Source of the DNA: Natrinema salifodinae
GTDB lineage: Archaea; Halobacteriota; Halobacteria; Halobacteriales; Natrialbaceae
NCBI RefSeq assembly: GCF_900110455.1
Contig: NZ_FOIS01000003.1
Span: forward strand, 62,001 to 126,000
Length of the DNA: 64,000 nt
Direction of reading: 5' to 3'
In this document: in pieces, positions 1 to 64,000 of the stretch
How positions within the stretch are numbered: position 1 is the first letter of the stretch
Layout: each line of letters opens with the position of its first letter
The notes under the pieces: model-generated
The model's input: only the letters and a program-made list of their open reading frames with translations
Databases searched by the model: none
What the model was told of the DNA's origin: nothing
Program-made: the position numbers and the translations under genes

Positions 1-903
1 CGGCTCCCGCTGTCGTACGATCTGGGACGGGAGATCCTCGACTTTCAGGGCGAACTCGTCGAGCGCTACGAGGACGGCGGCCCGCCGCGGGTCCGCGCCT
101 GGCTGCGGCAGTTCCCGCTGGACGACGACAGCGTCCGCGCCATCGCCCGGCTGTTCGATCACCAGTGTCGCTACGCCGGGACGGAGAGCGTGAGCGCGCC
201 CGATCGCCTGGCGATCGAGGTCGTCCGGGACCGCGAGGAGTACGAGCGCCACTACTACGTTCACTCGAACTACGGCCGGAAGTTCAACGACGGGCTCTCC
301 CGGCTGCTCGCCTATCGCTGCGCGCAAGCGGCAACGGCGAACGTCCGGATCGCGGTCGCTGACAACGGCTTCGTCCTCTCGATGCCCCTGAACCGGAAGG
401 TCGACATCGAGGGGATCGTCGACGACCTCGAGCCGGACCAGGTCCGCGCGGACCTCCGGGCGGCCCTCTCGGGGACCGACCTGCTCCAGCGGTACTTCCG
501 GATCAACGCGACCAGGTCGCTGATGATCCTCAAGCGCTACAAGGGCTACGAGAAGTCCGCCAGCGAGCAGCAGGTCTCCAGCGAGATGTTGCTCGGCTTC
601 GCCGAGGACCTAGAAGAGTTCGCGGTGATCGAGGAGACCTACCGCGAGATCTTAGAGGACAAGCTGAACGTCGACGAGATCGAGGACGTCGTCGGCGCGA
701 TCGAATCGGGCGACGTGGAAGTCTCCCGACAGCTTCTCGATTCGCCGACGCCGCGGGCGTTCGGCCTGGCGACCCTGTCGGCCAGCGACGTGGTGTTGGC
801 CGAAGACGAGAGCGCTGCACTCCAGTCGTTCCACGAGCACGTTTTAGAAGAGATCGGCGACGAGTCGTTGGCGGGCCTTGCAGCAGGGTCAGACGACGAA
901 TAG
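1..903 (+). CDS. Lhr-type ATP-dependent helicase, C-terminal part (5' end outside window)
   Basis: The reading frame is open from base 1 to a TAG at 901-903, giving about 300 residues of a larger protein. The visible part has no Walker motifs. It resembles the C-terminal accessory region of archaeal Lhr-family superfamily 2 helicases: a YVHSNYGRKFNDGLSRLLAY segment, then an NGFVLSMPLNRK strand and a TDLLQRYFRINATRSLMILKRYKG stretch typical of that family. Lhr enzymes unwind branched DNA or RNA-DNA hybrids during repair. The GTG at 190 lies inside the domain and is not the real start. Assignment rests on family resemblance because the motor domains lie upstream. Confidence 0.8.
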   Translation, partial: RLPLSYDLGREILDFQGELVERYEDGGPPRVRAWLRQFPLDDDSVRAIARLFDHQCRYAGTESVSAPDRLAIEVVRDREEYERHYYVHSNYGRKFNDGLSRLLAYRCAQAATANVRIAVADNGFVLSMPLNRKVDIEGIVDDLEPDQVRADLRAALSGTDLLQRYFRINATRSLMILKRYKGYEKSASEQQVSSEMLLGFAEDLEEFAVIEETYREILEDKLNVDEIEDVVGAIESGDVEVSRQLLDSPTPRAFGLATLSASDVVLAEDESAALQSFHEHVLEEIGDESLAGLAAGSDDE

Positions 904-941
904 CGACCGGACGCCGACGCGATCTCTCCCGATCCGTCGGA

Positions 942-960
942 ACCGATGGTTAACATCGGT
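942..960. promoter_or_regulatory. Perfect inverted repeat between the helicase and hydrolase genes
   Basis: ACCGATGgttaaCATCGGT has 7-base arms around a 5-base AT centre. It starts 38 bases after the helicase stop and lies about 165 bases before the hydrolase start. A further TACCGATG occurs near 1012. It could be an operator for the downstream hydrolase-regulator pair or a 3' hairpin of the helicase transcript. No T-tract follows, so an intrinsic terminator is less likely. Confidence 0.4.
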
Positions 961-1125
961 AGCGTTCTCCCAAACTGACTTTGTGTTGGAAACTGAACGG
1001 ACGGTATGTTACCGATGCGAGTGCGCTACTTCAGTTCGCAAGAGTACGACGACCGACCAGGCGAAGCCGCGCGCCGGCGACCGGCTGGCGTCGGCGCGGT
1101 TCCGACTTCGGCGGAGGGGATCTAG

Positions 1126-2028
1126 ATGGTCGATCACGAGACCTGGAGCGACCGGCAGTCGACGACGACGGTCACGGTCGACGGGCACGACCTCGCGGTC
1201 GCCTACCGCGAGGCCGGTCCCGACGAGCGTGACGGGGTCGACGAGAGCGATGGGGGCGACGAGTCGGACGACCCGCCGGTCGTCTTCCTCCACGGTATCC
1301 CGACCTGGTCGTTCCTCTGGCGAGACATCGTCCCGACAGTCGCCGAGGATCGACGGACGATCGCACCGGACCTGGTCGGCTACGGTAACTCGGCGATGCG
1401 CGACGGCTTCGACCGGTCGATCCGCGCCCAGGAGATCGTGCTCGAGGAGCTACTCGACGAGCTCGGGATCGATCGGGTCGCGCTCGTCGCCCATGACATC
1501 GGCGGCGGCGTTGCCCTGCGCTTTGCGGCGCACAACCCCGACGTCGTCGACCAGTTGGTGCTGTCGAACGCGATCTGTTACGACTCCTGGCCCGTCGAGT
1601 TCGTCTCGGATCTGGGGTTGCCCTCGACCGCCGACCTCGATCGCGACGACCTCGAAGACCGACTTGAAGCGGCGTTCGTCAAGGGGGCCTACGGCGAGGC
1701 CGACCCCGAGTTCGTCGCGGGGATGAAAGCCCCGTGGCTGAGCGACGAGGGACAACTCTCGCTGGTCCGTGACGCCGTCGCCACGAACACGAACCACACG
1801 ACCGAGATCGACTACGGCTCGATCAGCGCCGAAACGCTGCTCCTCTGGGGGACGGACGACGTCATGCAGCCGTACGAGTACGCCGAACGCCTGGCTGACG
1901 ATATCCCCGCGGCCGAACTCGCGCCGCTTTCGGACGCCTACCACTGGGTGCCCGAGGACCGGTCGGACGCCTACGCGAAGCGGCTTCGCGAGTTTTTAGC
2001 CGGGGCGGACGTAGACGATAATCAATGA
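1126..2028 (+). CDS. Alpha/beta hydrolase, haloalkane dehalogenase-like
   Basis: This 300-residue protein has the alpha/beta-hydrolase order: an oxyanion segment VVFLHGIPTWSFLWRDI, a nucleophile elbow VALVAHDIGGGVALRFA, an acid strand LLLWGTDDVMQP and a late histidine in SDAYHWVPEDRSD. The elbow carries Asp (HDxGG) rather than Ser. That is the haloalkane/fluoroacetate dehalogenase and epoxide hydrolase arrangement, in which Asp attacks the substrate. The true substrate is unknown. An acidic insertion (about residues 28-45) precedes the HGxP motif. The ATG at 1126 is the first start that leaves the domain intact. The winged-helix gene begins 19 bases downstream and may be co-transcribed. Confidence 0.85.
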   Translation: MVDHETWSDRQSTTTVTVDGHDLAVAYREAGPDERDGVDESDGGDESDDPPVVFLHGIPTWSFLWRDIVPTVAEDRRTIAPDLVGYGNSAMRDGFDRSIRAQEIVLEELLDELGIDRVALVAHDIGGGVALRFAAHNPDVVDQLVLSNAICYDSWPVEFVSDLGLPSTADLDRDDLEDRLEAAFVKGAYGEADPEFVAGMKAPWLSDEGQLSLVRDAVATNTNHTTEIDYGSISAETLLLWGTDDVMQPYEYAERLADDIPAAELAPLSDAYHWVPEDRSDAYAKRLREFLAGADVDDNQ

Positions 2029-2047
2029 GTGCTAGAGGGACGACGGT

Positions 2048-2587
2048 ATGAGCGACGACGATATGAACGACGAACCACCGAACTGGGACTTCAAGGACCG
2101 CGACATCGCCATCCTCAGCGAACTCGCGAACGACCCGCAGCTGTCCTCGCGAGAGCTGACGCAGGTGTTAGCGGAGGAGTACGGGATCGACGTCTCCCAC
2201 GTCACCGTCAGCGAGTCGATCCGGCGGATGCGCGACGAGGGGGTCTTCCGCGAGGCGATCATCCCCAACGAGGAGTACTACATCTTCGCGCTGTTCGAGT
2301 TCAAGTTCAACCCCGAACACTTCGCCGATAACTGGCGCGACGCGATGGAGTACATCAGAGACGACAAGCACACCCTGTTTTACTTCCTCTCCGACGGGGA
2401 GTACCAGTGGAAGACCGTGATGATGTTCCGCGACCGGCAGGAGGTCTCCCGCTGGATCCACGACTGTTACTCCGAACACGGCGACGTCATCGCGAACATC
2501 CGCAACTCGGCGGTCCACAACGTCCTCAAATTCCGGACCGATCCGCGGATTTACGAGGACCTCGGGACGGAACGAAACGATCGGTAA
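2048..2587 (+). CDS. Lrp/AsnC-like winged-helix transcriptional regulator
   Basis: This 179-residue protein begins with a winged helix (about residues 15-75: DRDIAILSELANDPQLSSRELTQ, then HVTVSESIRRMRDEGVFREA), the AsnC/Lrp-type DNA-binding arrangement. The rest is a conserved haloarchaeal C-terminal domain rich in aromatic residues (YYIFALFEFKF, YQWKTVMMF) that may be a ligand or dimer domain. It is not an obvious RAM domain. It lies 19 bases after the hydrolase and on the same strand, so it may regulate that gene. The specific ligand is unknown. Confidence 0.8.
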   Translation: MSDDDMNDEPPNWDFKDRDIAILSELANDPQLSSRELTQVLAEEYGIDVSHVTVSESIRRMRDEGVFREAIIPNEEYYIFALFEFKFNPEHFADNWRDAMEYIRDDKHTLFYFLSDGEYQWKTVMMFRDRQEVSRWIHDCYSEHGDVIANIRNSAVHNVLKFRTDPRIYEDLGTERNDR

Positions 2588-2653
2588 CGCGCCGATCGGC
2601 CACTGCGAGCCCGCGCGCTACCGTTCTATTCGACGAGTACGACGAGCGACGGG

Positions 2654-3193
2654 TTACGACTTCCCGTCTCCGCCGTCGGTTTCGCTTTCGTCTCCAGTTC
2701 CGTCTCGGAACAGCCGATACGTTGTCCGACCGACCGCGGCCTCGCCGTCGGCGCCCTCGACGGTGACGTCGGTGACGCCGGTCGAACCGCCGGCCCGAAG
2801 GACCTCCGCTTCGGCCCGCAGATCGCCCGTCGCCGGCCGCAGGTACGAGACGTTGAGGTCGGTCGTCGTCAGGAACGCCTGGCCGGGGTTCTGGAACGTC
2901 GTCCGGAGCGCGAACGCGCTCGCGGTATCGATCAGCGACGCCACGATGCCGCCGTGGACCGGATTATACCCGTCGTTGCCGATCGGATTCTCGAACGCCT
3001 CGTCGCGCTCGATCGCGAGGACCGCCCGACCGTCGCCGAGGAATTCGACCTCGAGGTCGAGCCACGAGAGGTAGCCGTGGCGCTCGACGAACGACTCCCA
3101 CTCGGGCCAGGCGGAGGCCGAGGCCGCGCTCGCGCTCGCGTCCGCGTTCATGTTCGCGGCCGACAGGTCGGGGTCGTCCGGTCCGCCGGTCAT
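2654..3193 (-). CDS. PaaI-family hotdog thioesterase
   Basis: A 179-residue hotdog-fold protein. The segment NPVHGGIVASLIDTASAFA contains the HGG signature of PaaI-type acyl-CoA thioesterases, followed by TTTDLNVSYLRPATGDLRAEAEV. It would hydrolyse acyl- or hydroxyphenylacetyl-CoA type thioesters in the cytosol. The first 30 or so residues are an Ala/Ser/Asp-rich extension, and the C-terminus is acidic and Gly-rich. The start codon lies one base beyond the stop of the dehydrogenase/hydratase fusion upstream, so the two are almost certainly one transcript serving beta-oxidation. Confidence 0.87.
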   Translation of the reverse strand: MTGGPDDPDLSAANMNADASASAASASAWPEWESFVERHGYLSWLDLEVEFLGDGRAVLAIERDEAFENPIGNDGYNPVHGGIVASLIDTASAFALRTTFQNPGQAFLTTTDLNVSYLRPATGDLRAEAEVLRAGGSTGVTDVTVEGADGEAAVGRTTYRLFRDGTGDESETDGGDGKS

Positions 3194-3194
3194 C

Positions 3195-5150
3195 TCACTT
3201 CCCCTCGAACTCGGGCTCGCGATCCTCGGCGAAGGCAGCGGTGCCCTCCAGTACGTCGTCGGTGCTGATCAGGAGGCCAAAGCCCTGGCTCTCCATGGCG
3301 AGGGCGGCGTCGAGGCTGGCGTCTTGCCCCTCGTTCATGACCTTCTTGGCGACCTCGAGGCCGATCGGCGGCCCGTTGCGCAGGTCGTCGACGAACTCGT
3401 CGACGGTCTCGTCGAACTCGTCGCGGTCGACGGCGCGGTTGATCAGCCCCCAGTCTGCGGCGCGCTCGGCGTCGATGTGGTTGCCCCGGAAGACCAGTTC
3501 CTTCGCGCGGGTCTCGCCGAGGATGCGCATGAGCCGCTGGGTGCCGCCGCCGCCGGGGATCAAGCCGAGGCCGATCTCGGGCGCGCCGAAGGAGGAGCGC
3601 TCGGTTGCGATCCGCAGGTCGCAGGCTAAGGCGAGTTCGAGGCCGCCGCCGAGGCAGTAGCCGTCGATCTCGGCGACGACGGGCCGCGGGAAGTCGTTGA
3701 CCGTCTCGAAGGCGGGGGTGACGTCCATCATGTCGGCCGGGTCCGTGTCGCCGAAGCCGGAAATGTCCGCGCCGGCGCTGAACGCACGGTCGCCGGCTCC
3801 CTCGATGGTCGCGCATCGGACCTCGTCGGTATCGACGGACGAAAACAGGTCGTCGATCTCGGCCAGCAGGTCCTCCGAGAGGGCGTTCATCCGGGACGGG
3901 CGATCGAGTTCGACCTGCAGGACGCCGTCCTCGAGCTCGACGTTGATGTTATGGTAGGTTCCTAGCCCGCCGTCGCCGTCGTACTCGTAGAAGCCCTCGC
4001 CGGCGTCCTCGCCGGTCTTCCCCTCTGCGACGAGTTCTTCGAGGTACGGGTGGGGTTCGAACCGGTCGGCGCCGGTCTCCTCGGAGAGGGCTTCGAGCTT
4101 CTCGAGGACGGTGTCGAGACCGATCTTGTCGCCGCGACGGCAGATGCCCTCGGGGAAGCCCAGGCCCAACTGGACGCCGGTGTCGACCGCGTCGGGGGTG
4201 GCGACGTCCTCGCCGACGAGGTACGCCGCGCGGTTGACCATCCGGGCCTCGACGCGGAGCGTGTCGAACCCTTCGCCGTCGCCGGGCTCGTAGTCGGCGC
4301 CGTCGCCGTTTTCGTAGTCGTAGTATCCCTTCCCAGTCTTCTGGCCGAGGTCCTCGTTCTCGACCTTCTCTTCCATAATCGGCGGAATCTCGTCGCCGGC
4401 CTCCTTACGGACGTGATAGCCGACGTCGATCCCGGTGAGATCGCCGAGTTCGAACGGTCCCATCGGGTACCCCCGCTGGTGGGCCATCGCCGCGTCCGCC
4501 TGGCGGATCGTCGCCTCGCCCTCGGAAATCATCCAGGCGGGTTCGCCGATGAACGGGCCGACGATGGTGTTGACGACGAAGCCGCGGACGTCCTTGCGGA
4601 CGTAGATCGGCGTCTTGCCGATCGACTCGACCCACTCGTAGCCGGCCTCGGCGGCCTCGTCGCCCGTCTCCGCGCCGTAGATGACCTCGACGAGGTCCAT
4701 CTTCACCGGCGGGTTGAAGAAGTGCAGGCCGAGCACGCGCTCGGGCGTGTCAACGACCTCCGCGATGTCCGTAATCGGCAGACTCGAGGTGTTGGTCGCC
4801 AGCAGCGTGTCCTCGCTCGTGTACTCCTCGAGGTCCGAGAAGATGTCGTGTTTGAGCTCCAACTCCTCGGGCGCGGCCTCGATCACCAGGTCGGCGTCGG
4901 CGACGGCCGCTTCGAGGTCGGTCGTGGTCTCGATCCGCGAAAGAATCTCGTCGGCAGGCTCGTCGAGTAGCTCCTTCTCCTCGAGCTTCTCGAGGCTCCA
5001 CTCGATCGACTCGTAGCCGTCCTCGACGAACTCCGTTTTGATGTCCCGCATCGTGACGTCGTAGCCGGCCATGGCGGTGACCTCGGTGATCCCGTGGCCC
5101 ATGTTCCCCGCACCGAGAACAGCGACACGGTCAATGCTTTCGAGTGACAT
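3195..5150 (-). CDS. Bifunctional 3-hydroxyacyl-CoA dehydrogenase / enoyl-CoA hydratase
   Basis: A 651-residue fusion. Residues 1 to about 380 are an NAD-dependent 3-hydroxyacyl-CoA dehydrogenase: the Rossmann loop VAVLGAGNMGHGI, then LATNTSSLPI and GLHFFNPP, then two C-terminal helical segments (GKGYYDYENG and GEGFYEYDG). Residues about 395-651 are a crotonase-fold hydratase with GAGDRAFSAGADI and CLGGGLELALACDLR. Both catalytic glutamates are present (in GLELA and in FGAPEIGLG). The domain order is dehydrogenase-hydratase, the reverse of bacterial FadB. It catalyses two consecutive steps of fatty-acid beta-oxidation. The thioesterase follows in the same operon. Confidence 0.93.
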   Translation of the reverse strand: MSLESIDRVAVLGAGNMGHGITEVTAMAGYDVTMRDIKTEFVEDGYESIEWSLEKLEEKELLDEPADEILSRIETTTDLEAAVADADLVIEAAPEELELKHDIFSDLEEYTSEDTLLATNTSSLPITDIAEVVDTPERVLGLHFFNPPVKMDLVEVIYGAETGDEAAEAGYEWVESIGKTPIYVRKDVRGFVVNTIVGPFIGEPAWMISEGEATIRQADAAMAHQRGYPMGPFELGDLTGIDVGYHVRKEAGDEIPPIMEEKVENEDLGQKTGKGYYDYENGDGADYEPGDGEGFDTLRVEARMVNRAAYLVGEDVATPDAVDTGVQLGLGFPEGICRRGDKIGLDTVLEKLEALSEETGADRFEPHPYLEELVAEGKTGEDAGEGFYEYDGDGGLGTYHNINVELEDGVLQVELDRPSRMNALSEDLLAEIDDLFSSVDTDEVRCATIEGAGDRAFSAGADISGFGDTDPADMMDVTPAFETVNDFPRPVVAEIDGYCLGGGLELALACDLRIATERSSFGAPEIGLGLIPGGGGTQRLMRILGETRAKELVFRGNHIDAERAADWGLINRAVDRDEFDETVDEFVDDLRNGPPIGLEVAKKVMNEGQDASLDAALAMESQGFGLLISTDDVLEGTAAFAEDREPEFEGK

Positions 5151-5195
5151 GGTGATGTCGTCGACCGGGAGTCTCTTAATTCCACCGACACCGGC

Positions 5196-5208
5196 TTACC
5201 ATTGTTAA
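5196..5208. promoter_or_regulatory. TTACCATTGTTAA site upstream of the beta-oxidation operon
   Basis: TTACCATTGTTAA lies 46-58 bases upstream of the fusion-gene start. Its reverse complement matches 12 of 13 bases at 8841-8853, in the divergent oxidase/SDR promoter region. This position suits an operator or an archaeal promoter element for the minus-strand operon. The regulator is not known. Confidence 0.35.
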
Positions 5209-5405
5209 GGGTTGGATCGTCGACCCGACAAACCGTACGCTGAAAGGCGTTCTGCGGAACTGCTGTAATGGTCCCGACCGTTTGCCAGCCGGTCGGTATC
5301 GGCCCGTCACGCCTCGCTCTACCTGGTACCGGAGATGACCGCACTCGAACTCGGTTGGGGATCGAGGCCGAGAGCGGATCCGCCCTCGAGCGCGCAGTTA
5401 CAGGG

Positions 5406-6515
5406 TTACAGGGGCTCGTCGCCCTCGATGATCCGCTTCGCTCGCGCGGCCAGGGCCGGCACGCGGTCTTCCATCTTCGGGTACATCGGATCGTCGCTGT
5501 TGCCCTCGAGGTAGCGCCGGAAGAACATCTCGCCGAGGGCCGCCAGCTTGTAGACCGCCAGCGCCCGGTAGAACCGCTCGTGCTCGAACGCGTAGCCGGT
5601 TCGCTCCTCCCAGCGGTCGACCAGATCGCGCCGGGAGGGATACCCCCCGCGTTCCATGAACCGGGTCGTCAGTTCCGGAATCGACGGCTCGGGATCTTTC
5701 GGATCGCGCCAGTACGACAGCATCCAGCCCAGATCGGCGCGCGGATCGCCGAGCGTGGACATCTCCCAGTCGAAGACGCCGACCAGCTCCGGCGGCTGCC
5801 CGCGGGCGTCACCCGCTTGCTTGTCCGGAGACGCGTCGCGTCCCCCTGCCGGCCCGTACATGACGTTATCGAGCTTGTAGTCGCCGTGGACGAGCGTGTG
5901 CGGGTGCGCCTCGGGGACGTTGTCCCGGAGCCAGTCGCCGACCGCGTGAAGGTCCGGCACCGCGCGTTCGTCTTCGGTGACCTCGAACGCCCACGAGAGC
6001 TGTTTCCCCCAGCGGTCGACCTGGCGCTGGGTGTACCCGTCGGGCCGGCCGAACTCGCCGAGTCCGATCGCCTCGTAGTCGAGATCGTGGATCTTCGCGA
6101 GCGTGTCGACGAGTTCCTCGCCGATCCGTCGTCGGTGTTCGGGCTCGGCGAACCGGTCGGGTTCCTCGTCGCGCAGGACGTCGCCCGCGAGGCGTTCCAT
6201 CACGTAGAAGTCGCTTCCGATGACGTCGTGGTCCTCGCAGGCGAGCAGCGGCTCCGGCACGGGGACGCCGGTGTCGGCCACCGCGTTCGTCACCCGGTAC
6301 TCGCGGATGACGTCGTGGGCCGTGTCGGCGGTCTCGCCCGGCGGCGGCCGCCGGACGACCAGCTCCCGATCGCCCCAGGTGACGAACAGGGTCTCGTTCG
6401 AGTGGCCCGCCTGGTGGCGCTCGATCTCGTACTCGTCGACCGTGCCGAGATTGTCTGCAAGGTACGCCGCCAGCGCGTCCTCGTCGACGAGGCGCTCGTA
6501 GTAGTCCTCGCTCAT
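5406..6515 (-). CDS. ACAD10/FadE-type phosphotransferase family protein
   Basis: A 369-residue kinase-like (APH fold) protein. HSNETLFVTWGDRELVVRRPP is the N-lobe nucleotide-binding region, LVHGDYKLDNVMYGP is the catalytic loop (HGDxKxDN) and GVFDWEMSTLGDPRADLGWML holds the metal-binding Asp. This subfamily resembles the N-terminal kinase domain of human ACAD10 and commonly sits beside acyl-CoA metabolism genes, as here. Between HGDYKLDN and DWEM there is a hydrophilic insertion of about 20 residues (GGRDASPDKQAGDARGQ). The substrate may be a hydroxy-acid or hydroxyacyl-CoA, which is inference from family work on 4-hydroxyacyl-CoA catabolism. Confidence 0.85.
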   Translation of the reverse strand: MSEDYYERLVDEDALAAYLADNLGTVDEYEIERHQAGHSNETLFVTWGDRELVVRRPPPGETADTAHDVIREYRVTNAVADTGVPVPEPLLACEDHDVIGSDFYVMERLAGDVLRDEEPDRFAEPEHRRRIGEELVDTLAKIHDLDYEAIGLGEFGRPDGYTQRQVDRWGKQLSWAFEVTEDERAVPDLHAVGDWLRDNVPEAHPHTLVHGDYKLDNVMYGPAGGRDASPDKQAGDARGQPPELVGVFDWEMSTLGDPRADLGWMLSYWRDPKDPEPSIPELTTRFMERGGYPSRRDLVDRWEERTGYAFEHERFYRALAVYKLAALGEMFFRRYLEGNSDDPMYPKMEDRVPALAARAKRIIEGDEPL

Positions 6516-6590
6516 GGGACGCGAGACGTGGTATCGTCCGTTCGGACGAGCAGTGCGGTCGTCGCCGTCGGATCGTGGTTCGCGCTCGAC

Positions 6591-6607
6591 ATGGTATACG
6601 GTACCAT
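6591..6607. promoter_or_regulatory. Inverted repeat upstream of the phosphotransferase gene
   Basis: ATGGTAtacggTACCAT has 6-base arms around a 5-base spacer, centred about 85 bases upstream of the phosphotransferase start. The region just beyond it turns AT-rich (about 6620-6660). It shares the TGGTA/TACCA core with sites near 5196 and 8763-8853. This would fit a dimeric repressor site of TetR type, but no such gene is present nearby. Confidence 0.4.
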
Positions 6608-6739
6608 AACCATGCTGCCTAACGAAAATAGTTACGCTGTCTTTCTTATCTTACAATGTTTGTGAGTGTTGGCGCAGATCGCACCGTCCCTATCGCGATC
6701 CGAGCCACAGCCGGGACGAATCGACGGCATCGTCGAGCG

Positions 6740-7513
6740 TTACCCGCGAGACCGATTCGGAGCGCCGCGCGCTCCGTCGACGATATCGAGCACCTCCTCG
6801 GGCGACTCGATTCGATAGGAGACGGCCGGGCCGTCGTCGGCTCCGAACGCGACGCCGTGCATTCCGACCTCGGCGGCGCCGTTTACGTCGTGGTCGTACC
6901 GATCGCCGATCATCAGCGCCCGCTCGGGGGCGACGCCGGCTTTCTCGAGGGCCGTCTCGAACATCGCCGGATCGGGCTTGGTGCGGCCGACCGCCTCGGA
7001 GGTCGTGATCGAATCGAACCGCTCGCGGACGCCGAACCGCTCGAGCATCCGCTTTCCCTCCGCGTCGTCGACGTCGCTGACGACGCCGACGTGGACGTCC
7101 TGGTCGGCCAGGCGCTCGATCGTCTCGACGGCGCCGGGCACCGGTTCGATCGAATCGCGGACGATCGCCTCGAACCGCGGTTCCCACTCCTCGCGCGGGA
7201 CTTCCTCGCCCACGATTGCCGCGACGCCGCGGTGGTAGCCCTCGCGCGCGGACCGGAATTCGGTGTCCTCGCGCTCGCGGAAGTAGTCCCCGACGGTCGT
7301 CCGCCACGTGTCGATCCCCTCCTCGAGGTCCGTTTCGACGCCGCGGCGCTCGAGCAGGCCCGCGACGAACTCCGCGTGAGCAGCCTGCACGGAGTCGAGC
7401 GCGAGGATAACGCCGCCGATGTCCCAGAAGACGGCCTTCCATTCGGGGGCGGTGGGATCGTCCGCGTCGTCGGTCGCCGTCCCGCCGCCGTCTCCCGTCC
7501 CCGCTCCGTTCAC
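6740..7513 (-). CDS. HAD-superfamily hydrolase
   Basis: A 257-residue haloacid dehalogenase-like hydrolase: motif I KAVFWDIGGVI, a helical cap (about residues 50-125), motif II VGVVSDVDD, motif III GRTKPDPAMFE and motif IV ALMIGDRYDHDVNGA. Motif I reads DxGGV in place of the strict DxDxT, as in several haloacid dehalogenase and sugar-phosphatase subfamilies where the second Asp is absent. The substrate is therefore uncertain. The start overlaps the end of the FMN oxidase gene by four bases (ATGA), which shows translational coupling. An acidic leader of about 25 residues precedes the core. Confidence 0.85.
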   Translation of the reverse strand: MNGAGTGDGGGTATDDADDPTAPEWKAVFWDIGGVILALDSVQAAHAEFVAGLLERRGVETDLEEGIDTWRTTVGDYFREREDTEFRSAREGYHRGVAAIVGEEVPREEWEPRFEAIVRDSIEPVPGAVETIERLADQDVHVGVVSDVDDAEGKRMLERFGVRERFDSITTSEAVGRTKPDPAMFETALEKAGVAPERALMIGDRYDHDVNGAAEVGMHGVAFGADDGPAVSYRIESPEEVLDIVDGARGAPNRSRG

Positions 7514-8715
7514 CGGTCAGCCCTCCGAACCGCCGACCGGTCGATCTCGTCGACGCTCGCACACCCCGACAGTCCGACCGTCAGATCCAGATCGGCCAGC
7601 AGGTTCTCGAGGACGGCCCGCACGCCGTCCTCGCCGCCGATGCCGAGCCCGTAGGCGTACGGCCGACCCAACAGGACCGCGTCGGCGCCGAGCGCGAGCG
7701 CCCGGACGACGTCGCTCCCGCGCCGAATCCCACTGTCGAAGAGGACGGGCACGTCCCGATCGCCGTCCGTCGTGTCCGCGACCGCGTCGACCACGTCCGG
7801 TAGCGCGTCCAGCGCCGGGATCGCGCCGTCGACCTGCCGGCCGCCGTGGTTCGAGACGACCAGGCCGTCGACGCCGCGGGCGACCGCTTCGCGGGCGTCG
7901 TCGGGGTGGAGCACGCCCTTGACGACGATCGGCAGGTCGGTCTGGGCCTCGAGCCACTCGAGGTCGTCCCACGTCAGCGAGGCGTCGCCGAAGCAGGCCT
8001 GCCAGGAGGCGATCGCCGCCTCCGGATCGTCCCGCGGGTCGTCGACGTCGAGCCGATCGCGAAACGCCGGGTCCTCGAAGTAGTTCGCCAGGCCGTCGCC
8101 CTCGAGGAAGGGGAGGTAGCCGAGTTCGATGTCGCGCTCGCGCCACCCCATCTTGGGGGTGTCGAGCGTGACGACGACGGCCTCGTAGCCCGCCGCTTCG
8201 GCGCGCTCGAGGAAGCTGGCCGCGACGTCGCGGTCGGAACTCCAGTAGAGCTGGAACCAGCCCGGACGGTCGCCGAGTTCGTCGGCGACGTCCTCGAGGG
8301 TGTACGAGGAGACGGAGCTACAGATCATCGGCACGCCGAGGTCCCCGGCCGCGCGGGCGACGGCCAGTTCGGCCTCCTCGTGGAGGATCGACTGGACGCC
8401 GACGGGCGCGAGCAGGACGGGTGCCGGGTATTCCCGGCCGAAGAGTTCGACCGACAGATCGCGCTCCGAGACGTCCCGCATGATGCGCGGAATGATCTGC
8501 CACGTCTCGAACGCGCGGTCGTTCGCGTCGACCGTCGTCTCCGCGCCCGCGCCGCCCGCGACGTAGGCGAACGCCTCCTCGCTGAGCTCCTCGCGGCCGC
8601 GTTCTTCGAGGTCCTCGTAGGACACCGGGAACTCGGGGGGTTCGTCCTCGAGCATCCCGCTGAGATAGACCTCGGTCTGGCGATCCGGTCCGTAGTCGGG
8701 CGTGTCTGCTGTCAT
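7510..8715 (-). CDS. FMN-dependent alpha-hydroxy-acid oxidizing protein
   Basis: A 401-residue TIM-barrel flavoprotein of the lactate monooxygenase/glycolate oxidase family. Visible elements are PVLLAPVGVQSILHEEAE (FMN-binding strand), WFQLYWSSDRDV, VVVTLDTPKMGWRERD, LPIVVKGVLHPDDA (flavin-contacting Lys), GLVVSNHGGRQVDGAIPALDALP (catalytic His and substrate Arg) and VLFDSGIRRGSDVVRALALGADAVLLGRPYAYGL (phosphate loop). It oxidises L-2-hydroxy acids to 2-oxo acids. I chose the ATG at 8715; an in-frame start 18 codons earlier (8769) would give an atypical N-terminus. It leads an operon with the HAD hydrolase. Confidence 0.9.
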   Translation of the reverse strand: MTADTPDYGPDRQTEVYLSGMLEDEPPEFPVSYEDLEERGREELSEEAFAYVAGGAGAETTVDANDRAFETWQIIPRIMRDVSERDLSVELFGREYPAPVLLAPVGVQSILHEEAELAVARAAGDLGVPMICSSVSSYTLEDVADELGDRPGWFQLYWSSDRDVAASFLERAEAAGYEAVVVTLDTPKMGWRERDIELGYLPFLEGDGLANYFEDPAFRDRLDVDDPRDDPEAAIASWQACFGDASLTWDDLEWLEAQTDLPIVVKGVLHPDDAREAVARGVDGLVVSNHGGRQVDGAIPALDALPDVVDAVADTTDGDRDVPVLFDSGIRRGSDVVRALALGADAVLLGRPYAYGLGIGGEDGVRAVLENLLADLDLTVGLSGCASVDEIDRSAVRRADR

Positions 8716-8762
8716 GGGTATCCCTGCGGCGACTGCGCTGTCGCCATCGCGTGATATCTGTG

Positions 8763-8853
8763 TTACCAATTGCCACTAACTTAACGGTGTGGTATCTATG
8801 CCCACCTTTATTAACAATTGCTACGAATGACCGAATGGATCTAACAATGGTAA
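8763..8853. promoter_or_regulatory. Cluster of related sites in the divergent oxidase/SDR promoter region
   Basis: Three related sequences lie in this AT-rich intergenic stretch: TTACCAATTGCCAC at 8763-8776, TTAACAATTGCTAC at 8811-8824 and CTAACAATGGTAA at 8841-8853. The first two match at 11 of 14 positions and are 48 bases apart. The third is nearly the reverse complement of the site at 5196-5208. They probably include promoter elements and a shared operator for the genes reading in both directions. Confidence 0.4.
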
Positions 8854-8896
8854 TGAAACAACTCCGGATCGGAGTCGCAGTCACGGGTGATCGCGC

Positions 8897-9673
8897 GTGA
8901 ATACCGAGCAGTTCAGCGTCGACGGCGACGTCGCCATCGTGACGGGCTCGTCGAGCGGGATCGGGAAATCGATCGCCGAGCGGTTCGCCGCGGACGGCGT
9001 CGACGTCGTCGTTTGCTCGCGCGAGCAGGGGAACGTCGATCCGGTCGCCGAGGGTATCAACGAGAGCGAGCGGCCCGGTCGGGCGCTCGCGGTCGAGTGC
9101 GACGTCACCGACCGGGACGCCGTCGAGGCGCTCGTCGAGGCCACCGTCGAGGAGTTCGGCGGGATCGACGTGCTGGTCAACAACGCCGGGGCCTCCTTCA
9201 TGGCCGACTTCGACGACGTCTCGCCGAACGGCTGGACGACGATCATGGACATCAACGTCAACGGCACCTACCACTGCACCCACGCCGCCGCGGCGCACTT
9301 GAAGGACGGCGGGGGGGCGGTGATCAACCTGGCCAGCGTCGCCGGCCAGCGCGGCTCGCCGCTGATGAGCCCCTACGGCGCGGCCAAGGCCGCCGTCATC
9401 AACTTCACGACGACGCTCTCCTACGAGTGGGCCGACGACGGCGTCCGCGTCAACTGCATCGCCCCCGGCTTCGTCGCGACGCCAGGCGTCGAGAGCCAGA
9501 TGGGCGTTTCCGCGGACACAATCGACCGCGAGGAGGTCGCCCGCCGGATCGGCACCGTCGAGGAAATCGCGGACGTGACGCAGTTCCTCGCCAGCCCCGC
9601 CTCCTCGTACGTGGTCGGCGAGACGATCACGGTCCAGGGCGTCCCGCAGATCAGCGAAGAGCGCGACGTGTGA
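8897..9673 (+). CDS. Short-chain dehydrogenase/reductase (3-oxoacyl reductase / glucose dehydrogenase type)
   Basis: A 258-residue classical SDR: cofactor loop AIVTGSSSGIGKSIA, VLVNNAGASF, a catalytic Ser-Tyr-Lys set (NLASV, then YGAAKAAV) and the C-terminal VARRIGTVEEIADVTQFLASPAS. VVGETITVQGV is the usual end motif. It should be NAD(P)-dependent and cytosolic. The GTG at 8897 is the best start: the frame opens there and MNTEQFSVDGDVAIVTG has the right spacing to the cofactor loop. It is transcribed away from the hydroxy-acid oxidase across a shared promoter region. The substrate cannot be told from sequence. Confidence 0.9.
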   Translation: MNTEQFSVDGDVAIVTGSSSGIGKSIAERFAADGVDVVVCSREQGNVDPVAEGINESERPGRALAVECDVTDRDAVEALVEATVEEFGGIDVLVNNAGASFMADFDDVSPNGWTTIMDINVNGTYHCTHAAAAHLKDGGGAVINLASVAGQRGSPLMSPYGAAKAAVINFTTTLSYEWADDGVRVNCIAPGFVATPGVESQMGVSADTIDREEVARRIGTVEEIADVTQFLASPASSYVVGETITVQGVPQISEERDV

Positions 9674-9776
9674 GCGGTCGGCCGTCGCGAACGCCGACGA
9701 CGGTCGAAAACAACGCCTGGTCCGTCGCCGCCGGTTCCCATACACCCAAAAGGACGCCCGCCAACTATGAGTGATG

Positions 9777-10778
9777 ATGACTGACAGAGATGTCCACCTC
9801 CCGGTAGCCGCTCAGCCGACCGTCGACTCGATCGTCGACTACACGCGGCGGGCGGAGGCCGGCGGCTACGACTGCGCCTGGCTCCCCGAGACGTGGGGTC
9901 GGGACGCCGTCACCGTGCTGACGGCGATGGCCGAGCGCACCGACTCGATCGATATCGGGTCGAGCATCCTCAACGCCTACTCGCGGTCGCCGGCGCTGCT
10001 GGGCCAGACGGCGGCAACGCTCCAGGAGGTCTCCGAAGGCCGGTTCCGGCTCGGACTCGGCCCGAGCGGTCCCGTCGTGATCGAGAACTGGCACGGGATG
10101 GAGTACGGCAACCCGCTCAAGCGGACCCGCGAGACCGTCGAGATCGTCCGGCGGGTGCTCGCGGGTGAGCCCGTCGAGTACGACGGCGACTACTTCGATC
10201 TCTCGGGCTTTCGCCTGCGCTGCGAGCCGCCCGAGTCGACCCCGCCGATCGAGGTCACGGGCATGGGGCCCAAAGCGGTCGAACTCGCGGGCCGGTTCGC
10301 CGACGGCTGGCACGGCATCATGCTCACCCCCGAGGGGATGGAAGACCGCATCGCAGACATCGAACGCGGCGCCGAGTTGGGCGACCGCGACCCCGACGAT
10401 GTGCAGGTCACCGCCGGCGTCACCTGCTGTGCCTTGGACGACCGCGAGCGGGCCCGCGAACTCGCCCGCCAGCACGTCGCCTTCTACGTCGGCGGGATGG
10501 GCACCTTCTACCGCGACGCCTTGGTCCGCCAGGGCTACGACGAGGCCGCCGAGATCCACGACGCCTGGCAAGCGGGCGACCGCGAGCGCGCCCTCGAGTT
10601 GCTGGACGACGACATCCTCGACGACCTCTGTGCTGCGGGCGACCCCGAAACCGCCCGCGAGCGCGTCGAGCGCTACGAGGCGGTCGACGGGATCGACGCC
10701 GTCGCGGTGAGCTTCCCGCGGGGCGCCGACGAGGACGAGATCCGGGCGACGATGGACGCGGTGGCGCCCGACGCCTGA
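9777..10778 (+). CDS. LLM-class F420-dependent oxidoreductase
   Basis: This 333-residue protein has the bacterial-luciferase-like barrel: YDCAWLPETWGRDAVTVLTAMAERT, DIGSSILNAYSRSPALLGQTAATL, then FRLGLGPSGPVVIENWHGMEYGNPL and VEVTGMGPKAVELAGRFADGWHG. These are typical of coenzyme F420-dependent enzymes related to mer. It belongs to a haloarchaeal subfamily with no fixed substrate. Starts at 9771 (GTG), 9774 and 9777 are all in frame; the last gives MTDRDVHLPVAAQ and was chosen. It is about 100 bases downstream of the SDR on the same strand, possibly with its own promoter. Confidence 0.85.
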   Translation: MTDRDVHLPVAAQPTVDSIVDYTRRAEAGGYDCAWLPETWGRDAVTVLTAMAERTDSIDIGSSILNAYSRSPALLGQTAATLQEVSEGRFRLGLGPSGPVVIENWHGMEYGNPLKRTRETVEIVRRVLAGEPVEYDGDYFDLSGFRLRCEPPESTPPIEVTGMGPKAVELAGRFADGWHGIMLTPEGMEDRIADIERGAELGDRDPDDVQVTAGVTCCALDDRERARELARQHVAFYVGGMGTFYRDALVRQGYDEAAEIHDAWQAGDRERALELLDDDILDDLCAAGDPETARERVERYEAVDGIDAVAVSFPRGADEDEIRATMDAVAPDA

Positions 10779-10868
10779 CCGCGACCGGATCCGGAAATCG
10801 GGGCCGTTTCCGAACCGAGTTCGCGGGCCTTCGATAGCTACAAGCGTCGCATCGTCCCAGTTCGGGGT

Positions 10869-11876
10869 ATGCCCGGCAAGGTGAGTCCGGACGATCTGCT
10901 CGCGCACGTGTTCGATCGGACGGGGGCCGCCGCGAACGACGAGACGGTGCTCCAGGGACCCGCGGACGGCGAGGACGCCGCCGCGATCGCCTGGCCCGAC
11001 GGCGAGGGGACGCTCGTCGTCAGCTCCGATCCGATCTCGCTGGCCGCCTCGCGGGTCGGGACCCTCGGCGTGGCCGTCGCCTGCAACGACGTCGCCGTCT
11101 CCGGGGCCGACCCGCGCTGGCTGACGGCCGTCGTCTTGCTTCCGAGCGGGAGCGACGAGGGGATCCTCGATCAGATCTCGACGGATCTGGATGCGGCCGC
11201 CCGCGAGGTCGACGCGTCGATCGTCGGCGGCCACTCGGAGTACGTCGACCAACTCGAGCGGCCGCTGGTCTCCCTGACCGCGATGGGCGCGACCGAGCGG
11301 TTCGTCCCGACCGGCGGCGCGGAACCAGGCGACCGAGTCCTGCTCACCAAGGCCGCGGGCGTCGAGGGGACGGCCATCCTGGCGGCCGACTTCGGCGACG
11401 ACCTCGACGTCGACGCCGAGATCCGTGAGCGCGCCGAGGGATTTCTCGACGAGATCAGCGTGGTGCCGGACGCCCGCGCAGCCCGCGAGTACGCGACCGC
11501 GATGCACGATCCCACGGAGGGCGGCGTCGCGGCCGGACTCCTCGAAATCGCCCGCGCCTCGGACGTCCGAGTGGAGGTCGGCCGCGACGCCGTGCCGATC
11601 CGCGAGGAAACCGCGGCGCTGTGCGAGGCGGCCGACGTCGATCCGCTCCGGATCTTCGGCTCGGGTGGGCTGCTCGCGACGGTCCCTGAAGACGCAGCGG
11701 ACGACTGCCTCGCGGCGCTCGAGGACGCGAACATCGAGGCCGCCGAAATCGGCACCGTTCAGTCCCTCGACGGGGACGGGGACGAACCCGAACTCGTCCT
11801 CGGCGGGGAGTCGATCACCGAACCGATCGAGGACGACCTCTATCCGCTGTGGGAAGCGGCCGACGCGGACGACTGA
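10869..11876 (+). CDS. AIR synthase-related (PurM/HypE fold) protein
   Basis: A 335-residue protein with the PurM/HypE two-domain fold: VLQGPADGEDAAAIAW (start of ATP-binding domain), VVSSDPISLAASRVGTLGVAVACNDVAVSGADPRWL, DASIVGGHSEYVDQL, GDRVLLTKAAGVEGTAILA, then MHDPTEGGVAAGLLEIARAS and LRIFGSGGLLATVP. HypE proteins end in a C-terminal cysteine for carbamoyl transfer; this one ends in ADADD without it, and no other Hyp genes are nearby. It is an AIR-synthase-like ATP-binding protein of unknown reaction. Its last 37 bases overlap the convergent K+ channel gene. Confidence 0.85.
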   Translation: MPGKVSPDDLLAHVFDRTGAAANDETVLQGPADGEDAAAIAWPDGEGTLVVSSDPISLAASRVGTLGVAVACNDVAVSGADPRWLTAVVLLPSGSDEGILDQISTDLDAAAREVDASIVGGHSEYVDQLERPLVSLTAMGATERFVPTGGAEPGDRVLLTKAAGVEGTAILAADFGDDLDVDAEIRERAEGFLDEISVVPDARAAREYATAMHDPTEGGVAAGLLEIARASDVRVEVGRDAVPIREETAALCEAADVDPLRIFGSGGLLATVPEDAADDCLAALEDANIEAAEIGTVQSLDGDGDEPELVLGGESITEPIEDDLYPLWEAADADD

Positions 11877-13045
11877 TTCGCGGGGTCGCGGTCACCCACC
11901 AGCGCGCCGACCGTCGCGTCGACCAAGACGGCCTCCGGATCGACGACGACGACGTCCGCCCCCTCTTGCTCGAGCGATTCGTCGGATTCGGACTCTGACC
12001 CACCGCCGGCGACCGTCGAGTCGCTCCCCGCGACGGTGACGATTCGGGCGTCGGTGAGCGACCGCGCCGCGGTGATCGCTGCGGCGGCGTCGAATCCCTC
12101 GGTTCCGACGAGAACCGCGTCGCAGGTCTCGATGCCGGCCCGCTCGAGGGTTTGTTCGGCGGTGGGCTCGCCGACGACGGCGGTGACGCCGTCGGGGAGT
12201 CGCACGGGATCGTCCTCGCCCATCACGACGACGACGACCGACGCCCGCTTCGAGAGCGCCGCGACGACGTGAGCAATCGTCTCGTCGAAACCGAGCGCGA
12301 CGATCCGAATCCCGCGTTCGAATTCCGACTCGACCGCCTCGGCGTCGCGTCCCAGATGCGCGGTCGTCCGTTCCCCGGTCCGTTCGAGGTGCGTCTCGAG
12401 CGCGGGGCCGACCAGGCTGCCGAGGGTCGCGGCGATGGTTGCCGGACCGAGGACGACCAGCGAGACGGCGAACAGTCGCGCCGTCTCGGTGGTCGCGTGG
12501 ACGTCGCCGTAGCCGACCGTGCTCGCGGTCACGACGGTGAAGTAGACCGCGTCGACGACGGACTCGACGCCGTCGAAGCCGCTCCTGAGCGCGTAGGCCC
12601 CCGCCGTCCCGTAGCAGAACACGCCGACGATAGCCAGGAGCGCGCCGATCTGGGTCGCGTCGAGAGAACTCGACCGAGTGAACCGCTCGCTCGTGGCCAC
12701 GAGAACGAGGAGGCCGCCGAGCGAGAGGACGACGAGCGGAACCGACAGCGTCCGGAACTGAACGATGCCGTGGGCCGCGGCGAGGGTGACCAGGCCCACG
12801 GCGGTGACGTAAGCCAGGCGGTAGCCTCGGCGCATTCCCCACGCGGTGACGAGCAGGGCGAAGCCGACGACCGTCCCGCTGAACTCCGCCGCCGCCTGGA
12901 GGTCCCCGAGCAGGCCACCGGGGTCGAGGACCGGCTGCGTGAGGATGGCACCGACGCCGGTTGCGATCGACGCGAGCGCAATCGCGGCGACGATCCAGAC
13001 CGCGACCCGACCGCCCGGTCGACGCGGGTGAAGCGAGTCGAGCAT
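11840..13045 (-). CDS. Potassium channel with a TrkA-N/RCK-like domain
   Basis: A 401-residue membrane protein. Six hydrophobic segments lie in the first 215 residues (for example WIVAAIALASIATGVGAIL and SVPLVVLSLGGLLVLVA). The pore FTVVTASTVGYGDVHATTE, with the K+ selectivity filter TVGYGD, falls near residue 180. A cytoplasmic RCK-like domain follows from about residue 245 (IRIVALGFDETIAHVV). Its dinucleotide loop reads ALGFDET instead of GxGxxG, so nucleotide binding may be weak or lost. A Ser/Glu-rich linker interrupts the last part. The gene overlaps the AIR-synthase-like gene tail to tail. Confidence 0.88.
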   Translation of the reverse strand: MLDSLHPRRPGGRVAVWIVAAIALASIATGVGAILTQPVLDPGGLLGDLQAAAEFSGTVVGFALLVTAWGMRRGYRLAYVTAVGLVTLAAAHGIVQFRTLSVPLVVLSLGGLLVLVATSERFTRSSSLDATQIGALLAIVGVFCYGTAGAYALRSGFDGVESVVDAVYFTVVTASTVGYGDVHATTETARLFAVSLVVLGPATIAATLGSLVGPALETHLERTGERTTAHLGRDAEAVESEFERGIRIVALGFDETIAHVVAALSKRASVVVVVMGEDDPVRLPDGVTAVVGEPTAEQTLERAGIETCDAVLVGTEGFDAAAAITAARSLTDARIVTVAGSDSTVAGGGSESESDESLEQEGADVVVVDPEAVLVDATVGALVGDRDPANQSSASAASHSG

Positions 13046-13179
13046 ACCGGCCCCTCACCGCCGTCGTCGGTAAATCCCCACCCTCACGCCGGAACTCTCG
13101 GCTCCCGCAGACGGACCCCAGAGGGGCTGCGCGAATTCGCTTGCCCGGGGCTTATTGACGCCGCATGCGTCGTGGACAC

Positions 13180-13377
13180 ATGGCGAAAATCGCGTACGAG
13201 GCGCCCGACGGAGTCGCCGAGGAAGCGGTCGACGCCGACAATATCACGGATTCGGGTAAGGTTCAGGGCCTCCGGATCAAGCTCGAGGACGAGAGTTACA
13301 TTCACCTTCCCTACACCCGGGTGTACTGGGTCCGAATGAGCAAAGACGAGGGGAAGGTGAGCTACTCGTCGGTATAG
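13180..13377 (+). CDS. Small conserved haloarchaeal protein of unknown function
   Basis: A 65-residue protein starting MAKIAYEAPDGVAEE, with alternating hydrophobic and charged residues and no cysteines, signal peptide or membrane segment. Two strand-like stretches, GLRIKLEDESYIHLPYTRVYWV and GKVSYSSV, suggest a small beta fold. An in-frame ATG five codons earlier is possible. The one at 13180 gives the more natural N-terminus and lies at an expected distance from the upstream AT-rich stretch. I do not recognise a function. Confidence 0.7.
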   Translation: MAKIAYEAPDGVAEEAVDADNITDSGKVQGLRIKLEDESYIHLPYTRVYWVRMSKDEGKVSYSSV

Positions 13378-13511
13378 GAGCCGCGTCGGCCCCGACTCGA
13401 GACGAGCCGACGATGCCGTCGGTGTCGGACTCACGACGGGAGCGGAATAGTGTGAGAATTAAGCCAATAGATAGAAGGGTTTCCCCGACGCTTTCGGGAA
13501 TACGTTGTAGA

Positions 13512-15506
13512 ATGGATTCGACGTCCGAGACCACCGCGGCGCTTCACCGACGCGTTCGTCAGCAGGAAGTCGTGGCTAAACTCGGACAGCAGGCGCTCGA
13601 AATCGACGATCTCGATCGGTTACTGCACGAGGCTTCGGTCGCCGTCACGGAGACGCTCGACAACGAGTACGCGGAGGTACTCGAACTGCTTCCCGACGGA
13701 GAGGAACTCCTGCTCAGGGAGGGGCGCGGCTGGCGCGACGGCCTGGTCGGGTCGGCGACGATACCCGCAACCGAGGGCACGCAGGCAGGATACACGCTCT
13801 TTACCGAGCGGCCGCTCATCGTCGATGATCTCCCGAACGAGGAACGGCTTTCCGAACCGACGTTACTCGCCGACCACGACGTCAAAAGCGGCATCAGCGT
13901 CGTTATCGGGTCGGTCGAGAACCCGTGGGGCGTCCTGGGAACGTACGCGACGGAGGAACGCGAGTTCACGGATCACGACGTGAACTTCGTCCAGAGCGTC
14001 GCAAACATCCTCGCGACGGCGCTCGAGAACGAGCGGGCGCAGCGCGAACTCGAGGAGATTTACGGTCGTATCTCGGACGCGTTCTTCGCGCTCGACGAGG
14101 AGTGGCAGTTCACCTATCTCAACGACCGCGCACACGAGTTGATCAACCCCGAGGGGCAAGACATCGTCGGGAAGACGGTGTGGAACGAGTTTCCCGCGGC
14201 GGTCCGGAAGCAGTTCAAAGCCAAGTACGAACGCGCGATGTACGAACAGGAGACCGTCTCGTTCGAGGAGTACTACCCCGAGCCCCTCGACAGATGGTTC
14301 GACGTCCGAGCCTATCCCTCGGAGACGGGACTGTCGGTGTACTTCCGGGACGTCACCGAGCGCAAGGAGCGCGATCAGGAACGCGAACTGTTCCGAACCC
14401 TCCTCGATTACTCCAACGACGTCGTGTTAGTCATCGAACCGGAGACGGGACAGATCCTCGACGCGAACGAGACGGCTTGCCGTCGCCTCGGCTACGCTCA
14501 GGACGAACTGCTCGAGCTAACGGTCCTCGACATGGAACGGCGGTTCGACGATATCGAGGAGTGGCGGTCCCACGTCGAAGACGTGAAAGCCGAGGACGCG
14601 GTGACGGTCATCGGCGAACACGAGCGAAAGGACGGAACTACGTACCCGGCGGAAGTCAACATCGCCCACGTCGAACTGGATCGCGCGTACATGATCGGGG
14701 TCGCCCGCGACATCACCGAGCGCCAGGAGCGCGAACGGCAACTGGAAGAGTCGAACAAGCGGCTCGAACAGTTCGCCTACGCGGCCTCTCACGATCTGCA
14801 GGAACCGCTGCGGATGGTCTCGAGTTACCTGCAACTGATCGAAAGCCGGTACGCCGACGCGCTCGACGACGACGGCAAGGAGTTCATCGAGTACGCCGTC
14901 GACGGCGCCGAGCGGATGAAAGCCATGATCGACGGGCTGCTCGCGTACTCCCGCGTCGAAACGCAAGGCGACCCCTTCGAGCCGGTCGACCTCGACGAGG
15001 TCGTCGACGACGTGCTCGAGGATCTGCGACTCCAGATCGAGGAAAGCGACGCCGAAATCACCGTCGACGACCTCCCCCGGGTCGAGGGCGACCCCAGCCA
15101 GCTTCGCCAGGTGTTCCAGAACCTCCTCTCGAACGCGATCGCGTACAGCGGCGACGAACCGCCCCGCGTTCACATCACGGCCCAACGGGGCGCGGATCGC
15201 GGCGACCGCAGTGCGCGCAGTGAGGTCGGCGAGGGCGGCGCGGCCGGAGAGCAGTGGACGATTTCGGTTCGCGACGAGGGAATCGGGATCGACCCCGAGG
15301 ACAAGGATCGCGTGTTCGAGGTGTTTCAGCGCCTCCACGGCCGCGAGGAGTGTTCGGGGACCGGCATCGGGCTCGCGCTCTGCCAGCGGATCGTCGAGCG
15401 CCACGGCGGCGAGATCCGTGTCGACGCCGAACCGGGCGAGGGATCGACGTTCTCGTTCACGCTACCCGCGATCGGGAACCACGACTCGAAGAGCCGCGAA
15501 CGGTGA
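13512..15506 (+). CDS. GAF-PAS-PAS sensor histidine kinase
   Basis: A 664-residue soluble histidine kinase without membrane segments. Order: a GAF domain (about residues 15-180), PAS 1 (about 185-300, IYGRISDAFFALDEEWQFTYLN), PAS 2 (about 305-410, LLDYSNDVVLVIEPETGQILDAN), HisKA with the phosphoacceptor His427 in AASHDLQEPLRM, and a C-terminal HATPase (FQNLLSNAIAYSGDEPP, DEGIGIDPEDKDRVFEVFQR, GTGIGLALCQRIVERHGG). The subfamily resembles bacteriophytochrome-like and LytS-like kinases of haloarchaea. A start 33 codons upstream exists, but that extension is basic and unlike the family. No response regulator lies beside it. Confidence 0.9.
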   Translation: MDSTSETTAALHRRVRQQEVVAKLGQQALEIDDLDRLLHEASVAVTETLDNEYAEVLELLPDGEELLLREGRGWRDGLVGSATIPATEGTQAGYTLFTERPLIVDDLPNEERLSEPTLLADHDVKSGISVVIGSVENPWGVLGTYATEEREFTDHDVNFVQSVANILATALENERAQRELEEIYGRISDAFFALDEEWQFTYLNDRAHELINPEGQDIVGKTVWNEFPAAVRKQFKAKYERAMYEQETVSFEEYYPEPLDRWFDVRAYPSETGLSVYFRDVTERKERDQERELFRTLLDYSNDVVLVIEPETGQILDANETACRRLGYAQDELLELTVLDMERRFDDIEEWRSHVEDVKAEDAVTVIGEHERKDGTTYPAEVNIAHVELDRAYMIGVARDITERQERERQLEESNKRLEQFAYAASHDLQEPLRMVSSYLQLIESRYADALDDDGKEFIEYAVDGAERMKAMIDGLLAYSRVETQGDPFEPVDLDEVVDDVLEDLRLQIEESDAEITVDDLPRVEGDPSQLRQVFQNLLSNAIAYSGDEPPRVHITAQRGADRGDRSARSEVGEGGAAGEQWTISVRDEGIGIDPEDKDRVFEVFQRLHGREECSGTGIGLALCQRIVERHGGEIRVDAEPGEGSTFSFTLPAIGNHDSKSRER

Positions 15507-15507
15507 C

Positions 15508-16779
15508 TCACCGCTGCCCGTCGACCAGGAGCGTATTCAGCGCGTCCGGGACGAGGAGCACCTCGCTGCCGGGTTCGATCGCGTCCACAACGTCGGGTTC
15601 GGCGTCCAGTAGACACTCTTCGACGACTCCGGGTGCCTCGGTGTTCGTCACGTAGATCTCGTGCGCGCGGCGGACGCGGGTCACGACGAACGCGCGCTGG
15701 GCACCCGGTTCGTACCCGTTTCGCATCGACTTGTACAGCGAGTCGGCGTCCGACGCCTGGCGCAGGCGGCGATGGAACCGCCGCTCGCCGGCGCCCTCGC
15801 CCGCCCCCTCCGGCAGTTCGGCCGGCACGACGAGCCGACCGCCCTCCCGCAGCGGGTTCCGATCCCCGAGCGCGACGTAGGTCGCCCCGCGGGTCGCCTG
15901 GTACAGATTCGCGTCTTTAGGCGCGCCGACGCCGCAGACGACGGCGTCGAAGTCGCCGTCGATCGGGACCGAGAGCGCGTCGCGGGCGATTTCCGCGAGT
16001 TCGCGGACGACGCGGCGGCCGTCGCCGGCTCGGACGCCGAGCACGCCCGCAGGACCGTGGGTCAGGTTGAGCGAGAAGTCGAGCCCCGCGAGATCGCCCG
16101 CCTGGTCGATCGTCTCGCGGAACGGGTTGCCCTTGAGCCGTCCTAAGCGGACTCACTCGCGGGCGAGCATCGCAGGGCCGTGGGTGTATCGAATGAGCGA
16201 TTCGCTGCCGGCGCCGATGACGACGGTCTTCGCGCCGCCGCTGAAGCCCGCGTACTGGTGGGGTTCGACCACGCCCGTCGAGAGAACGACGTCGGCGCTC
16301 GCGATCGGCTCGCCAATCTCGACGGGAACGTCGTCCGCTTCCACCGTTCCGATCTCGACGACCGACTCCGGATCGTGGTTGACCGCCAGGCCGGCGTGCG
16401 GACCGAGCATCGACTCGATCTCGGCCTCGGTCATGGGCCGGTGGAGGCCGAGACCGATGAGGACCGTCACCCGATCGCGGTCGACACCGCAGTCCGCGAG
16501 TCGATCGAGCAGGACATCCAGCAGCACGTCGTCCGGTGCTTTGCGCGTGATATCCGTGACGACGATCACGACCTCGTCGTCCGGCTCGACGCGGTCCGCG
16601 ACCGGCGGTCCGAGCGGATCCGCAAGTGCGCGTTCGGCGGCCGACCGGACGTCGACGGGCTCGCCGCCTGGCGGCTCGGCGACCGTCACGTCGCAGTCGG
16701 GGAGCCGCACGTCGACGGTACCCGTTCCCAACGGGAGTTCCATGCGACCGATTCGACCGCGGACTGTGAAAAATGTCAC
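15508..16779 (-). pseudogene. LarA-like nickel-pincer lactate racemase gene with an in-frame TGA
   Basis: Two minus-strand frames in the same phase (16153-16779 and 15508-16152) together encode one full-length LarA/DUF2088 protein of about 423 codons. A single TGA at 16153-16155 separates them. Before it come IVVTDITRKAPDD, VEPHQYAGFSGGAKTVVIGAG (lysine that would bind the pincer cofactor) and SLIRYTHGPAMLARE; after it VRLGRLKGNPFRETIDQAGDL continues the family pattern without a gap. The codon is probably a mutated glycine GGA. Downstream sequence keeps coding character (GVGAPKDANLYQATRGATYVAL), so the change looks recent, or is a sequence error. LarA enzymes racemise lactate or related 2-hydroxy acids. 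Confidence 0.8.
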
Positions 16780-16916
16780 CGATTAGCTCGGTAGGCGCTG
16801 CCGGAACGGGGTGCGAGCGATGGTGGCGAGCGCTTTGGGCCGTCGACCGTGCTTACCAGCGGGAGATGACTGCAAGCATCGCTTTTACCCGAATTTAATG
16901 GTTATATCGGAAAGTA

Positions 16917-17579
16917 ATGACGACGGTCGTCGAACTGGAACTGCCCGCGGCCGACACCGCGCTGAGGAGGGTATTTGACCGCGTTCCGTCGTTTCACTGT
17001 CGAATGGAACAGGCGGCCGTGAGCGACTGCCCCGGCCTGTGGCTCGGCGGAGGCAATCGGTCGGAGATCGAAGCAGCTCTCGACGACGATCCGTCCGTCG
17101 ATGCGTACTCGCAGATCGATACCGCTCCCGACGAACGGTTGTACCGAATCGAGTTCGCGGACGAGGTCTGCGAGATCGGTGCCGTCCTCTTCGCGGAAGA
17201 CGGGACGATACTCGCCGCGTCAGCCGCCAGCGGAACGTGGTCGGTTCGAATGCGATTTCCGGATCACGAGCACGCCACCCGAACGTATCGCCGGCTCCTC
17301 GATCGGGATATCGACGTCGACGTCAGACGACTCCAAAAGGGACCGGAAGCGAACTCGAAGCGACACGGCCTCACGTCCGAACAGTACGAGACGATCGTTA
17401 CGGCGATCGAGCGCGGCTACTTCGAAATTCCCCGCCAAGTCTCGACGCAGGAACTGGCCGACGAGTTCGGTATCTCGAATCAATCGGTGTCGGAGCGTCT
17501 CCGCCGCGCGTCCGGGACGATTCTGTCGACGGAGTTGAACGTCGAAGACGGCCGGTCCAGTCTCGAAAATCGGGATTGA
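16917..17579 (+). CDS. HTH-10 family (bacterio-opsin-activator type) regulator
   Basis: A 220-residue regulator. The C-terminal HTH-10 domain is clear: LTSEQYETIVTAIERGYFEIPRQVSTQELADEFGISNQSVSERLRR (about residues 157-205). The N-terminal part (residues 1-140) resembles the GAF/PAS-like input half of bacterio-opsin-activator proteins and likely senses a ligand. The start at 16917 follows an AT-rich TATA-like stretch (tttaatggttatat) by about 20 bases, which suggests a leaderless mRNA. A HalOD1 gene follows 98 bases downstream on the same strand. The target genes are unknown. Confidence 0.85.
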   Translation: MTTVVELELPAADTALRRVFDRVPSFHCRMEQAAVSDCPGLWLGGGNRSEIEAALDDDPSVDAYSQIDTAPDERLYRIEFADEVCEIGAVLFAEDGTILAASAASGTWSVRMRFPDHEHATRTYRRLLDRDIDVDVRRLQKGPEANSKRHGLTSEQYETIVTAIERGYFEIPRQVSTQELADEFGISNQSVSERLRRASGTILSTELNVEDGRSSLENRD

Positions 17580-17677
17580 TAAGCGGCCAGCCCCCTCCGG
17601 CGATTCGCCTCTTAAAACCCCTGGCTGTCCGCGTGACAGGGTAAAATGTGGGACGCACGAACACACGTTCGAGAACG

Positions 17678-17968
17678 ATGCCTACGGATCACCAGGCTCA
17701 CTTCAACGGCGACGGAACGGTCGTGGTCGAATATTCCCCGGACGAGTCGACGCCGACGAGTATCGCCATCGTCCGAGCGATCGCTGCGATCGAGGACGTC
17801 GATCCGATCGACCTCGAGTGTACGTTACACGACTACGTGGAAGCGGAAGCACTCGATCGACTGACCGCTCACGACGGACTCGGCCGTCTCGGGGTCGACT
17901 TTTCGGTGTGCGGTTACCGCGTGCGAGTCGACAATTCGGACACGATCACGGTTTTCGAACCGGACTGA
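17678..17968 (+). CDS. HalOD1 output-domain protein
   Basis: A 96-residue single-domain protein. EYSPDESTPTSIAIVRAIAAIEDVDPIDLECTLHDYVEAEALDRL, followed by VDFSVCGYRVRVDNSDTITV, is the haloarchaeal output domain 1 pattern. This domain is often at the end of response regulators and also stands alone. I chose the ATG at 17678 over ATG 17646 or GTG 17648, which add a short basic extension. It follows the HTH-10 regulator, but the function of HalOD1 is not established. Confidence 0.82.
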   Translation: MPTDHQAHFNGDGTVVVEYSPDESTPTSIAIVRAIAAIEDVDPIDLECTLHDYVEAEALDRLTAHDGLGRLGVDFSVCGYRVRVDNSDTITVFEPD

Positions 17969-18065
17969 CGGGGAGTTCGCCGACGGCGACCGAGACGGGC
18001 GGGACAAAGCGAGACAGAGCGGGACGCGAGAACGGTGGCGGCTCGTCACTGCGCTCGGGCCTCGT

Positions 18066-20810
18066 TCAACGTCGCGCCCACTCGAGCATCCGCTCGTAGA
18101 CGGGATCGGTCCGCAGCGCCCGCGAGTCGCCGACCAGCACCAACGCGCGCTTCGGACGGGTCAGCGCCACGTTGATCCGGCGGTAGTCCTCGAAGATCGG
18201 CCCTTCGAGCGAGCCGGTCGCGGTGAACGAGACGATGATCACCTCCTGGCTCGAGCCCTGGAAGCGGTCGACGGTGTCGACGGCAACGTCGTCGGGCACG
18301 TGTTTCGAGATCTCGGAGACCTGCGCCCGGAAGGGGGCGATGACGCCGATCTCCGAGCGATCGAGGCCGGCAGCCTCGTAGGCCTCGACCAGCTCCGTGA
18401 TTCGGGCGGCCTCCCGGCTGTCAGTGTACCGGCTCCGGTCGCCCTCGACGTCGACGAACGAGACGGGATTTCGCACGGAATCGGGCAAGGCATCCCGCGA
18501 GACGCCCTCGAGGTCGTCGAGCGTCCGGGCCGCGACTTCGGGCGCCGCAGGTCGCAGTTGGCCGTCGTAGAACTCGGTCGAGGAGAAGAACTGGATCCGC
18601 TGGTTCATCCGGTACTGGCGGTCCAGCATGACGCCGGCCTCGGGGTGGCGCTCGACGAGCCGCTCGAACAGCGACTCGGTGAGGTCGTTCTCCGCCCGCA
18701 CGACCGGCGGGAGCTGCTCGTGATCGCCGACGAGAACGAACCGATCGGCCAGGTTGATCGCCGCGTGGGTCCCGGGCTCGGTCAGCTGGGCGGCCTCGTC
18801 GACCAGGGCGACGTCGAAGGCCTGCTCTTTCATCACCCGCGAGCCGCAGGTCGCGGTGGTCGCGGCCACGACCTGCGCGTTCTGCAGTTCGGCGACGCGC
18901 TCGTCGGGGTCGCCCGCGCGCTCGAGCCGGTACGGCTGCATGTCCGCGCGGACGCCGCTCTCGGAGCCGACGCGGACGACCCGCTCGTCGTCGATCGCGC
19001 CGTCGAGCTGCTCGAGGACGGCCTCCAGGGCGTTGTCCACGGCGCGGTTCGTGAACGCGGAGAGGAGGACGCGCTCGCCGCGCTCGACCATCGCGCGGAC
19101 GGCCCGGGCGATGGTGTAGGTCTTCCCGGTGCCAGGCGGCCCGTGGATCAGCGCGCAGTCGTTCGCGCCGACCGCTTTCGTCACGGCCTGGTTCTGGCGG
19201 TCGTTGTTGTCGATGAACGTCTCGTCGACGTCCTCGAACTCGGGCGGCGCGCGGCCGAACAGGACGTCTTTGCGCCGTTCGTCGCCCTTCAGGAGCGCGT
19301 CGTGGAGCGCGACCAGCAGCCGGTCGGTGGTCAACTCCGAGGGGTAGACGTCTAGTCGGGTCACCTCGACCGGCTCGTCGGCCGTGAGCACGACCTCGTC
19401 GTCGAGCCGTTCGATCCGCGCCAACTCCGCGTCGCCGCGGACCGGGTGGCCGTCGCTGGCCAGTACCAGGTCGCCCTCGCGAAGCTTCGAGGTCGCGCCC
19501 CCCGTGCGGCGCGCCCGCAGTTCCCAGCGGCCCTCGTCGAGCGGCCGTTTCTCGACGAACTCGAGGTCGATCAGCGCGCGGTCGTCGTCGGCCCGCTCCT
19601 CGGCGCTTTGCTCCCAGAGCTTGGCGTACTCGCGGTGGACCTCGCGGCGCTCCTCCTCGATGGCACGGTAGAAGCGCTCGAAGTACTCGAGTTCCTCGTC
19701 GGGCAGCGCCTGGCCGATCTGACCGGCCTTCGACTCCTGATCGAGTCGGCCGGAGACGACCATGCAGGCGTCCTGCTCGAAGCAGTACTCGCATTTCGCC
19801 GACCCCTCGTATCCCGTCGGGACGTCGCCTTTGACCTCCGTCGCGGCGAGCTCGTTGCGCAGGCGGACGACGAATTTCAGGAGTCCGTCACCCATCGTGA
19901 AGTCCTTCGCTGGGGTGAGGTCGCCGGTCTCCTCGTTGCGGTCGAGCACCGAGTTCTTCGTGTAGAGCAGCGTTCCGGTGTCGACGTCGCCGCCGTGTTC
20001 CTCCAACAGAAGGGCGTAGCAGGCGGCCTGGACCTTGTCCTTGAATCGGGGTTCCTTCTTGAGGTTCTTCCCAGTCTTGAGCTCGACCGGCGCCCCGCGG
20101 CGGATGGCGTCGGCCCGTCCGCGAATGCCGAAGGTCTCGCTGATGAGCAGTTGCTCCGAGCGCCAGCTGTCCGCCTCGGTGAGGCGGCCCTGGTCGAGCC
20201 AGCCCTCGATCGCCGTCGCGTTCTCCCGGACGTCGTCGGCGACGGCTTCGGGCGTCTCACCTAACAGCCCCAACTCGAGCCCCCGTTCCTCTACGCGGGC
20301 CTCGATGGACTCTTCGAGGTCGCGTCCCCGGAGCAGGTCGCCGAAGACCTCGTGGACAAGCGTCCCCTTCACGACGGGGTAGTTCAGCGGCACCCCGGAG
20401 AGCTTGTTCAGGTAGTACAGCCGGGGACACTCGACCCAGTTCCGAATCGAGGTTACGCTGACCAGAAACGAGGGTTCGACGACGACGTAGGAATCGCCCG
20501 TCGTCGCGTACTGGGTCTCGCCCTGGTACTCCTCCTCTTTCGCGTTCGTCACCAGCAGCTCCATCCCGGGTTCGAGCAGCTCGGCCGACTCGGTCCACTT
20601 GTTCCAGAGCGTCACCGTCGTCGTCTCGCGACCGTCCGCTACGGTCGCCGTCCCGCCGTCGCCGAGCGTCGGCGGTCGATCCCCGGCGTCGGTCGGCTCG
20701 TCTCCTTCTTCCGCGAGTCGGAGCGGCACTTCGGCGAGGTCGCTCTCGCCGTAGCTCGTCGACACCGACCGCACGTCGACCTCGCCCGCGACGGTTCCGC
20801 GTACGTGCAC
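18066..20810 (-). CDS. Dna2-like nuclease-helicase (Cas4-type nuclease fused to SF1 helicase)
   Basis: A 914-residue protein starting at a GTG at 20810 (VHVRGTVAGEVDVRS). Residues about 140-400 form a Cas4/RecB-like PD-(D/E)XK nuclease: VECPRLYYLNKL (first Cys of an Fe-S cluster), VKGTLVHEVFGDLL, FGIRGRADAIRRGAPVELKTGK (catalytic D and ExK) and KCEYCFEQDACM (remaining Cys). An SF1 helicase follows: IHGPPGTGKTYTI (Walker A), VALVDEAAQLTEP (Walker B), LVGDHEQLPPVV, LDRQYRMNQRI, VDTVDRFQGSSQEVIIVSFT and RRINVALTRPKRALVLVGD. This is the Dna2 architecture, used in Okazaki fragment or double-strand break processing. Longer reading to 21305 would overlap another gene's coding strand and was rejected. 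Confidence 0.93.
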   Translation of the reverse strand: MHVRGTVAGEVDVRSVSTSYGESDLAEVPLRLAEEGDEPTDAGDRPPTLGDGGTATVADGRETTTVTLWNKWTESAELLEPGMELLVTNAKEEEYQGETQYATTGDSYVVVEPSFLVSVTSIRNWVECPRLYYLNKLSGVPLNYPVVKGTLVHEVFGDLLRGRDLEESIEARVEERGLELGLLGETPEAVADDVRENATAIEGWLDQGRLTEADSWRSEQLLISETFGIRGRADAIRRGAPVELKTGKNLKKEPRFKDKVQAACYALLLEEHGGDVDTGTLLYTKNSVLDRNEETGDLTPAKDFTMGDGLLKFVVRLRNELAATEVKGDVPTGYEGSAKCEYCFEQDACMVVSGRLDQESKAGQIGQALPDEELEYFERFYRAIEEERREVHREYAKLWEQSAEERADDDRALIDLEFVEKRPLDEGRWELRARRTGGATSKLREGDLVLASDGHPVRGDAELARIERLDDEVVLTADEPVEVTRLDVYPSELTTDRLLVALHDALLKGDERRKDVLFGRAPPEFEDVDETFIDNNDRQNQAVTKAVGANDCALIHGPPGTGKTYTIARAVRAMVERGERVLLSAFTNRAVDNALEAVLEQLDGAIDDERVVRVGSESGVRADMQPYRLERAGDPDERVAELQNAQVVAATTATCGSRVMKEQAFDVALVDEAAQLTEPGTHAAINLADRFVLVGDHEQLPPVVRAENDLTESLFERLVERHPEAGVMLDRQYRMNQRIQFFSSTEFYDGQLRPAAPEVAARTLDDLEGVSRDALPDSVRNPVSFVDVEGDRSRYTDSREAARITELVEAYEAAGLDRSEIGVIAPFRAQVSEISKHVPDDVAVDTVDRFQGSSQEVIIVSFTATGSLEGPIFEDYRRINVALTRPKRALVLVGDSRALRTDPVYERMLEWARR

Positions 20811-21006
20811 AGCTATCGTCAACGGCCGAGCGATCAAAAACGCTATCGGTCGCCGCATCTCGGCCGGTCGCGTTGGGGCCGCGATTCGACGGCCAATTCG
20901 CTCCGTCGGTAATAATTCTTTACCACCGTTCCCAGTTTCAATCGGCCCGTATCGGGCTCGGAACGGACGGGCCGCTTTTGGGATCACGAGCCGAAGATTC
21001 GCTGCC

Positions 21007-21573
21007 ATGAGTGACCCGAACGGCGACGACCGGCGGGCCGGCAAGTCCGAGCCCGACGCCGGGTCAGCACCGGATACCGGCCCGACCAACCGGTCGGAAG
21101 AGGCGTCCACTGACATCGACTCCGGCACTGGCGTCGGAGATCGTCCCGACGCCGGCCGCGATCCGCGCGACGAGTCGACGCAGGTCGCCAACGAGGAGCG
21201 GCGACGCAAGACGTCGGTCATCAGCCTGCTCGTCGCTGTCCTCGGCGGCTGGGTCGCCGCCTCGGTGCTCGTCTTCGACACCGCGGCGGCACCGCTGTGG
21301 AACAACGTCTTGGTCGGCCTGGTCGTCCTCGCCGCCGCCGGTTACAACTACTATCGGCTGACCAACGACGTCCCGCTCAGCACCGGAATCGCCTCGCTGG
21401 TCGCCATCCTCGGCATTTGGCTGATCGTCTCGGCCGCGTTACTCGAGATGACGGGCGGCCTGTTCTGGAGCACGCTCGCTACCGGACTGTTAGTCGCCGG
21501 CCTGGCGGGGTACAACGCCTACGAAGCTCGCGAGGCGCGGTCGGTCACGACCGAGCCGGACGCGCGGGTATAG
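21007..21573 (+). CDS. SPW-repeat membrane protein
   Basis: A 188-residue protein with a long acidic N-terminus (residues 1-68) and four membrane segments (about residues 75-175). The two halves repeat: APLWNNVLVGLVVLAAAGYNYYR and GLFWSTLATGLLVAGLAGYNAY are alike, matching the SPW two-helix repeat family. The function of that family is unknown. The ATG at 21007 lies about 200 bases from the divergently oriented Dna2-like gene. Confidence 0.8.
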   Translation: MSDPNGDDRRAGKSEPDAGSAPDTGPTNRSEEASTDIDSGTGVGDRPDAGRDPRDESTQVANEERRRKTSVISLLVAVLGGWVAASVLVFDTAAAPLWNNVLVGLVVLAAAGYNYYRLTNDVPLSTGIASLVAILGIWLIVSAALLEMTGGLFWSTLATGLLVAGLAGYNAYEAREARSVTTEPDARV

Positions 21574-21592
21574 AAAAACGGTAGCGCTCCGA

Positions 21593-21844
21593 TCAGACGT
21601 CGAGCCCGTGTTCGGCCTCGAGCCGGCGGATTCGGTACTCTGCGGCGTGATGGCCCATCGCGACGACGGCAAAGCCGACCATGACGACGGCGAAGCCGAT
21701 CGAAACGGCGGGAGAGACGCCGTTGACGTAGCTGTTACAGAGCTGCCCGAACGCCAGCGCGAGCGGTGCCAGCGTCAGCAGCGAACTCTTCGCCGGGGTG
21801 GCGCGAAACAGTTCGACGAGCGGGAGTGGTCGGCGTACGGACAT
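21593..21844 (-). CDS. Small two-segment membrane protein
   Basis: An 83-residue protein starting MSVRRPLPLVELFRATPAK, with two membrane segments (about residues 20-40, LLTLAPLALAFGQLCNSYV, and 45-65, AVSIGFAVVMVGFAVVAMG) and a charged tail (AAEYRIRRLEAEHGLDV). No known domain is visible. The frame continues upstream, but the added part is basic and non-coding in character, so the ATG at 21844 was chosen. It is convergent with the SPW-repeat gene, with stops 19 bases apart. Confidence 0.65.
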   Translation of the reverse strand: MSVRRPLPLVELFRATPAKSSLLTLAPLALAFGQLCNSYVNGVSPAVSIGFAVVMVGFAVVAMGHHAAEYRIRRLEAEHGLDV

Positions 21845-21990
21845 TGGGAAAGCGTCGGTTACGTTCTCTGTCGTGGCGCCCGTCGTATTCCTTTTGGTTC
21901 GAATCGAGCGTTGGACCGCGTAACGGTCGGTTTGCGGTGTCTTTCGGTGCAATCGATACGTTCATTCTCCCGGGGACCCAACGACCGCAC

Positions 21991-22542
21991 ATGCGGATAC
22001 GCGAGTGGCAGGACATCTTGGAGGACGTCACGGAGCGGGACGTCGATCCGGAAGACTGGCGCGCAGTCGCCGGCGACCGCGCCGGCGGCGTCGGCGAAGA
22101 CATGTACCTCGCGCATCCCCGGGCCGGCGTCTTCTTCCTCAAGACGTACGCGAAGAACCCCTTCGAGGTCCGCGGCGTCGGCACGCGGGTCGCCCGGAAC
22201 CTCGACGACGAGATCGGTTCGTTCCTCCCCGAGGAGGACGCGGGCGGCCGCTTCGCGGTCCAGTCCCCGCCGGAGGACGAGGACCACGCCGAGACGGTCT
22301 CGAAGCGCCTCGAGACTGTCCTCGAGACGCATGCGGACGCGCCGACCAGGCCCCAGGACCTCTTCGACGACGTGATGGGTGCCCTGGAGAGCCCCGCGTT
22401 CGGTCCGATGGCGTACGATCAGTACGACCGGCCCGACGAACTCGAGGACCTCTCGGACCGGTTCGAGGAGGCCGACGAACTGCTCAGCGCCGAACTCGAC
22501 GACCTGATCGAGACCGACGAGGTCGACCGCGGGTTCATGTGA
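21991..22542 (+). CDS. Conserved haloarchaeal protein of unknown function
   Basis: A 183-residue acidic protein starting MRIREWQDILEDVTERDVDPEDW. It has a globular N-terminal half (AGVFFLKTYAKNPFEVRGVGTRVARNLDDEIGSFLP) and a C-terminal half of predicted helices rich in Asp, Glu and Leu (DELEDLSDRFEEADELLSAELDDLIETDE), which could form a coiled coil. The ATG at 21991 was preferred to earlier in-frame starts because the upstream extension is basic and overlaps the small membrane protein's promoter. I do not recognise a function. Confidence 0.72.
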   Translation: MRIREWQDILEDVTERDVDPEDWRAVAGDRAGGVGEDMYLAHPRAGVFFLKTYAKNPFEVRGVGTRVARNLDDEIGSFLPEEDAGGRFAVQSPPEDEDHAETVSKRLETVLETHADAPTRPQDLFDDVMGALESPAFGPMAYDQYDRPDELEDLSDRFEEADELLSAELDDLIETDEVDRGFM

Positions 22543-22647
22543 ACGGGAGCGGGACCGGGGCCGGGGCTACGGCTCGCGGCCCTTTCGTCCCCCTGCGCTT
22601 GCGGCCGGAGATTCTTTGAGAACGCGCTTCGAGGGACCAGTAGAGCC

Positions 22648-23064
22648 ATGTCCACGAGCGCGAGCGCAGAGGCCGTCGTCCGCGACTACTACGACGCGCT
22701 CCGCGACGGCGATCCCCTTCCACCGTACTTCCTCGACAACGAGTCGACCGTCAAGTTCGGCATCAGCGACTCCCTGTTCGGGGGAAATAAGGTGACCGCA
22801 GCCCTCGAGGAACAGACCGAGACGACCGCCGACTGGACCGTCGAGAGCCAGCAACTCGTCGTCGACGAACGGGCGGAGAACGGATTCGCGACGTTCGCCG
22901 ACGAAGTCACGATGGCCTGGACGGACGTGGAGAGCGGCGACAGACACCGGTTCGACAGTCGCTGGAGCGGCACGCTGGTCGCGCGGTCGACGGCAACGAC
23001 GACCGACGACGGCCCCGCCTGGCGGTTCGCGTCGATGCACGTCAGCGCGTCCCGCGAGCTATGA
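22648..23064 (+). CDS. SnoaL/NTF2-like protein (DUF3225-type)
   Basis: A 138-residue protein of the cystatin-like NTF2 fold: AEAVVRDYYDALRDGDPLPPYFLDNESTVKFGISDSLFGG, then WTVESQQLVVDERAENGFATFADEVTMAWTD and TLVARSTATTTDDGPAWRFASMHVS. This fold usually binds a small ligand in a cone-shaped pocket. The specific role is unknown. Its stop overlaps the start of the following membrane protein (ATGA), so the pair is translationally coupled. Confidence 0.78.
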   Translation: MSTSASAEAVVRDYYDALRDGDPLPPYFLDNESTVKFGISDSLFGGNKVTAALEEQTETTADWTVESQQLVVDERAENGFATFADEVTMAWTDVESGDRHRFDSRWSGTLVARSTATTTDDGPAWRFASMHVSASREL

Positions 23065-23285
23065 GCCGCGGTCGCGGTCCGAGCCGCGGCCCCTCGCGAC
23101 CGAGCGAGGTGACGGACGCGGCCGATCAGCTCAAGATCGTCTTCGTCCTGCTCGTCGGTCTCTCGGGCGGCTCGATCGCGCTTCAGAGCGACGCTTCGCC
23201 GGCGGTGATCGGCGGCGCGATCCTCGGGGGCATCATCGCCGGCGGCGCGTTGCTGTGGTACCTGATCCGAATGACGACGGACTGA
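23061..23285 (+). CDS. Small two-segment membrane protein coupled to the NTF2-like gene
   Basis: A 74-residue protein with a basic, Ser/Arg-rich N-terminus and two hydrophobic segments (KIVFVLLVGLSGGSIALQ and AVIGGAILGGIIAGGALLWYLI). The second is rich in Gly, as in closely packed helix pairs. No domain is recognised. The ATG at 23061 overlaps the upstream stop by four bases. Confidence 0.7.
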   Translation: MSRGRGPSRGPSRPSEVTDAADQLKIVFVLLVGLSGGSIALQSDASPAVIGGAILGGIIAGGALLWYLIRMTTD

Positions 23286-23313
23286 CGGGAGCTAGCTGCG
23301 CCGAACGAACCGG

Positions 23314-24270
23314 TCAGCGATCGACGCGGCGCAGCCAGGCGCCGGGCGCGTCGAGTTCGTCGTGGGTGGGGAGGTTCTTCGGCTCCTCCCAGACGAGACT
23401 CGCCGTCTCGAGGTCGCGGACGGCGACGACGTGCTCGAAGAAGTTCTTGCCGCGCTCGTACTGACGCTCCTTGAGGCCGAGGCCGAGCAGGCGACGGAAC
23501 AGTCGCTGGAGCGGTCCCCGCCCCTGGCGGCGCTCGTCGAGCTTGCGCCGGAGGTCCTCGTACTCGTCGTCGAAGGCGTGGTCCATCAGGAGTTCGGCGT
23601 AGCCCTCGACGACGGTCATCGCGGCGTCGAGGTCGCGAAACGCCTCGCGGTCGAACGAGCCCTCCGAGAGCGCCGCGATCCCTTCTTCCATCCGGGTCTC
23701 GAGGTGGTCGGAGAGCCACGGGGCGGCGCCGAACTCGGCGGCGTGGGTCACCTCGTGGAAGGCGATCCAGCGGCGGAACCGGTTGGCGTCGACGTCGAGC
23801 TTCGCGGCGGCGTTGAGGATGTTCGGCCGGACGAAGTACAGCGCGTGGTCGTCCGCGGGCGCGTCGGCTAGCAGGAGCGGGTCGTACTGTCCGAGGACGT
23901 TCCGCCCGAGGAACGAGAGCAGGACGGTCATCGTCCCCGTGTTGATCGTCCGGGCGACGCCGGGGAAGGCGCCGGTGTGGGTCTCGAGCGAGCGCATCAC
24001 GCGCTCGAAGGTCTCGACGTTGGCGTCGATCCAGTGGTGGCGGTTCTGGATCTCGACGGTCTCGGGGACGTCGAAGTCGGCCCCGGAGACGGTCCGCACC
24101 GCCGCCCGCGCCTCCCGGACGTCGCGGGCGTAGGCCTCGCGTTCGCCTGGCTCGAGCGCGAGCGAGCCGGGATCGGTCGCCGCCTTGGCGGCGTCGGCGG
24201 CCGATCGCCAGTCGATCGCATCGTCACCGGACGCCCCGGCAACGGCCCGGGCGCTGCGATAGAGATTCAC
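23314..24270 (-). CDS. Zinc-dependent metalloprotease-like protein (DUF2342 family)
   Basis: A 318-residue protein of the DUF2342 family, sometimes annotated as associated with coenzyme F420 biosynthesis. WIAFHEVTHAAEFGAAPWL supplies the HExxH-like zinc motif (HEVTH), with a downstream EGYAELLMDHAFDDEYEDLRRKLDERR helix. FLGRNVLGQYDPLLL and LYFVRPNIL are further family landmarks. I chose the GTG at 24270 over the TTG at 24297. The link to F420 comes from family annotation; no F420 biosynthesis gene lies next to it here. Confidence 0.85.
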   Translation of the reverse strand: MNLYRSARAVAGASGDDAIDWRSAADAAKAATDPGSLALEPGEREAYARDVREARAAVRTVSGADFDVPETVEIQNRHHWIDANVETFERVMRSLETHTGAFPGVARTINTGTMTVLLSFLGRNVLGQYDPLLLADAPADDHALYFVRPNILNAAAKLDVDANRFRRWIAFHEVTHAAEFGAAPWLSDHLETRMEEGIAALSEGSFDREAFRDLDAAMTVVEGYAELLMDHAFDDEYEDLRRKLDERRQGRGPLQRLFRRLLGLGLKERQYERGKNFFEHVVAVRDLETASLVWEEPKNLPTHDELDAPGAWLRRVDR

Positions 24271-24372
24271 GACTGTCCGTACGGTAAGGAAGCGCAAAAG
24301 CGTTCGGCTCGGTTCGCCCAGCCCGAGACCGATCGTCCGACCGACCGCCGGCGATCGGCGCTCAGTCGCGGA

Positions 24373-24687
24373 TCAGTTGACGATGACGTCGGGCTCTTCC
24401 TCGGCCTCGAACTCCCCTTCGTCCTCGCCGCCGCGGAACTTCTTGGCGGCCGCGGCGATGCCGACGAGGACGACGAGCGCGACCAGCGCGCCGACGGCGC
24501 TTTTCCCCTTGCCGCCGGACTCGTCGTCCGCGGCCGCGCCCTCGTCTTGATCGGTCTCCGATTCGGTTTCCGTCTCGGCTGTCGCTTCGGTGCTGCCGAT
24601 CGGCAGCGCCTTTCCGATCGAGCCGAGGCCGAACTGCGGCTCGCCGTCGATGTGCAACTCTACGAGGGTGAATTTCTTGTCGCCCAT
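24373..24687 (-). CDS. Haloarchaeal single-pass membrane protein
   Basis: A 104-residue protein: a soluble N-terminus (MGDKKFTLVELHIDGEPQFG), an acidic linker (residues 32-60), one membrane segment (SAVGALVALVVLVGIAAAA) and a highly acidic cytoplasmic-looking tail. It has no recognised domain. The acidic linker and tail are typical of haloarchaeal membrane proteins. Confidence 0.75.
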   Translation of the reverse strand: MGDKKFTLVELHIDGEPQFGLGSIGKALPIGSTEATAETETESETDQDEGAAADDESGGKGKSAVGALVALVVLVGIAAAAKKFRGGEDEGEFEAEEEPDVIVN

Positions 24688-24925
24688 GAGCGGGCGGTCA
24701 ACGAGTGTACACTTAGCCGTTTGGTTAGCACTCGTTGCAGCCGCTTCCGCGCGGACTGAGAACCGCGTGCTGGGGTAATCGACCGGGGCTAACAGTCGGA
24801 TGCCCCTGGATATCTCGTTCCGCCAAGGTGTTCGTACTACGTATACCGACGCTACGGACGAAGGAATCGGCTACTCCGGACTCCGGACCGGTACGATTAA
24901 GTGTCCATCACCTGCGGTGTTGCGT

Positions 24926-25150
24926 ATGAGTGGACGACCGCTGGACGTCCTCGAGGCGTCGCTCGGCGAACGCGTCACGGTACGACTCAAGAGTGGCGAC
25001 GAGTACGTCGGCGATCTCGCCGGCTACGATCAGCACATGAACCTGGTGCTCGAGGACGTGACGATTCCGGACGGAGGAGTCGACGAAGAGGCGCCGGCCG
25101 AAGACACAACCATTATACGCGGCGACAACGTCGTTTCGATCACTCCATGA
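24926..25150 (+). CDS. lsm: LSm (Sm-like) RNA-binding protein
   Basis: A 74-residue archaeal Sm protein: [42 protein letters not shown] (Sm1) and [12 protein letters not shown] (Sm2, with the R-G-D signature). It forms a heptameric ring that binds small RNAs. The ATG at 24926 was chosen because the upstream extension does not fit the domain. A TTAAG stretch about 28 bases before the ATG could be the TATA element of a leaderless transcript. The gene overlaps rpl37e by four bases, the standard archaeal pair. Confidence 0.93.
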
Positions 25151-25323
25151 CTGGCGCAGGAACCCCAAGCCAAGGAAAGAAGAACAAGACGACGCACGTC
25201 AAGTGTCGTCGCTGCGGTGAGAAATCCTACCACGTGAACAAGAAGGAGTGCTCGTCGTGTGGCTTCGGCAAGTCCGCCAAGCGGCGCGATTACGAGTGGC
25301 AGTCGAAGACCGGCGACAACTGA
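25147..25323 (+). CDS. rpl37e: 50S ribosomal protein L37e
   Basis: A 58-residue ribosomal protein with a C2-C2 zinc ribbon ([24 protein letters not shown]) and a basic tail ([16 protein letters not shown]). It binds 23S rRNA on the large subunit. Its start overlaps the LSm stop (ATGA), so both proteins are made from one mRNA. Confidence 0.96.
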
Positions 25324-25538
25324 TTCCTGACAGCCGATCGCTGTTCTCTCGGTTCTGCCGTTTCACCGTTCTCTCGCCCGGTTCGGACCGCGGAGCAGTG
25401 GCGCCGTCGTGCGAGCGCCGTCTCGCTGTCCGCCGTTCGTGATGGCTTCGAGACGCCGTGCTCGCGATCGCGTCCCACCGTCGTGTGCGATTGTCCCGTG
25501 ATGGATAGCCCTTAGTTCCGGGCCGCGAACACTCGCGT

Positions 25539-26732
25539 ATGGAGACGACAGACGCCTTCGTCGGCCTCGAGTGTGTCGACTGCGGGGCCGAGTTCGACGC
25601 CGCCGCGGAGACCCACCGGTGTCCGGACTGCGGCGGGATCCTCGATCCGAGCTACGACTACGACGCGATCGACCTCGACCGCGGGATGCTCGAGTCGCGG
25701 CCGTTCGACTCGATGTGGCGCTACGAGGAACTGCTGCCGTTCGCCCGCGAGTCGGCCGTGACGATGGCCGAGGGCGCGACGCCGCTGGTCGACTGCCCGA
25801 ACCTGGCCGACGAACTCGGCGTCGAGCGCGTCCTGATCAAAGACGAAGGGCGGAACCCGACGGGGACGTTCAAGGACCGCGGCCAGGCGGTCGCCGTGAC
25901 GGCCGCGACTCAGCACGGCGCGGACGATATCGCGCTCGCCTCCGCGGGCAACGCCGGCCAGGCGGCCGCTGCGTACGCGGGCCGGGCGGGGCTGGACTCG
26001 CACGTCTACTTGCCCTCGCGGTCCGGCTTCACGAACAAGGCGATGGTCAACGTCCACGGCGGGGACATGAACGTCGTCGGCGGCCGCATCGACGACGCCG
26101 GCGCGGCCTACGAGGAGGGCATCGAGGAGCACGACGACTGGTACCCCGTCCAGACGTTCGTCACGCCCTACCGCCACGAGGGCAAGAAGACGATGTTCTA
26201 CGAGATCGTCGAGCAGCTCGACTGGGAGGTCCCCGACGCGATCTGTTATCCCACCGGCGGCGGGGTCGGTCTCGTCGGACTGTACAAGGCCGCGACCGAG
26301 TTCCGCGACCTCGGGCTGACCGACGAGCTACCCGGGCTGTATGCGGCCCAGGCGTCGGGCTGTGCCCCCATCGTCGAGGCCTACGAGGAGGGTCGAGACG
26401 AACACGAGCCCGTCGAACACCCCGACACAATCTGCGGCGGGCTCGAGATCCCCGACCCCGGCGCGAGCCCGTGGATCCTCGACGCGATCCGCGAGACCGA
26501 CGGCGGCGCGGTCGCGACCGACGACCCGGACATTCTCGACGCGGCGGTGCAGGTCGCCCAGCACGAGGGCCTCGAGATGGTCCCGAGCGCGGCCGCGGCG
26601 GCCAGCGGTGCGTGGGCGCTCGCCGAGCGCGGCGAGTTCGACGGCGACGAGACGATCGTCGTTCTCAACACGGGATCGGGGAACAAGGAAGCGGACGTGG
26701 TGCGCAGCCACCTGATGGGCCAAGGCATCTAA
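25539..26732 (+). CDS. thrC: Threonine synthase
   Basis: A 397-residue PLP enzyme. A zinc-ribbon N-terminus (LECVDCGAEF and THRCPDCGG) precedes the fold II catalytic domain. NPTGTFKDRGQA holds the PLP lysine. LASAGNAGQAAAAYAGRAG, YPTGGGVGLVGLYK (phosphate loop) and VVLNTGSGNKEAD follow. It converts O-phosphohomoserine to threonine and phosphate, in the cytosol. A divergence from the paralogous cysteate or diaminopropionate synthases cannot be excluded, but the zinc ribbon supports threonine synthase. Confidence 0.92.
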   Translation: METTDAFVGLECVDCGAEFDAAAETHRCPDCGGILDPSYDYDAIDLDRGMLESRPFDSMWRYEELLPFARESAVTMAEGATPLVDCPNLADELGVERVLIKDEGRNPTGTFKDRGQAVAVTAATQHGADDIALASAGNAGQAAAAYAGRAGLDSHVYLPSRSGFTNKAMVNVHGGDMNVVGGRIDDAGAAYEEGIEEHDDWYPVQTFVTPYRHEGKKTMFYEIVEQLDWEVPDAICYPTGGGVGLVGLYKAATEFRDLGLTDELPGLYAAQASGCAPIVEAYEEGRDEHEPVEHPDTICGGLEIPDPGASPWILDAIRETDGGAVATDDPDILDAAVQVAQHEGLEMVPSAAAAASGAWALAERGEFDGDETIVVLNTGSGNKEADVVRSHLMGQGI

Positions 26733-26867
26733 TCGCCGACAGTACCGGGTAATACCGCCGGATATAGCCGGCCTAAAACGCTAGCGGGCGGGGTGGGTGC
26801 TCGTGACGGCTGAACCGTTTCACCGACAAGGTCTTGACTGCGAGACGAGTAGAACGAACGAGTACCA

Positions 26868-27041
26868 ATGTGTGAACATTCACCAGAGTGTTCGAACGGG
26901 GCCACGTGCCAGCTCGTCCTCGAGAACGGTCAGACCGGGCTCGAGACCGCCGAGTACTACTGCAAGGCCCACCTCGTCCTGCGGATCTGGGAGCTCGAGG
27001 ACGATAGCTCGATGCGAGCCGTGAGCGCCGAACAGCTCTGA
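26868..27041 (+). CDS. Small cysteine-containing haloarchaeal protein
   Basis: A 57-residue protein starting [16 protein letters not shown] and ending AVSAEQL. Four Cys and two His (CEHSPEC..., CQL, CKAH) could bind one zinc ion. The C-terminal part is amphipathic ([19 protein letters not shown]). It lies in an otherwise non-coding stretch after threonine synthase. The start lies about 25-30 bases from an AT-rich step. It is too small for a firm assignment. Confidence 0.6.
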
Positions 27042-27343
27042 GCTCCCCTGCGGGCGCGCCGGCGTCGCCGACCCGCGCCGCTGCGGGCGGCAAGTCGCGC
27101 ATCCGTCGGCGGCGCGACGCCGACCCGACCTTGGGTCGACTCGGCCGCGCCTGGCCGCGTTCCCCGTTCGGGGGTGAGGGGGCGAGACGGGACCGAGACC
27201 GACCCCGGCCGTGCGATCCGGCGCTTCCGGTCTCAGCGTCCGCGAGCCCTCGCGGATCGGAGCGCCGGGATCGACGGCCGCTCCCGAGACGGAGACGGGG
27301 CCGTTCCGTAGCGTTTTTGCTGGTTGTCGGGAAACGACGCGGT
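27042..27343. other. 302-base GC-rich intergenic stretch
   Basis: No open frame here shows coding character. The sequence is very GC-rich with several short dyads (for example around 27125-27140, ccgaccttgggtcg). The final 40 bases carry gcgtttttgctgg, the likely promoter region of the GGGP synthase gene. Confidence 0.5.
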
Positions 27344-28045
27344 ATGACTACCCCTTGGGACGACTGGAATCATATTCTGAAGATCGATCCGGACAAGGAC
27401 TTACCGGAGGGCGTGACCTACGGCGATCTCTGTGCGACCGGCACCGACGCAATCGAAATCGGCGGTACCATGGGTATCACCGAGGAGAACATGAGCGCCG
27501 TCATTCAGGCCTGCGCCGAACACGACGTCCCCCTCTATCAGGAACCCTCGAACCCCGAGGTCGTTCTCGAGGACGACGCGCTCGACGGCTACCTCATCCC
27601 GACGGTGTTCAACGCCGGCTCGCCGTTCTGGATCACCGAGGCTCACAAGGAGTGGGTCCGGATCGAGGGCGAACTCGACTGGGACCGGACGACGACCGAG
27701 GCCTACATCGTCATGAATCCGGAGGCCGACGTGGCGGAACTGACCGAGGCCAACTGCGACCTCGACGCCGACGACGTCGGCGCCTACGCGACCGTCGCCG
27801 AGCACATGTTCGGCCAGGAGATCATCTACGTCGAGTACTCCGGCACGCTCGGCGACGAGGACGTCGTCGAAGCCGCGGCCGACGCCACGGACGAGTCGAC
27901 GCTGTTCTACGGTGGCGGGATCCACGACTACGATTCCGCGTATTCGATGGCCCAGTACGCCGACGTCATCGTCGTCGGCGACCTCGCCCACGACGAAGGC
28001 ATCGAAGCGGTCCGCGAGACCGTCGACGCGGCAAACGACGCGTAA
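27344..28045 (+). CDS. Phosphoglycerol geranylgeranyltransferase (GGGP synthase)
   Basis: A 233-residue TIM-barrel enzyme, the first committed step of archaeal ether lipid synthesis: sn-glycerol-1-phosphate plus geranylgeranyl diphosphate. Landmarks are [91 protein letters not shown] and [17 protein letters not shown]. It falls in the haloarchaeal-type (group I) family. The ATG at 27344 was chosen; earlier in-frame starts add a Pro/Arg-rich non-family extension. Confidence 0.93.
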
Positions 28046-28315
28046 TCCGAACCCGCACGCCGCAGTACCGTACCCTCGCCACGGCAGTCCGGCCGACGAC
28101 TGGCGGCCGACGGCCGGTGCCGTTCCGATCGGAACCGCTGACTGCCGCTGTAACTGGTGATCAAACTTCGATTTCCGAATCCGACGCCTTCTGCCGGTAT
28201 CACGAGTTCCGCGCAGCCGAGGGCATCGCGCTCGAGGTGCGGCGCGGCCAGGCGCGGTTGATCGAAGCCCGATCGTCGATGCGGAGCCGGCCCCGTCTCG
28301 GAGTCGAGGAGGGGT

Positions 28316-29161
28316 CTACTCGGCGACGAGGTCCTGCAACCGCGGGAGCGCCTCGGTTACGTCCTCGCGGTAGACGATGTCGGCGACGTCGTCGCACGGC
28401 GTTTCCTCGAGGTTGATGATCCCCACGGTCGCGTCCGTCGACGCGGCGACCCGCGGGAGCGAGGCGGCGGGTTCGACGACCAGCGAGGAGCCGATCGCGA
28501 GGAACGCGTCGCTCTCGCGGGCGAGCGAGCGGGCGCGCTGGAGGACGGCCCGAGGCAGCTGCTCGCCGAAAAGGACGACGTCGGGCTTGAAGACGCCGCC
28601 GCACTCGCAGGTCGGCGGGAGCGCGCCGTCGGCCGCGCGCTCGAAGATCGGATCGGCGGTCCGGCGCTTCCCGCAGTCGGTACACCGGACCCGCTGGGCG
28701 TTGCCGTGGAGTTCGAGGAGAGCGGTGTCGGTCCCGTTCGTTCTTCCGTCCCCGTCACCGTCCTCGACGGCGGATTCGGCACCGTCGTGGACCTCTTCGG
28801 TGCGCCTCGACTCGTCGCGAACCGCTTCGGCCGCTCGGCCGTGCAAGCCGTCCGTATTCTGCGTGAGAATCGCCTCGAGATCGCCGTCCAGTCCCATCTC
28901 CGCGAGGGCGCGGTGGGCCGCGTTGGGCTCGTAATCGTCGCCGAACATCTCCCGCTGGAGGTCGACGCGGTCGTCCCAGAAGCCCTCGGGATCGCTGCGG
29001 AACCGGCCGTAGGTAAACTGCCCTTCGTCGAATTTCTCCCAGACGCCGTCGTCGTCGCGGAAGGTCGGCACGCCGGAGGGTGCCGAGATGCCCGCCCCGG
29101 TGAACGCGACGACCGTCTCTGCGGTCCGCACCTCGTCGGCGAGTCGCTCGAGGTCGTCCAT
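28316..29161 (-). CDS. Sir2-family NAD-dependent protein deacetylase
   Basis: A 281-residue sirtuin: VVAFTGAGISAPSGVPTFR (NAD-binding GAGIS), ILTQNTDGLHGRAA (QNxD), the catalytic His in LELHGNAQRV, and zinc cysteines in RCTDCGKRR and TCECGGVF. Next come DVVLFGEQLP, LAIGSSLVVEPAASLP and INLEET. A Gly/Asp/Thr-rich insertion (about residues 115-145) between the QNxD and catalytic His motifs is unusual. The ATG at 29161 was preferred over a long upstream extension that reads as non-coding. Confidence 0.9.
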   Translation of the reverse strand: MDDLERLADEVRTAETVVAFTGAGISAPSGVPTFRDDDGVWEKFDEGQFTYGRFRSDPEGFWDDRVDLQREMFGDDYEPNAAHRALAEMGLDGDLEAILTQNTDGLHGRAAEAVRDESRRTEEVHDGAESAVEDGDGDGRTNGTDTALLELHGNAQRVRCTDCGKRRTADPIFERAADGALPPTCECGGVFKPDVVLFGEQLPRAVLQRARSLARESDAFLAIGSSLVVEPAASLPRVAASTDATVGIINLEETPCDDVADIVYREDVTEALPRLQDLVAE

Positions 29162-29304
29162 ATCGGGACCTCGCGGACGAGCGGTAAAAGCGGGACGGAT
29201 GGGAACCGGCGGTCGGACGGGGATGGCGCGGCCACGACCGATTCGATCGCCGGGAGGCATCGAGGGCGACGCGGGCAGTCGTCGCCGCTGACGCCTGCAT
29301 GCCG

Positions 29305-29973
29305 CTATCGCGTCGCGGACGCGTAGGCGGCGGCCAGTTTCGATTCGATCCGCTGGAGGTGCTCGCTCACGGTTGCCGTCGCCAGGTCCAGGCGCGCGGC
29401 GAGTTCCCGGTGGGTCGTCTCGCGGGGCACCTCGTAGTACCCCTCGCTGAGCGCGAACTCGAACAGGTCCCGCTGGCGATCGGTCAGGCCAGGCGAGAAC
29501 TGTTCCGCGCCGGGTTCGTACTCGCCCAGCTGTCGAAGCTCGAGGTCGATCCCGTCGGGAAGCGCCGCGGCCGCGCGCTGGATCGAGCGGCTGGTTCCGA
29601 ACGCGGTCATCTCGAGCCCGCGGGCCTGCTCGGTGTCGACGTAGGTCATCGGCCAATCGAGGACGATCTCGTGCTCGCGGAGGATCGACAGCAGGTCGTC
29701 GATGGGATCAACGATTCGACACTGCACGTAGGCAACGCCGTGCCCGTCCTCGCCGGCGACGTCGTACTCGATCGCCTCGACGCAGTCGGCGAGCAGTTCG
29801 CGGGCGCGGTCGAGGTCGCCGCGGAGTTCGACCAGCTCGACGTACCGGTCCTCGCGGATCGGATTCAGGTATCGGATCGACGCGATCGAGACCGCGTCGC
29901 TGCGGGCGAAGCGCTCGTCGAGGCTGTTGATGCGGCCGTCGGACCACGACAGGACGATCGTCGCGTATCTCAC
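29305..29973 (-). CDS. HTH-10 family regulator
   Basis: A 222-residue regulator: an N-terminal input half (residues 1-150; SIASIRYLNPIREDRYVELVELRGDL) and a C-terminal HTH-10 domain (LTDRQRDLFEFALSEGYYEVPRETTHRELAARLDLATATVSEHLQR, about 165-210). The class is typical of haloarchaea. It lies divergently to the cytochrome P450 gene across about 180 bases, so it could control the P450. This is inference from orientation. Confidence 0.85.
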   Translation of the reverse strand: MRYATIVLSWSDGRINSLDERFARSDAVSIASIRYLNPIREDRYVELVELRGDLDRARELLADCVEAIEYDVAGEDGHGVAYVQCRIVDPIDDLLSILREHEIVLDWPMTYVDTEQARGLEMTAFGTSRSIQRAAAALPDGIDLELRQLGEYEPGAEQFSPGLTDRQRDLFEFALSEGYYEVPRETTHRELAARLDLATATVSEHLQRIESKLAAAYASATR

Positions 29974-30152
29974 GGCCGGCCACCCGCAACGCGGTTGCGT
30001 TCGAAATCGGCCGCCTGGTGCTCGCGGTACGGAACCCCTTCGTTCGAGCGATCGGCCGGATGCATACCGGCCGCTATCGGCCGGATACTTAAATACGCCT
30101 AGGATGATCGGCTATACACGGAGGCGGCTGGAGGACGTTCAGTCGAGTACAA

Positions 30153-31499
30153 ATGAGCAGCGACACGCCTTCGATCACCGACACCTATCCGCCAGGTCCG
30201 GACGGACTGCCGTTGCTGGGCAATCAGGTCGCCTTCCTGCGCGATCCGTACGGCTTCATGACCCGTACGGCCCGCGAGTACGGCGACATCGCCTCCTGGA
30301 AGGACCCCGGCGGCCGGGTCTATCAGCTCAATCACCCCGAGTACATCGAGCACGTGCTCGTCCAGAACAACGAGAACTACGTCAAGGGCGATCGGTTCCA
30401 GAACGTCCTCGGTCCGATTACGGGCAACGGCATCCTGAACAGCGAGGGCGCGGTCTGGCGGCGCAACCGACACCTGATCCAACCCGCGTTCCACCCCGAT
30501 CGGATCCGTGAGTACGCGACGATGATGACCGAGTTCACCGAGGACGCCCTCCAGTCGTGGGACGACGGGCAGACGCGGCTCGTCCACGAGGACATGATGG
30601 AAGTGACGCTGAAGATCGTCGCCCGGGCGCTGTTCGGCGCCGACGTCGACGACGAGGTCGATACCGTCGGCTCGGCCCTCGAGCGGTTCATGGAGGCGTC
30701 GGAGAGCTTGACGCACTACGTCTTACCCCCGAACGTGCCGACGCCCGCCAGGCGTCGGATCCGGCGCGCTCGCGAGGACCTAGACGAGGTCGTCTACCGA
30801 CTCATCGAGGAACGCCGGGCCGAGCCCACGGACCACGACGTCATCTCCAAACTGCTCGAGGTGACCGACGAGGACGGCAACGCGATGTCGACGGAGCAGA
30901 TCCGGGACGAGGTCGTGACGCTGTTGCTCGCCGGGCACGAGACGACGGCCCTGTCGCTGACGCTCACTGCATATCTCCTCGCGAAGAACCCGCAGGTCGA
31001 ACGGCAACTCGTCGCGGAACTCGACGACGTTCTCGACGGGCGGACGCCGACGATGGACGACCTCTCGGAACTCACCTACACCGAGCAGGTCGTCAAGGAG
31101 TCGATGCGGCTGTACCCGCCGGTCCCGGGCATCGTCCGCGAGCCCGTCAAGCCAGACGTCATCGACGGCCACGAGATCGAACCCGGCTCGACGGTCCGGA
31201 TGCACCAGTGGGTCGTCCACCGGGACCCCCGATGGTACGACGACCCGCTCGCGTTCCGGCCGGACCGGTGGACCGACGAGCTGGAGTCGGAGCTCCCGAA
31301 ACTGGCGTACTTCCCGTTCGCCGCGGGGCCGCGGCGCTGTATCGGCGACCGGTTCGCGATGCTCGAGGCCAGGCTCATCCTCGCGACGATCTATCAGGAG
31401 TACCACCTCGAACTCGTCCCCGGGACGGACCTCGATCTGATGGCGACGATCACGGCCCGTCCGAAACACGAGATTCCGATGACCGTCCGCGAGCGGTAA
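30153..31499 (+). CDS. Cytochrome P450
   Basis: A 448-residue soluble P450. [16 protein letters not shown] is the I-helix AGxxT motif, [11 protein letters not shown] the K-helix Exx[10 protein letters not shown] the PERF-like region, and [19 protein letters not shown] the heme loop with Cys396 as iron ligand. It needs an electron donor; no ferredoxin or reductase gene is adjacent. A TTAAATA box occurs about 60 bases upstream of the start. Oxidation of a hydrophobic substrate is likely, but the substrate is unknown. Confidence 0.92.
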
Positions 31500-31579
31500 C
31501 GCGGACCGATGCGATTCCGGTCGCGTCGACGCGGGCGCGAACGATTGCGCTTAAGTTGCGCCTACGTGAATCGAGGGGT

Positions 31580-32884
31580 ATGCAGGACAGAACCTACACT
31601 GCCGACGCCGAGCCTGGCGACGACGTGACCGTCGCCGGATGGGTCCACGAGATCCGCGACCTCGGCGGGATCGCCTTCCTGATTCTCCGAGACACCGCCG
31701 GGAAGATCCAGATCAAGTTCGAGAAAGACGAGATGGACGACGACTTAGTCGAGACCGGACTCGACGTCTCCCGCGAGAGCGTCGTCAAAGTCTCCGGCGC
31801 AGTCGAGGAGGAGCCGCGCGCGCCGACGGGCGTCGAGGTCACGCCCGAGTCCGTGGAGGTCGTCGCGCCCGCCGACCCCGAACTGCCGCTGGACCCCTCG
31901 GGGAAGGTCGACGCCGACCTCTCGACGCGTCTGGATAACCGCACCCTCGACCTCCGGAAGGAGGACGTCCAGACGGTCTTCGAGATCCGATCCGAGATCC
32001 TGCGCGCGGTCCGCGACCGGTTCCGCGAGTTCGACTGTACCGAGATCAACACGCCGAAGATCGTCGCCACCGGGACCGAGGGCGGCACCGAACTCTTCCC
32101 GATCACCTACTTCGGCGAGGAGGCCTTCATGAACCAGTCGCCCCAGCTGTTCAAGCAGCTGATCGCCGGCTCGAACGTCGAGCGCGTCTTCGAGATCGGC
32201 CCGATCTTCCGCGCCGAGGAGCACAACACGCCCCGCCACCTCAACGAGGCGACCTCGATCGACTTCGAGGGCGCGTTCTGCGACCACCAGGACGCCATGG
32301 ACGTCGCCGAGGGCATCGTCAAGGCCAGCTACGAAGCGGTCCAGGAGAACTTCGGCGACGAACTCGAGGCACTCGACCTCGCCGAGGAGTTCGAGGTTCC
32401 CGAGGGCGACTTCCCCCGCATCAGCTACGAGGAGGCCATCGAGCGCATCAACGCCACGGGCGAACTCGACGAGCAACTCGTCTGGGGCGACGACCTCTCG
32501 ACGCCGGCCGAGGAAGCCCTCGGTCAGGACGTCGGCGGCCACTACTTCATCACCGACTGGCCCAGCGAGATCAAGCCGTTCTACATCAAGGACCACGACG
32601 ACGACCCCGAACTGTCGACCGGCTTCGACCTGATGCACCCGCGCATGGAATTGGTCTCGGGCGGCCAGCGCGAACACCGCCACGAGAAGCTCATCGAGGG
32701 CTTCGAACAGCAGGGCCTCGATCCCGACCAGTTCGAGTACTACACGAAGATGTTCAAGTACGGCATGCCGCCCCACGCCGGCTTCGGTCTCGGCGGCGAG
32801 CGCCTGATCATGACCATCCTGGGACTCGAGAACATCCGCGAGGCAGTTCTCTTCCCGCGAGATCGTCAGAGACTGAGCCCATAG
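31580..32884 (+). CDS. aspS: Aspartate-tRNA(Asn) ligase (non-discriminating AspRS)
   Basis: A 434-residue class II synthetase with an N-terminal OB-fold anticodon domain ([19 protein letters not shown]). The motifs are [33 protein letters not shown] (motif 2) and [16 protein letters not shown] (motif 3). His replaces the discriminating Trp in GWVH, and Pro occupies the position of the discriminating Lys (in PRAPTGVEV). Both match known non-discriminating archaeal AspRS, which also charge tRNA-Asn for later amidation by GatCAB. The last codons ([10 protein letters not shown]) lie within the first unit of a structured repeat array. Confidence 0.94.
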
Positions 32885-33150
32885 GGCGAAGTCTCTGAGA
32901 GCTAGCAAGTCGTTGCGAGCGCTAGCGAGCAACGTCTTGCGAGATCGCCAGCGTTTGTCGCCGTAGGCGACAAACCTGGGAGCCAGTAAGACGACCGAAA
33001 GGAGTCTTACGGGATCGTCAACGTCTGAGCCCATAGGCGAAGACGGTGAGAACAAGCGGAAACTGCGAGCGTGGGCGAAGTGTGTTTCCGCGTGATCGTC
33101 AGCGGTTGTCGCCGTCGGCGCCTGGCGGCCGCGAGCGGAGCGACGCGGCC
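32858..33150 (+). repeat. Four-unit structured repeat array, overlapping the 3' end of aspS
   Basis: Four units begin with GATCGTCA or GATCGCCA, at 32861, 32943, 33013 and 33094 (spacing 82, 70 and 81). Each unit is followed by two hairpins. In unit 1 they are 32866-32898 (9-base stem, enclosing the aspS stop codon) and 32905-32940 (GCAAG/CTTGC plus CGTTGC/GCAACG). In unit 2 they are 32953-32975 (10-base stem, GTTTGTCGCC) and 32986-33010 (GTAAGAC/GTCTTAC). In unit 3 they are 33022-33045 (CGTCT/AGACG) and 33056-33091 (GCGGAAAC/GTTTCCGC). Unit 4 has a weaker first hairpin and GGCCGC/GCGGCC at 33127-33150. Second-hairpin loops share GAGCG...GCGA. Stem sequences differ between units but pairing is kept. 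No protein is encoded after the aspS stop. Confidence 0.8.
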
Positions 33151-33245
33151 TCGCTCGCGAATTCTTCTCGCCGTTCACGGCAACGAGTATCGGCACCTGC
33201 TGCTAGATCTGTGACCTGCGGCCGACCCGTCGCTCTCGGTCGCCG

Positions 33246-34127
33246 CTACCAGTTCCACCAGCCGCCGTCATCGTCGTCGCCGTCGTCGCCGCCGTCTCCG
33301 TCGCAGGATCCGTCGTTGATGGCGTCGGCGAGGTCGCTGCCAACGGCGGCGTCACCCAGGAAGTCCAGGTGACTGGAGACGCTGTCCGTCACGTCGACGT
33401 CCGTGTAATTCGCGGCCGGATCACAGCCCGCGCCCTCGTTGCCGAGCGCAGTGTCGCCCAAGCTGCCGTAGGCGGACCCGACCGTCGAGTCGTTCTCCGA
33501 GTGATAGTTGCGGACCTCGCAGGCGTTGTCGAGCCCCGGATTCCACGGATCGCCACAGACCGCCGACCCGTCGGCAGCCGCGCCCAACGGCGCGACGGTC
33601 TCGATCTGATAGCCCGAACTCAGTTTCGTCGCGGTCCACAGGACGCACCGCCCGCCCAGGGAGTGACCGACCAGGCGAACGTTTCCGCCGCCGTCGTCGT
33701 AGAAGTCCTCGACGAGGCCGGCGGCGACTTCGCCGACGTCCTCGGTGTCCGACTCCGCGTCGAGGTAATTGAAGTTCGTTGCGGGCCACTCGAGCGCGAC
33801 GGTCTCGTCCGGGGAGTAGCCGCCGGACTCGAGGGAACTCTCGACGTCTGAGGCCTGACTCGAGACGGACGAGTCGCCGAACCAGCCGTGAATGAACACG
33901 AGCAGTTCGTCCGTCACCGGCAGGCTCCCGTCGGCGCTCCAGCCGAACACTCCCTCATCGATCTCGATGACCTCGGGGCCGAGCAGCTGTGCGGACGCCG
34001 AGCCGGCCGTAGCGGCCAGGCCGGTCCCGGCCGCGAGCGTCGTGCCGGCGGCCGTCAAGAGGGTACGGCGGTCGGTCGTCGACTCGTTCGAACGCGGTTC
34101 GTCGTGGGGCGTGTCGGTTCCTGTCAT
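33246..34127 (-). CDS. Tat-exported alpha/beta hydrolase (lipase/esterase-like)
   Basis: A 293-residue secreted protein. A Tat signal DRRTLLTAAGTTLAAGTGLAATAGSASA (twin Arg plus hydrophobic core) lies within the first 50 residues. The mature domain has LVFIHGWFGDSS (oxyanion segment) and VRLVGHSLGGRCVLWTA (GxSxG nucleophile). The acid and His residues are less clear; SSHLDFLG may supply the His. It ends in a low-complexity GDGGDDGDDDDGGWWNW tail, possibly an unstructured extracellular appendage. The ATG at 34127 puts the signal peptide at the N-terminus. It would act outside the cell on esters. Confidence 0.85.
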   Translation of the reverse strand: MTGTDTPHDEPRSNESTTDRRTLLTAAGTTLAAGTGLAATAGSASAQLLGPEVIEIDEGVFGWSADGSLPVTDELLVFIHGWFGDSSVSSQASDVESSLESGGYSPDETVALEWPATNFNYLDAESDTEDVGEVAAGLVEDFYDDGGGNVRLVGHSLGGRCVLWTATKLSSGYQIETVAPLGAAADGSAVCGDPWNPGLDNACEVRNYHSENDSTVGSAYGSLGDTALGNEGAGCDPAANYTDVDVTDSVSSHLDFLGDAAVGSDLADAINDGSCDGDGGDDGDDDDGGWWNW

Positions 34128-34344
34128 GACCCGTGCTGCGATTGGATAGATCACGCATTGGACTTTCTTTCTCTATATCGAGCTTATTCAAGTACCGACC
34201 TTCAAAACGGAATTAATCTAGAACACGTTCACACGAACCGATACGAACGGGAGCTGCGGCGGTGGGCAGTACTGCCGATCACCTCGACACGGTGGCACAC
34301 GGAATCTTCAACGTTATATCCGTCCAGCCGAAAGCGGGGCCGTA

Positions 34345-35178
34345 ATGCGTGAGGAGGCGACGGCGTTCGTACCCGGACACATCACGGGCTTTTTCAGCGC
34401 ACATCCAGCCGACGATCCGACGAAAGCCGGCTCCCGCGGGGCGGGGCTGACGCTCACCGACGGGGTCGAGGTAACGGTCGAACCGGCCGACGGCGAGGAT
34501 TCGACCGTCGCGCTCGACGGGACGGAGATCGACGTCGATCCGGTGACGACCGTCCTCGAGACGCTCGACGCGACCGCCCGCGTCGAGGCCGACTCCGATC
34601 TCCCCCTGGGGGCCGGCTTCGGCGTCTCGGGCGCGCTGGCGCTCGGCACCGCGCTCGCGGCGAACCGCGTGTTCGAGTGCAAACTCTCGGTGAACGAACT
34701 CGTGACGATCGCCCACGGCGCGGAAGTGCAAGCCGGAACGGGACTCGGCGACGTGGTCGCGCAAGCTCACGGCGGCGTCCCGATCCGCCTCGAGCCGGGG
34801 AGCCCGCAGGAAAACGAACTCGACGCGATCCCGTCGCGGGCGCGCGTCGAGTACGTCTCTTTCGGCGAACTCTCGACGGCCGACGTGCTCTCGGGCGACA
34901 CCGACCAGTTGACCGCCGCCGGCCGAGAGGCGCTCTCGCGGGTCGTCGAAGAGCCGACGCTGCTCTCTTTCATGTACGCCTCGCGGCTGTTCGCGCGCGA
35001 CGCCGGCCTGTTGACCGACCGGGTCACCGAAACGATTGCCGACGTCTCCGCGGCCGACGGCCAGGCGTCGATGGCGATGCTCGGCGAGACCGTCTTCGCG
35101 CTCGGGACGGGGCTGTCCGACGCGGGTTACGAGCCGTCGGTCTGTGCGACGCATCCGGCGGGCGCCGTCCTCAAGTGA
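34345..35178 (+). CDS. Pantoate kinase (GHMP family)
   Basis: A 277-residue GHMP-fold kinase. ATAFVPGHITGFFSAHPADDPTKAGSRGAGLTL and LPLGAGFGVSGALALGTALA (GHMP motif 2, PxGaGxGxSga) are clear, followed by VQAGTGLGDVVAQAHGGVPIR. Pantoate kinase phosphorylates pantoate in the archaeal route to coenzyme A. The next enzyme of that route (4-phosphopantoate-beta-alanine ligase) is present at 40102. The ATG at 34345 lies about 30 bases after an AT-rich ttcaacgttatatcc box. Confidence 0.9.
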   Translation: MREEATAFVPGHITGFFSAHPADDPTKAGSRGAGLTLTDGVEVTVEPADGEDSTVALDGTEIDVDPVTTVLETLDATARVEADSDLPLGAGFGVSGALALGTALAANRVFECKLSVNELVTIAHGAEVQAGTGLGDVVAQAHGGVPIRLEPGSPQENELDAIPSRARVEYVSFGELSTADVLSGDTDQLTAAGREALSRVVEEPTLLSFMYASRLFARDAGLLTDRVTETIADVSAADGQASMAMLGETVFALGTGLSDAGYEPSVCATHPAGAVLK

Positions 35179-35366
35179 TTAAGTACCCCGTTCTTCTATC
35201 AGCCCCAAGAGGAATCACGGCCGCGAAGCGCCGACTGGCACCGGATCGGGTTATACTCGGGGCCGGTCCCCCGGATCCAATCCCGAGCGACGGAAATCGC
35301 CGTTTATCGTTCGAAAGTGAATGGGCCGTCTAAGAGGCTCTATGAGAGTATTTCCGTCGATAGGGA

Positions 35367-35440
35367 ACCGGGGTTATTCCCGGTGAGTTGCCGGTCTCGA
35401 CCGGCCAACACCGACGCGAAACCATAGAATCCCTATATAA
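35367..35440 (+). promoter_or_regulatory. Hairpin pair and TATA box upstream of the YegP-repeat gene
   Basis: The 327-base gap 35179-35505 has no gene. It holds two adjacent hairpins, ACCGGGgttattCCCGGT (35367-35384) and a stem around CCGGTCtcGACCGG with GTTG/CAAC extension (35387-35409). A TATATAA at 35434-35440 then lies about 66 bases upstream of the chosen ATG. The hairpins fit the 3' end of the pantoate kinase transcript or an operator beside the TATA box. Confidence 0.5.
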
Positions 35441-35505
35441 CAAATCCTATACTGGTAGCCAGAACTTTATTATGATGCGTTCAAGTTATCCGGTCAGGTT
35501 TGGCA

Positions 35506-38421
35506 ATGGCTTCACTGACTGACATTCACCGAAATCTGTTTCAGTTGTACGAACACTACGTCGGGGAACCCGACTCGAGCAAAGACGTCTACGGTTACTG
35601 GCTGTTTATCGTCGGCTACATCATCGGCGCGGCGGGCGTGGCGACCTTCGTCGTCGGATATGCGGGCGAGGGCAACTCCTACGCCCTGATCCGGATCTCG
35701 GGAATTACGGCGGCGACGGGGCTCGCGCTCTGTCTGTTCGGCATCGTCTTGATGTTGCCGGTCCGAAAACGGGGGATTCAGGCCAGTTTCGTCGGCTTGC
35801 TAATCTCGCTGGGGGGCGTCGGCTTCTTCGGGTGGGCGTATCCGTACAACTGGCGCGAACTCGGCGTTGACTACAGCGTCGAGGTTATCTCGGTCTACAC
35901 GTTCGGAATCGGAATCATCGCGGGCGTGACGGCGCTCGTCCCGATCCTCACCGGTCGAAAGGGGATGTTCGTCGAGGAGGAAGGGACGTCAGAAGATCCG
36001 GCGATTCTCACGGGCGACGCAATGGAGAGCGCACAGTTCGCCGTCTTCCGCGACGAGAACGGCGACTGGAAGTGGCACGTCCTCCACCTCGAAGCACTGG
36101 CACAGAGCAACGAGAGCGCCGTCACCCGACCGGATGCGACGGAGGGTATCGAGCGCGTCAAGTCCCAAATCAGCTCCGCGGGCCTGATGGAGTTGACGAC
36201 CTCGGCGTTCCGACTCTACGAGGACCGCGACGGCACGTGGCAGTGGACGCTGGCCCGCGACGACGGCAGCATCGTCGGCGCTTGCGCCGGCGAGTTCGAA
36301 GAGCGCGACGGCGCCGAGGAGTCCGTGAGCTTCCTGAAGGACCGGGGCCCGGACGCCGACGTGATCGAGATCGAAGGTGCGGCGTTCACCTACGAAGAAC
36401 GGCGCGATCAGTGGTACTGGCAGCTAGTCGACGACGACCGCATGCCGTTGGCGTCGAGCGAGCAAGGACACTCGACTCAGGAACGCGCCGAAGAAGCGGC
36501 CCGAACCTTCGCCGAGCGGTTCGACCAGGCGCGGGTGCTCGACATCGAGCACATCGGCATGGAACTGTGCGAGCGGGCCGACGGCTGGACCTGGCGATTC
36601 GTCGACGCCGACGACCGGGTCATCTCGACCAGTACCGACACCTTCGACGCGCGGCGCGACGCCGAAGCGGCCGCCGAAGCGTTGCTGCCGGCACTGGAGT
36701 CGGCGTCGGTCACCGTGGCCGGCGAACCCACGTACGAACTCTACGAGTCCGGCGAGGAGTGGCGCTACCGGCTCGTCGACGAGGCCGAACACGTCGTCGC
36801 GCGCGGGCCCGAAGGGACCGACGACCGCGAGCGTTCGGAGCGGTGGACCGAGCAGTTCGGCGAGAACGCCGTCGAGGCCGACGTCGTCGAGATCGAAGAC
36901 GCCGAATACGAGGTCTATCCGGCCGAGAGCGCGAGCGCGGGCAGTTCCGCGTCCACGCCGGACGACGACCGCGACCTCCCTGCGACGATCGATGCGCCCG
37001 AACCGGCGGCTGACGGCGGGACGGCCGTCGACTCGGCCGGCGACGAGGAGCAGAGCCCGTGGCACTGGCGCCTGGTCACCGACGACCGCGAGGTCGTCGC
37101 CGCGAGCACGGAACCCCACGCCGACGCCGAGTCAGCCACGGCCGCGATCGAGCGCGTCCGCCAACAGGCCAGCGAGGCCGATCTCATCGAGTTCGAGAAC
37201 GCGGCGTTCCAGGTCTACGAGGCCGACTCCGGCGAGTGGCGCTGGCGGCTCATCGACGAGGACGGCAACGTCTTGGCCGACTCCGGCGAGGAACACACCT
37301 CCCGGAACGAGGCCGCCGAGGCGATGATGACGCTGAAAGAGCAGGCTCCCGACGCCGAACTGCTCGAGATCGAGACCGCGGCGTTCGAACTCTTCGTCAA
37401 CGAGGACGACGAGTGGGGCTGGCGGCTCATCGACGAAGCCGGCCAGCTCGTCGCCGAAGACCCCGCGACCCACCCGACCCGCGGGGCCGCTCGCCAGGCG
37501 ATGAACCGCCTGCTCGAGCACCTCGATTCGGACGTGCGGACGATGGACCAGGCGATCTTCCAGACGTACGCGACCGAGGACTGGCACTGGCGGTTCGTCA
37601 TGCCGTCGGGCGAGACCGTGGCCGTCGACGGCCAGGCGTCCCCGACTCGCGACGAACTGGTCGACGGTCTCGACGACGTGCGCGATGTCGCCGCGGCGGC
37701 GCAACGTTACGCGATCGGGGACGTCTCCGTGCAGCTGTACGGAACCGACGAGTGGCGGTTCCGGTTGCTCGACCGCGACCGCGAGGAGATCGCCGATTCG
37801 AACCGCACCTACGACCGCCGCGAGGCGGTGATGGCCGCGGTCGACGAGCTGCAGGCCTACGCGACCGACGCGCCGATCTTCGCGATCGAGGACGCCGCGA
37901 TCCGCCTGCACAGTACCGATGAGGACGACTGGTCGTGGGACCTCGTCGACCACGAGCGCGAGGTGTTCGCGGCCGGCGTCGATGCCACCGGGACCAAGGC
38001 CGGACTGTTCGACGAGATCGAGCAGGTCCGTCAGCTTGCGCCGATGGCCGGCCGGGTCGACTTCGACGTCGCCTCCTTCGAACTGGTCGCCGACGAGGAC
38101 GACCGCTGGCAGTGGCGGCTCATCGACGAGGACGGTCGGACCGTCGCGACCGGTTCCGAGACCCACGAGACGGCCGACGACGCGCGTGCGGCCCTCGAGG
38201 ACGTCCGCGAACTGATCGAGTCGGCGAGCATCCTCGAGATCGACAGCGTCTCGTTCGAACTCCACACCGCCGAGGAAGGCTGGGTCTGGCAGCTGATCGA
38301 CGAGTACGGCGCGACGATGGCCGAGAGCACCCAGACCTACGAGACCCGGACCGCCGCCCGCGAGGCGATGAACGACGTGAAGGCCCACGCGCCCGACGGC
38401 TGGATCACCTTCACGGAGTGA
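35506..38421 (+). CDS. Membrane-anchored protein with about 13 tandem YegP-like (DUF1508) repeats
   Basis: A 971-residue protein. Four membrane segments occupy residues about 28-155 (LFIVGYIIGAAGVATFVVGY, GITAATGLALCLFGIVLM, FVGLLISLGGVGFFGWA and FGIGIIAGVTALVPIL); the N-terminal part is of a haloarchaeal type often written DUF7139. From about residue 172 to the end a roughly 57-residue unit repeats 13 times. The consensus is a short strand (AAFELYE), a W-x-W-x-L-x-D-x-x-G turn, then a helix ending in EIE. I count 13 copies; unit 6 contains a long Ser/Asp-rich insertion, and unit 4 is divergent. YegP proteins normally have one or two units. TTG at 35500 is a possible alternative start. The role is unknown; a lattice or binding surface under the membrane is inference. 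Confidence 0.85.
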   Translation: MASLTDIHRNLFQLYEHYVGEPDSSKDVYGYWLFIVGYIIGAAGVATFVVGYAGEGNSYALIRISGITAATGLALCLFGIVLMLPVRKRGIQASFVGLLISLGGVGFFGWAYPYNWRELGVDYSVEVISVYTFGIGIIAGVTALVPILTGRKGMFVEEEGTSEDPAILTGDAMESAQFAVFRDENGDWKWHVLHLEALAQSNESAVTRPDATEGIERVKSQISSAGLMELTTSAFRLYEDRDGTWQWTLARDDGSIVGACAGEFEERDGAEESVSFLKDRGPDADVIEIEGAAFTYEERRDQWYWQLVDDDRMPLASSEQGHSTQERAEEAARTFAERFDQARVLDIEHIGMELCERADGWTWRFVDADDRVISTSTDTFDARRDAEAAAEALLPALESASVTVAGEPTYELYESGEEWRYRLVDEAEHVVARGPEGTDDRERSERWTEQFGENAVEADVVEIEDAEYEVYPAESASAGSSASTPDDDRDLPATIDAPEPAADGGTAVDSAGDEEQSPWHWRLVTDDREVVAASTEPHADAESATAAIERVRQQASEADLIEFENAAFQVYEADSGEWRWRLIDEDGNVLADSGEEHTSRNEAAEAMMTLKEQAPDAELLEIETAAFELFVNEDDEWGWRLIDEAGQLVAEDPATHPTRGAARQAMNRLLEHLDSDVRTMDQAIFQTYATEDWHWRFVMPSGETVAVDGQASPTRDELVDGLDDVRDVAAAAQRYAIGDVSVQLYGTDEWRFRLLDRDREEIADSNRTYDRREAVMAAVDELQAYATDAPIFAIEDAAIRLHSTDEDDWSWDLVDHEREVFAAGVDATGTKAGLFDEIEQVRQLAPMAGRVDFDVASFELVADEDDRWQWRLIDEDGRTVATGSETHETADDARAALEDVRELIESASILEIDSVSFELHTAEEGWVWQLIDEYGATMAESTQTYETRTAAREAMNDVKAHAPDGWITFTE

Positions 38422-38531
38422 CCGCACCGACGCCGCGACCCGCTCGCTGACCGCCGTTCGTTTTCATCGATTTCGCCCGACTGACCCGGCCGTGTTCGAT
38501 CTTTTTGACCCGCGAGGGACACGTTCGACGT

Positions 38532-39179
38532 ATGAAATCGATGGGCGTCCGACTGGAATACGCGCCGGGAGCGATTCCGCCGCTCCACGAGGGGATCTGC
38601 AACTCGCCCGACATCGACCGCGAGGTTATCGTCGGCGGCCAGGCGGTCGACGGCGTGGAGACGATCACGTCGTTCGTCGACGGCGAGCCGGCGGCCTACG
38701 AATCGCTGCTGGCAGGACTGGAGACCGTCCGCGAGTACGACATCACGCCGGCCGACGACGGATTCTTCCTGTACCTCCGGCGCGACCTCGGTTCAGAGGG
38801 CGCGTCGCTGCTGGACGCGCTCGCACGGGAGACGGTCGTGGTCGTGCCGCCGATCGAGGTCCGGTCCGATCGAACGATTCGACTGACCGTCGTCGGGCAC
38901 CCGTCCGCCCTCACCGACGTGATGGACGAGGTGCCCGACGGCATTCGACTCGACGTGCAGTGGGTTAGTCAGGACGTGACGGTCTCGGAGTCACCGCTCT
39001 CCGATCGCCAGAGAGCGGCCCTCCGGGCCGCGCGGGACGTCGGATTCTACGAAATCCCGCGCGAGGCCGGGATCGAGGCGGTCGCCGACGAACTCGGGTG
39101 TGCCGTCTCGACGGCGTCGGAACTCGTCCGTCGCGGCGAGGCGAACGCGGTCCGACGGACCCTCGAGGACGGCCCGTAG
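38532..39179 (+). CDS. HTH-10 family regulator
   Basis: A 215-residue regulator starting MKSMGVRLEYAPGAIPPLHEGICNSPDI. The N-terminal input half has strand-rich sequence (EVIVGGQAVDGVETITSFVDGE, FFLYLRRDLGSEGASLLDALARETVVVVPP). The C-terminal HTH-10 domain is present but variant: LSDRQRAALRAARDVGFYEIPREAGIEAVADELGCAVSTASELVRR. The ATG at 38532 was chosen over 38505 because it starts the family pattern and follows TTTGACC and a CG-rich step. It is 110 bases downstream of the YegP-repeat protein, on the same strand. Confidence 0.83.
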   Translation: MKSMGVRLEYAPGAIPPLHEGICNSPDIDREVIVGGQAVDGVETITSFVDGEPAAYESLLAGLETVREYDITPADDGFFLYLRRDLGSEGASLLDALARETVVVVPPIEVRSDRTIRLTVVGHPSALTDVMDEVPDGIRLDVQWVSQDVTVSESPLSDRQRAALRAARDVGFYEIPREAGIEAVADELGCAVSTASELVRRGEANAVRRTLEDGP

Positions 39180-39187
39180 GCAGCCGA

Positions 39188-39880
39188 TCAAGCCGCGTCC
39201 CGTTTCGTACAGACCGCCGTGTACGCGGACCCGGCGAGATAGGTGTCGACGATCTCGCACTCGTCGAAGACGGCGGCGAGCGACCCCGCGACGTCGCCGT
39301 CGGGGTTCCAGTTCGCGTACCAGCGGAAGAACCGCCACAGGAGGGGGTTCAGAATTCGAGCGGGGCCGCTCGGAATCGTCCGGAGGGCGAGGACGACGAA
39401 CCGACCCCCCGGTGCGAGCGATCGGTAGACGGTCTCGGTCGCCCGGCGAATGTCGGGCATGCACGAGAGCGAGAGCGTCGCGAGCGCCGCGTCGAACGGC
39501 TCGTCGAAATCGGCCGTCGTCGCGTCGGCCAGGCGCACCTCGATGTTCTCCCAGCCGCGGGGTTCGATCCGGTCCCGCGCGTTCGCGACCATTCCCGGGC
39601 TGTAGTCGACGGCGACGAGTTCCCCACCCGCGCCGATCTCGTTGCGAACCCGCTCGAAGTTGACTCCGGGACCGGGGCCGATCTCGAGCACGCGATCGCC
39701 TGGCTCGAGGCGCAGGTGGTCGATCGCCGCTTCGCGCGCGGGTTCGAAGTCTCGCTCGCTGAGCCCGTAGTAGTCGCTCCATCGGTCCCAGACCGCGCGG
39801 CTCCGCTCGAGGTGCGCCCGGTAGCGGTCGTCCGAGTCGCGGCTCCCGTCGGGGCGGTCCGGATTTCGACCCGTCTCCAT
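39188..39880 (-). CDS. Class I SAM-dependent methyltransferase
   Basis: A 230-residue methyltransferase. DRVLEIGPGPGVNFE is SAM motif I, ELVAVDYSPGMVANARDRI motif II and FDAALATLSLSCMPDIRRATETVYRSLAPGGRFVVLAL the substrate-side motifs. It resembles the UbiE/small-molecule methyltransferase group that is common in haloarchaea. The substrate is not apparent. It is convergent with the HTH-10 gene, with only 8 bases between the stops. Confidence 0.87.
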   Translation of the reverse strand: METGRNPDRPDGSRDSDDRYRAHLERSRAVWDRWSDYYGLSERDFEPAREAAIDHLRLEPGDRVLEIGPGPGVNFERVRNEIGAGGELVAVDYSPGMVANARDRIEPRGWENIEVRLADATTADFDEPFDAALATLSLSCMPDIRRATETVYRSLAPGGRFVVLALRTIPSGPARILNPLLWRFFRWYANWNPDGDVAGSLAAVFDECEIVDTYLAGSAYTAVCTKRDAA

Positions 39881-40101
39881 ACTCCCACTTGGCGCGGCGC
39901 GAGCGTGTACGTTTCCGCGAAACCTATCGGGCGTTTACGTGCTCCCGCGTCGCGTCCCGTGAGACCGGATCGATCGGACCGACGAGGACGCGAGACGGAA
40001 CCGATTTCGGTCGACGCGCGTCAGGTCGCTCGCCGTCGACCGACGGTCCCGTACGACGAGCTATCGGGCCGTTTTTTAGCGATCCAGTCCAGTGATCGAT
40101 C

Positions 40102-40881
40102 GTGACCGACTACGACACCGTCTCCGCCGACGTCGAGAGCGAGGAGGAGATCCCGGAGGATCACCCCCGCTATCAGGATCTGCTCACTCGCCACCGGATC
40201 GAGGAGGGCGTCGAGAAGGGGATCACGCACCTGCAGGGGATGCACGCCGAGGGGCGGGGCAGCGCGTTCGACTACCTGCTGGGCGAGGAGACCATCCCGA
40301 GCGCCGACGCTGCCGAGCGGGCCGCCGCGGCCCACCTCCTGCTCGCCGACCACCCCGTGCTCTCGATCAACGGCAACGTCGCGGCCCTGGTCCCCGGCGA
40401 GATGGCCGCCCTCGCCGACGTCACGGGTGCCGACCTCGAAGTCAACCTCTTCAATCGGACGCCCGAGCGCATCGAGGCCATCGCCGACCACCTCCGCGAG
40501 CACGACGCCACGGATGTCAAAGGACTCGAGGCCGACGCCCGCATACCGAATCTGGACCACCAGCGCGCGAAGGTCGACGCCGACGGGATCTACGACGCCG
40601 ACGTCGTGCTCGTCCCCCTCGAGGACGGCGACCGCGCCGAGGCCCTAGACGAGATGGGCAAAACCGAGATCGTGATCGACCTCAACCCGCTGTCGCGCTC
40701 GCCCCAGGTCGCCGACGTCCCGATCGTCGACAACATCATCCGTGCAGTGCCGAACATCACCGCCCACGCGCGGGATCTGGCGGACGCCGACGAGGACACA
40801 CTCCGCGAGATCGTCGCGGACTTCGATCGCCAGGCGGCCCTCGAGGAGGCCGAGGAACGGATTCGATCGGGCGACCTGTAA
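40102..40881 (+). CDS. 4-phosphopantoate-beta-alanine ligase (phosphopantothenate synthetase)
   Basis: A 259-residue protein of the archaeal phosphopantothenate synthetase family: EDHPRYQDLLTRHRIEEGVEKGITHLQGMHAEGRGSAFDYLLGE, PVLSINGNVAALVPGEMAALA, LEVNLFNRTPERIEAIADHLREH and IVIDLNPLSRSPQVADVPIVDNIIRAVPNI. It ligates 4-phosphopantoate and beta-alanine using ATP. It starts at a GTG (40102) about 15 bases from an AT step (gatcgtgaccgac). It completes the archaeal CoA route with pantoate kinase at 34345; the two are 5 kb apart here. Confidence 0.9.
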   Translation: MTDYDTVSADVESEEEIPEDHPRYQDLLTRHRIEEGVEKGITHLQGMHAEGRGSAFDYLLGEETIPSADAAERAAAAHLLLADHPVLSINGNVAALVPGEMAALADVTGADLEVNLFNRTPERIEAIADHLREHDATDVKGLEADARIPNLDHQRAKVDADGIYDADVVLVPLEDGDRAEALDEMGKTEIVIDLNPLSRSPQVADVPIVDNIIRAVPNITAHARDLADADEDTLREIVADFDRQAALEEAEERIRSGDL

Positions 40882-40914
40882 TCCACTTCGTCACCAGTTC
40901 GATCCGGCCGCTTC

Positions 40915-41586
40915 TCAGAGCTTCCCCGTGATCGTCGGCGAGACGGAATCGCGCCCGTCCTCGCGCTCGATGATTTTCGGTTTGCTGACGCCGTCGCCGT
41001 CTACGAACGGGAGTTTCGATCGAATCGCCGCGACATGCTCCTCGACGCGGTAGTACGACAGCCAGAGGTGTTCGCTCGCGCGGCGGGCGAGCGAGTGATC
41101 GATCTCGTACTCGATGCCCGGACCGGCGGCGAGTTCCGATCCGTCTCCGTCGCCGTCGACCAGCCATCGGCGGGCCAGCGCGACCCCTCTCTCGGCGTCG
41201 TAGCCGCGGGCGACGTAGTGTTTGTAGGGGTGGCGGATCCACGAGTACTCCCAGTGAGCGTAGACGTCGACGCCCGTCTCGTTCCGGAGGTCGTGGACCA
41301 CGATGTGCAACTGTTCGTCGGCGAGGAGCGACGGCCGCCACACCCACGACCCCTCGGACGTGTTGCCGTCCATCCGCACTTTGAGCGCGGCAATCGGGTT
41401 GCGCGAGAAGCCGAGTGCCGCCAGAACGGCCTCGATCGTCGCCTCCGAGCAGCGGGCCGTGAGCACGTACTCGTCGGCGGTCGTGTGGCTGACCGCGTAG
41501 CCGCCGAAGGTCCCCCGCAGGAGGAAGTGCAACTGCGGGAGGAGGCTCCGCCGCAGCGCGTTGATGAAATCCGCTCCGTACCCCAT
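40915..41586 (-). CDS. Conserved haloarchaeal protein of unknown function
   Basis: A 223-residue protein starting MGYGADFINALRRSLLPQLHFLLRG. It contains several strand-rich parts (YAVSHTTADEYVLTARCSEATIEAVLAALG, VYAHWEYSWIRHPYKHYVARGYD) and an acidic Gly/Asp loop. No Cys pattern, membrane segment or known domain is visible. The tail has LWLSYYRVEEHVAAIRSKLPFVDGDG. A long upstream extension to 42468 exists but runs antisense to tyrS and was rejected. Function unknown. Confidence 0.75.
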   Translation of the reverse strand: MGYGADFINALRRSLLPQLHFLLRGTFGGYAVSHTTADEYVLTARCSEATIEAVLAALGFSRNPIAALKVRMDGNTSEGSWVWRPSLLADEQLHIVVHDLRNETGVDVYAHWEYSWIRHPYKHYVARGYDAERGVALARRWLVDGDGDGSELAAGPGIEYEIDHSLARRASEHLWLSYYRVEEHVAAIRSKLPFVDGDGVSKPKIIEREDGRDSVSPTITGKL

Positions 41587-41750
41587 GATCGGCGGGGATA
41601 GGACGACATGCGGAATGAGCCTTCGGCAGGCATTCGTCAGCGGCTGCCGGTCGCCGGCGTCGCTACTCGCAGCCGGCCACCGCGTGTTCCTCGCTCCGGG
41701 AACTGTTCGGATCCCAACCGTTAATCGCCAGCGGGTCGAACCGTCGACCG

Positions 41751-41948
41751 ATGCCATCGCTCGAACCTCCCTGTCTGCGATCGGACCAGGCGGCCCGCGG
41801 CGCGGCGACGGGCGCGAAACTCGGCGGTCGGGTCGGCGGCGTCGCCGGACCGGCCGGCGGTGCCGTCGGGGCCGGCGTCGGCGCGGCGACGGGGTACCTG
41901 GCCGGCACGGCCCGCGATCGAGTCGAGACCGTCCTGAAGCCGCTGTGA
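41751..41948 (+). CDS. Small glycine-zipper-like protein
   Basis: A 65-residue protein: a charged N-terminus, then a Gly/Ala-rich stretch with GxxxG-type spacing (GAKLGGRVGGVAGPAGGAVGAGVGAATGYLAGTARD). This resembles bacterial glycine-zipper membrane proteins. It may insert into or associate with the membrane. It begins about 165 bases after the start of the divergent unknown-function gene and ends 67 bases before tyrS. Real function unknown. Confidence 0.6.
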   Translation: MPSLEPPCLRSDQAARGAATGAKLGGRVGGVAGPAGGAVGAGVGAATGYLAGTARDRVETVLKPL

Positions 41949-42015
41949 GACCGTCCGGTATACTACCGTCGTTCAAGAAAGCATAAATCCGTCCGCTGAT
42001 TCGAATCAGACAGCA

Positions 42016-42996
42016 ATGGACACCTACGACCTGATCACCCGGAACGCCGAGGAGGTCGTGACCGACGAGGAGGTGCGCGACCTCGCCGCCGCTCCCGACG
42101 GCAAGCGCGCCTACGTTGGCTACGAGCCCTCCGGCGTGCTCCATCTCGGGCACCTGCTGACGGCGAACAAACTCATTGACCTCCAGGAGGCGGGCATGGA
42201 GGTCGTCGTCCTGCTGGCAGACGTCCACGCCTACCTCAACGGGAAGGGGACCTTCGAGGAGATCCGCGAGACCGCCGAGCAGATGAAGGCCCAGTTCCTC
42301 GCCTACGGCCTCGACGAGGACAACGCCGAGTTCGTCTACGGCTCGGAGTTCCAGCTCGACGAGGACTATATGCTCGACCTCCACCACCTGGAGCTCGAGA
42401 CGACGATGAACCGCGCCCAGCGCGCGATGGCCGAACTGCAGGGCGACCAGACGGCCAAGGTGAGCCACCTGGTCTACCCGCTGATGCAGACCTTAGACAT
42501 CGAGTACCTCGACCTCGACCTGGCGGTCGGCGGGTTAGACCAGCGGAAGGTCCACATGCTCGCCCGCGAGAAGCTGCCCGAAGTCGACTACGAGGTCCGA
42601 CCCGCGCTCCATACGCCCATCGTCGCTGACCTGACCAGCGGCGAGGGGAAGATGTCCTCGAGCGAGGGCGTCACCATCTCGATGGAAGACTCGACGGAGG
42701 ACCTCGAAGAGAAGGTCAACTCGGCGTTCTGTCCGCCGACTCGGAACCCCGAGGACGACCTCGAGAATCCCGTCCTCGAACTGTTCGAGTACCACGTCTT
42801 CCCGCGGTTCGACGAGATCGTCGTCGAGCGGCCCGAGAAGTACGGCGGCGACCTCACCTACGAGGAGTACGATGCCCTCGCCGCTGATCTCGAGTCCGGC
42901 GAGCTTCACCCCGCAGACGCCAAGAGCACGCTCGCGACCTACCTCGACGACCTGATCGCACCGGGTCGCGAGAAGCTCCGCGAACTGCGATCCTAA
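42016..42996 (+). CDS. tyrS: Tyrosine-tRNA ligase
   Basis: A 326-residue class I synthetase of the short archaeal/eukaryotic type. GYEPSGVLHLGHLLTANKLIDLQEAG carries the HIGH-like HLGH, and GEGKMSSSEGVTISM carries KMSSS. VVVLLADVHAYLNGKGT, LVYPLMQTLDIEYLDLDLAVGGLDQRKVHMLARE and VEVRPALHTPIVADLTSGEG fit TyrRS. It lacks the bacterial C-terminal S4 domain, as expected for archaea. The ATG at 42016 follows an AT-rich gaatcagacagca run. Confidence 0.95.
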   Translation: MDTYDLITRNAEEVVTDEEVRDLAAAPDGKRAYVGYEPSGVLHLGHLLTANKLIDLQEAGMEVVVLLADVHAYLNGKGTFEEIRETAEQMKAQFLAYGLDEDNAEFVYGSEFQLDEDYMLDLHHLELETTMNRAQRAMAELQGDQTAKVSHLVYPLMQTLDIEYLDLDLAVGGLDQRKVHMLAREKLPEVDYEVRPALHTPIVADLTSGEGKMSSSEGVTISMEDSTEDLEEKVNSAFCPPTRNPEDDLENPVLELFEYHVFPRFDEIVVERPEKYGGDLTYEEYDALAADLESGELHPADAKSTLATYLDDLIAPGREKLRELRS

Positions 42997-43125
42997 ACTC
43001 GGCAGTTCTTCCGGTTTCGGTTTCAATTCCAGTTCCGGTTCGGAACCGTCGGTTCTCCGTTCGACGGACCGCCACTCCGTACGGACCGAGCGGGCAGCGT
43101 CCACACGAAAAGAATCGACCGGCCG

Positions 43126-43296
43126 TCAGAACTCGACCGCGCCGATCCACGTCTCGTCCCCGCAGTGTCGACACTCGAACGTCGTCTCGTACTCCTCGCA
43201 GCGTTCGTGCACTCCCCGACCGCACGTCTCGCAGTAGTTCACCTGCCGGTCCCCGATGCGCGCGCCGCAGACCGTACAGCGGTCGCCGATTTTCAC
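43126..43296 (-). CDS. Small zinc-ribbon protein
   Basis: A 56-residue protein with eight Cys: RCTVCGARIGDRQVNYCETCGRGVHERCEEYETTFECRHCGDETWIG. The pattern of four CxxC-type pairs plus one His suggests two zinc-binding knuckles, as seen in small haloarchaeal zinc-finger proteins. I chose the GTG at 43296 (VKIGDRCTVCG). It is divergent from birA, whose start lies 155 bases away. It may bind RNA or DNA or act in protein interaction; unproven. Confidence 0.72.
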   Translation of the reverse strand: MKIGDRCTVCGARIGDRQVNYCETCGRGVHERCEEYETTFECRHCGDETWIGAVEF

Positions 43297-43450
43297 GGCT
43301 TTTGGTAGCGCTCCGCACGCTACGTAGACGTCCAGTAACGGTCGAGAAAAGCCTAGGGATCGGCAAGCGGACCGATACGTCAGAGTGACGGACGACGGTC
43401 GCGACCACCGATCCCGCCGATTGAAGTGCGCGCGGCCCCCTCTCGCGGCT

Positions 43451-44407
43451 ATGAACGAGACGCGACGTGCGATCCTCGAGGCGATCGCCGACGGGCCGGT
43501 GTCGGGGCCGGACCTGGCCGAACGCCTCGATATCTCGCGGGCGGCCGTCTGGAAGCACATCGACGGACTGCGCGAGGCCGACTTCGAGATCGAGAGCGGG
43601 CCGACCGGCTACGAACTGACCGGCGTCGACGCGTACAACGCGCCGGCCGTCGAGTTCGAACTCGACGCGCCGTTCTCGATCGAGTACCGCGCTTCGGTGG
43701 GGAGCACCAACGATCGGGCACGCGAACTGGCCACCGAGGGCGCGGCGGATATCGCCGTCCTCGCGGACGAACAGACCGGCGGCCGCGGACGCCTCGAACG
43801 CGAGTGGGCCGCGCCCGCAGGCGGGGTCTGGCTGAGCGTCGTCACGCGACCCGCCATCGCGCCCGCGCAGGCGCCGCTGTACACGCTGGCGGCGTCGATC
43901 GCCACGGCGACGGCGGCGCGGGAGGCCGGCATCGACGCCCGGATCAAGTGGCCGAACGACGTCGTCGTCCCGGTCGGCGACGACGGCGACTACCGGAAAC
44001 TCGCGGGCATCCTCACGGAGATGGAGGGCGAGACGGACCGCGTCGAGTGGCTCGTCGTCGGCATCGGCGTCAACGCGAACATCGACGCCGACCGGCTCCC
44101 CGAGGGCGCGACATCCGTCCGCGAGGAAGCCGGCGACGTCGACCGTCGGCGGTTCGTCCAGCGGCTCTTAGAGGAGTTCGACCGCTACCGCGGGGACCTC
44201 GAAGCGGTCGTTCCCGCCTGGCGAGACCTGGCGCTGACGCTCGGCCAGCGCGTGCGGGTCGACCGGCCCGCGGGCGAGGTCGTCGGCGAGGCGGTCGACG
44301 TCGCGGCGTCGGGCGCGCTCGTGGTCGAGGTCGAGTCCGACGACGGCGACGAGAACGAGACAGTCACGGTCTCCGCGGGCGACTGCGAGCACCTGCGGCC
44401 GGTCTGA
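43451..44407 (+). CDS. birA: Biotin-[acetyl-CoA-carboxylase] ligase with N-terminal HTH
   Basis: A 318-residue BirA. The N-terminal HTH (MNETRRAILEAIADGPVSGPDLAERLDISRAAVWKHIDGLREADFEIE) is the DNA-binding domain. The ligase domain has YRASVGSTNDRARELATEGA, QTGGRGRLEREWAAPAGGVWLS (biotin/ATP GRGRxxRxW loop), IKWPNDVVV, GILTEMEGETDRVEWLVVGIGVNAN and the C-terminal SH3-like segment. It both biotinylates carboxylase and can repress biotin genes. The biotin transporter genes at 51318-53317 are its likely target, though no site has been identified. Confidence 0.92.
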   Translation: MNETRRAILEAIADGPVSGPDLAERLDISRAAVWKHIDGLREADFEIESGPTGYELTGVDAYNAPAVEFELDAPFSIEYRASVGSTNDRARELATEGAADIAVLADEQTGGRGRLEREWAAPAGGVWLSVVTRPAIAPAQAPLYTLAASIATATAAREAGIDARIKWPNDVVVPVGDDGDYRKLAGILTEMEGETDRVEWLVVGIGVNANIDADRLPEGATSVREEAGDVDRRRFVQRLLEEFDRYRGDLEAVVPAWRDLALTLGQRVRVDRPAGEVVGEAVDVAASGALVVEVESDDGDENETVTVSAGDCEHLRPV

Positions 44408-44506
44408 TCGGGCCGGGCTGTCGATACCGGACGTGGAAGGAAAAGAAGCGTGCGGAGCGGTGACGACTGCATCGTGGTTCGACGGCCCCCGACGGAAGCG
44501 AGTCGG

Positions 44507-44983
44507 TCACTCGATGGCGACGGGCGACCGTTCGGACTGGTCTTCGACCCGTTCCGGATCGACCTGAACCGTCAGTACGGGGACCGACGCTCGCCGGACG
44601 ACCCGTTCCGTCACGCTGCCGAGCAGCAACCGATCAATCCCGCCCCGGCCGTGGGTCCCCATCACCACCAGATCGCACTCCGCCGGATCGGCCTCCTCGA
44701 CAATGGCCTGGCTCGGCGACCCCTCGCGGATCTCGGTCTCGACGGTGACGTCCGCCGGCGCGAGTTCCGCGACTCGGGCGACGGCCTTCTGGCCTTCGCC
44801 GTGTAGCGCGTCGCTGATCCCGTCGAGGGCGGTTTCCATGGGCAGCCCGCCGTAGCCGGCCGCGTTGACGACGTAGAGCGCGCGGATCGTCGCGTCGTGT
44901 TGTCGCGCCAGTTGGAAGGCGTACTCGAGCGCACGTTCGACCTCCCGAGAGCCATCGGTGGGCGTGAGAATGCAGTCGTACAT
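44507..44983 (-). CDS. Universal stress protein (UspA family)
   Basis: A 158-residue UspA-fold protein: MYDCILTPTDGSREVERALEYAFQLARQHDATIRALYVVN, then PAECDLVVMGTHGRGGIDRLLLGSVTERVVRRASVPVLTV, with the G-x2-G-x9-G(S/T) nucleotide-binding motif. It probably binds ATP. The ATG at 44983 was chosen; a start nine codons upstream exists. No clear operon partner. Confidence 0.9.
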   Translation of the reverse strand: MYDCILTPTDGSREVERALEYAFQLARQHDATIRALYVVNAAGYGGLPMETALDGISDALHGEGQKAVARVAELAPADVTVETEIREGSPSQAIVEEADPAECDLVVMGTHGRGGIDRLLLGSVTERVVRRASVPVLTVQVDPERVEDQSERSPVAIE

Positions 44984-45140
44984 TGGTATATGGTAACACA
45001 CAACTGGCAACTACATGAACGTTATCATGACGCGGACGACCGTCAATCGAACTGACGGCTGCCGCGAGCGCAGCCGCTCGCGCCGTCGTCTCCGGTCACC
45101 GAGGGAAACGCTGATACAGCCGCCGTGCGAATCGGGTGCC

Positions 45141-45608
45141 ATGAGCGACCAGGCGTGGACGGATCGGATCGTCGGTGAGCGGATGACCGTCGATCAGGAG
45201 TTTGCCGCGCGGATCGAGGAGTCGCAGTTCTCCAGTCAGCAGTGGAGTCTGATCATGACTGCCACGGAGTTCGAGATCGAACACCCCGACGATCCCGACC
45301 GGGCGCGGATCGTCGCCAACACGGAGAAGCTCGACGGGATCATCCCCGAACTCGAGAACGTCCAGGCCGGAATGGGCGCGATGGCTGGCCAGGCGGCCGA
45401 CACTGGATCGGGGTCGGGATCGTCCGGCGGACTCGTCGATTCCATCATGGGGGCGCTCGGGATCGGCGGCGGCAACGGCGGTTCGTCCGAGAAGGAGCAA
45501 CGCGAGGCCGCCGAACGGCTCACTCAGGAGTACGCCGACGAGTTGCAGTCACACCTCGAGTCGAAGGGCCGGTGGGAATCGGTTCGGCGCGCCGCCGGCG
45601 GCGACTGA
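45141..45608 (+). CDS. DUF5799-like haloarchaeal protein
   Basis: A 155-residue protein starting MSDQAWTDRIVGERMTVDQEFAARIEESQFSSQQWSLIMTATEFEIE, which matches the DUF5799 family. The middle is Gly/Ser-rich (GQAADTGSGSGSSGGLVDSIMGALGIGGGNGGSSEKE), followed by a charged helix (EAAERLTQEYADELQSHLESKGRWESVRRAAG). It is probably cytosolic. An in-frame start at 45015 adds a basic region and was rejected. The function is unknown. Confidence 0.82.
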   Translation: MSDQAWTDRIVGERMTVDQEFAARIEESQFSSQQWSLIMTATEFEIEHPDDPDRARIVANTEKLDGIIPELENVQAGMGAMAGQAADTGSGSGSSGGLVDSIMGALGIGGGNGGSSEKEQREAAERLTQEYADELQSHLESKGRWESVRRAAGGD

Positions 45609-45666
45609 GACGGCGCGATCGAACGCCGATCGAACCGCGGGCCGACCTCGAACCGCCACGCGCCGG

Positions 45667-45810
45667 TCAGTCGCCGGCGTGAAAGAGCGTGTACTCGCTC
45701 GTCTCGTAGATGTTGATGAGTTCGGTAACGAGTTCGTCGTACGACTCGTCCTCGACGCGCAGCGCGTCCAGCCGCTCGATCGTCTCCTCGTCGAGTTCAA
45801 CGGATGGCAT
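45667..45810 (-). CDS. Small DUF7557-like protein
   Basis: A 47-residue acidic protein, MPSVELDEETIERLDALRVEDE then SYDELVTELINIYETSEYTLFHAGD. The N-terminal part resembles the helix-loop-helix of small ribbon-helix-helix proteins such as VapB-type antitoxins. It is convergent with the DUF5799-like gene, with stops 58 bases apart. No toxin gene is adjacent. The DUF number is from memory and uncertain. Confidence 0.68.
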   Translation of the reverse strand: MPSVELDEETIERLDALRVEDESYDELVTELINIYETSEYTLFHAGD

Positions 45811-45947
45811 AGGAGATAATTCGTCGCCGATCAGCAAAAACACCACGGGGGTCCCGCGACGCCGGGCCCGTCAGCCGTCCCCGGGATCGGGATCGCGATC
45901 CGGGCCAAGCCACAGCACCTTTACGCACGGTTCCCGACCGTAGGAGT

Positions 45948-46238
45948 ATGTCCGACGAAGTCGAAACGACGACCTTCTCGATCAGTTCCGAAGACGGCAC
46001 GACCGACGAGGTCACGATCCCGGCCGGCCTAGTCGATCTCGTGGCCGAGGGCGACCAGACCGACGCCGAGACGGTCGGCGACGTAGCGCTGCTCTCCTTC
46101 GCCAGCCGCGCCCACCACATCGTCCACCACGGCCAGGACGCGGACGGCGACCTCGAGGCCCAGGAAGAGCGCGTTATGGACCTGTTCGAGGAACGGTTCG
46201 GCGTCACCTTCGGCGAAGCGACCGGGCACCAGCACTGA
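45948..46238 (+). CDS. Small haloarchaeal acidic protein
   Basis: A 96-residue protein: SDEVETTTFSISSEDGTTDEVTIPAGLVDLVAEGD, then VALLSFASRAHHIVHHGQDADGDLEAQEERVMDLFEERFGVTFGEATGHQH. It has a His-rich centre (AHHIVHH) and a His-rich end (GHQH), possible metal ligands. The family is conserved in haloarchaea and uncharacterised. The start is preceded by a long acidic-codon run with a usual spacing. Confidence 0.78.
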   Translation: MSDEVETTTFSISSEDGTTDEVTIPAGLVDLVAEGDQTDAETVGDVALLSFASRAHHIVHHGQDADGDLEAQEERVMDLFEERFGVTFGEATGHQH

Positions 46239-46499
46239 CGGCGCGTCCACCGCGAGCACTGAACTCGTACTACGACCAGGCGTTCGCCCGGTGTTCGACG
46301 TTTCGAAACCGCCGTTCGCGAGCGACGGCGCCTGGCGGGCGCTGAAACTAAAATCGAAACGAGCGACCGCTACGCGGCGCCGGCGGTCCCGTCGTCGGCG
46401 CCCGCTGGCGGACCGGCACCTAGCGTCTCGATCGGGGCGGCGCCACCGCCTGATGGGACGCCTGGGTGCGTTATCGGCCGTCTCCGAATCAGCGGTCGG

Positions 46500-49400
46500 T
46501 CAGACGTCGGTAGGCTGCTCGGGCGCGTCCGATGAATCCGGCGCCTCCGGCGGCTGTGGCGGCTCTGGGTCATCGGACGGTTCGCCGGGGGTTTCGGGCG
46601 GTTCGACGGGTTCGTCGGTCGGTTCCGCATTATCGCCCGTCTCCGCGGTCTCGGGCGAATCTGCTTCGATCGTCACCGACGCCTCATCGTCGGCGGTCGC
46701 GACCGTGTGCGTCGACGTTCCTTCGGGGAGTACCACTGAAAACGTGAGCGTCGCCGACTCCCCGCCCGCGAGCGTCACGGACGATTCGCCGACGGGCTCG
46801 CCGTCGATAGCGTAGGTCACCGTCTGCGTTTCCTCGCGGTCGCCCTGGTTCTCGATCGTCGCGCTGACCGTCACGTCCTCGCCGGGCTCGCCGCTCTCGG
46901 GCGCCGAGAGGTCGGTGACCGCGAACGCCGCCGCTTCAGCGCTCTCCTCGACGGTCACCGTCGTCTCGGCCGTCGCGTTCTCGGTCGACACTTCGACCGG
47001 GTACTCGCCGGGTTCGAGCCCCACCGTGTCGTAGGTCATCGTGAGCGCTCGGGACTCGCCCGACTCGAGCGTGACCGGCAACGCATCGCCGGTCGCGCCG
47101 CCGACGGCGATCTCGACGTTCTGCGTGCCCTCCTCGCCGCCGACGTTCTCGAGTTCGGTCTCGACCTCGATCGGCTCACCCTGTTCGACCGGATCGTTCG
47201 TCGCCGCGATCGAGACGTCGAATTCGGCGGGATCGCCGGGCTCCTGGGGGACGATCTCGCCGGCCGGCGGCGTCGCGGCGGTCACCGGCTCCTCGTAGCC
47301 GTAGAACGAGAAGTCGACCTCCCAGACGAGCCGTTCGTCGTCGCTCTCGGGCGTCCACTCGACGGTGAACGTTCCCTCGCCGGGTTCGAATTCCGCGGGC
47401 GGATCCTCGCTCGCGGTCCCCTCGACGAACTGGCTGTTGCCGACGACCGCGGCGTCGTTCGGATTCTCGTAGCCGAAGGTCACATTGATGCTCTCGCCGT
47501 CGTCGGACGGCGTCGTCTCCTCGACGGAGAGGTTCGGCAGCGCCGGCCTGGCCTCCTCGCTGCACGACTCTATTTCGGGGTTGGGGTAGTCGATCCCGGC
47601 GACGGGGATCGCCTCCGGCGAACTAATGCCGGAGATGTACGTCCCGAAGGTGCCGTAGGACGGCACCTCGACGAACACCTCGTCGCCGTCGGTCTCGACG
47701 TTTCGCTCGTCGCCGAGCTCGAAGACTATCGTGCCGGTGAATGGCGCTTCCACGTCCTCGCCGACGGTGATCTGGTCCTCCGCGATGGTGTCCCCGAAGC
47801 CGGCGGTGTCGTAGAAGCCGGTGCTCGCGGCGACCCGATCGCCCTCCGCGAGCGACGCGGAAACCGCCGCCCGCGAGCAGCTCGCGAACTCGACGTCGAA
47901 TTCCTCGAGCACGCTATCGACCGTGTACTCGACGGTCTCGTTCTCGAGGACCGTCCCGTTCGCCGCTTCGACGACCGCCACCTCGAGGGTCGCGTTCTCC
48001 GCGAGCGGCGGCTCGAGGGGGATCTCCTCGGGACCGACCGTCTCGTTAGCCGCGATGGGCTCGCTCTCGGCGATCGAGGTCCCGTTCTCGTCGGTAACGG
48101 TGAGGGCGTACTCGACCGACGCGTTGGCCGATGTGACGATGAGCGTCTCCCCGTCACCGGTCTGGTCGGCGACCGTGAGGTTCGCCGTCGGCTCCGTCGG
48201 ATCCGGCCCCTCGACCGCGTACTCGATCGACTCGTTCGCCAGGGCCGTGTCGTCCGTCGCGTTGCGAACGGAGACGTTCACGGTCGTGGCTTCCTCGATC
48301 GGCGGGTCGAGTTCGAGCGTCTCGTCCGCGACCGTCGTGTTCGCCTCGAAGGGCTCGCTGTCGACCCGCGCGCCGTCGTACTCGGCCGTGAGGACGAACT
48401 CCTCGGTCGCGCTCGCGGCGTCGACCGCGAGGGTCTCGCCGTCGCCCGCCTGGTCGTCGACCGAGAGCGACGCGTTGGGTTCGCCAGGCTCACCTGGTTC
48501 TCCGGGTTCGCCTGGGTCGTCCGGTACGACTGCGTACTCGACGGACTCGTTCGCGAGCGTCGCACCGTCCTCGTCGACGACCGCGACGTCGACAGTCGTA
48601 TTCTCCGCGATCGGCGGGTCGAGTTCGAGCGAGAGATTCGTCGCTTCCTCGCCGGCCGCGAACGCGTCGCTCTCGGCGGTTCCGTTCTCGGTCGCCGCGG
48701 TGACGGTGTACGGGACGGACGCGTTCGCCTGGTCGACCGTCAGCGTCGAACCGTTCCCTTCCTGATCGGCCACCGACAGCGTCGCCTCGGGGTCCTCGTC
48801 GTCCGCGACCGTCACGAACGTGCCGTCGATAATCGGGATCCCGCCCTCGGTCACGTACGGGACATCCTCTTCGCCGTTGGACTCGGCGTACTCGAACTCC
48901 CCGTCGTCGTTCGTGTCGTGGTGGGCGGCCACGACGAGCGCGGTGCTCTCGTTCAGCGGTTCGTCGAGTTCGATCTCAACGCCCTCGTGCTCGCCGGCTT
49001 CGAGGTACGCCGAGACGCCGAGGAGCGCGTCCGGATCGGCGTCGACCGCGACACCCTCGTAAACGGCCACGAAGCCGCCCTCCGAGAGCGAGACGTCCTC
49101 GACGGTGACCGTTTCCCCGTCGGTCTCCTGCTCGGGCGCGTCGATCGTCGCCGTCCCCTCGATCCGATCGATCGTCTCGAGCTCCTGGACGACGGTGATC
49201 TCGACGTGTTGGGAGATCTCCGTCGCGTCGTCGGTCCCTTCCTGGACCGCGTAGACGGTCGCCTCGGCGGCGGCCACCTCGGTCAACGTCTGAATCTGCG
49301 TGACGCTGATCCGCTGGGACTGGACGACCTGCGCCGTCTCCGTGCAGGCGCTTCGGGCCGCCGTCTGCACCTGCGTCACCGACGCCTCCTGGGACTGGAC

Positions 49401-50879
49401 GAGCGCGCCGCTCGCTCCGCCCCGCGCGAGCCGCTGGACCTGGGTTACGTCGGCGACCTGCGTCTGGGTCACCGACCCCTCACCCGCGCCGAACGCGGCG
49501 GCCTGAACCTGCTCGATCGTCGCTTCCTGTCGCTGGATCGCGGACGTGACCGCGCCCTCGGCCGCGCCGGTCGCGGCGGCCTGAACCTGCGTCACCGACG
49601 CCTCCTGGGACTGGACGAGCGTGCCGCCTGCGGCCCCGTCGGCGGCGGCCTGGATTTGCTCGACGCTCGCTTCCTGACTCTGGGAAATCGACCCCTTCGC
49701 CGCGCCGAAGGCGGCTTCTTGGATCTGCGTGATCGACACTCGCTGCACCTGCTCGACCGAGACGTCCTGAACCTGCGTCAGCGACCCCCGGCTCGCCCCG
49801 CGGGCCGCGACCTGGGTCTGCTCGACCGAGACGTCCTGACGCTGGACGAGCGCGCCCTTCGACGCGCCGGCCGCCGCCTTCTGGATCTGCTTGATCGTCG
49901 CTTTCTGGCGCTGCTCGACATCGACGCGCTGTTCCTGCTCGATCGTCGTCAGTGCGCTCCCCTCGAGCGCCCCCGCGGCGCCGCCGGCCGCGGCGTGCTG
50001 GACGTGCTCGAGGGTCACCTGCTGGCGCTGTTCGATCGAAATCGCCTGGTACTGTTCCAGGACGCCGTAGGCCGCTCCCTGCGCGGCCTCCTGGATCTTC
50101 GGGACCGTCCCGACGTCGTTCGCGCCTGCCTCGTTTGCGGCGCCCGCGGCCGCGCCCCTGGTCGCGATCTGGATCTGCTCGACGGTCACGTGCTGGTTCT
50201 GCGCGTGAGCGAGCGCCCCGTGGGTCGCGCCCCAGGTCGCGCTCTGGAGTTGCGTGACGTTGATCGACTGGGACTGGGTCTGCGAGAGCGCGCCGTCGGT
50301 CGCCCCGCCGACCGCGTGCTGCACCTGCGTCGCGTTGACCGACTGCTCCTGAATCAGCGCACCGTGGACGGCCCCCGCCGACGCCGCCTGAACCTGCTCG
50401 GCCTCGGCGGTCTGGTACTGCGTGGCCGATTCGAGCGCACCCTCGAGCGCCGCCGCCCGCTGCTCCTGGGTCACCTCGACGCCCTGAGACTGGACGAGTT
50501 CGACCCCCTGGTCGACGCCGGCCTCGACGGCGTCCTCGCGGTCGCCCTGGATCTCGGTCTCGGTTTCGGTCTCGATCTGGTTGGCCTGGTCGGTTCCAGT
50601 TCCGATTTCGGCCGCTCTCTCATCGTCGTCGGCCCCATCCGAGTCGAACGTTATCAGTTCGAGCTCGGCGTCGCCCGTCGCGTTCGCGTCGGCGTCGTCC
50701 TGCGCGCCGGCCGCGAGCGCGACTCCGGCTCCCGAACCGTCGCCCGCGGGCTGCTCGTCGGGGGCGCCCCCGTTGCCCTCGTCGAACAGTCCGAGTCCGC
50801 CGCCGAGGAGCGGGAACGCGACGGCGCTTCCGACCATCGCGACCGCGACTACGACGGCGGCGATCGCGCCGCGTCTCAT
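46500..50879 (-). CDS. Large secreted protein with a glutamine-rich 23-residue tandem repeat, DUF7282 and CARDB domains
   Basis: A 1459-residue protein starting MRRGAIAAVVVAVAMVGSAVAFP, a Sec signal peptide or N-terminal anchor. Residues about 106-560 carry about 14 imperfect copies of a 22-26 residue unit, best seen as QSQEASVTQVQAAATGAAEG: a Gln-x-Gln start, a V/I-x-Q-V/I-Q strand, then an Ala/Gly-rich AAxGAAxGxL turn. Residues about 576-690 match DUF7282 (LSEGGFVAVYEG, LLGVSAYLEAGEHEGVEIELDEPLNES). Three Ig-like repeats follow (about 690-990; LSVDDQAGDGETL type, ending in LANESVEYAV). Next come a two-Cys module (about 990-1216) and two CARDB domains (about 1220-1390). The last 60 residues are Pro/Glu-rich with no sorting signal or membrane segment. 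It is probably a cell-surface or extracellular structural protein. Confidence 0.85.
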   Translation of the reverse strand: MRRGAIAAVVVAVAMVGSAVAFPLLGGGLGLFDEGNGGAPDEQPAGDGSGAGVALAAGAQDDADANATGDAELELITFDSDGADDDERAAEIGTGTDQANQIETETETEIQGDREDAVEAGVDQGVELVQSQGVEVTQEQRAAALEGALESATQYQTAEAEQVQAASAGAVHGALIQEQSVNATQVQHAVGGATDGALSQTQSQSINVTQLQSATWGATHGALAHAQNQHVTVEQIQIATRGAAAGAANEAGANDVGTVPKIQEAAQGAAYGVLEQYQAISIEQRQQVTLEHVQHAAAGGAAGALEGSALTTIEQEQRVDVEQRQKATIKQIQKAAAGASKGALVQRQDVSVEQTQVAARGASRGSLTQVQDVSVEQVQRVSITQIQEAAFGAAKGSISQSQEASVEQIQAAADGAAGGTLVQSQEASVTQVQAAATGAAEGAVTSAIQRQEATIEQVQAAAFGAGEGSVTQTQVADVTQVQRLARGGASGALVQSQEASVTQVQTAARSACTETAQVVQSQRISVTQIQTLTEVAAAEATVYAVQEGTDDATEISQHVEITVVQELETIDRIEGTATIDAPEQETDGETVTVEDVSLSEGGFVAVYEGVAVDADPDALLGVSAYLEAGEHEGVEIELDEPLNESTALVVAAHHDTNDDGEFEYAESNGEEDVPYVTEGGIPIIDGTFVTVADDEDPEATLSVADQEGNGSTLTVDQANASVPYTVTAATENGTAESDAFAAGEEATNLSLELDPPIAENTTVDVAVVDEDGATLANESVEYAVVPDDPGEPGEPGEPGEPNASLSVDDQAGDGETLAVDAASATEEFVLTAEYDGARVDSEPFEANTTVADETLELDPPIEEATTVNVSVRNATDDTALANESIEYAVEGPDPTEPTANLTVADQTGDGETLIVTSANASVEYALTVTDENGTSIAESEPIAANETVGPEEIPLEPPLAENATLEVAVVEAANGTVLENETVEYTVDSVLEEFDVEFASCSRAAVSASLAEGDRVAASTGFYDTAGFGDTIAEDQITVGEDVEAPFTGTIVFELGDERNVETDGDEVFVEVPSYGTFGTYISGISSPEAIPVAGIDYPNPEIESCSEEARPALPNLSVEETTPSDDGESINVTFGYENPNDAAVVGNSQFVEGTASEDPPAEFEPGEGTFTVEWTPESDDERLVWEVDFSFYGYEEPVTAATPPAGEIVPQEPGDPAEFDVSIAATNDPVEQGEPIEVETELENVGGEEGTQNVEIAVGGATGDALPVTLESGESRALTMTYDTVGLEPGEYPVEVSTENATAETTVTVEESAEAAAFAVTDLSAPESGEPGEDVTVSATIENQGDREETQTVTYAIDGEPVGESSVTLAGGESATLTFSVVLPEGTSTHTVATADDEASVTIEADSPETAETGDNAEPTDEPVEPPETPGEPSDDPEPPQPPEAPDSSDAPEQPTDV

Positions 50880-51317
50880 CGAGACCCTCCGGGCCCGAGC
50901 GGTGAACCACGGCCCCACCCCAGCGTCGGTCCGTCGTCCCACCGACGGCGTCCCGAGTTCGTCCTCCCGTACGCCCGAATGCCAACCCACGTAGTACCGG
51001 ATCGCATTTTCCCACCACGGGGCTGAACGAGCGCATAAGACCGCCGGTCGTTTCGGTTAGGGATACGAGGAAAGCGGTTATTACTCCGGTCGACGGATTG
51101 ATCGCGCCATGTAGACGGGCTACTGACGAGCGATCGAAGCCGGTTCCGAGTAATCAGCGACTGGCCGAGACTGTCGTCGTCCGTGAGGGGAAGCGCGCTG
51201 TTTCGAGCGGACTCACGGCCTCGTCTGCAGTCGATCTCCGCGCCGTCGTCTCGGGAAGGCGACGTGCCGTCTCGGAAACCGAAGTTTTGATCCCGGTTTA
51301 CGAGAGAGTGGGTGGGT
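50880..51317. other. 438-base gap between the surface protein and bioY
   Basis: No convincing gene was seen. The stretch carries the divergent promoters of the surface protein (AT-richer part near 51055-51085, ggttattactcc) and bioY (gaagttttgatcccggttta, about 25-45 bases before the bioY start). A BirA-type operator might be expected near 51270-51317, but I do not see a clear long palindrome there. Confidence 0.5.
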
Positions 51318-51905
51318 ATGGCAACGGAACAGAATTCGGTCGACCTCGTCGACGACGCCGTCGTCCGTCAGTTCGCGCGGGCGGCGCTGCTCGCGACGCT
51401 GATCGGGGCCTCGGCGCCGGTGTCGATCCCGCTCCCGCTCTCGCCGGCACCGATCACGCTCCAGGTCCTGTTCGTCTTCCTCGCCGGCCTGGTCCTGGGT
51501 CCGGTCTGGGGACCCGTCTCGATGCTGATCTATCTCGCGGCGGGCGCCGTCGGACTGCCGGTGTTCGCCGGGATGGAAGGCGGGCTCGGACAGCTGTTTA
51601 GCTATACCGGCGGCTATCTGTGGTCGTACCCGATCGCCGCGGGACTGATCGGGCTCGTCGTCCATCGCGGGACGACGCTGCGAGACCCCGGCGATACGGC
51701 GCTGCCGGTCGTCGCCGGCGCGCTCGTCGCGGGGACGATCGTCACCTACGGCCTGGGAACGGGCTACATGGCCTGGCTCCTCGAACTGGCGGCCTGGGAA
51801 GCCGTCACCGCCGGCGCGCTCCCGTTCATCCCCGGCGAACTGCTCAAGATGGCCGCCGCGATCGCCCTCGTCAGGAGCGGCCGGCTCGAACCGGTCCGCT
51901 CGTAA
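51318..51905 (+). CDS. bioY: Biotin transporter substrate-binding subunit BioY
   Basis: A 195-residue membrane protein with six hydrophobic segments. LLATLIGASAPVSIPLPLSPAPITLQVLFVFLAGLVLGPVWGPVSM is the BioY signature, followed by LIYLAAGAVGLPVFAGMEGGLGQLFSYTGGYLWSYPIAAGLIG. It is the S-component of an ECF transporter and binds biotin. The ATG at 51318 lies two codons after a possible GTG. The ATPase and T-component genes follow directly, completing the transporter. Confidence 0.93.
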   Translation: MATEQNSVDLVDDAVVRQFARAALLATLIGASAPVSIPLPLSPAPITLQVLFVFLAGLVLGPVWGPVSMLIYLAAGAVGLPVFAGMEGGLGQLFSYTGGYLWSYPIAAGLIGLVVHRGTTLRDPGDTALPVVAGALVAGTIVTYGLGTGYMAWLLELAAWEAVTAGALPFIPGELLKMAAAIALVRSGRLEPVRS

Positions 51906-51911
51906 CCCGCG

Positions 51912-52619
51912 ATGATCGAATTCCGCTCGGTCTCCTACGCATTCGACGACGTTTCCGTCATCGAGGACCTCTCGCTGTCGATCGACGACGGCGAGTTCGT
52001 CTTTCTGGCGGGCGCCAACGGCAGCGGGAAGACGACGCTGCTGCGCCACTGTAACGGCCTGCTGACGCCCGATTCCGGCCGGGTGCTCGTCGACGGCACG
52101 CCCGTCGCCGAGGACCTGATCGCCGCCCGCTCGCGCGTCGGCATGGTCTTCCAGCACCCCCGCGACCAGTTCGTCGCCGCAACGGTCGGCGCGGACGTCG
52201 CCTTCGGCCCCGAGAACCTCGGCCTGGCGCGCGACGAAATCGACCGCCGGGTCGCGGCCGCCCTCGACGCGGTGAACCTGACCGGCCGCGAGGACGACCG
52301 GATCGACGCGCTTTCGGGGGGTGAACAGGCCCGCGTGGCGATCGCGGGCGCGCTCGCGATGGATCCGAGCCACCTCGTCCTCGACGAACCCTTCACCGGG
52401 CTGGACGAGCCCGCGCGCCGGTCGGTGCTCTCGCGGCTCGAATCGCTGTCGGCCGACGGGACCGGCGTCCTGCTTGCGACCCACGACCTCCGGGACGTCC
52501 GCGCGCTGGCTGATCGCGTGATCGCCGTACGAGACGGCCGGGTCGCCGTCGACGGCCCGCCCGCCCGCGCACTGGACGAACTCGAGGGACTCGACGTGCG
52601 CGTGCCGAACCGATGCTGA
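51912..52619 (+). CDS. bioM: ECF transporter ATPase (BioM-type)
   Basis: A 235-residue ABC ATPase. FLAGANGSGKTTLLRHCNGLL is Walker A, VGMVFQHPRDQFVAATV the Q-loop, DALSGGEQARVAIAGALAMDPSHLVLDEPFTGLDEP the signature plus Walker B, and LLATHDLRDVR the H-loop. It energises biotin uptake with BioY and the T-component. It starts 6 bases after bioY and overlaps the T-component by 7 bases, so all three are one operon. Confidence 0.93.
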   Translation: MIEFRSVSYAFDDVSVIEDLSLSIDDGEFVFLAGANGSGKTTLLRHCNGLLTPDSGRVLVDGTPVAEDLIAARSRVGMVFQHPRDQFVAATVGADVAFGPENLGLARDEIDRRVAAALDAVNLTGREDDRIDALSGGEQARVAIAGALAMDPSHLVLDEPFTGLDEPARRSVLSRLESLSADGTGVLLATHDLRDVRALADRVIAVRDGRVAVDGPPARALDELEGLDVRVPNRC

Positions 52620-53317
52620 CCTACGAGCCCGACGCGACGATCGCCCACCGCCTCGACCCGCGGACAAAGCTGGCGGTCCAGATCGGGTTCGCCGCCACCG
52701 CCTTGGCCCACACGACGCCGCGGGCGCTGGCGCTGCTCTCGGCCCTGACGGTCGGGATTCTGTTCGCAGCGCGAGTCTCCCTCTGGCGGACCCTCGTCGC
52801 CTACCGGTTCGCGCTGGGCATCCTCGCGCTCGCGCCGCTGCTCGCCGGGCTCACGCTTGGTTCGCCCTGGTTCGACACCGCGGCTGCCGTCACATCCGGC
52901 CTGGCGAGCTATCGCGTCGCGCTCGTCCTGTTCGTCAGCGCGGCCTACGTCCGGTCGACGCCGGTTCGAAAGTCGCGCGCGGCGATCCAGCGGACGGTCC
53001 CCGGCAAACCCGGCCAGGTGTTGGGAATCGGCGTCGCACTCGTCTTCCGGTTCCTCCCCGTGCTCCGCGGGGACCTCCGGACGATCCGCCAGGCGATGGC
53101 CGCGCGGCTGGGAACCGAGCGCAGCGCGGTCGACCGGGCCGGGACGATCGGCCTCCTGGGACTGACCCGCGCCTTCGACCGGGCCGATCGGCTCTCGCTC
53201 GCGCTCCGAGCGCGGTGTTTCGCGTGGAATCCCACGCTCCCGCCGCTCGCGTTCTCACGGGTCGACTATCTCGCCCTCGGCCTGGCCGTCGCGCTCGCCT
53301 GGTCCGCGTTCTACTAA
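52613..53317 (+). CDS. bioN: ECF transporter T-component (BioN-type)
   Basis: A 234-residue membrane protein. TIAHRLDPRTKLAVQIGFAATALAHTT is the CbiQ/BioN-type start, and GVALVFRFLPVLRGDLRTIRQAMAARLG plus FDRADRLSLALRARCFAW provide the A-R-x conserved cytoplasmic helix motifs that couple to the ATPases. It has about five hydrophobic segments. It starts inside the end of the ATPase gene (ATG at 52613). It is the last gene of the biotin transporter operon. Confidence 0.9.
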   Translation: MLTYEPDATIAHRLDPRTKLAVQIGFAATALAHTTPRALALLSALTVGILFAARVSLWRTLVAYRFALGILALAPLLAGLTLGSPWFDTAAAVTSGLASYRVALVLFVSAAYVRSTPVRKSRAAIQRTVPGKPGQVLGIGVALVFRFLPVLRGDLRTIRQAMAARLGTERSAVDRAGTIGLLGLTRAFDRADRLSLALRARCFAWNPTLPPLAFSRVDYLALGLAVALAWSAFY

Positions 53318-53976
53318 CCGGATTGCGACGGGGACTAGGCGAGGCCAGCCCGTACCGAGCGATCGCGATCCGAGAACGGGACCGGGCCGATCGTGGATCG
53401 GGTCGGGTCTGCGCTGTGCGATCGTCTCCGCTCGGCGTCCGCTTCGAGCAGCGATCGAGCCGAACGAATATAGTTCACCACAGACATTTTCTGCCAACCA
53501 TCATGAAATAATCATATAGTGTTTGAACCGTTCCTCGCCGCACAGGACGTTCCGTGGAGCCCGGTATGGCGGTTACAGCGATTCATCTCAACGGCTGGAA
53601 CTGCATAACCGAAGTACGGATCGGAGATCGTATAACTACCGCGATACGGAGGTGCATCGCGAAGACGATTCCGACGCCGCACCGTCGGTACGATCGGCGC
53701 CGGCACGTCGCCCGTTCGTCGGCCGAATCGGAACGGTACCCGCCGAAAGAGCTGTCGGTAGACATATAGCTATCGCAATTCGTCGACTATCTACCATCAT
53801 ATTGAATAGAATCTGATTCTGATATTTCGGTGAAACTGGTGCATTCACTCGGCGATCACCGAGTGTTCGGTGTTCCCGTACGGGCCGTATCAGCCGAGGG
53901 GTAGTCCGGGCTAACCAACGCGATGACTATCAGTCTCGCGACGGGTCCATTACGCGCATAGGAATGTAACAAAAAC
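53318..53976. other. 659-base intergenic region with a hairpin and lower GC
   Basis: No convincing gene. Frames of 60-97 codons at 53523-53848 on both strands overlap each other and lack coding bias. Two dyads stand out: AGAATCtGATTCT at 53808-53820 and CACTCGGcgatcaCCGAGTG at 53846-53865 (7-base stem, 6-base loop). The AT-rich 53480-53520 part could include the 3' end of the bioN transcript. The region may hold old insertion remnants, but none is recognisable. Confidence 0.45.
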
Positions 53977-54753
53977 TCAAAACAGTTCCGTTTTCAGCGC
54001 GTCGATCTCGGCGTCCAGCAGTCGGGCGATCTCCTCGGTCGTCGACTCGTCGACGGCCATTCGATACGTCGGGCCGCCGACGGAGAACGCCCCGACGACG
54101 TCGCCGTCCGGATCCGTCACCGCCGCGCCGATGGAGCGATACCCCTCGATCAACTCCTCGTCGTTGACGGCGTATCCGCGGCGTCGGACCGCGTCGAGTT
54201 CCTCGAACAGCGACGACTCGTCGGTTATCGTGCGGTCGGTGGTGGCCGGGAGCCCCCAGCGATCGACGATCGAACGAACGCGCTCTTCGGGCATCGCTGC
54301 TAACATGGCCTTTCCCGAGGCGCAGTTGTGCATGTAAAATCGGTTGCCTGCGCGGAAGGGGCTCGACTCCGAGACGCCGCCGCGGGTCGACTCGCCGATC
54401 GCGTACTCGAGCGAGTAGGCCCGACCGTTCTCCGCGACGATGAAGTCGGCCTCGTTGCCCGTCTGCTCGGCGAGGGCGAACACGCGTCGCCGAGCCGGCG
54501 CGTACAGCGGATTTCGATTGCGCGCGTGCTTGCCGAACGGAAGAAACTGAAGACCGACGTGATAGGTGTCGCCCTCGCGAACGAGAAACCCCTCGTCGAC
54601 TAGCGTGTGCAGGTGATTGTGAACGGTGCTCTTCGCCAGGCCGAGGCGGTCGGCCAGATCGCTTAGCGTTGCCCCGTCGCTGTCGCGGACCGCGCGAACG
54701 AGCGCGAGCGACGTTTTCGTCGTCTTGACCGGGCGCGGGCGGCTGTCCGTCAT
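53977..54753 (-). CDS. IclR-family transcriptional regulator
   Basis: A 258-residue regulator. The N-terminal winged helix is TTKTSLALVRAVRDSDGATLSDLADRLGLAKSTVHNHLHTLVDEGFLVREGDTYHVG. The effector domain has EQTGNEADFIVAENGRAYSLEYAIG, RFYMHNCASGKAMLAAMPEE (the IclR signature region), GYAVNDEELIEGYRSIGAAVTDPDGDVVGAFSV and a final helix. IclR proteins bind small acids and control catabolism. It reads away from, and is likely to act on, the proline locus that starts 530 bases upstream on the same strand. A 9-base motif GTGTGAACG recurs in that gap. Confidence 0.88.
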   Translation of the reverse strand: MTDSRPRPVKTTKTSLALVRAVRDSDGATLSDLADRLGLAKSTVHNHLHTLVDEGFLVREGDTYHVGLQFLPFGKHARNRNPLYAPARRRVFALAEQTGNEADFIVAENGRAYSLEYAIGESTRGGVSESSPFRAGNRFYMHNCASGKAMLAAMPEERVRSIVDRWGLPATTDRTITDESSLFEELDAVRRRGYAVNDEELIEGYRSIGAAVTDPDGDVVGAFSVGGPTYRMAVDESTTEEIARLLDAEIDALKTELF

Positions 54754-55281
54754 CGGACGAATGATTGCCCTCCCCGGCCATAAGCGTTCGGAATGTGTGA
54801 ACGGAAGAACCGGTCGATCGTCGAATTCGTGGGCTCTGATTCCGTTTGAACGTGACGATCGTTCACTACGTTCCCGTTGCCCGATCTATAACGATCGATA
54901 CTACGTGTGGGTTCACGTCTCACCCTTTCATCGTTACCGTCCAACCCACGAGAACTGATCTCATAATAGAAGTCGTTCGAAAAGTGTGAACGAGCGGTCG
55001 GCGAATCGCGCCCGTTCGTTAGCGATCACCGTCAGCAAGGCCCACGATCCGGATCAACCCCGCTGCCACGAGCCGTTCGTTCACACCTTGCGAACTCGTC
55101 ACAAAATGGGCGGCCGATCGCGGCGGTTCACGACCAGGCGAGACGACGAACCCGCCGCTTCGACAGGGTCGGACGATATTGTTCCGTCGATCGGTGCGCC
55201 GAATCGGAGAGAAAGAGCAGTCTGACGACGCCGCTGCGTTCCAGCGGCGAGTTCGGGGTCGGTTTCGATTCGCGGTCTCGG
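54754..55281. promoter_or_regulatory. 528-base gene-free region with repeated GTGTGAACG motif
   Basis: No gene was found. The 9-mer GTGTGAACG occurs at 54795-54803 and 54984-54992, and its reverse complement CGTTCACAC at 55078-55086. A partial copy (CGTTCAC) occurs at 54860-54866. The arrangement fits operator sites for the adjacent IclR regulator. Two AT-rich steps (54888-54905 and 54958-54985) could be promoters. The last part leads into the aldehyde dehydrogenase gene. Confidence 0.5.
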
Positions 55282-56817
55282 TCAGTCGTCGGTGGTCGTG
55301 ACGTCCGCGGAGAGGCCCTGGGCCATCTCGATGTCTTTCGAGTTGTTCAGCGTCCAGGCGGTGCGCTCGGTGACAGCCTCGATCACTTCGCGGCCGCTCG
55401 GGTAGCCGTTGCCGGACTTCCCGACGCCGCCGAACGGCAGGTGGACCTCCGCGCCGATACACGGCAGGTTGCCGTACGCAAGACCGACCTCGGCGTTGTC
55501 GCGGTAGTAGTTCATTTCACGGTAGTTTTCGGAGATGATCGCGCCCGCCAGGCCGTACTCGGTGTCGTTGTGGATCTCGACGGCGTCCTCGATGTCCCCG
55601 GAGTACTCCATGAGCGCGACGTGGGGACCGAAGACCTCCTCTTGCGTACAGCGGAGGTCCGCCTCGTGATCGGCCTCGTAGACGAACGGGCCGACCCAGT
55701 GGCCGTCCTCGTGGCCGTCCGGAATCTCGTCGTCGCCCAGTTCGTCGCGGTCGACGAGCACGTCGACGTCCTCGCTGCGGGCGAGCTCGTTGTACTCGAG
55801 GACCTTCTCCTTGTGCTCGCCCTCGACGAGCGGCCCCATGAAGGTGTCTTCCGCCAGCGGATCGCCGACGGCGACGTTCTCGGCGATCTCGACGAAGCGC
55901 TCTTTGAACTCGTCGTAGACGTCCTCGTGGACGATCAGGCGCTCGGCGGAGACGCAGCGCTGGCCGGTGGTCTTGAACGAACTCATCACGGCCGAGTGGA
56001 CGGCCGTATCGAGGTCGGCCTCGTCGGTGATGACGACCGCGTTCTTGCCGCCCATCTCGCAGGCCGCGAGCTTGCCGGGCTGCTCGGCGACGGCGCGGCC
56101 GACCGCCTGACCGACTTCAGCCGAGCCGGTGAACAGCACGGTGTCGACGCGCTCGTCGTCGACAATGGCCTCGCCGGCGTCGCCGAAGCCCTGGACCATG
56201 TTGAACACGCCGTCGGGGATGCCGGCATCCTCGAACATCTCGGCGACGATCTGGGCGCACCACGGCGTCTGTTCGGCTGGCTTCCAGACGACCGTGTTGC
56301 CCTCGACCAGCGAGACGGCCATGTGCCAGAACGGGATCGCGACCGGGAAGTTCCACGGCGTGATACAGCCGATGACGCCGCGGGGCTTGCGCCGCATGTA
56401 CGCGTCCTTGCTCCCGATTTCGGAGGGGACGACGTCGCCGTGGGGGTGGCGGGCGTTGCCCGCGGCCCACTCGACCATGTGGGCGGCCTCGACGACGTCG
56501 GCCTTGCCCTCCGAAATCTCCTTGCCACACTCCTTGGTGACGATCTCGCCGAGTTCGTCCGTCCGCTCGCGCAGTTCGTGGTAGATGTCCCAGAGGTACT
56601 CCGCGCGGTCGATGTGGGACAGTTCTCGCCACTCCTCCTGGGCGTCTTCGGCGGCCGCAAGGGCCGCATCGACGTCAGCCTCGGTCCCGCGGTGGAAGGT
56701 CCGAAGCGTCTCGCCGGTCGCCGGGTTCTCGCTCTCGAACGTCTCGTCGCCCGCGCCGTCGGTCCACTCGCCGTTAATGTAGTGTCGGTCTGGCTGAGCT
56801 GTCGTCTGCTGACTCAT
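55282..56817 (-). CDS. Aldehyde dehydrogenase, probably 1-pyrroline-5-carboxylate dehydrogenase
   Basis: A 511-residue ALDH. MSQQTTAQPDRHYINGEWTD starts the family pattern. TPWNFPVAIPFWHMAVSLVEGNTVVWKPAEQTPW, DTVLFTGSAEVGQAVGRAVAEQPGKLAACEMGGKNAVVITDEAD, then KTTGQRCVSAERLIVHEDVYDEF (catalytic Cys) and CTQEEVFGPHVALMEYSGD (NAD-site Glu) follow. The substrate is assigned from context: next to proline dehydrogenase and a symporter, the product of the first step (P5C/glutamate semialdehyde) would be oxidised to glutamate. Other aldehydes remain possible. The ATG at 56817 was preferred over a basic extension to 56892. Confidence 0.88.
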   Translation of the reverse strand: MSQQTTAQPDRHYINGEWTDGAGDETFESENPATGETLRTFHRGTEADVDAALAAAEDAQEEWRELSHIDRAEYLWDIYHELRERTDELGEIVTKECGKEISEGKADVVEAAHMVEWAAGNARHPHGDVVPSEIGSKDAYMRRKPRGVIGCITPWNFPVAIPFWHMAVSLVEGNTVVWKPAEQTPWCAQIVAEMFEDAGIPDGVFNMVQGFGDAGEAIVDDERVDTVLFTGSAEVGQAVGRAVAEQPGKLAACEMGGKNAVVITDEADLDTAVHSAVMSSFKTTGQRCVSAERLIVHEDVYDEFKERFVEIAENVAVGDPLAEDTFMGPLVEGEHKEKVLEYNELARSEDVDVLVDRDELGDDEIPDGHEDGHWVGPFVYEADHEADLRCTQEEVFGPHVALMEYSGDIEDAVEIHNDTEYGLAGAIISENYREMNYYRDNAEVGLAYGNLPCIGAEVHLPFGGVGKSGNGYPSGREVIEAVTERTAWTLNNSKDIEMAQGLSADVTTTDD

Positions 56818-56913
56818 ACGATATGGATCACGCATCGTCCCCGAATAATCACGCCCTCCCATGGTCGGGCGCCGACGCCGACGGAGTGTCACACGGTGTC
56901 CCTCTTCAGTATC

Positions 56914-56920
56914 TTTATAG
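56914..56920 (+). promoter_or_regulatory. TATA-like box of the HTH-10 gene
   Basis: TTTATAG at 56914-56920 lies 35-41 bases upstream of the HTH-10 start at 56955, in the 137-base divergent region with the aldehyde dehydrogenase. This fits an archaeal TATA box with a short leader. Confidence 0.5.
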
Positions 56921-56954
56921 CGCTGACGCGGAAAGGATCGGGCAGAACCGACGC

Positions 56955-57686
56955 ATGAGCAGCACGAGTTCGACGACGACAGCGGCGGGAACGGCCGACG
57001 GAACGCGACTCACTCTCGACATCTGGCACCCGGACTGTTGGGGGTTACAGGCCACCGAAGCCGTCGACGCCGGCCTGCTCGTCCACACCGTCCACCGGAC
57101 CGTCGAGGAGACCGTCAAGGGACACTTCACCGTCTACGCCGACACGACGGCGCAACTCGACGAGTTCGTCACCTTCGCCGACGAGTCGCCGCTGACCCAC
57201 TCGACGGTCGAACTAGGACAGCGGTCGACCGGTACCGCACCGAGTCCGGGCAACGCGACGCGCGAACTGTTCGTCGAATACGAGCCCGAACACAGCATCA
57301 GCGACACGCTCGTCTCCCACGGATTCATCCACGACGTGTCCGTTCGCGTCGAGGGCGGCGTCGAGCACTGGCCGGTCTTCGTCGCTGACGGCCGCACCGA
57401 AATTCAGGACCGGCTCGAGACCATCCGGGCCCAGACCGACGCCGAGATCTCGATCAGCAAGATCGCTTCGGCCGACGGAGACTCTCCGGGCGCTCCCGAC
57501 CGGACCGACCGCCTCACGCCGCGCCAGCGGGAGGCGTTCGAACTCGCCTGCGACCGCAACTACTACGCCTGGCCCCGCGAGATAAGCACGCGCGAGCTCG
57601 CGGACGAACTCGACGTCTCGAAGACGACGCTGCTCGAACACCTCCGGAAGGCCGAGGCCAAACTCCTCAACCCCGACGCGGCCTGA
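56955..57686 (+). CDS. HTH-10 family regulator of the proline locus
   Basis: A 243-residue regulator starting MSSTSSTTTAAGTADGTRLTLDIWHPDCWGL. The input half (residues 1-180) includes EETVKGHFTVYADTTAQLDEFVTFADESPLTHSTVELG and ATRELFVEYEPEHSISDTLVSHGFIHDV. The C-terminal HTH-10 domain is LTPRQREAFELACDRNYYAWPREISTRELADELDVSKTTLLEHLRKAEAKLL. It lies between, and divergent to, the aldehyde dehydrogenase and 88 bases before proline dehydrogenase. Control of proline catabolism in response to proline is the natural inference. Confidence 0.86.
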   Translation: MSSTSSTTTAAGTADGTRLTLDIWHPDCWGLQATEAVDAGLLVHTVHRTVEETVKGHFTVYADTTAQLDEFVTFADESPLTHSTVELGQRSTGTAPSPGNATRELFVEYEPEHSISDTLVSHGFIHDVSVRVEGGVEHWPVFVADGRTEIQDRLETIRAQTDAEISISKIASADGDSPGAPDRTDRLTPRQREAFELACDRNYYAWPREISTRELADELDVSKTTLLEHLRKAEAKLLNPDAA

Positions 57687-57774
57687 TCGTCCTCTAGACA
57701 TTTATTCCCGCCTCTTTCGAGAGAATCTTTTGGTCGGGTATCGATTTAGGAGGGTTCCGCGCCAGCTACCCGGT

Positions 57775-58614
57775 ATGATCCCCCCGATTGCTAGCCGATT
57801 CGTCGCCGGGACGACCGCGTCCGGCGCGCTGGATCACGTCGCGGACTGTAACGAAACGGGACTGGGCGGCATCGTGAACCTCCTCGGAGAACACTACCAC
57901 GACCGCGAGCCCGCGGACGAGGACGCCGACGTGTACTGCCGCCTCGTCGACGAGTTGGCCGCCCGCGACCTGAACGGCAGCGTCTCGGTCAAGCCGTCCC
58001 AGATCGGCATCGACGTCGGGCTGGACGTCTTCGCAGAGAACTTCGACCGGATCGTCGAGGCTGCAGCCGACGACGACGTGTTCGTCTGGTGTGATATGGA
58101 AGATCACACGACGACTGACACGACCCTCGACGTCGTCGAATCGGCGGCCCAGGACCACCCCCACGGCGTCGGCGTCGCCATCCAGGCGAACCTCAAGCGC
58201 ACGCGCGACGACCTGCAGCACCTGGCCGACGTGCCCGCGGCGGTCCGCCTGGTGAAAGGCGCCTACGACGAACCGTCGTCGATCGCCTACGACGCGAAGG
58301 CGGAGGTCGACGAGGCGTATAAAGAGTACCTCGAGTTCCTGTTCCGGGAGTTCGATCGCGGCGTCGCAGTCGGCAGCCACGATCCGGAGATGCTCGATGC
58401 CGCCGTCGAACTCCACGAGGAGTACGGGACGCCGTTCGAGATCCAGATGCTCATGGGGGTCCGCGAGGACGCCCAGCGCGACCTCGCGGCGAAGGGCTAC
58501 GAGGTCAACCAGTACGTTCCCTACGGCGACAAGTGGATGCAGTACTTCTACCGGCGGGTTCGTGAGCGCAAGGAGAACGCGCTGTTCGCGCTTCGCGCCG
58601 TCGTCGGCGTGTGA
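57775..58614 (+). CDS. Proline dehydrogenase
   Basis: A 279-residue FAD-dependent PRODH of the short monofunctional type. MIPPIASRFVAGTTASGALDHVADCNETGLGGIVNLLGEHY, LNGSVSVKPSQIGIDVGLDVF, FVWCDMEDHTTTDTTLDVV, VRLVKGAYDEPSS, and EIQMLMGVREDAQRDLAAKGYEVNQYVPYGDKWMQYFYRRVRERKENALFAL fit the family, with the conserved RR near the end. It oxidises proline to P5C. The ATG at 57775 follows AGGAGG at 57748-57753 by about 20 bases, too far for a normal ribosome binding site. It sits in the proline locus with its regulator and transporter. Confidence 0.93.
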   Translation: MIPPIASRFVAGTTASGALDHVADCNETGLGGIVNLLGEHYHDREPADEDADVYCRLVDELAARDLNGSVSVKPSQIGIDVGLDVFAENFDRIVEAAADDDVFVWCDMEDHTTTDTTLDVVESAAQDHPHGVGVAIQANLKRTRDDLQHLADVPAAVRLVKGAYDEPSSIAYDAKAEVDEAYKEYLEFLFREFDRGVAVGSHDPEMLDAAVELHEEYGTPFEIQMLMGVREDAQRDLAAKGYEVNQYVPYGDKWMQYFYRRVRERKENALFALRAVVGV

Positions 58615-58826
58615 GCGCAATCAACCCGAAATCGGACCGCGAGTCGGCGTCGGCCGCGACAGCGCGTGCGGGAGTTCCCACGCCCACTACCCGGCGTTGA
58701 AGCCCGGTTGGATCGACTACAACGCGATCGCCGAGACGGTAATCGGTAATCGATAGCGGCGCGTGACTCCGTAATCGGTCACATTTTCCCGCGATCCTCC
58801 ATGAAAAAGGTGTAGATTCGGTACGC

Positions 58827-58832
58827 TTATAT
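58827..58832 (+). promoter_or_regulatory. TATA box of the symporter operon
   Basis: TTATAT at 58827-58832 lies about 25-30 bases upstream of the ATG at 58857. This is the usual distance for a leaderless haloarchaeal transcript carrying the membrane peptide, symporter and companion gene. Confidence 0.6.
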
Positions 58833-58856
58833 GCGACTAGTGAGCACACGGCGGTA

Positions 58857-59003
58857 ATGCCCGAGAGTAGTTCGATCGATCTGGTCTGGTTGTTCGGACC
58901 GTTCGCCGTATATCTGGTGATGCTCGCCGTGTATTACGTGTGGGAAGGAAAGCGAGAGCAGCGGCTCAAAGAGCGGTACGAGGAGGCGGACCATGCCCAG
59001 TGA
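58857..59003 (+). CDS. Small membrane peptide preceding the symporter (DUF3311-like)
   Basis: A 48-residue peptide starting MPESSSIDLVWLFGPFAVYLVMLAVYYVWEGKREQ, with one membrane segment and a basic C-terminal tail (RLKERYEEADHAQ). Such small partners often precede or accompany sodium:solute symporters. The gene overlaps the symporter by 11 bases and is very likely co-translated with it. It is too short for most gene callers. It may help fold or regulate the transporter (inference). Confidence 0.8.
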   Translation: MPESSSIDLVWLFGPFAVYLVMLAVYYVWEGKREQRLKERYEEADHAQ

Positions 59004-60693
59004 CGGAATCGCCGGCTCGGCCGGCGTCTGGGTCCTCGGGACGTTCGCGACGTACCTCCTCGTCCTCCTCGGGATCGGGCTGTACTCCTCGCAGCTCATG
59101 GACACCGTCGACGACTACGTCATCGGCGGCCGGAGCGTCGGCCCCGTCGTCACCGGCTTCTCCGAACGCGCCTCCGAGATGAGCGGCTGGCTCACGCTCG
59201 GCGTCCCCAGCGACGCCTTCGGGACGGGCGTGATGGCCTTCTACAACGGGCTCGGCATGATCCCCGCCGACCTGTTCGCGTGGGCCGGGCTCGCAAAGCG
59301 CCTCCGCAAGTACACGGAGATCGTGAAAGCGGTCACGCTGCCGACCTTCTTCGAGACGCGCCTGCAGGACGACACCGGGCTCGTCAAAGGCGTTTCTGCG
59401 TTCGTCCTGATGCTCTTCGAGGGCGGGTACGTGGGCGCCCAGATCGTCGCCGCCGGGACGCTGCTGGAGGTCCTCACCGGCGTCGAGCCGCTGGTCGGCA
59501 TCCTCGCAGGTGGCGTCATCGTCGTCGGCTACACCATCCTCGGCGGCTACTTCGCCGTCGCCTGGTCCGACTACTTCCAGGGTGCGATCATCCTGATCGC
59601 GTTCATCGTCCTGCCGATCCTGGCCTTTACCAACTACGGGCTCCCGTTCGACCAACTCGCGTCCGCTGGGAGTTCGTACACGAGCGTCACGGCCGGGATG
59701 ACCGGGTGGGCGGCCATCTTCGGCATTATCAGCTACGCCGCCATCGGGCTCGGCATCCCCGGGAACCCCCACGTGATGGTTCGGTTCATGGGGATCGACG
59801 AGGTGAAGAACATCCGTCTCGCGGCGATGGTCGCTCAGCTGTTCATGTTCGTCGCCTACATCGGCGCCGGCTTCGTCGGGCTGTACGCGCTGGTCGCCTT
59901 CGGCCAGGGCGGCATCGACGATCCGAACAACGTCATGCCGATGCTCACGCTCGAGTTCTTCCCCGGCGCCATCGCGGGGATCATCCTGGCAGCCGCACTC
60001 GCCGCGATGATGTCCAGCGCCGACTCGCAGCTGCTCGTCGCGACAAGCGCCATCGTCGAGGACGTCTATCACGGGTACATCAACCCGAACGCGAGCCAGG
60101 AGAAGCTCGTCCGGTACTCGCAATTCGTCACGCTCGGGCTCGGCGCGGCGAGTATCGCCTTCGCCTACCTGGCGAAGGACACCCCCATCTACACGCTCGT
60201 CCTCGACTACGCCTGGGGCGGCCTCGGAGCGGCCATCGGCCCAACGCTCATCGCGGCGCTGTGGTGGAAGCGGGTCACCGCCGAGGGCTCCGTCGCGAGC
60301 ATGATCGTCGGCACTACGACGATGATCCTCTGGACCCAGCTGTCGTCCCTCCTCGAGGTGCTCGGCCTCTCGGGTGCGATCGAGAGCTCGCCGTTCCTCT
60401 CGGGGCTCGTGGGAGTTTACGGACTCTTCCCGGCGTTTGTCCTCTCGACGACGACGCTCATCGTCGTCTCCCTGGCCACGAGTCCGCCGGAGGGCGTCGA
60501 CGATCACTTCGACGTGTTCGACAAACCGCTCTCGGCGCTCTCGAGTAGCGATAGTCCGACGGGCGCACCCGATTACGTCACCGACGGCGGCCGCGACGTC
60601 GAACCGAAGGCCGTCACGGAAACTGACAACATTCGTGCGCACGTTACCGCCAGCGACTACTGGGACCCGAACGGGACGGAGGGTGACGAATAG
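58993..60693 (+). CDS. putP: Sodium:solute symporter, probably proline uptake
   Basis: A 566-residue LeuT-fold symporter (SSS family) with about 12-13 membrane segments. DDYVIGGRSVGPVVTGFSERASEMSGWLTLGVPSDAFGTGV, YTILGGYFAVAWSDYFQGAIILIAFIVLP, IGLGIPGNPHVMVRFMGIDEVKNI and LAALAAMMSSADSQLLVATSAIVEDVYH contain the SSS signature (AAALAAMMSSADSQLL). The last 90 residues are a polar cytoplasmic tail. The substrate is inferred from proline dehydrogenase next door; sequence alone gives only a small amino or carboxylic acid. Confidence 0.88.
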   Translation: MPSDGIAGSAGVWVLGTFATYLLVLLGIGLYSSQLMDTVDDYVIGGRSVGPVVTGFSERASEMSGWLTLGVPSDAFGTGVMAFYNGLGMIPADLFAWAGLAKRLRKYTEIVKAVTLPTFFETRLQDDTGLVKGVSAFVLMLFEGGYVGAQIVAAGTLLEVLTGVEPLVGILAGGVIVVGYTILGGYFAVAWSDYFQGAIILIAFIVLPILAFTNYGLPFDQLASAGSSYTSVTAGMTGWAAIFGIISYAAIGLGIPGNPHVMVRFMGIDEVKNIRLAAMVAQLFMFVAYIGAGFVGLYALVAFGQGGIDDPNNVMPMLTLEFFPGAIAGIILAAALAAMMSSADSQLLVATSAIVEDVYHGYINPNASQEKLVRYSQFVTLGLGAASIAFAYLAKDTPIYTLVLDYAWGGLGAAIGPTLIAALWWKRVTAEGSVASMIVGTTTMILWTQLSSLLEVLGLSGAIESSPFLSGLVGVYGLFPAFVLSTTTLIVVSLATSPPEGVDDHFDVFDKPLSALSSSDSPTGAPDYVTDGGRDVEPKAVTETDNIRAHVTASDYWDPNGTEGDE

Positions 60694-61218
60694 ATGAGCG
60701 ACGCGCGCCGGCCCCGACAGCAGGTCGCGACCGCGGCCCTCGCAAGCGACAGCGGCCTCCGCGAGCGCGCGGAGCTGTCCGTCATCGCTCCGACGGTGGC
60801 GCGCGAGGACGTCGACTCGACCGGCCGCGTCGGCGCCGTCGCGTACCCCTACCGCGTCTACGACGCAGTCGCGACCGTCGAGCGCCCGCTGATTGCGGAC
60901 CGAGACATCGACTACGTCGTCACCGTCGACCGCTCCCGTCGGCTCGCAGTTCGCGCGGACGCGTTCCCGGAGACGACCACGCGAACGCTCGAGGACGTCC
61001 TCGTCATTCCGTCAGACCTCTCCGACGATCAGGCCCGCGAGAAGGCCGAAGACGCCGTGTTCAACTGGACGCTCCGAAAGGTCGCCGTCGGCTCCGCGCC
61101 GGAGGTGACCTTCGAGCGGTCGGTCGATGCATACAAACTGTTCTGGATCGCGTCGCGGCCCGACGGCGACGTCATCGTCGACAGCGTCCGCGGCACCGAG
61201 TCGCCGCTGGACGACTGA
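60694..61218 (+). CDS. Conserved protein of the symporter operon
   Basis: A 174-residue protein starting directly after the symporter stop (ATG at 60694, TAG ending at 60693). It contains VAYPYRVYDAVATVERPLIADRDIDYVVTVDRSRRLAVRADAFPETTTRT and VLVIPSDLSDDQAREKAEDAVFNWTLRKVAVGSAPEVTFERSVDAYKLFWIASRPDGDVIVDSVRGTE. No membrane segment, Cys or His pattern or known domain was seen. It may be a partner of the transporter. Function unknown. Confidence 0.78.
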   Translation: MSDARRPRQQVATAALASDSGLRERAELSVIAPTVAREDVDSTGRVGAVAYPYRVYDAVATVERPLIADRDIDYVVTVDRSRRLAVRADAFPETTTRTLEDVLVIPSDLSDDQAREKAEDAVFNWTLRKVAVGSAPEVTFERSVDAYKLFWIASRPDGDVIVDSVRGTESPLDD

Positions 61219-61957
61219 GACGCCCGTGTTCGGGCGGCGACACTGATTCGTTCATCCTACGTAACCGCTATCCGCTGTCAAGAGGCTATCTTCGATTCGT
61301 CCCGGGTAGCGGTGCCGGACGAGAGCGGACAATATCTCAAGATTCTGCCGCCTTCACCAATCCACCAACTCGATGAAATACGGTTACACTTACTCACCGC
61401 GGAACCGGGCGCGGCACATAGAATCGGATCCACAATCGCACTCCGACCTGTACCCGTCCTTCTACCGAAGCGACAGAACCGAACCTAAGTTCGTCCGCAG
61501 TGAGGAAACGACCCCGATGCTCGGCAGTCAAAGCGGAGTCGGAAACGCAGCCAGTAGTCGGATTTCGACGAAGCGGACAATGCTATCGTCAACGCTACCG
61601 CCGGCATTTGTAAGGTAACGAGTAATCACCGAAGCGACTGCCGTCGAACGTCGAACCATCAACCAATACGTAGTATGATATAGACTAAATTCAGATAGAT
61701 GTGGCATGAGTAACATGGTAAGCCGAAACCGATCCATGATTGGTACGGCATCCATCCGAACGCACGGTTACCGTTCTCGCCTGGTCAGGTATCTCTGCTA
61801 TCGAATTTACTTCCGCGCAGAGAGCATGCCGATCGCGCGCGTTCGGTTCGTCAGCAGCATCGGAAACGTCTCGACAGCACGATTGCGGTGGACAGCATTG
61901 ATTCGGTCTTTCGTTTCACGGCGATCCGGAGTTGATTAGCCGATCTCCGAGATCCTT
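61219..61957. other. 739-base AT-richer region without a convincing gene
   Basis: Several frames of 75-81 codons exist (61373-61618, 61706-61939, 61528-61755 reverse) but they overlap on both strands, have basic, low-complexity translations and no recognisable transposase or other domain. GC is visibly lower than in the surrounding genes. The stretch lies next to an acetyltransferase and a recombinase gene, so it probably contains degraded transferred DNA. Confidence 0.5.
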
Positions 61958-62479
61958 TTACGTGCAGTCGGTATTATCGCTGATCGGTCCAGAATAAATA
62001 CATTCACGGACTAGTTCGTCGAATGGCTTGGTCTCTTGTTCGTCAATCACGTTATATCCGTGCTTTCTGTAAAACGACGTTCCAACGTCATTTTCGGAGA
62101 GTACGCGGAATCGAATTCTAGCGTAGTCTTCACGGCGGCAATAGTCCTCGAACGTCTCTAAGAGAGCCGTCCCGGTCCCTTTCCCCCAGTGATTCGGATC
62201 TACATAGATCGCGCCGAGGTTCGCCACGTTCTTCTTGTTACTCGGTCTACCACTCACGTAACCAATTATTTCTCCGTTTCGTTCCGCGACAAAATGCTCT
62301 GCATCCTCTCGCTCGACGATCTCACGCGTATTGTCAGCGCCATACCGTTCGGTCATCGCAGTATCGATAGTTTCCTGCGAGAGAATACCGCTGTACGCCT
62401 CGTTCCATCCCTGCTCAGCAATCCGAAGGATATCTTCGACATCTGCGAACGTAGCTTCACGAATAGTAACACCACCCAT
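61958..62479 (-). CDS. GNAT-family N-acetyltransferase
   Basis: A 173-residue acetyltransferase: VTIREATFADVEDILRIAEQGWNEAYSG, HFVAERNGEIIGYVSGRPSNKKNVANLGAIYVDPNHWGKGTGTALLETFEDYCRREDYARIRFRVLSENDVGTSFYRKHGYNVIDEQE. The QxxGxG-like acetyl-CoA loop is HWGKGTGTALLE. The substrate is unknown. Its GC content and codon use are lower than those of the neighbouring chromosome, consistent with transfer. The ATG at 62479 begins the fold at once. Confidence 0.85.
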   Translation of the reverse strand: MGGVTIREATFADVEDILRIAEQGWNEAYSGILSQETIDTAMTERYGADNTREIVEREDAEHFVAERNGEIIGYVSGRPSNKKNVANLGAIYVDPNHWGKGTGTALLETFEDYCRREDYARIRFRVLSENDVGTSFYRKHGYNVIDEQETKPFDELVRECIYSGPISDNTDCT

Positions 62480-63015
62480 ATTTCACATCATATATTCGGG
62501 TAATAAAACCAATTGGCCACATCGCAGGTAGGTATACGGTTTTCAACCCCGCTATTTTGAACGGAGACAGCATGACAACGCCATACGAAGGGAAAGGCTC
62601 TATCGCTACGTTGCCATCGCTCTTGCTCCTAGGTCCAGTATGCGCTACATTGCGTCTCCGAAGGCCCGTTTTCTAAATTTCGTATCGCCATAATTGGTTT
62701 ATCGACGATCGGCGCTGCTTGCCCGCCCGTTTCGGACACCGTACGAATAGGCGGAGGACGGACGAACGGCGTGCTACTGACGGGTCCGACCTATAGCGCC
62801 CGGACAGAAGATCGACGTCGGACACGACTCGGTTCGATACCAGCGATGAAAGCGGATCGCCTGGCCGTCACTCTTCGGCCCGTGGTCACGTTCGAAAACC
62901 GGAGACTCCGGCCGTCGCTCGCGGATTCAATTGCGCAGTAAAAGAGCCGGTGGAGGGCTGGGAACCCAAGGTTCAAAGCCAAGGATTTAACACAGTCCGC
63001 TAATTCTAGCAGTTC
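62480..63015. other. 536-base AT-richer gap before the recombinase
   Basis: No gene was seen. The gap includes an AT-rich part at about 62480-62720 and a GC-richer part afterwards. A direct repeat CCAAGG (62966-62971 and 62979-62984) flanks GTTCAAAG, reminiscent of a tRNA T-loop, but no tRNA arms pair. The last part, ggatttaacacag at 62983-62995, is a likely promoter for the recombinase about 25-30 bases ahead. Confidence 0.5.
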
Positions 63016-64000
63016 ATGCCGTCGACACCACGCAGCCGGATCGACACCCTGCGGAACCGTATCGAGACCGGCGACGACATCGGCGACGCCGATCGCGAGC
63101 TCCTGCTCGAGTTCTCCGATCGCCTCGATCTCCTCGCCCAGCAGTACTCGGACCACCGTCACGAGAAGCTCCTCCGACACTGTACGATCATGGCCGAGAG
63201 TCTCGAGGAGAACCTCCTCGCGACCGCCCTCAAGGAGCGCGACGCCGCCGAGAAGATCGTCGCCTGGATCAACCGCTCCTACGATAACGAGGAGACGAAC
63301 CGGGACTACCGCTCCGCGCTCCGTGTGTTCGCGAAGCGCGTCAGCGACGGTGGCGACGATGAGTGTCCACCGTCGATCGACTGGGTCCCCTCGAGCACCT
63401 CGAACAACTATGATCCGTCCCCGGACCCGCGACAGATGCTCAAGTGGGAGGAACACGTCGTGCCGATGATCGACGAGTGTTACAACGCTCGCGACGCGGC
63501 CATGATCGCCCTGCAGTTCGACGCCGGCCTCCGCGGTGGCGAGTTCAAGAACCTCGAGGTCGGCGACGTTCAGGACCACGAGCGTGGCCTCCAGGTCACC
63601 GTCGAGGGGAAGCAGGGCCGCCGGACCGTCATGCTGATCCCGGCGGTCCCTCACGTCAACCGGTGGCTCGACGCCCATCCCGACCGCGACGACCCCGACG
63701 CCCCACTGTGGTCGAAGCTGCACCAGTGCGAGGCGATCTCTGACCGGATGGTCTCGAAGATCTTCGACGAGGCCGCCGATCGCGCCGACGTCAACAAGCC
63801 CGTCACGCTGACGAACTTCCGGAAGTCCAGCGCCGCGTTCCTCGCTAGCCGGAACCTCAACCAGGCCCACATCGAGGAGCATCACGGCTGGGTCCGCGGC
63901 AGCAAGGTCGCTGCCCGCTACATCTCGGTCTTCTCCGAGGACTCCGACCGCGAACTCGCGAAGGTCCACGGTGTCGACGTCTCCGAAGATGAGCCCGACC
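63016..64000 (+). CDS. Tyrosine recombinase (integrase), truncated by window end
   Basis: An open frame from the ATG at 63016 to the window end (328 residues visible). The N-terminal part is a SAM-like core-binding domain (LLLEFSDRLDLLAQQYSDHRHEKLLRHCTIMAESL). The catalytic part has Arg173 in QFDAGLRGGEFKNLEVGDV, Arg269 in NFRKSSAAFLASRNLNQAHIEEHHGW, and the nucleophile Tyr302 in VAARYISVF. The usual HxxR is TxxR here, as Thr266 lies three residues before Arg269; related haloarchaeal integrases show similar variation. The gene is probably near its end at 64000. It marks an integrative element that extends to the right. Confidence 0.9.
   Translation, partial: MPSTPRSRIDTLRNRIETGDDIGDADRELLLEFSDRLDLLAQQYSDHRHEKLLRHCTIMAESLEENLLATALKERDAAEKIVAWINRSYDNEETNRDYRSALRVFAKRVSDGGDDECPPSIDWVPSSTSNNYDPSPDPRQMLKWEEHVVPMIDECYNARDAAMIALQFDAGLRGGEFKNLEVGDVQDHERGLQVTVEGKQGRRTVMLIPAVPHVNRWLDAHPDRDDPDAPLWSKLHQCEAISDRMVSKIFDEAADRADVNKPVTLTNFRKSSAAFLASRNLNQAHIEEHHGWVRGSKVAARYISVFSEDSDRELAKVHGVDVSEDEPD

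What the first reader, a model, noticed from the sequence alone, without database searches (positions are those of the whole stretch)
36010..38418. Thirteen tandem YegP-like repeats on a four-helix membrane anchor
I can align 13 units of about 57 residues, each with W-x-W-x-L-x-D and a helix ending near E-I-E. Families with this domain normally contain one or two units in small soluble proteins. Here they form an 800-residue array after four membrane helices. The array suggests a large binding or scaffold surface at the membrane. Its neighbour downstream is an HTH-10 regulator.
Basis: partly seen in the sequence, partly recalled or inferred. Interest (0 to 1): 0.6.

Follow-up and report, generated by a model that had tools for sequence, protein, structure and literature searches.

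The report
Membrane-anchored thirteen-unit YegP repeat protein
A salt-loving archaeon makes a membrane protein that carries exactly thirteen copies of a small domain of unknown function, probably folded back on itself into a rod inside the cell; its relatives across several families keep the same number of copies and usually keep the gene between two coenzyme A synthesis genes.

Summary
Confirmed: one 971-aa gene (35506-38421, +) joins a four-helix DUF7139 anchor to 13 DUF1508/HVO_2922-type units. All 13 units hit the HVO_2922 model (E 1e-16 to 0.019); 11 of 13 hit Pfam DUF1508. The predicted fold is YegP's (Z 14.8).

New here: (1) The number is frozen, not variable. Of 132 distinct repeat ORFs fetched, 121 have 13 units; a sister class has exactly 5. 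(2) Units are individually ancient: same-slot best matches between families in 63-65% of comparisons (chance 7.7%). Unit 7 is by far the most conserved. (3) The array appears to fold back on itself. In the AlphaFold model unit i packs on unit 14-i, and unit-level covariation also favours nested antiparallel pairing, though best in register 15. (4) The gene sits between pantoate kinase and phosphopantothenate synthetase in 28 of 36 carrier genomes. The HTH neighbour is conserved in only 3 of 31.

Best reading: a membrane-tethered cytoplasmic stalk whose number is locked by fold-back pairing, with conserved unit 7 at the tip. A solved analogue exists: the Cis12 connector of a thylakoid-anchored injection system. 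Molecular function is inferred, untested.

The parts
35506..38421 (+). Whole gene, 971 aa: DUF7139 membrane anchor + 13 DUF1508/HVO_2922-type units
35533..35964 (+). DUF7139, four hydrophobic helices (residues 10-153); charges suggest both ends in the cytoplasm
   Evidence: topology is inference
36019..36189 (+). Unit 1 (residues 172-228)
36187..36363 (+). Unit 2 (residues 228-286)
36364..36537 (+). Unit 3 (residues 287-344)
36538..36714 (+). Unit 4 (residues 345-403)
36715..36888 (+). Unit 5 (residues 404-461); no Pfam match, HVO_2922 model E 1.3e-7
36889..37188 (+). Unit 6 (residues 462-561), with a disordered insertion in its first hairpin
36922..37056 (+). Low-confidence insertion inside unit 6 (about residues 473-517), missing from several homologues
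37186..37362 (+). Unit 7 (residues 561-619), the most conserved and most HVO_2922-like unit; tip of the proposed hairpin
37363..37536 (+). Unit 8 (residues 620-677)
37537..37707 (+). Unit 9 (residues 678-734)
37708..37878 (+). Unit 10 (residues 735-791)
37879..38058 (+). Unit 11 (residues 792-851); no Pfam match, HVO_2922 model E 0.019
38059..38235 (+). Unit 12 (residues 852-910)
38233..38418 (+). Unit 13 (residues 910-971)
34345..35178 (+). Upstream gene: GHMP kinase, closest solved relative pantoate kinase 6jbc (E 6e-31); conserved neighbour
40102..40881 (+). Downstream gene: phosphopantothenate synthetase (PF02006, 250.7 bits); conserved neighbour
38532..39179 (+). Downstream HVO_0513_N + HTH_10 regulator; not a conserved neighbour (3 of 31 loci)
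39188..39880 (-). Methyltransferase between the regulator and phosphopantothenate synthetase; not conserved (2 of 31 loci)

Best explanation
The protein is a membrane-tethered cytoplasmic stalk. DUF7139 (four helices, both ends probably inside) anchors it. The 13 YegP-type units do not hang as a string of beads: they fold back into a nested antiparallel hairpin, unit i of the outgoing arm packing on its counterpart in the returning arm in the manner of the two halves of YegP, so that the array is a rod about six pairs long with unit 7 at its distal turn. Fold-back pairing explains why the number is frozen: gain or loss of one unit would shift every pair. The rod holds the conserved, HVO_2922-like unit 7 at a set distance from the membrane, where it docks a partner: a second copy of itself, a free HVO_2922-type protein, or an enzyme such as those of coenzyme A synthesis encoded on either side. 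Shown here: domain content, fixed number, slot-wise ancestry, conservation of unit 7, gene order. Supported by prediction and statistics: YegP fold, fold-back. Inferred: cytoplasmic side, docking at unit 7, any role in coenzyme A synthesis.
For: Fixed number: 13 units in 121 of 132 distinct repeat ORFs, including homologues at 36-45% identity and paralogues that lost part of the anchor; a sister class has 5 in 30 of 30 loci. Slot ancestry: same-slot best match in 1856 of 2860 and 1812 of 2860 comparisons between Natrialbaceae and other families, unit 7 in 220 of 220 each way. Unit 7 has 29 of 57 columns at least 90% conserved, the next best unit 17 (16 representatives). Fold: model pLDDT 82.7; Z 14.8 over 110 residues to SO3888 and 14.3 over 111 to YegP. 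Fold-back: the aligned ranges run from unit 2 to 12/13, 3 to 11, 4 to 10, 5 to 9 and 6 to 8, while the HVO_2922 structure matches unit 7 alone. Covariation over 121 proteins: the two antidiagonals i+j=14 and 15 are the highest in most settings (label permutation p 0.0004-0.003), and the five strongest unit pairs are 7-8, 6-9, 5-10, 3-11 and 2-12; register 15 alone reaches p 0.0036 in close and 0.0064 in distant homologues taken apart, while tandem-neighbour and parallel models do not reach 0.1 in the full set. Analogue: the Cis12 extension that joins a baseplate to the thylakoid membrane carries YegP-like units.
Against: Global confidence of the model is moderate (pTM 0.58). I had no coordinates, so pairing is read from the first and last aligned residues only. 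The model gives register 14 (unit 7 unpaired); covariation is more robust for register 15 (unit 1 unpaired, 7-8 paired), and register 14 is not significant in either subset alone (p 0.40 and 0.42). Pooled column-level covariation was not significant (p 0.10 and 0.22). The 5-unit model pairs neighbours 3 and 4 and leaves unit 1 free. No partner is known. Some relatives lack the gene altogether, so it is dispensable.
Confidence: 0.45

Rival explanations
1. Multivalent docking or enzyme scaffold: each of the 13 units binds its own ligand or protein, and the array gathers many copies at the membrane.
For: Thirteen related units on one anchor; each slot has diverged and is conserved in its own way, as expected of different partners.
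Against: The DSG-type stretch of HVO_2922 is kept only in unit 7 (slot consensus); other slots mostly keep the W-x-W core. A binding array would tolerate varying numbers, but the number is fixed.
Confidence: 0.2
2. Local role in coenzyme A synthesis: a membrane platform or regulator for pantoate kinase and phosphopantothenate synthetase.
For: Between the two genes, same strand, in 28 of 36 carrier genomes of four families, next to one of them in 4 more; array to synthetase distance 42-123 bp in 15 of 26 loci; a relic of the array lies between the same two genes in G130.
Against: The two enzymes are neighbours (PoK to PPS within 500 bp) in 60 of 109 genomes without the array, so they do not need it. 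Four carriers have it elsewhere. In the loci read, array and neighbours look like separate transcription units: 322 bp to the upstream gene in the window, a T-run after the array in L091. Long vertical descent can keep a place without a shared role.
Confidence: 0.15
3. Stress-response or DNA-repair accessory protein, as the free YegP/HVO_2922 proteins are sometimes annotated.
For: HVO_2922 is listed among perchlorate-induced repair genes (PMC12175516, passage); yegP is a stress hub (PMC9501238, passages).
Against: Those are expression lists, not mechanisms; nothing links the 13-unit protein to them.
Confidence: 0.08
4. Plain string of tandem YegP-type pairs (1-2, 3-4, ...) with no special higher order; fixed number is chance or descent.
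For: YegP itself is a tandem pair, and the 5-unit model pairs neighbours 3 and 4.
Against: Tandem-neighbour models have no significant covariation in the full set (p 0.19 and 0.44) and the 13-unit model pairs distant units. Thirteen is odd.
Confidence: 0.12

Closest known systems
YegP (2k8e) and SO3888 (2k49), UPF0339/DUF1508, two units, soluble
   Same: Unit fold and two-unit packing (Z 14.3 and 14.8)
   Different: Two units, no anchor; here 13 units that pair across the chain rather than with the next unit in the model
HVO_2922 (6q2z) of Haloferax volcanii, one unit
   Same: 39% identity over 59 columns to the model in Foldseek, best with unit 7
   Different: Single small soluble protein; only unit 7 resembles it closely
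DUF7139 + five DUF1508 units, haloarchaea
   Same: Same anchor family and units; fixed number (5 in 30 of 30 loci); DUF7139 above cut-off in 3 of 3 scanned
   Different: All five units keep HVO_2922-like motifs; a long helix between anchor and unit 1 in the model; other genome positions
DUF7139 + DUF7140 proteins of about 300-370 aa
   Same: Same membrane anchor
   Different: Cysteine-rich DUF7140 tail instead of the array
Cis12/All3315 of the Anabaena thylakoid-anchored injection system (7b5h)
   Same: YegP-like units in the extension that links baseplate to membrane (profile E 7e-6, Z 8.4 over 113 residues; aligned chain range 620-1161 against units 6 and 8, which suggests that its first and last units pair too)
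   Different: Part of a baseplate protein; no DUF7139; bacterial; the paper text holds no mention of DUF1508 or YegP

Membership tests
Pfam PF07411 DUF1508 (YegP/UPF0339) | Profile score over the curated cut-off | tested here: met
   231.7 bits against 22 for the whole protein; singly 11 of 13 units match, 6 over the cut-off
Pfam PF07411 DUF1508 (YegP/UPF0339) | YegP fold | tested here: met
   Predicted model, Z 14.8 and 14.3 to solved YegP-type proteins over 110-111 residues at 2.0-2.5 A
Pfam PF23600 DUF7139 | Profile score over the curated cut-off, four helices | tested here: met
   143.5 bits against 30, residues 10-153; helices
NCBIfam NF041908 HVO_2922 (equivalog) | Whole-protein score over 90 bits | tested here: met
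   281.6 bits, but only as a sum over 11 stretches
NCBIfam NF041908 HVO_2922 (equivalog) | A single unit that reaches the cut-off, as in the small protein | tested here: not met
   Best single unit, unit 7, has 60.8 bits against 90; so it is not filed as an HVO_2922 equivalog
Cis12-type baseplate proteins | Baseplate domain beside the YegP-like units | tested here: inconclusive
   Pfam finds only DUF7139 and DUF1508 over their cut-offs; structural rows match only the YegP-like part
Fold-back (nested hairpin) YegP arrays | Unit i packs on unit N+1-i | tested here: inconclusive
   Model and covariation agree on fold-back but not on register; no coordinates seen
Coenzyme A synthesis machinery | Physical or functional link to pantoate kinase or phosphopantothenate synthetase | not testable with these tools
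   Only gene order was measured

The most novel reading that the evidence does not exclude
A tandem-repeat protein whose copy number is locked by its own topology: 13 units zip into a nested hairpin stalk on the cytoplasmic face of the membrane and present one conserved unit at the tip, there organising or gating the two archaea-specific coenzyme A enzymes encoded on either side. The same building principle, YegP-type units folding back into a membrane connector, would be shared with the Cis12 arm of thylakoid-anchored injection systems.
Probability: 0.15. Interest if true: 0.7.

Novelty: new variant of a known kind. Interest (0 to 1): 0.5.

Why it matters
Tandem repeat arrays usually drift in copy number. 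Here the number is constant across families at 36-45% identity and in anchor-less paralogues, while a sister class is fixed at 5. If fold-back pairing is the reason, it is a simple, testable rule for when repeat number can and cannot change. It would also give DUF1508 a first architectural role (membrane stalk) and offers a handle on two families without known function, DUF1508 and DUF7139, in genetically tractable haloarchaea.

Tried and rejected
Copy-number variation by duplication: rejected. The ORFs that do not have 13 units are: two pieces of one frameshifted gene (L056, Natrinema thermotolerans, 9 and 5 units), L102 (12; unit 1 below detection), L205 (11) and L220 (5), both on short contig ends, five members of the 5-unit class (L105, L106, L108, L109, L110) and one 2-unit protein (L114).

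HTH-10 regulator as functional partner: not supported, 3 of 31 loci. Recent lateral spread of the gene: not supported between families, since f1, f7 and f3 each form one side of a fully supported branch in the array tree (26 rows); the matching synthetase tree has few supported branches and puts one f1 row (L079) and two f7 rows elsewhere, so it does not confirm the species order.

Column-level contacts between paired units: not significant. Whether register 14 or 15 is right could not be settled. In one search eleven pairing models were tried on four sequence sets; p values are not corrected for that. Hairpin 16 reached p 0.036 in the distant set and 'all adjacent' 0.042 at the 62% weighting. 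One search examined only + strand ORFs (20 of 30 loci) and was replaced. One search's count of the DSG motif looked at the wrong columns; I use only its slot consensus lines.

Literature: searches for DUF7139 (0 papers), DUF1508 (2), UPF0339 (5), HVO_2922 (4) and YegP (18) in the held open library listed no paper on this multi-unit protein; I read passages of only some of them. The HVO_2922 structure paper is not held; that the protein is a homodimer is recalled.

Absence of other families in the structural lists proves nothing.
Full report
OBSERVATION. The window holds one gene at 35506-38421 (+), 971 aa. Residues 10-153 match Pfam DUF7139 (143.5 bits, cut-off 30) and the rest matches DUF1508 (231.7 bits, cut-off 22). 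Thirteen W-x-W-type motifs are spaced 56-59 residues apart, with one gap of 100. Scanned one by one, all 13 units match the HVO_2922 model of NCBIfam (E 9e-17 for unit 7 to 0.019 for unit 11) and 11 of 13 match Pfam DUF1508, 6 above its cut-off. The nearest solved sequence is HVO_2922, 6q2z (E 5.5e-10, residues 565-621, that is unit 7).

THE GAP OF 100 is not a linker. In the AlphaFold2 model (pLDDT 82.7, pTM 0.58, 37-row alignment) strand 466-472 is the first strand of unit 6, followed by a low-confidence stretch up to about residue 517 and then the rest of unit 6. Several homologues have unit 6 without the insertion (L084, L086, L087, L089-L092). The array is therefore gapless.

NUMBER. In 37 full-length homologues and paralogues from four families, 36 show 13 units and one shows 12, its first unit being below detection. 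Over all loci fetched (L038-L221), 121 of 132 distinct repeat ORFs have 13; the exceptions are listed under Tried and rejected. Identity to the window protein falls to 36-37% without change of number. Six paralogues (L099-L104) keep the array while they lack most of the anchor: their N-termini show one or two hydrophobic stretches, and Pfam finds no DUF7139 in the two that were scanned (L099, L101). A second class with the same anchor has 5 units in 30 of 30 loci and is found in 52 of 145 class genomes. Five and 13 are the only multi-unit numbers seen in intact members of these two classes; one 2-unit protein and single-unit proteins exist besides.

ANCESTRY OF UNITS. Comparing Natrialbaceae (f1) units with those of other families, the best match in another protein is the same slot in 1856 of 2860 comparisons, and in 1812 of 2860 the other way; chance is 1 in 13. 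Paralogues to f1: 1354 of 1540; other families to paralogues: only 312 of 858. Slot 7 is right in 220 of 220 both ways, and most mismatches of other slots fall on slot 7, as if it were nearest to the ancestor. In 16 representatives, slot 7 has 29 of 57 columns at least 90% conserved; the next are 17 (slot 2) and 16 (slots 8 and 13). Hence the 13 slots were in place before the families split, and they have not been reshuffled since. The array tree agrees: f1, f7 and f3 are each one side of a fully supported branch (26 rows, midpoint root).

FOLD-BACK. VIA-align matches the model to SO3888 (Z 14.8, 110 residues, 2.0 A) over model residues 232..936 and to YegP (Z 14.3, 111 residues) over 289..855, although those proteins are only about 117 residues long. 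Weaker rows span 231..911, 290..855, 348..793 and 406..738, and the Anabaena baseplate protein spans 467..675 with 113 residues. Read against the unit boundaries, these join units 2 and 12 (the first row runs on into 13), 3 and 11, 4 and 10, 5 and 9, 6 and 8. The single-unit HVO_2922 structure matches 562..616, unit 7 alone. This is the pattern of a hairpin in which unit i packs on unit 14-i. I saw only end points of alignments, not coordinates.

TEST BY COVARIATION. I aligned the 13 units of 121 proteins (Neff 52 at 80%) and computed APC-corrected mutual information between units. After removal of unit effects, antidiagonals i+j=14 and 15 together exceed label permutations (p 0.0003-0.003 for four ways of scoring), and the five highest unit pairs are 7-8, 6-9, 5-10, 3-11 and 2-12. 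Split by identity to the window protein, register 15 holds in both parts (84 close, p 0.0036; 37 distant, p 0.0064), register 14 in neither (p 0.40, 0.42), and tandem or parallel pairings are not significant in the full set. Both registers predict the same hairpin; they differ in whether unit 7 or unit 1 is left over. The predicted 5-unit protein, with neighbours 3 and 4 packed like YegP and unit 1 matching HVO_2922 alone, is the parallel of register 15. I therefore hold fold-back as probable and the register as open. Pooled column-level signals were not significant.

SIDE OF THE MEMBRANE. The loop between helices 2 and 3 has three basic and no acidic residues, and a basic pair follows helix 4; the other loops have none or one. 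By the positive-inside rule (recalled) both ends are inside, so the array is cytoplasmic. This is inference.

NEIGHBOURS. Upstream lies a GHMP kinase whose closest solved relative is pantoate kinase 6jbc (E 6e-31); downstream is phosphopantothenate synthetase (PF02006, 250.7 bits), the two enzymes that replace the bacterial route in archaeal coenzyme A synthesis (PMC6650551, passages). Of 145 genomes sampled in the class, 36 have the full-length array; in 28 of them it lies between the two genes on the same strand within 8 kb, in 4 next to one of them (G104, G116, G033, G140), in 4 elsewhere (G050, G079, G089, G137). In 109 array-less genomes (3 without a synthetase match) the two genes follow each other on one strand within 20 kb in 74, and with a gap of at most 500 bp in 60. 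In G130 a remnant of about two last units with an internal TAG lies between them. The HTH-10 gene is in 3 of 31 loci and the methyltransferase in 2 of 31.

DISTRIBUTION. A strong match (E <= 1e-150; may include paralogues) is in 93 of 125 Natrialbaceae genomes; matches at E <= 1e-60 to a homologue are in 7 of 9 of family f7 and 22 of 146 of family f3. DUF7139 itself is in 280 of 292 class genomes, mostly in proteins of about 300-370 aa, of which one scanned ends in DUF7140.

COMPARISON. The profile of the 37 homologues finds All3315 (7b5h, E 7e-6) and, weakly, Alg12-type baseplate proteins (E 0.14-0.15) among solved chains. All3315 is Cis12; its extra domain forms the wide connector between injection-system baseplate and thylakoid membrane (PMC8894136, passages). 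The structural row pairs chain ends 620 and 1161 with units 6 and 8, which suggests that this solved connector also closes by pairing its first and last YegP-like units. The passages read do not name the fold, and the main text has no occurrence of DUF1508 or YegP.

MECHANISM AND VERDICT. The anatomy fits a membrane-tethered stalk better than a multivalent binding strip: number fixed, only unit 7 keeping the full HVO_2922 pattern, fold-back predicted and supported. What unit 7 binds is unknown. A link to coenzyme A synthesis rests on gene order alone. Public records already call such proteins 'DUF1508 domain-containing protein' (Natrialba magadii plasmid), so the protein is not new; its frozen number, probable hairpin, conserved tip and gene place are, as far as the searches named under Tried and rejected show. 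I rate it a new variant of a known kind.

Noticed in passing
L130-type carriers and array-less genomes; G130:C10:238176-238550 (L107): Relic of the last units of the array with an internal stop, still between the pantoate kinase and phosphopantothenate synthetase genes
   Followed up: partly
L222-L251, L105, L106, L108, L110: Second haloarchaeal class: DUF7139 + exactly five DUF1508 units, with a predicted long helix between anchor and first unit
   Followed up: partly
PDB 7b5h chain AD (All3315/Cis12), residues about 620-1161: YegP-like tandem units in the membrane connector of the Anabaena injection system; the paper's main text has no occurrence of DUF1508 or YegP
   Followed up: partly
L016:1474-2487 and similar (L018-L034): Common DUF7139 proteins end in a cysteine-rich DUF7140 tail (C-x-x-C ... 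C); another soluble part on the same anchor
   Followed up: no
G000:C4:59673-59816 (L001): The window genome's other DUF1508 protein joins an Amphi-Trp domain to a single C-terminal DUF1508 unit
   Followed up: no
L099-L104; Natrialba magadii NC_013924.1: Paralogues with 13 units but a reduced anchor (one or two hydrophobic stretches), one of them on a large plasmid
   Followed up: partly
G025:C51:27698-30686 (L056), Natrinema thermotolerans: Array gene split by an apparent frameshift, natural or a sequencing error
   Followed up: no
G042, G074, G090 (genus g42): Three genomes of one genus have no phosphopantothenate synthetase match and only a weak pantoate kinase match
   Followed up: no
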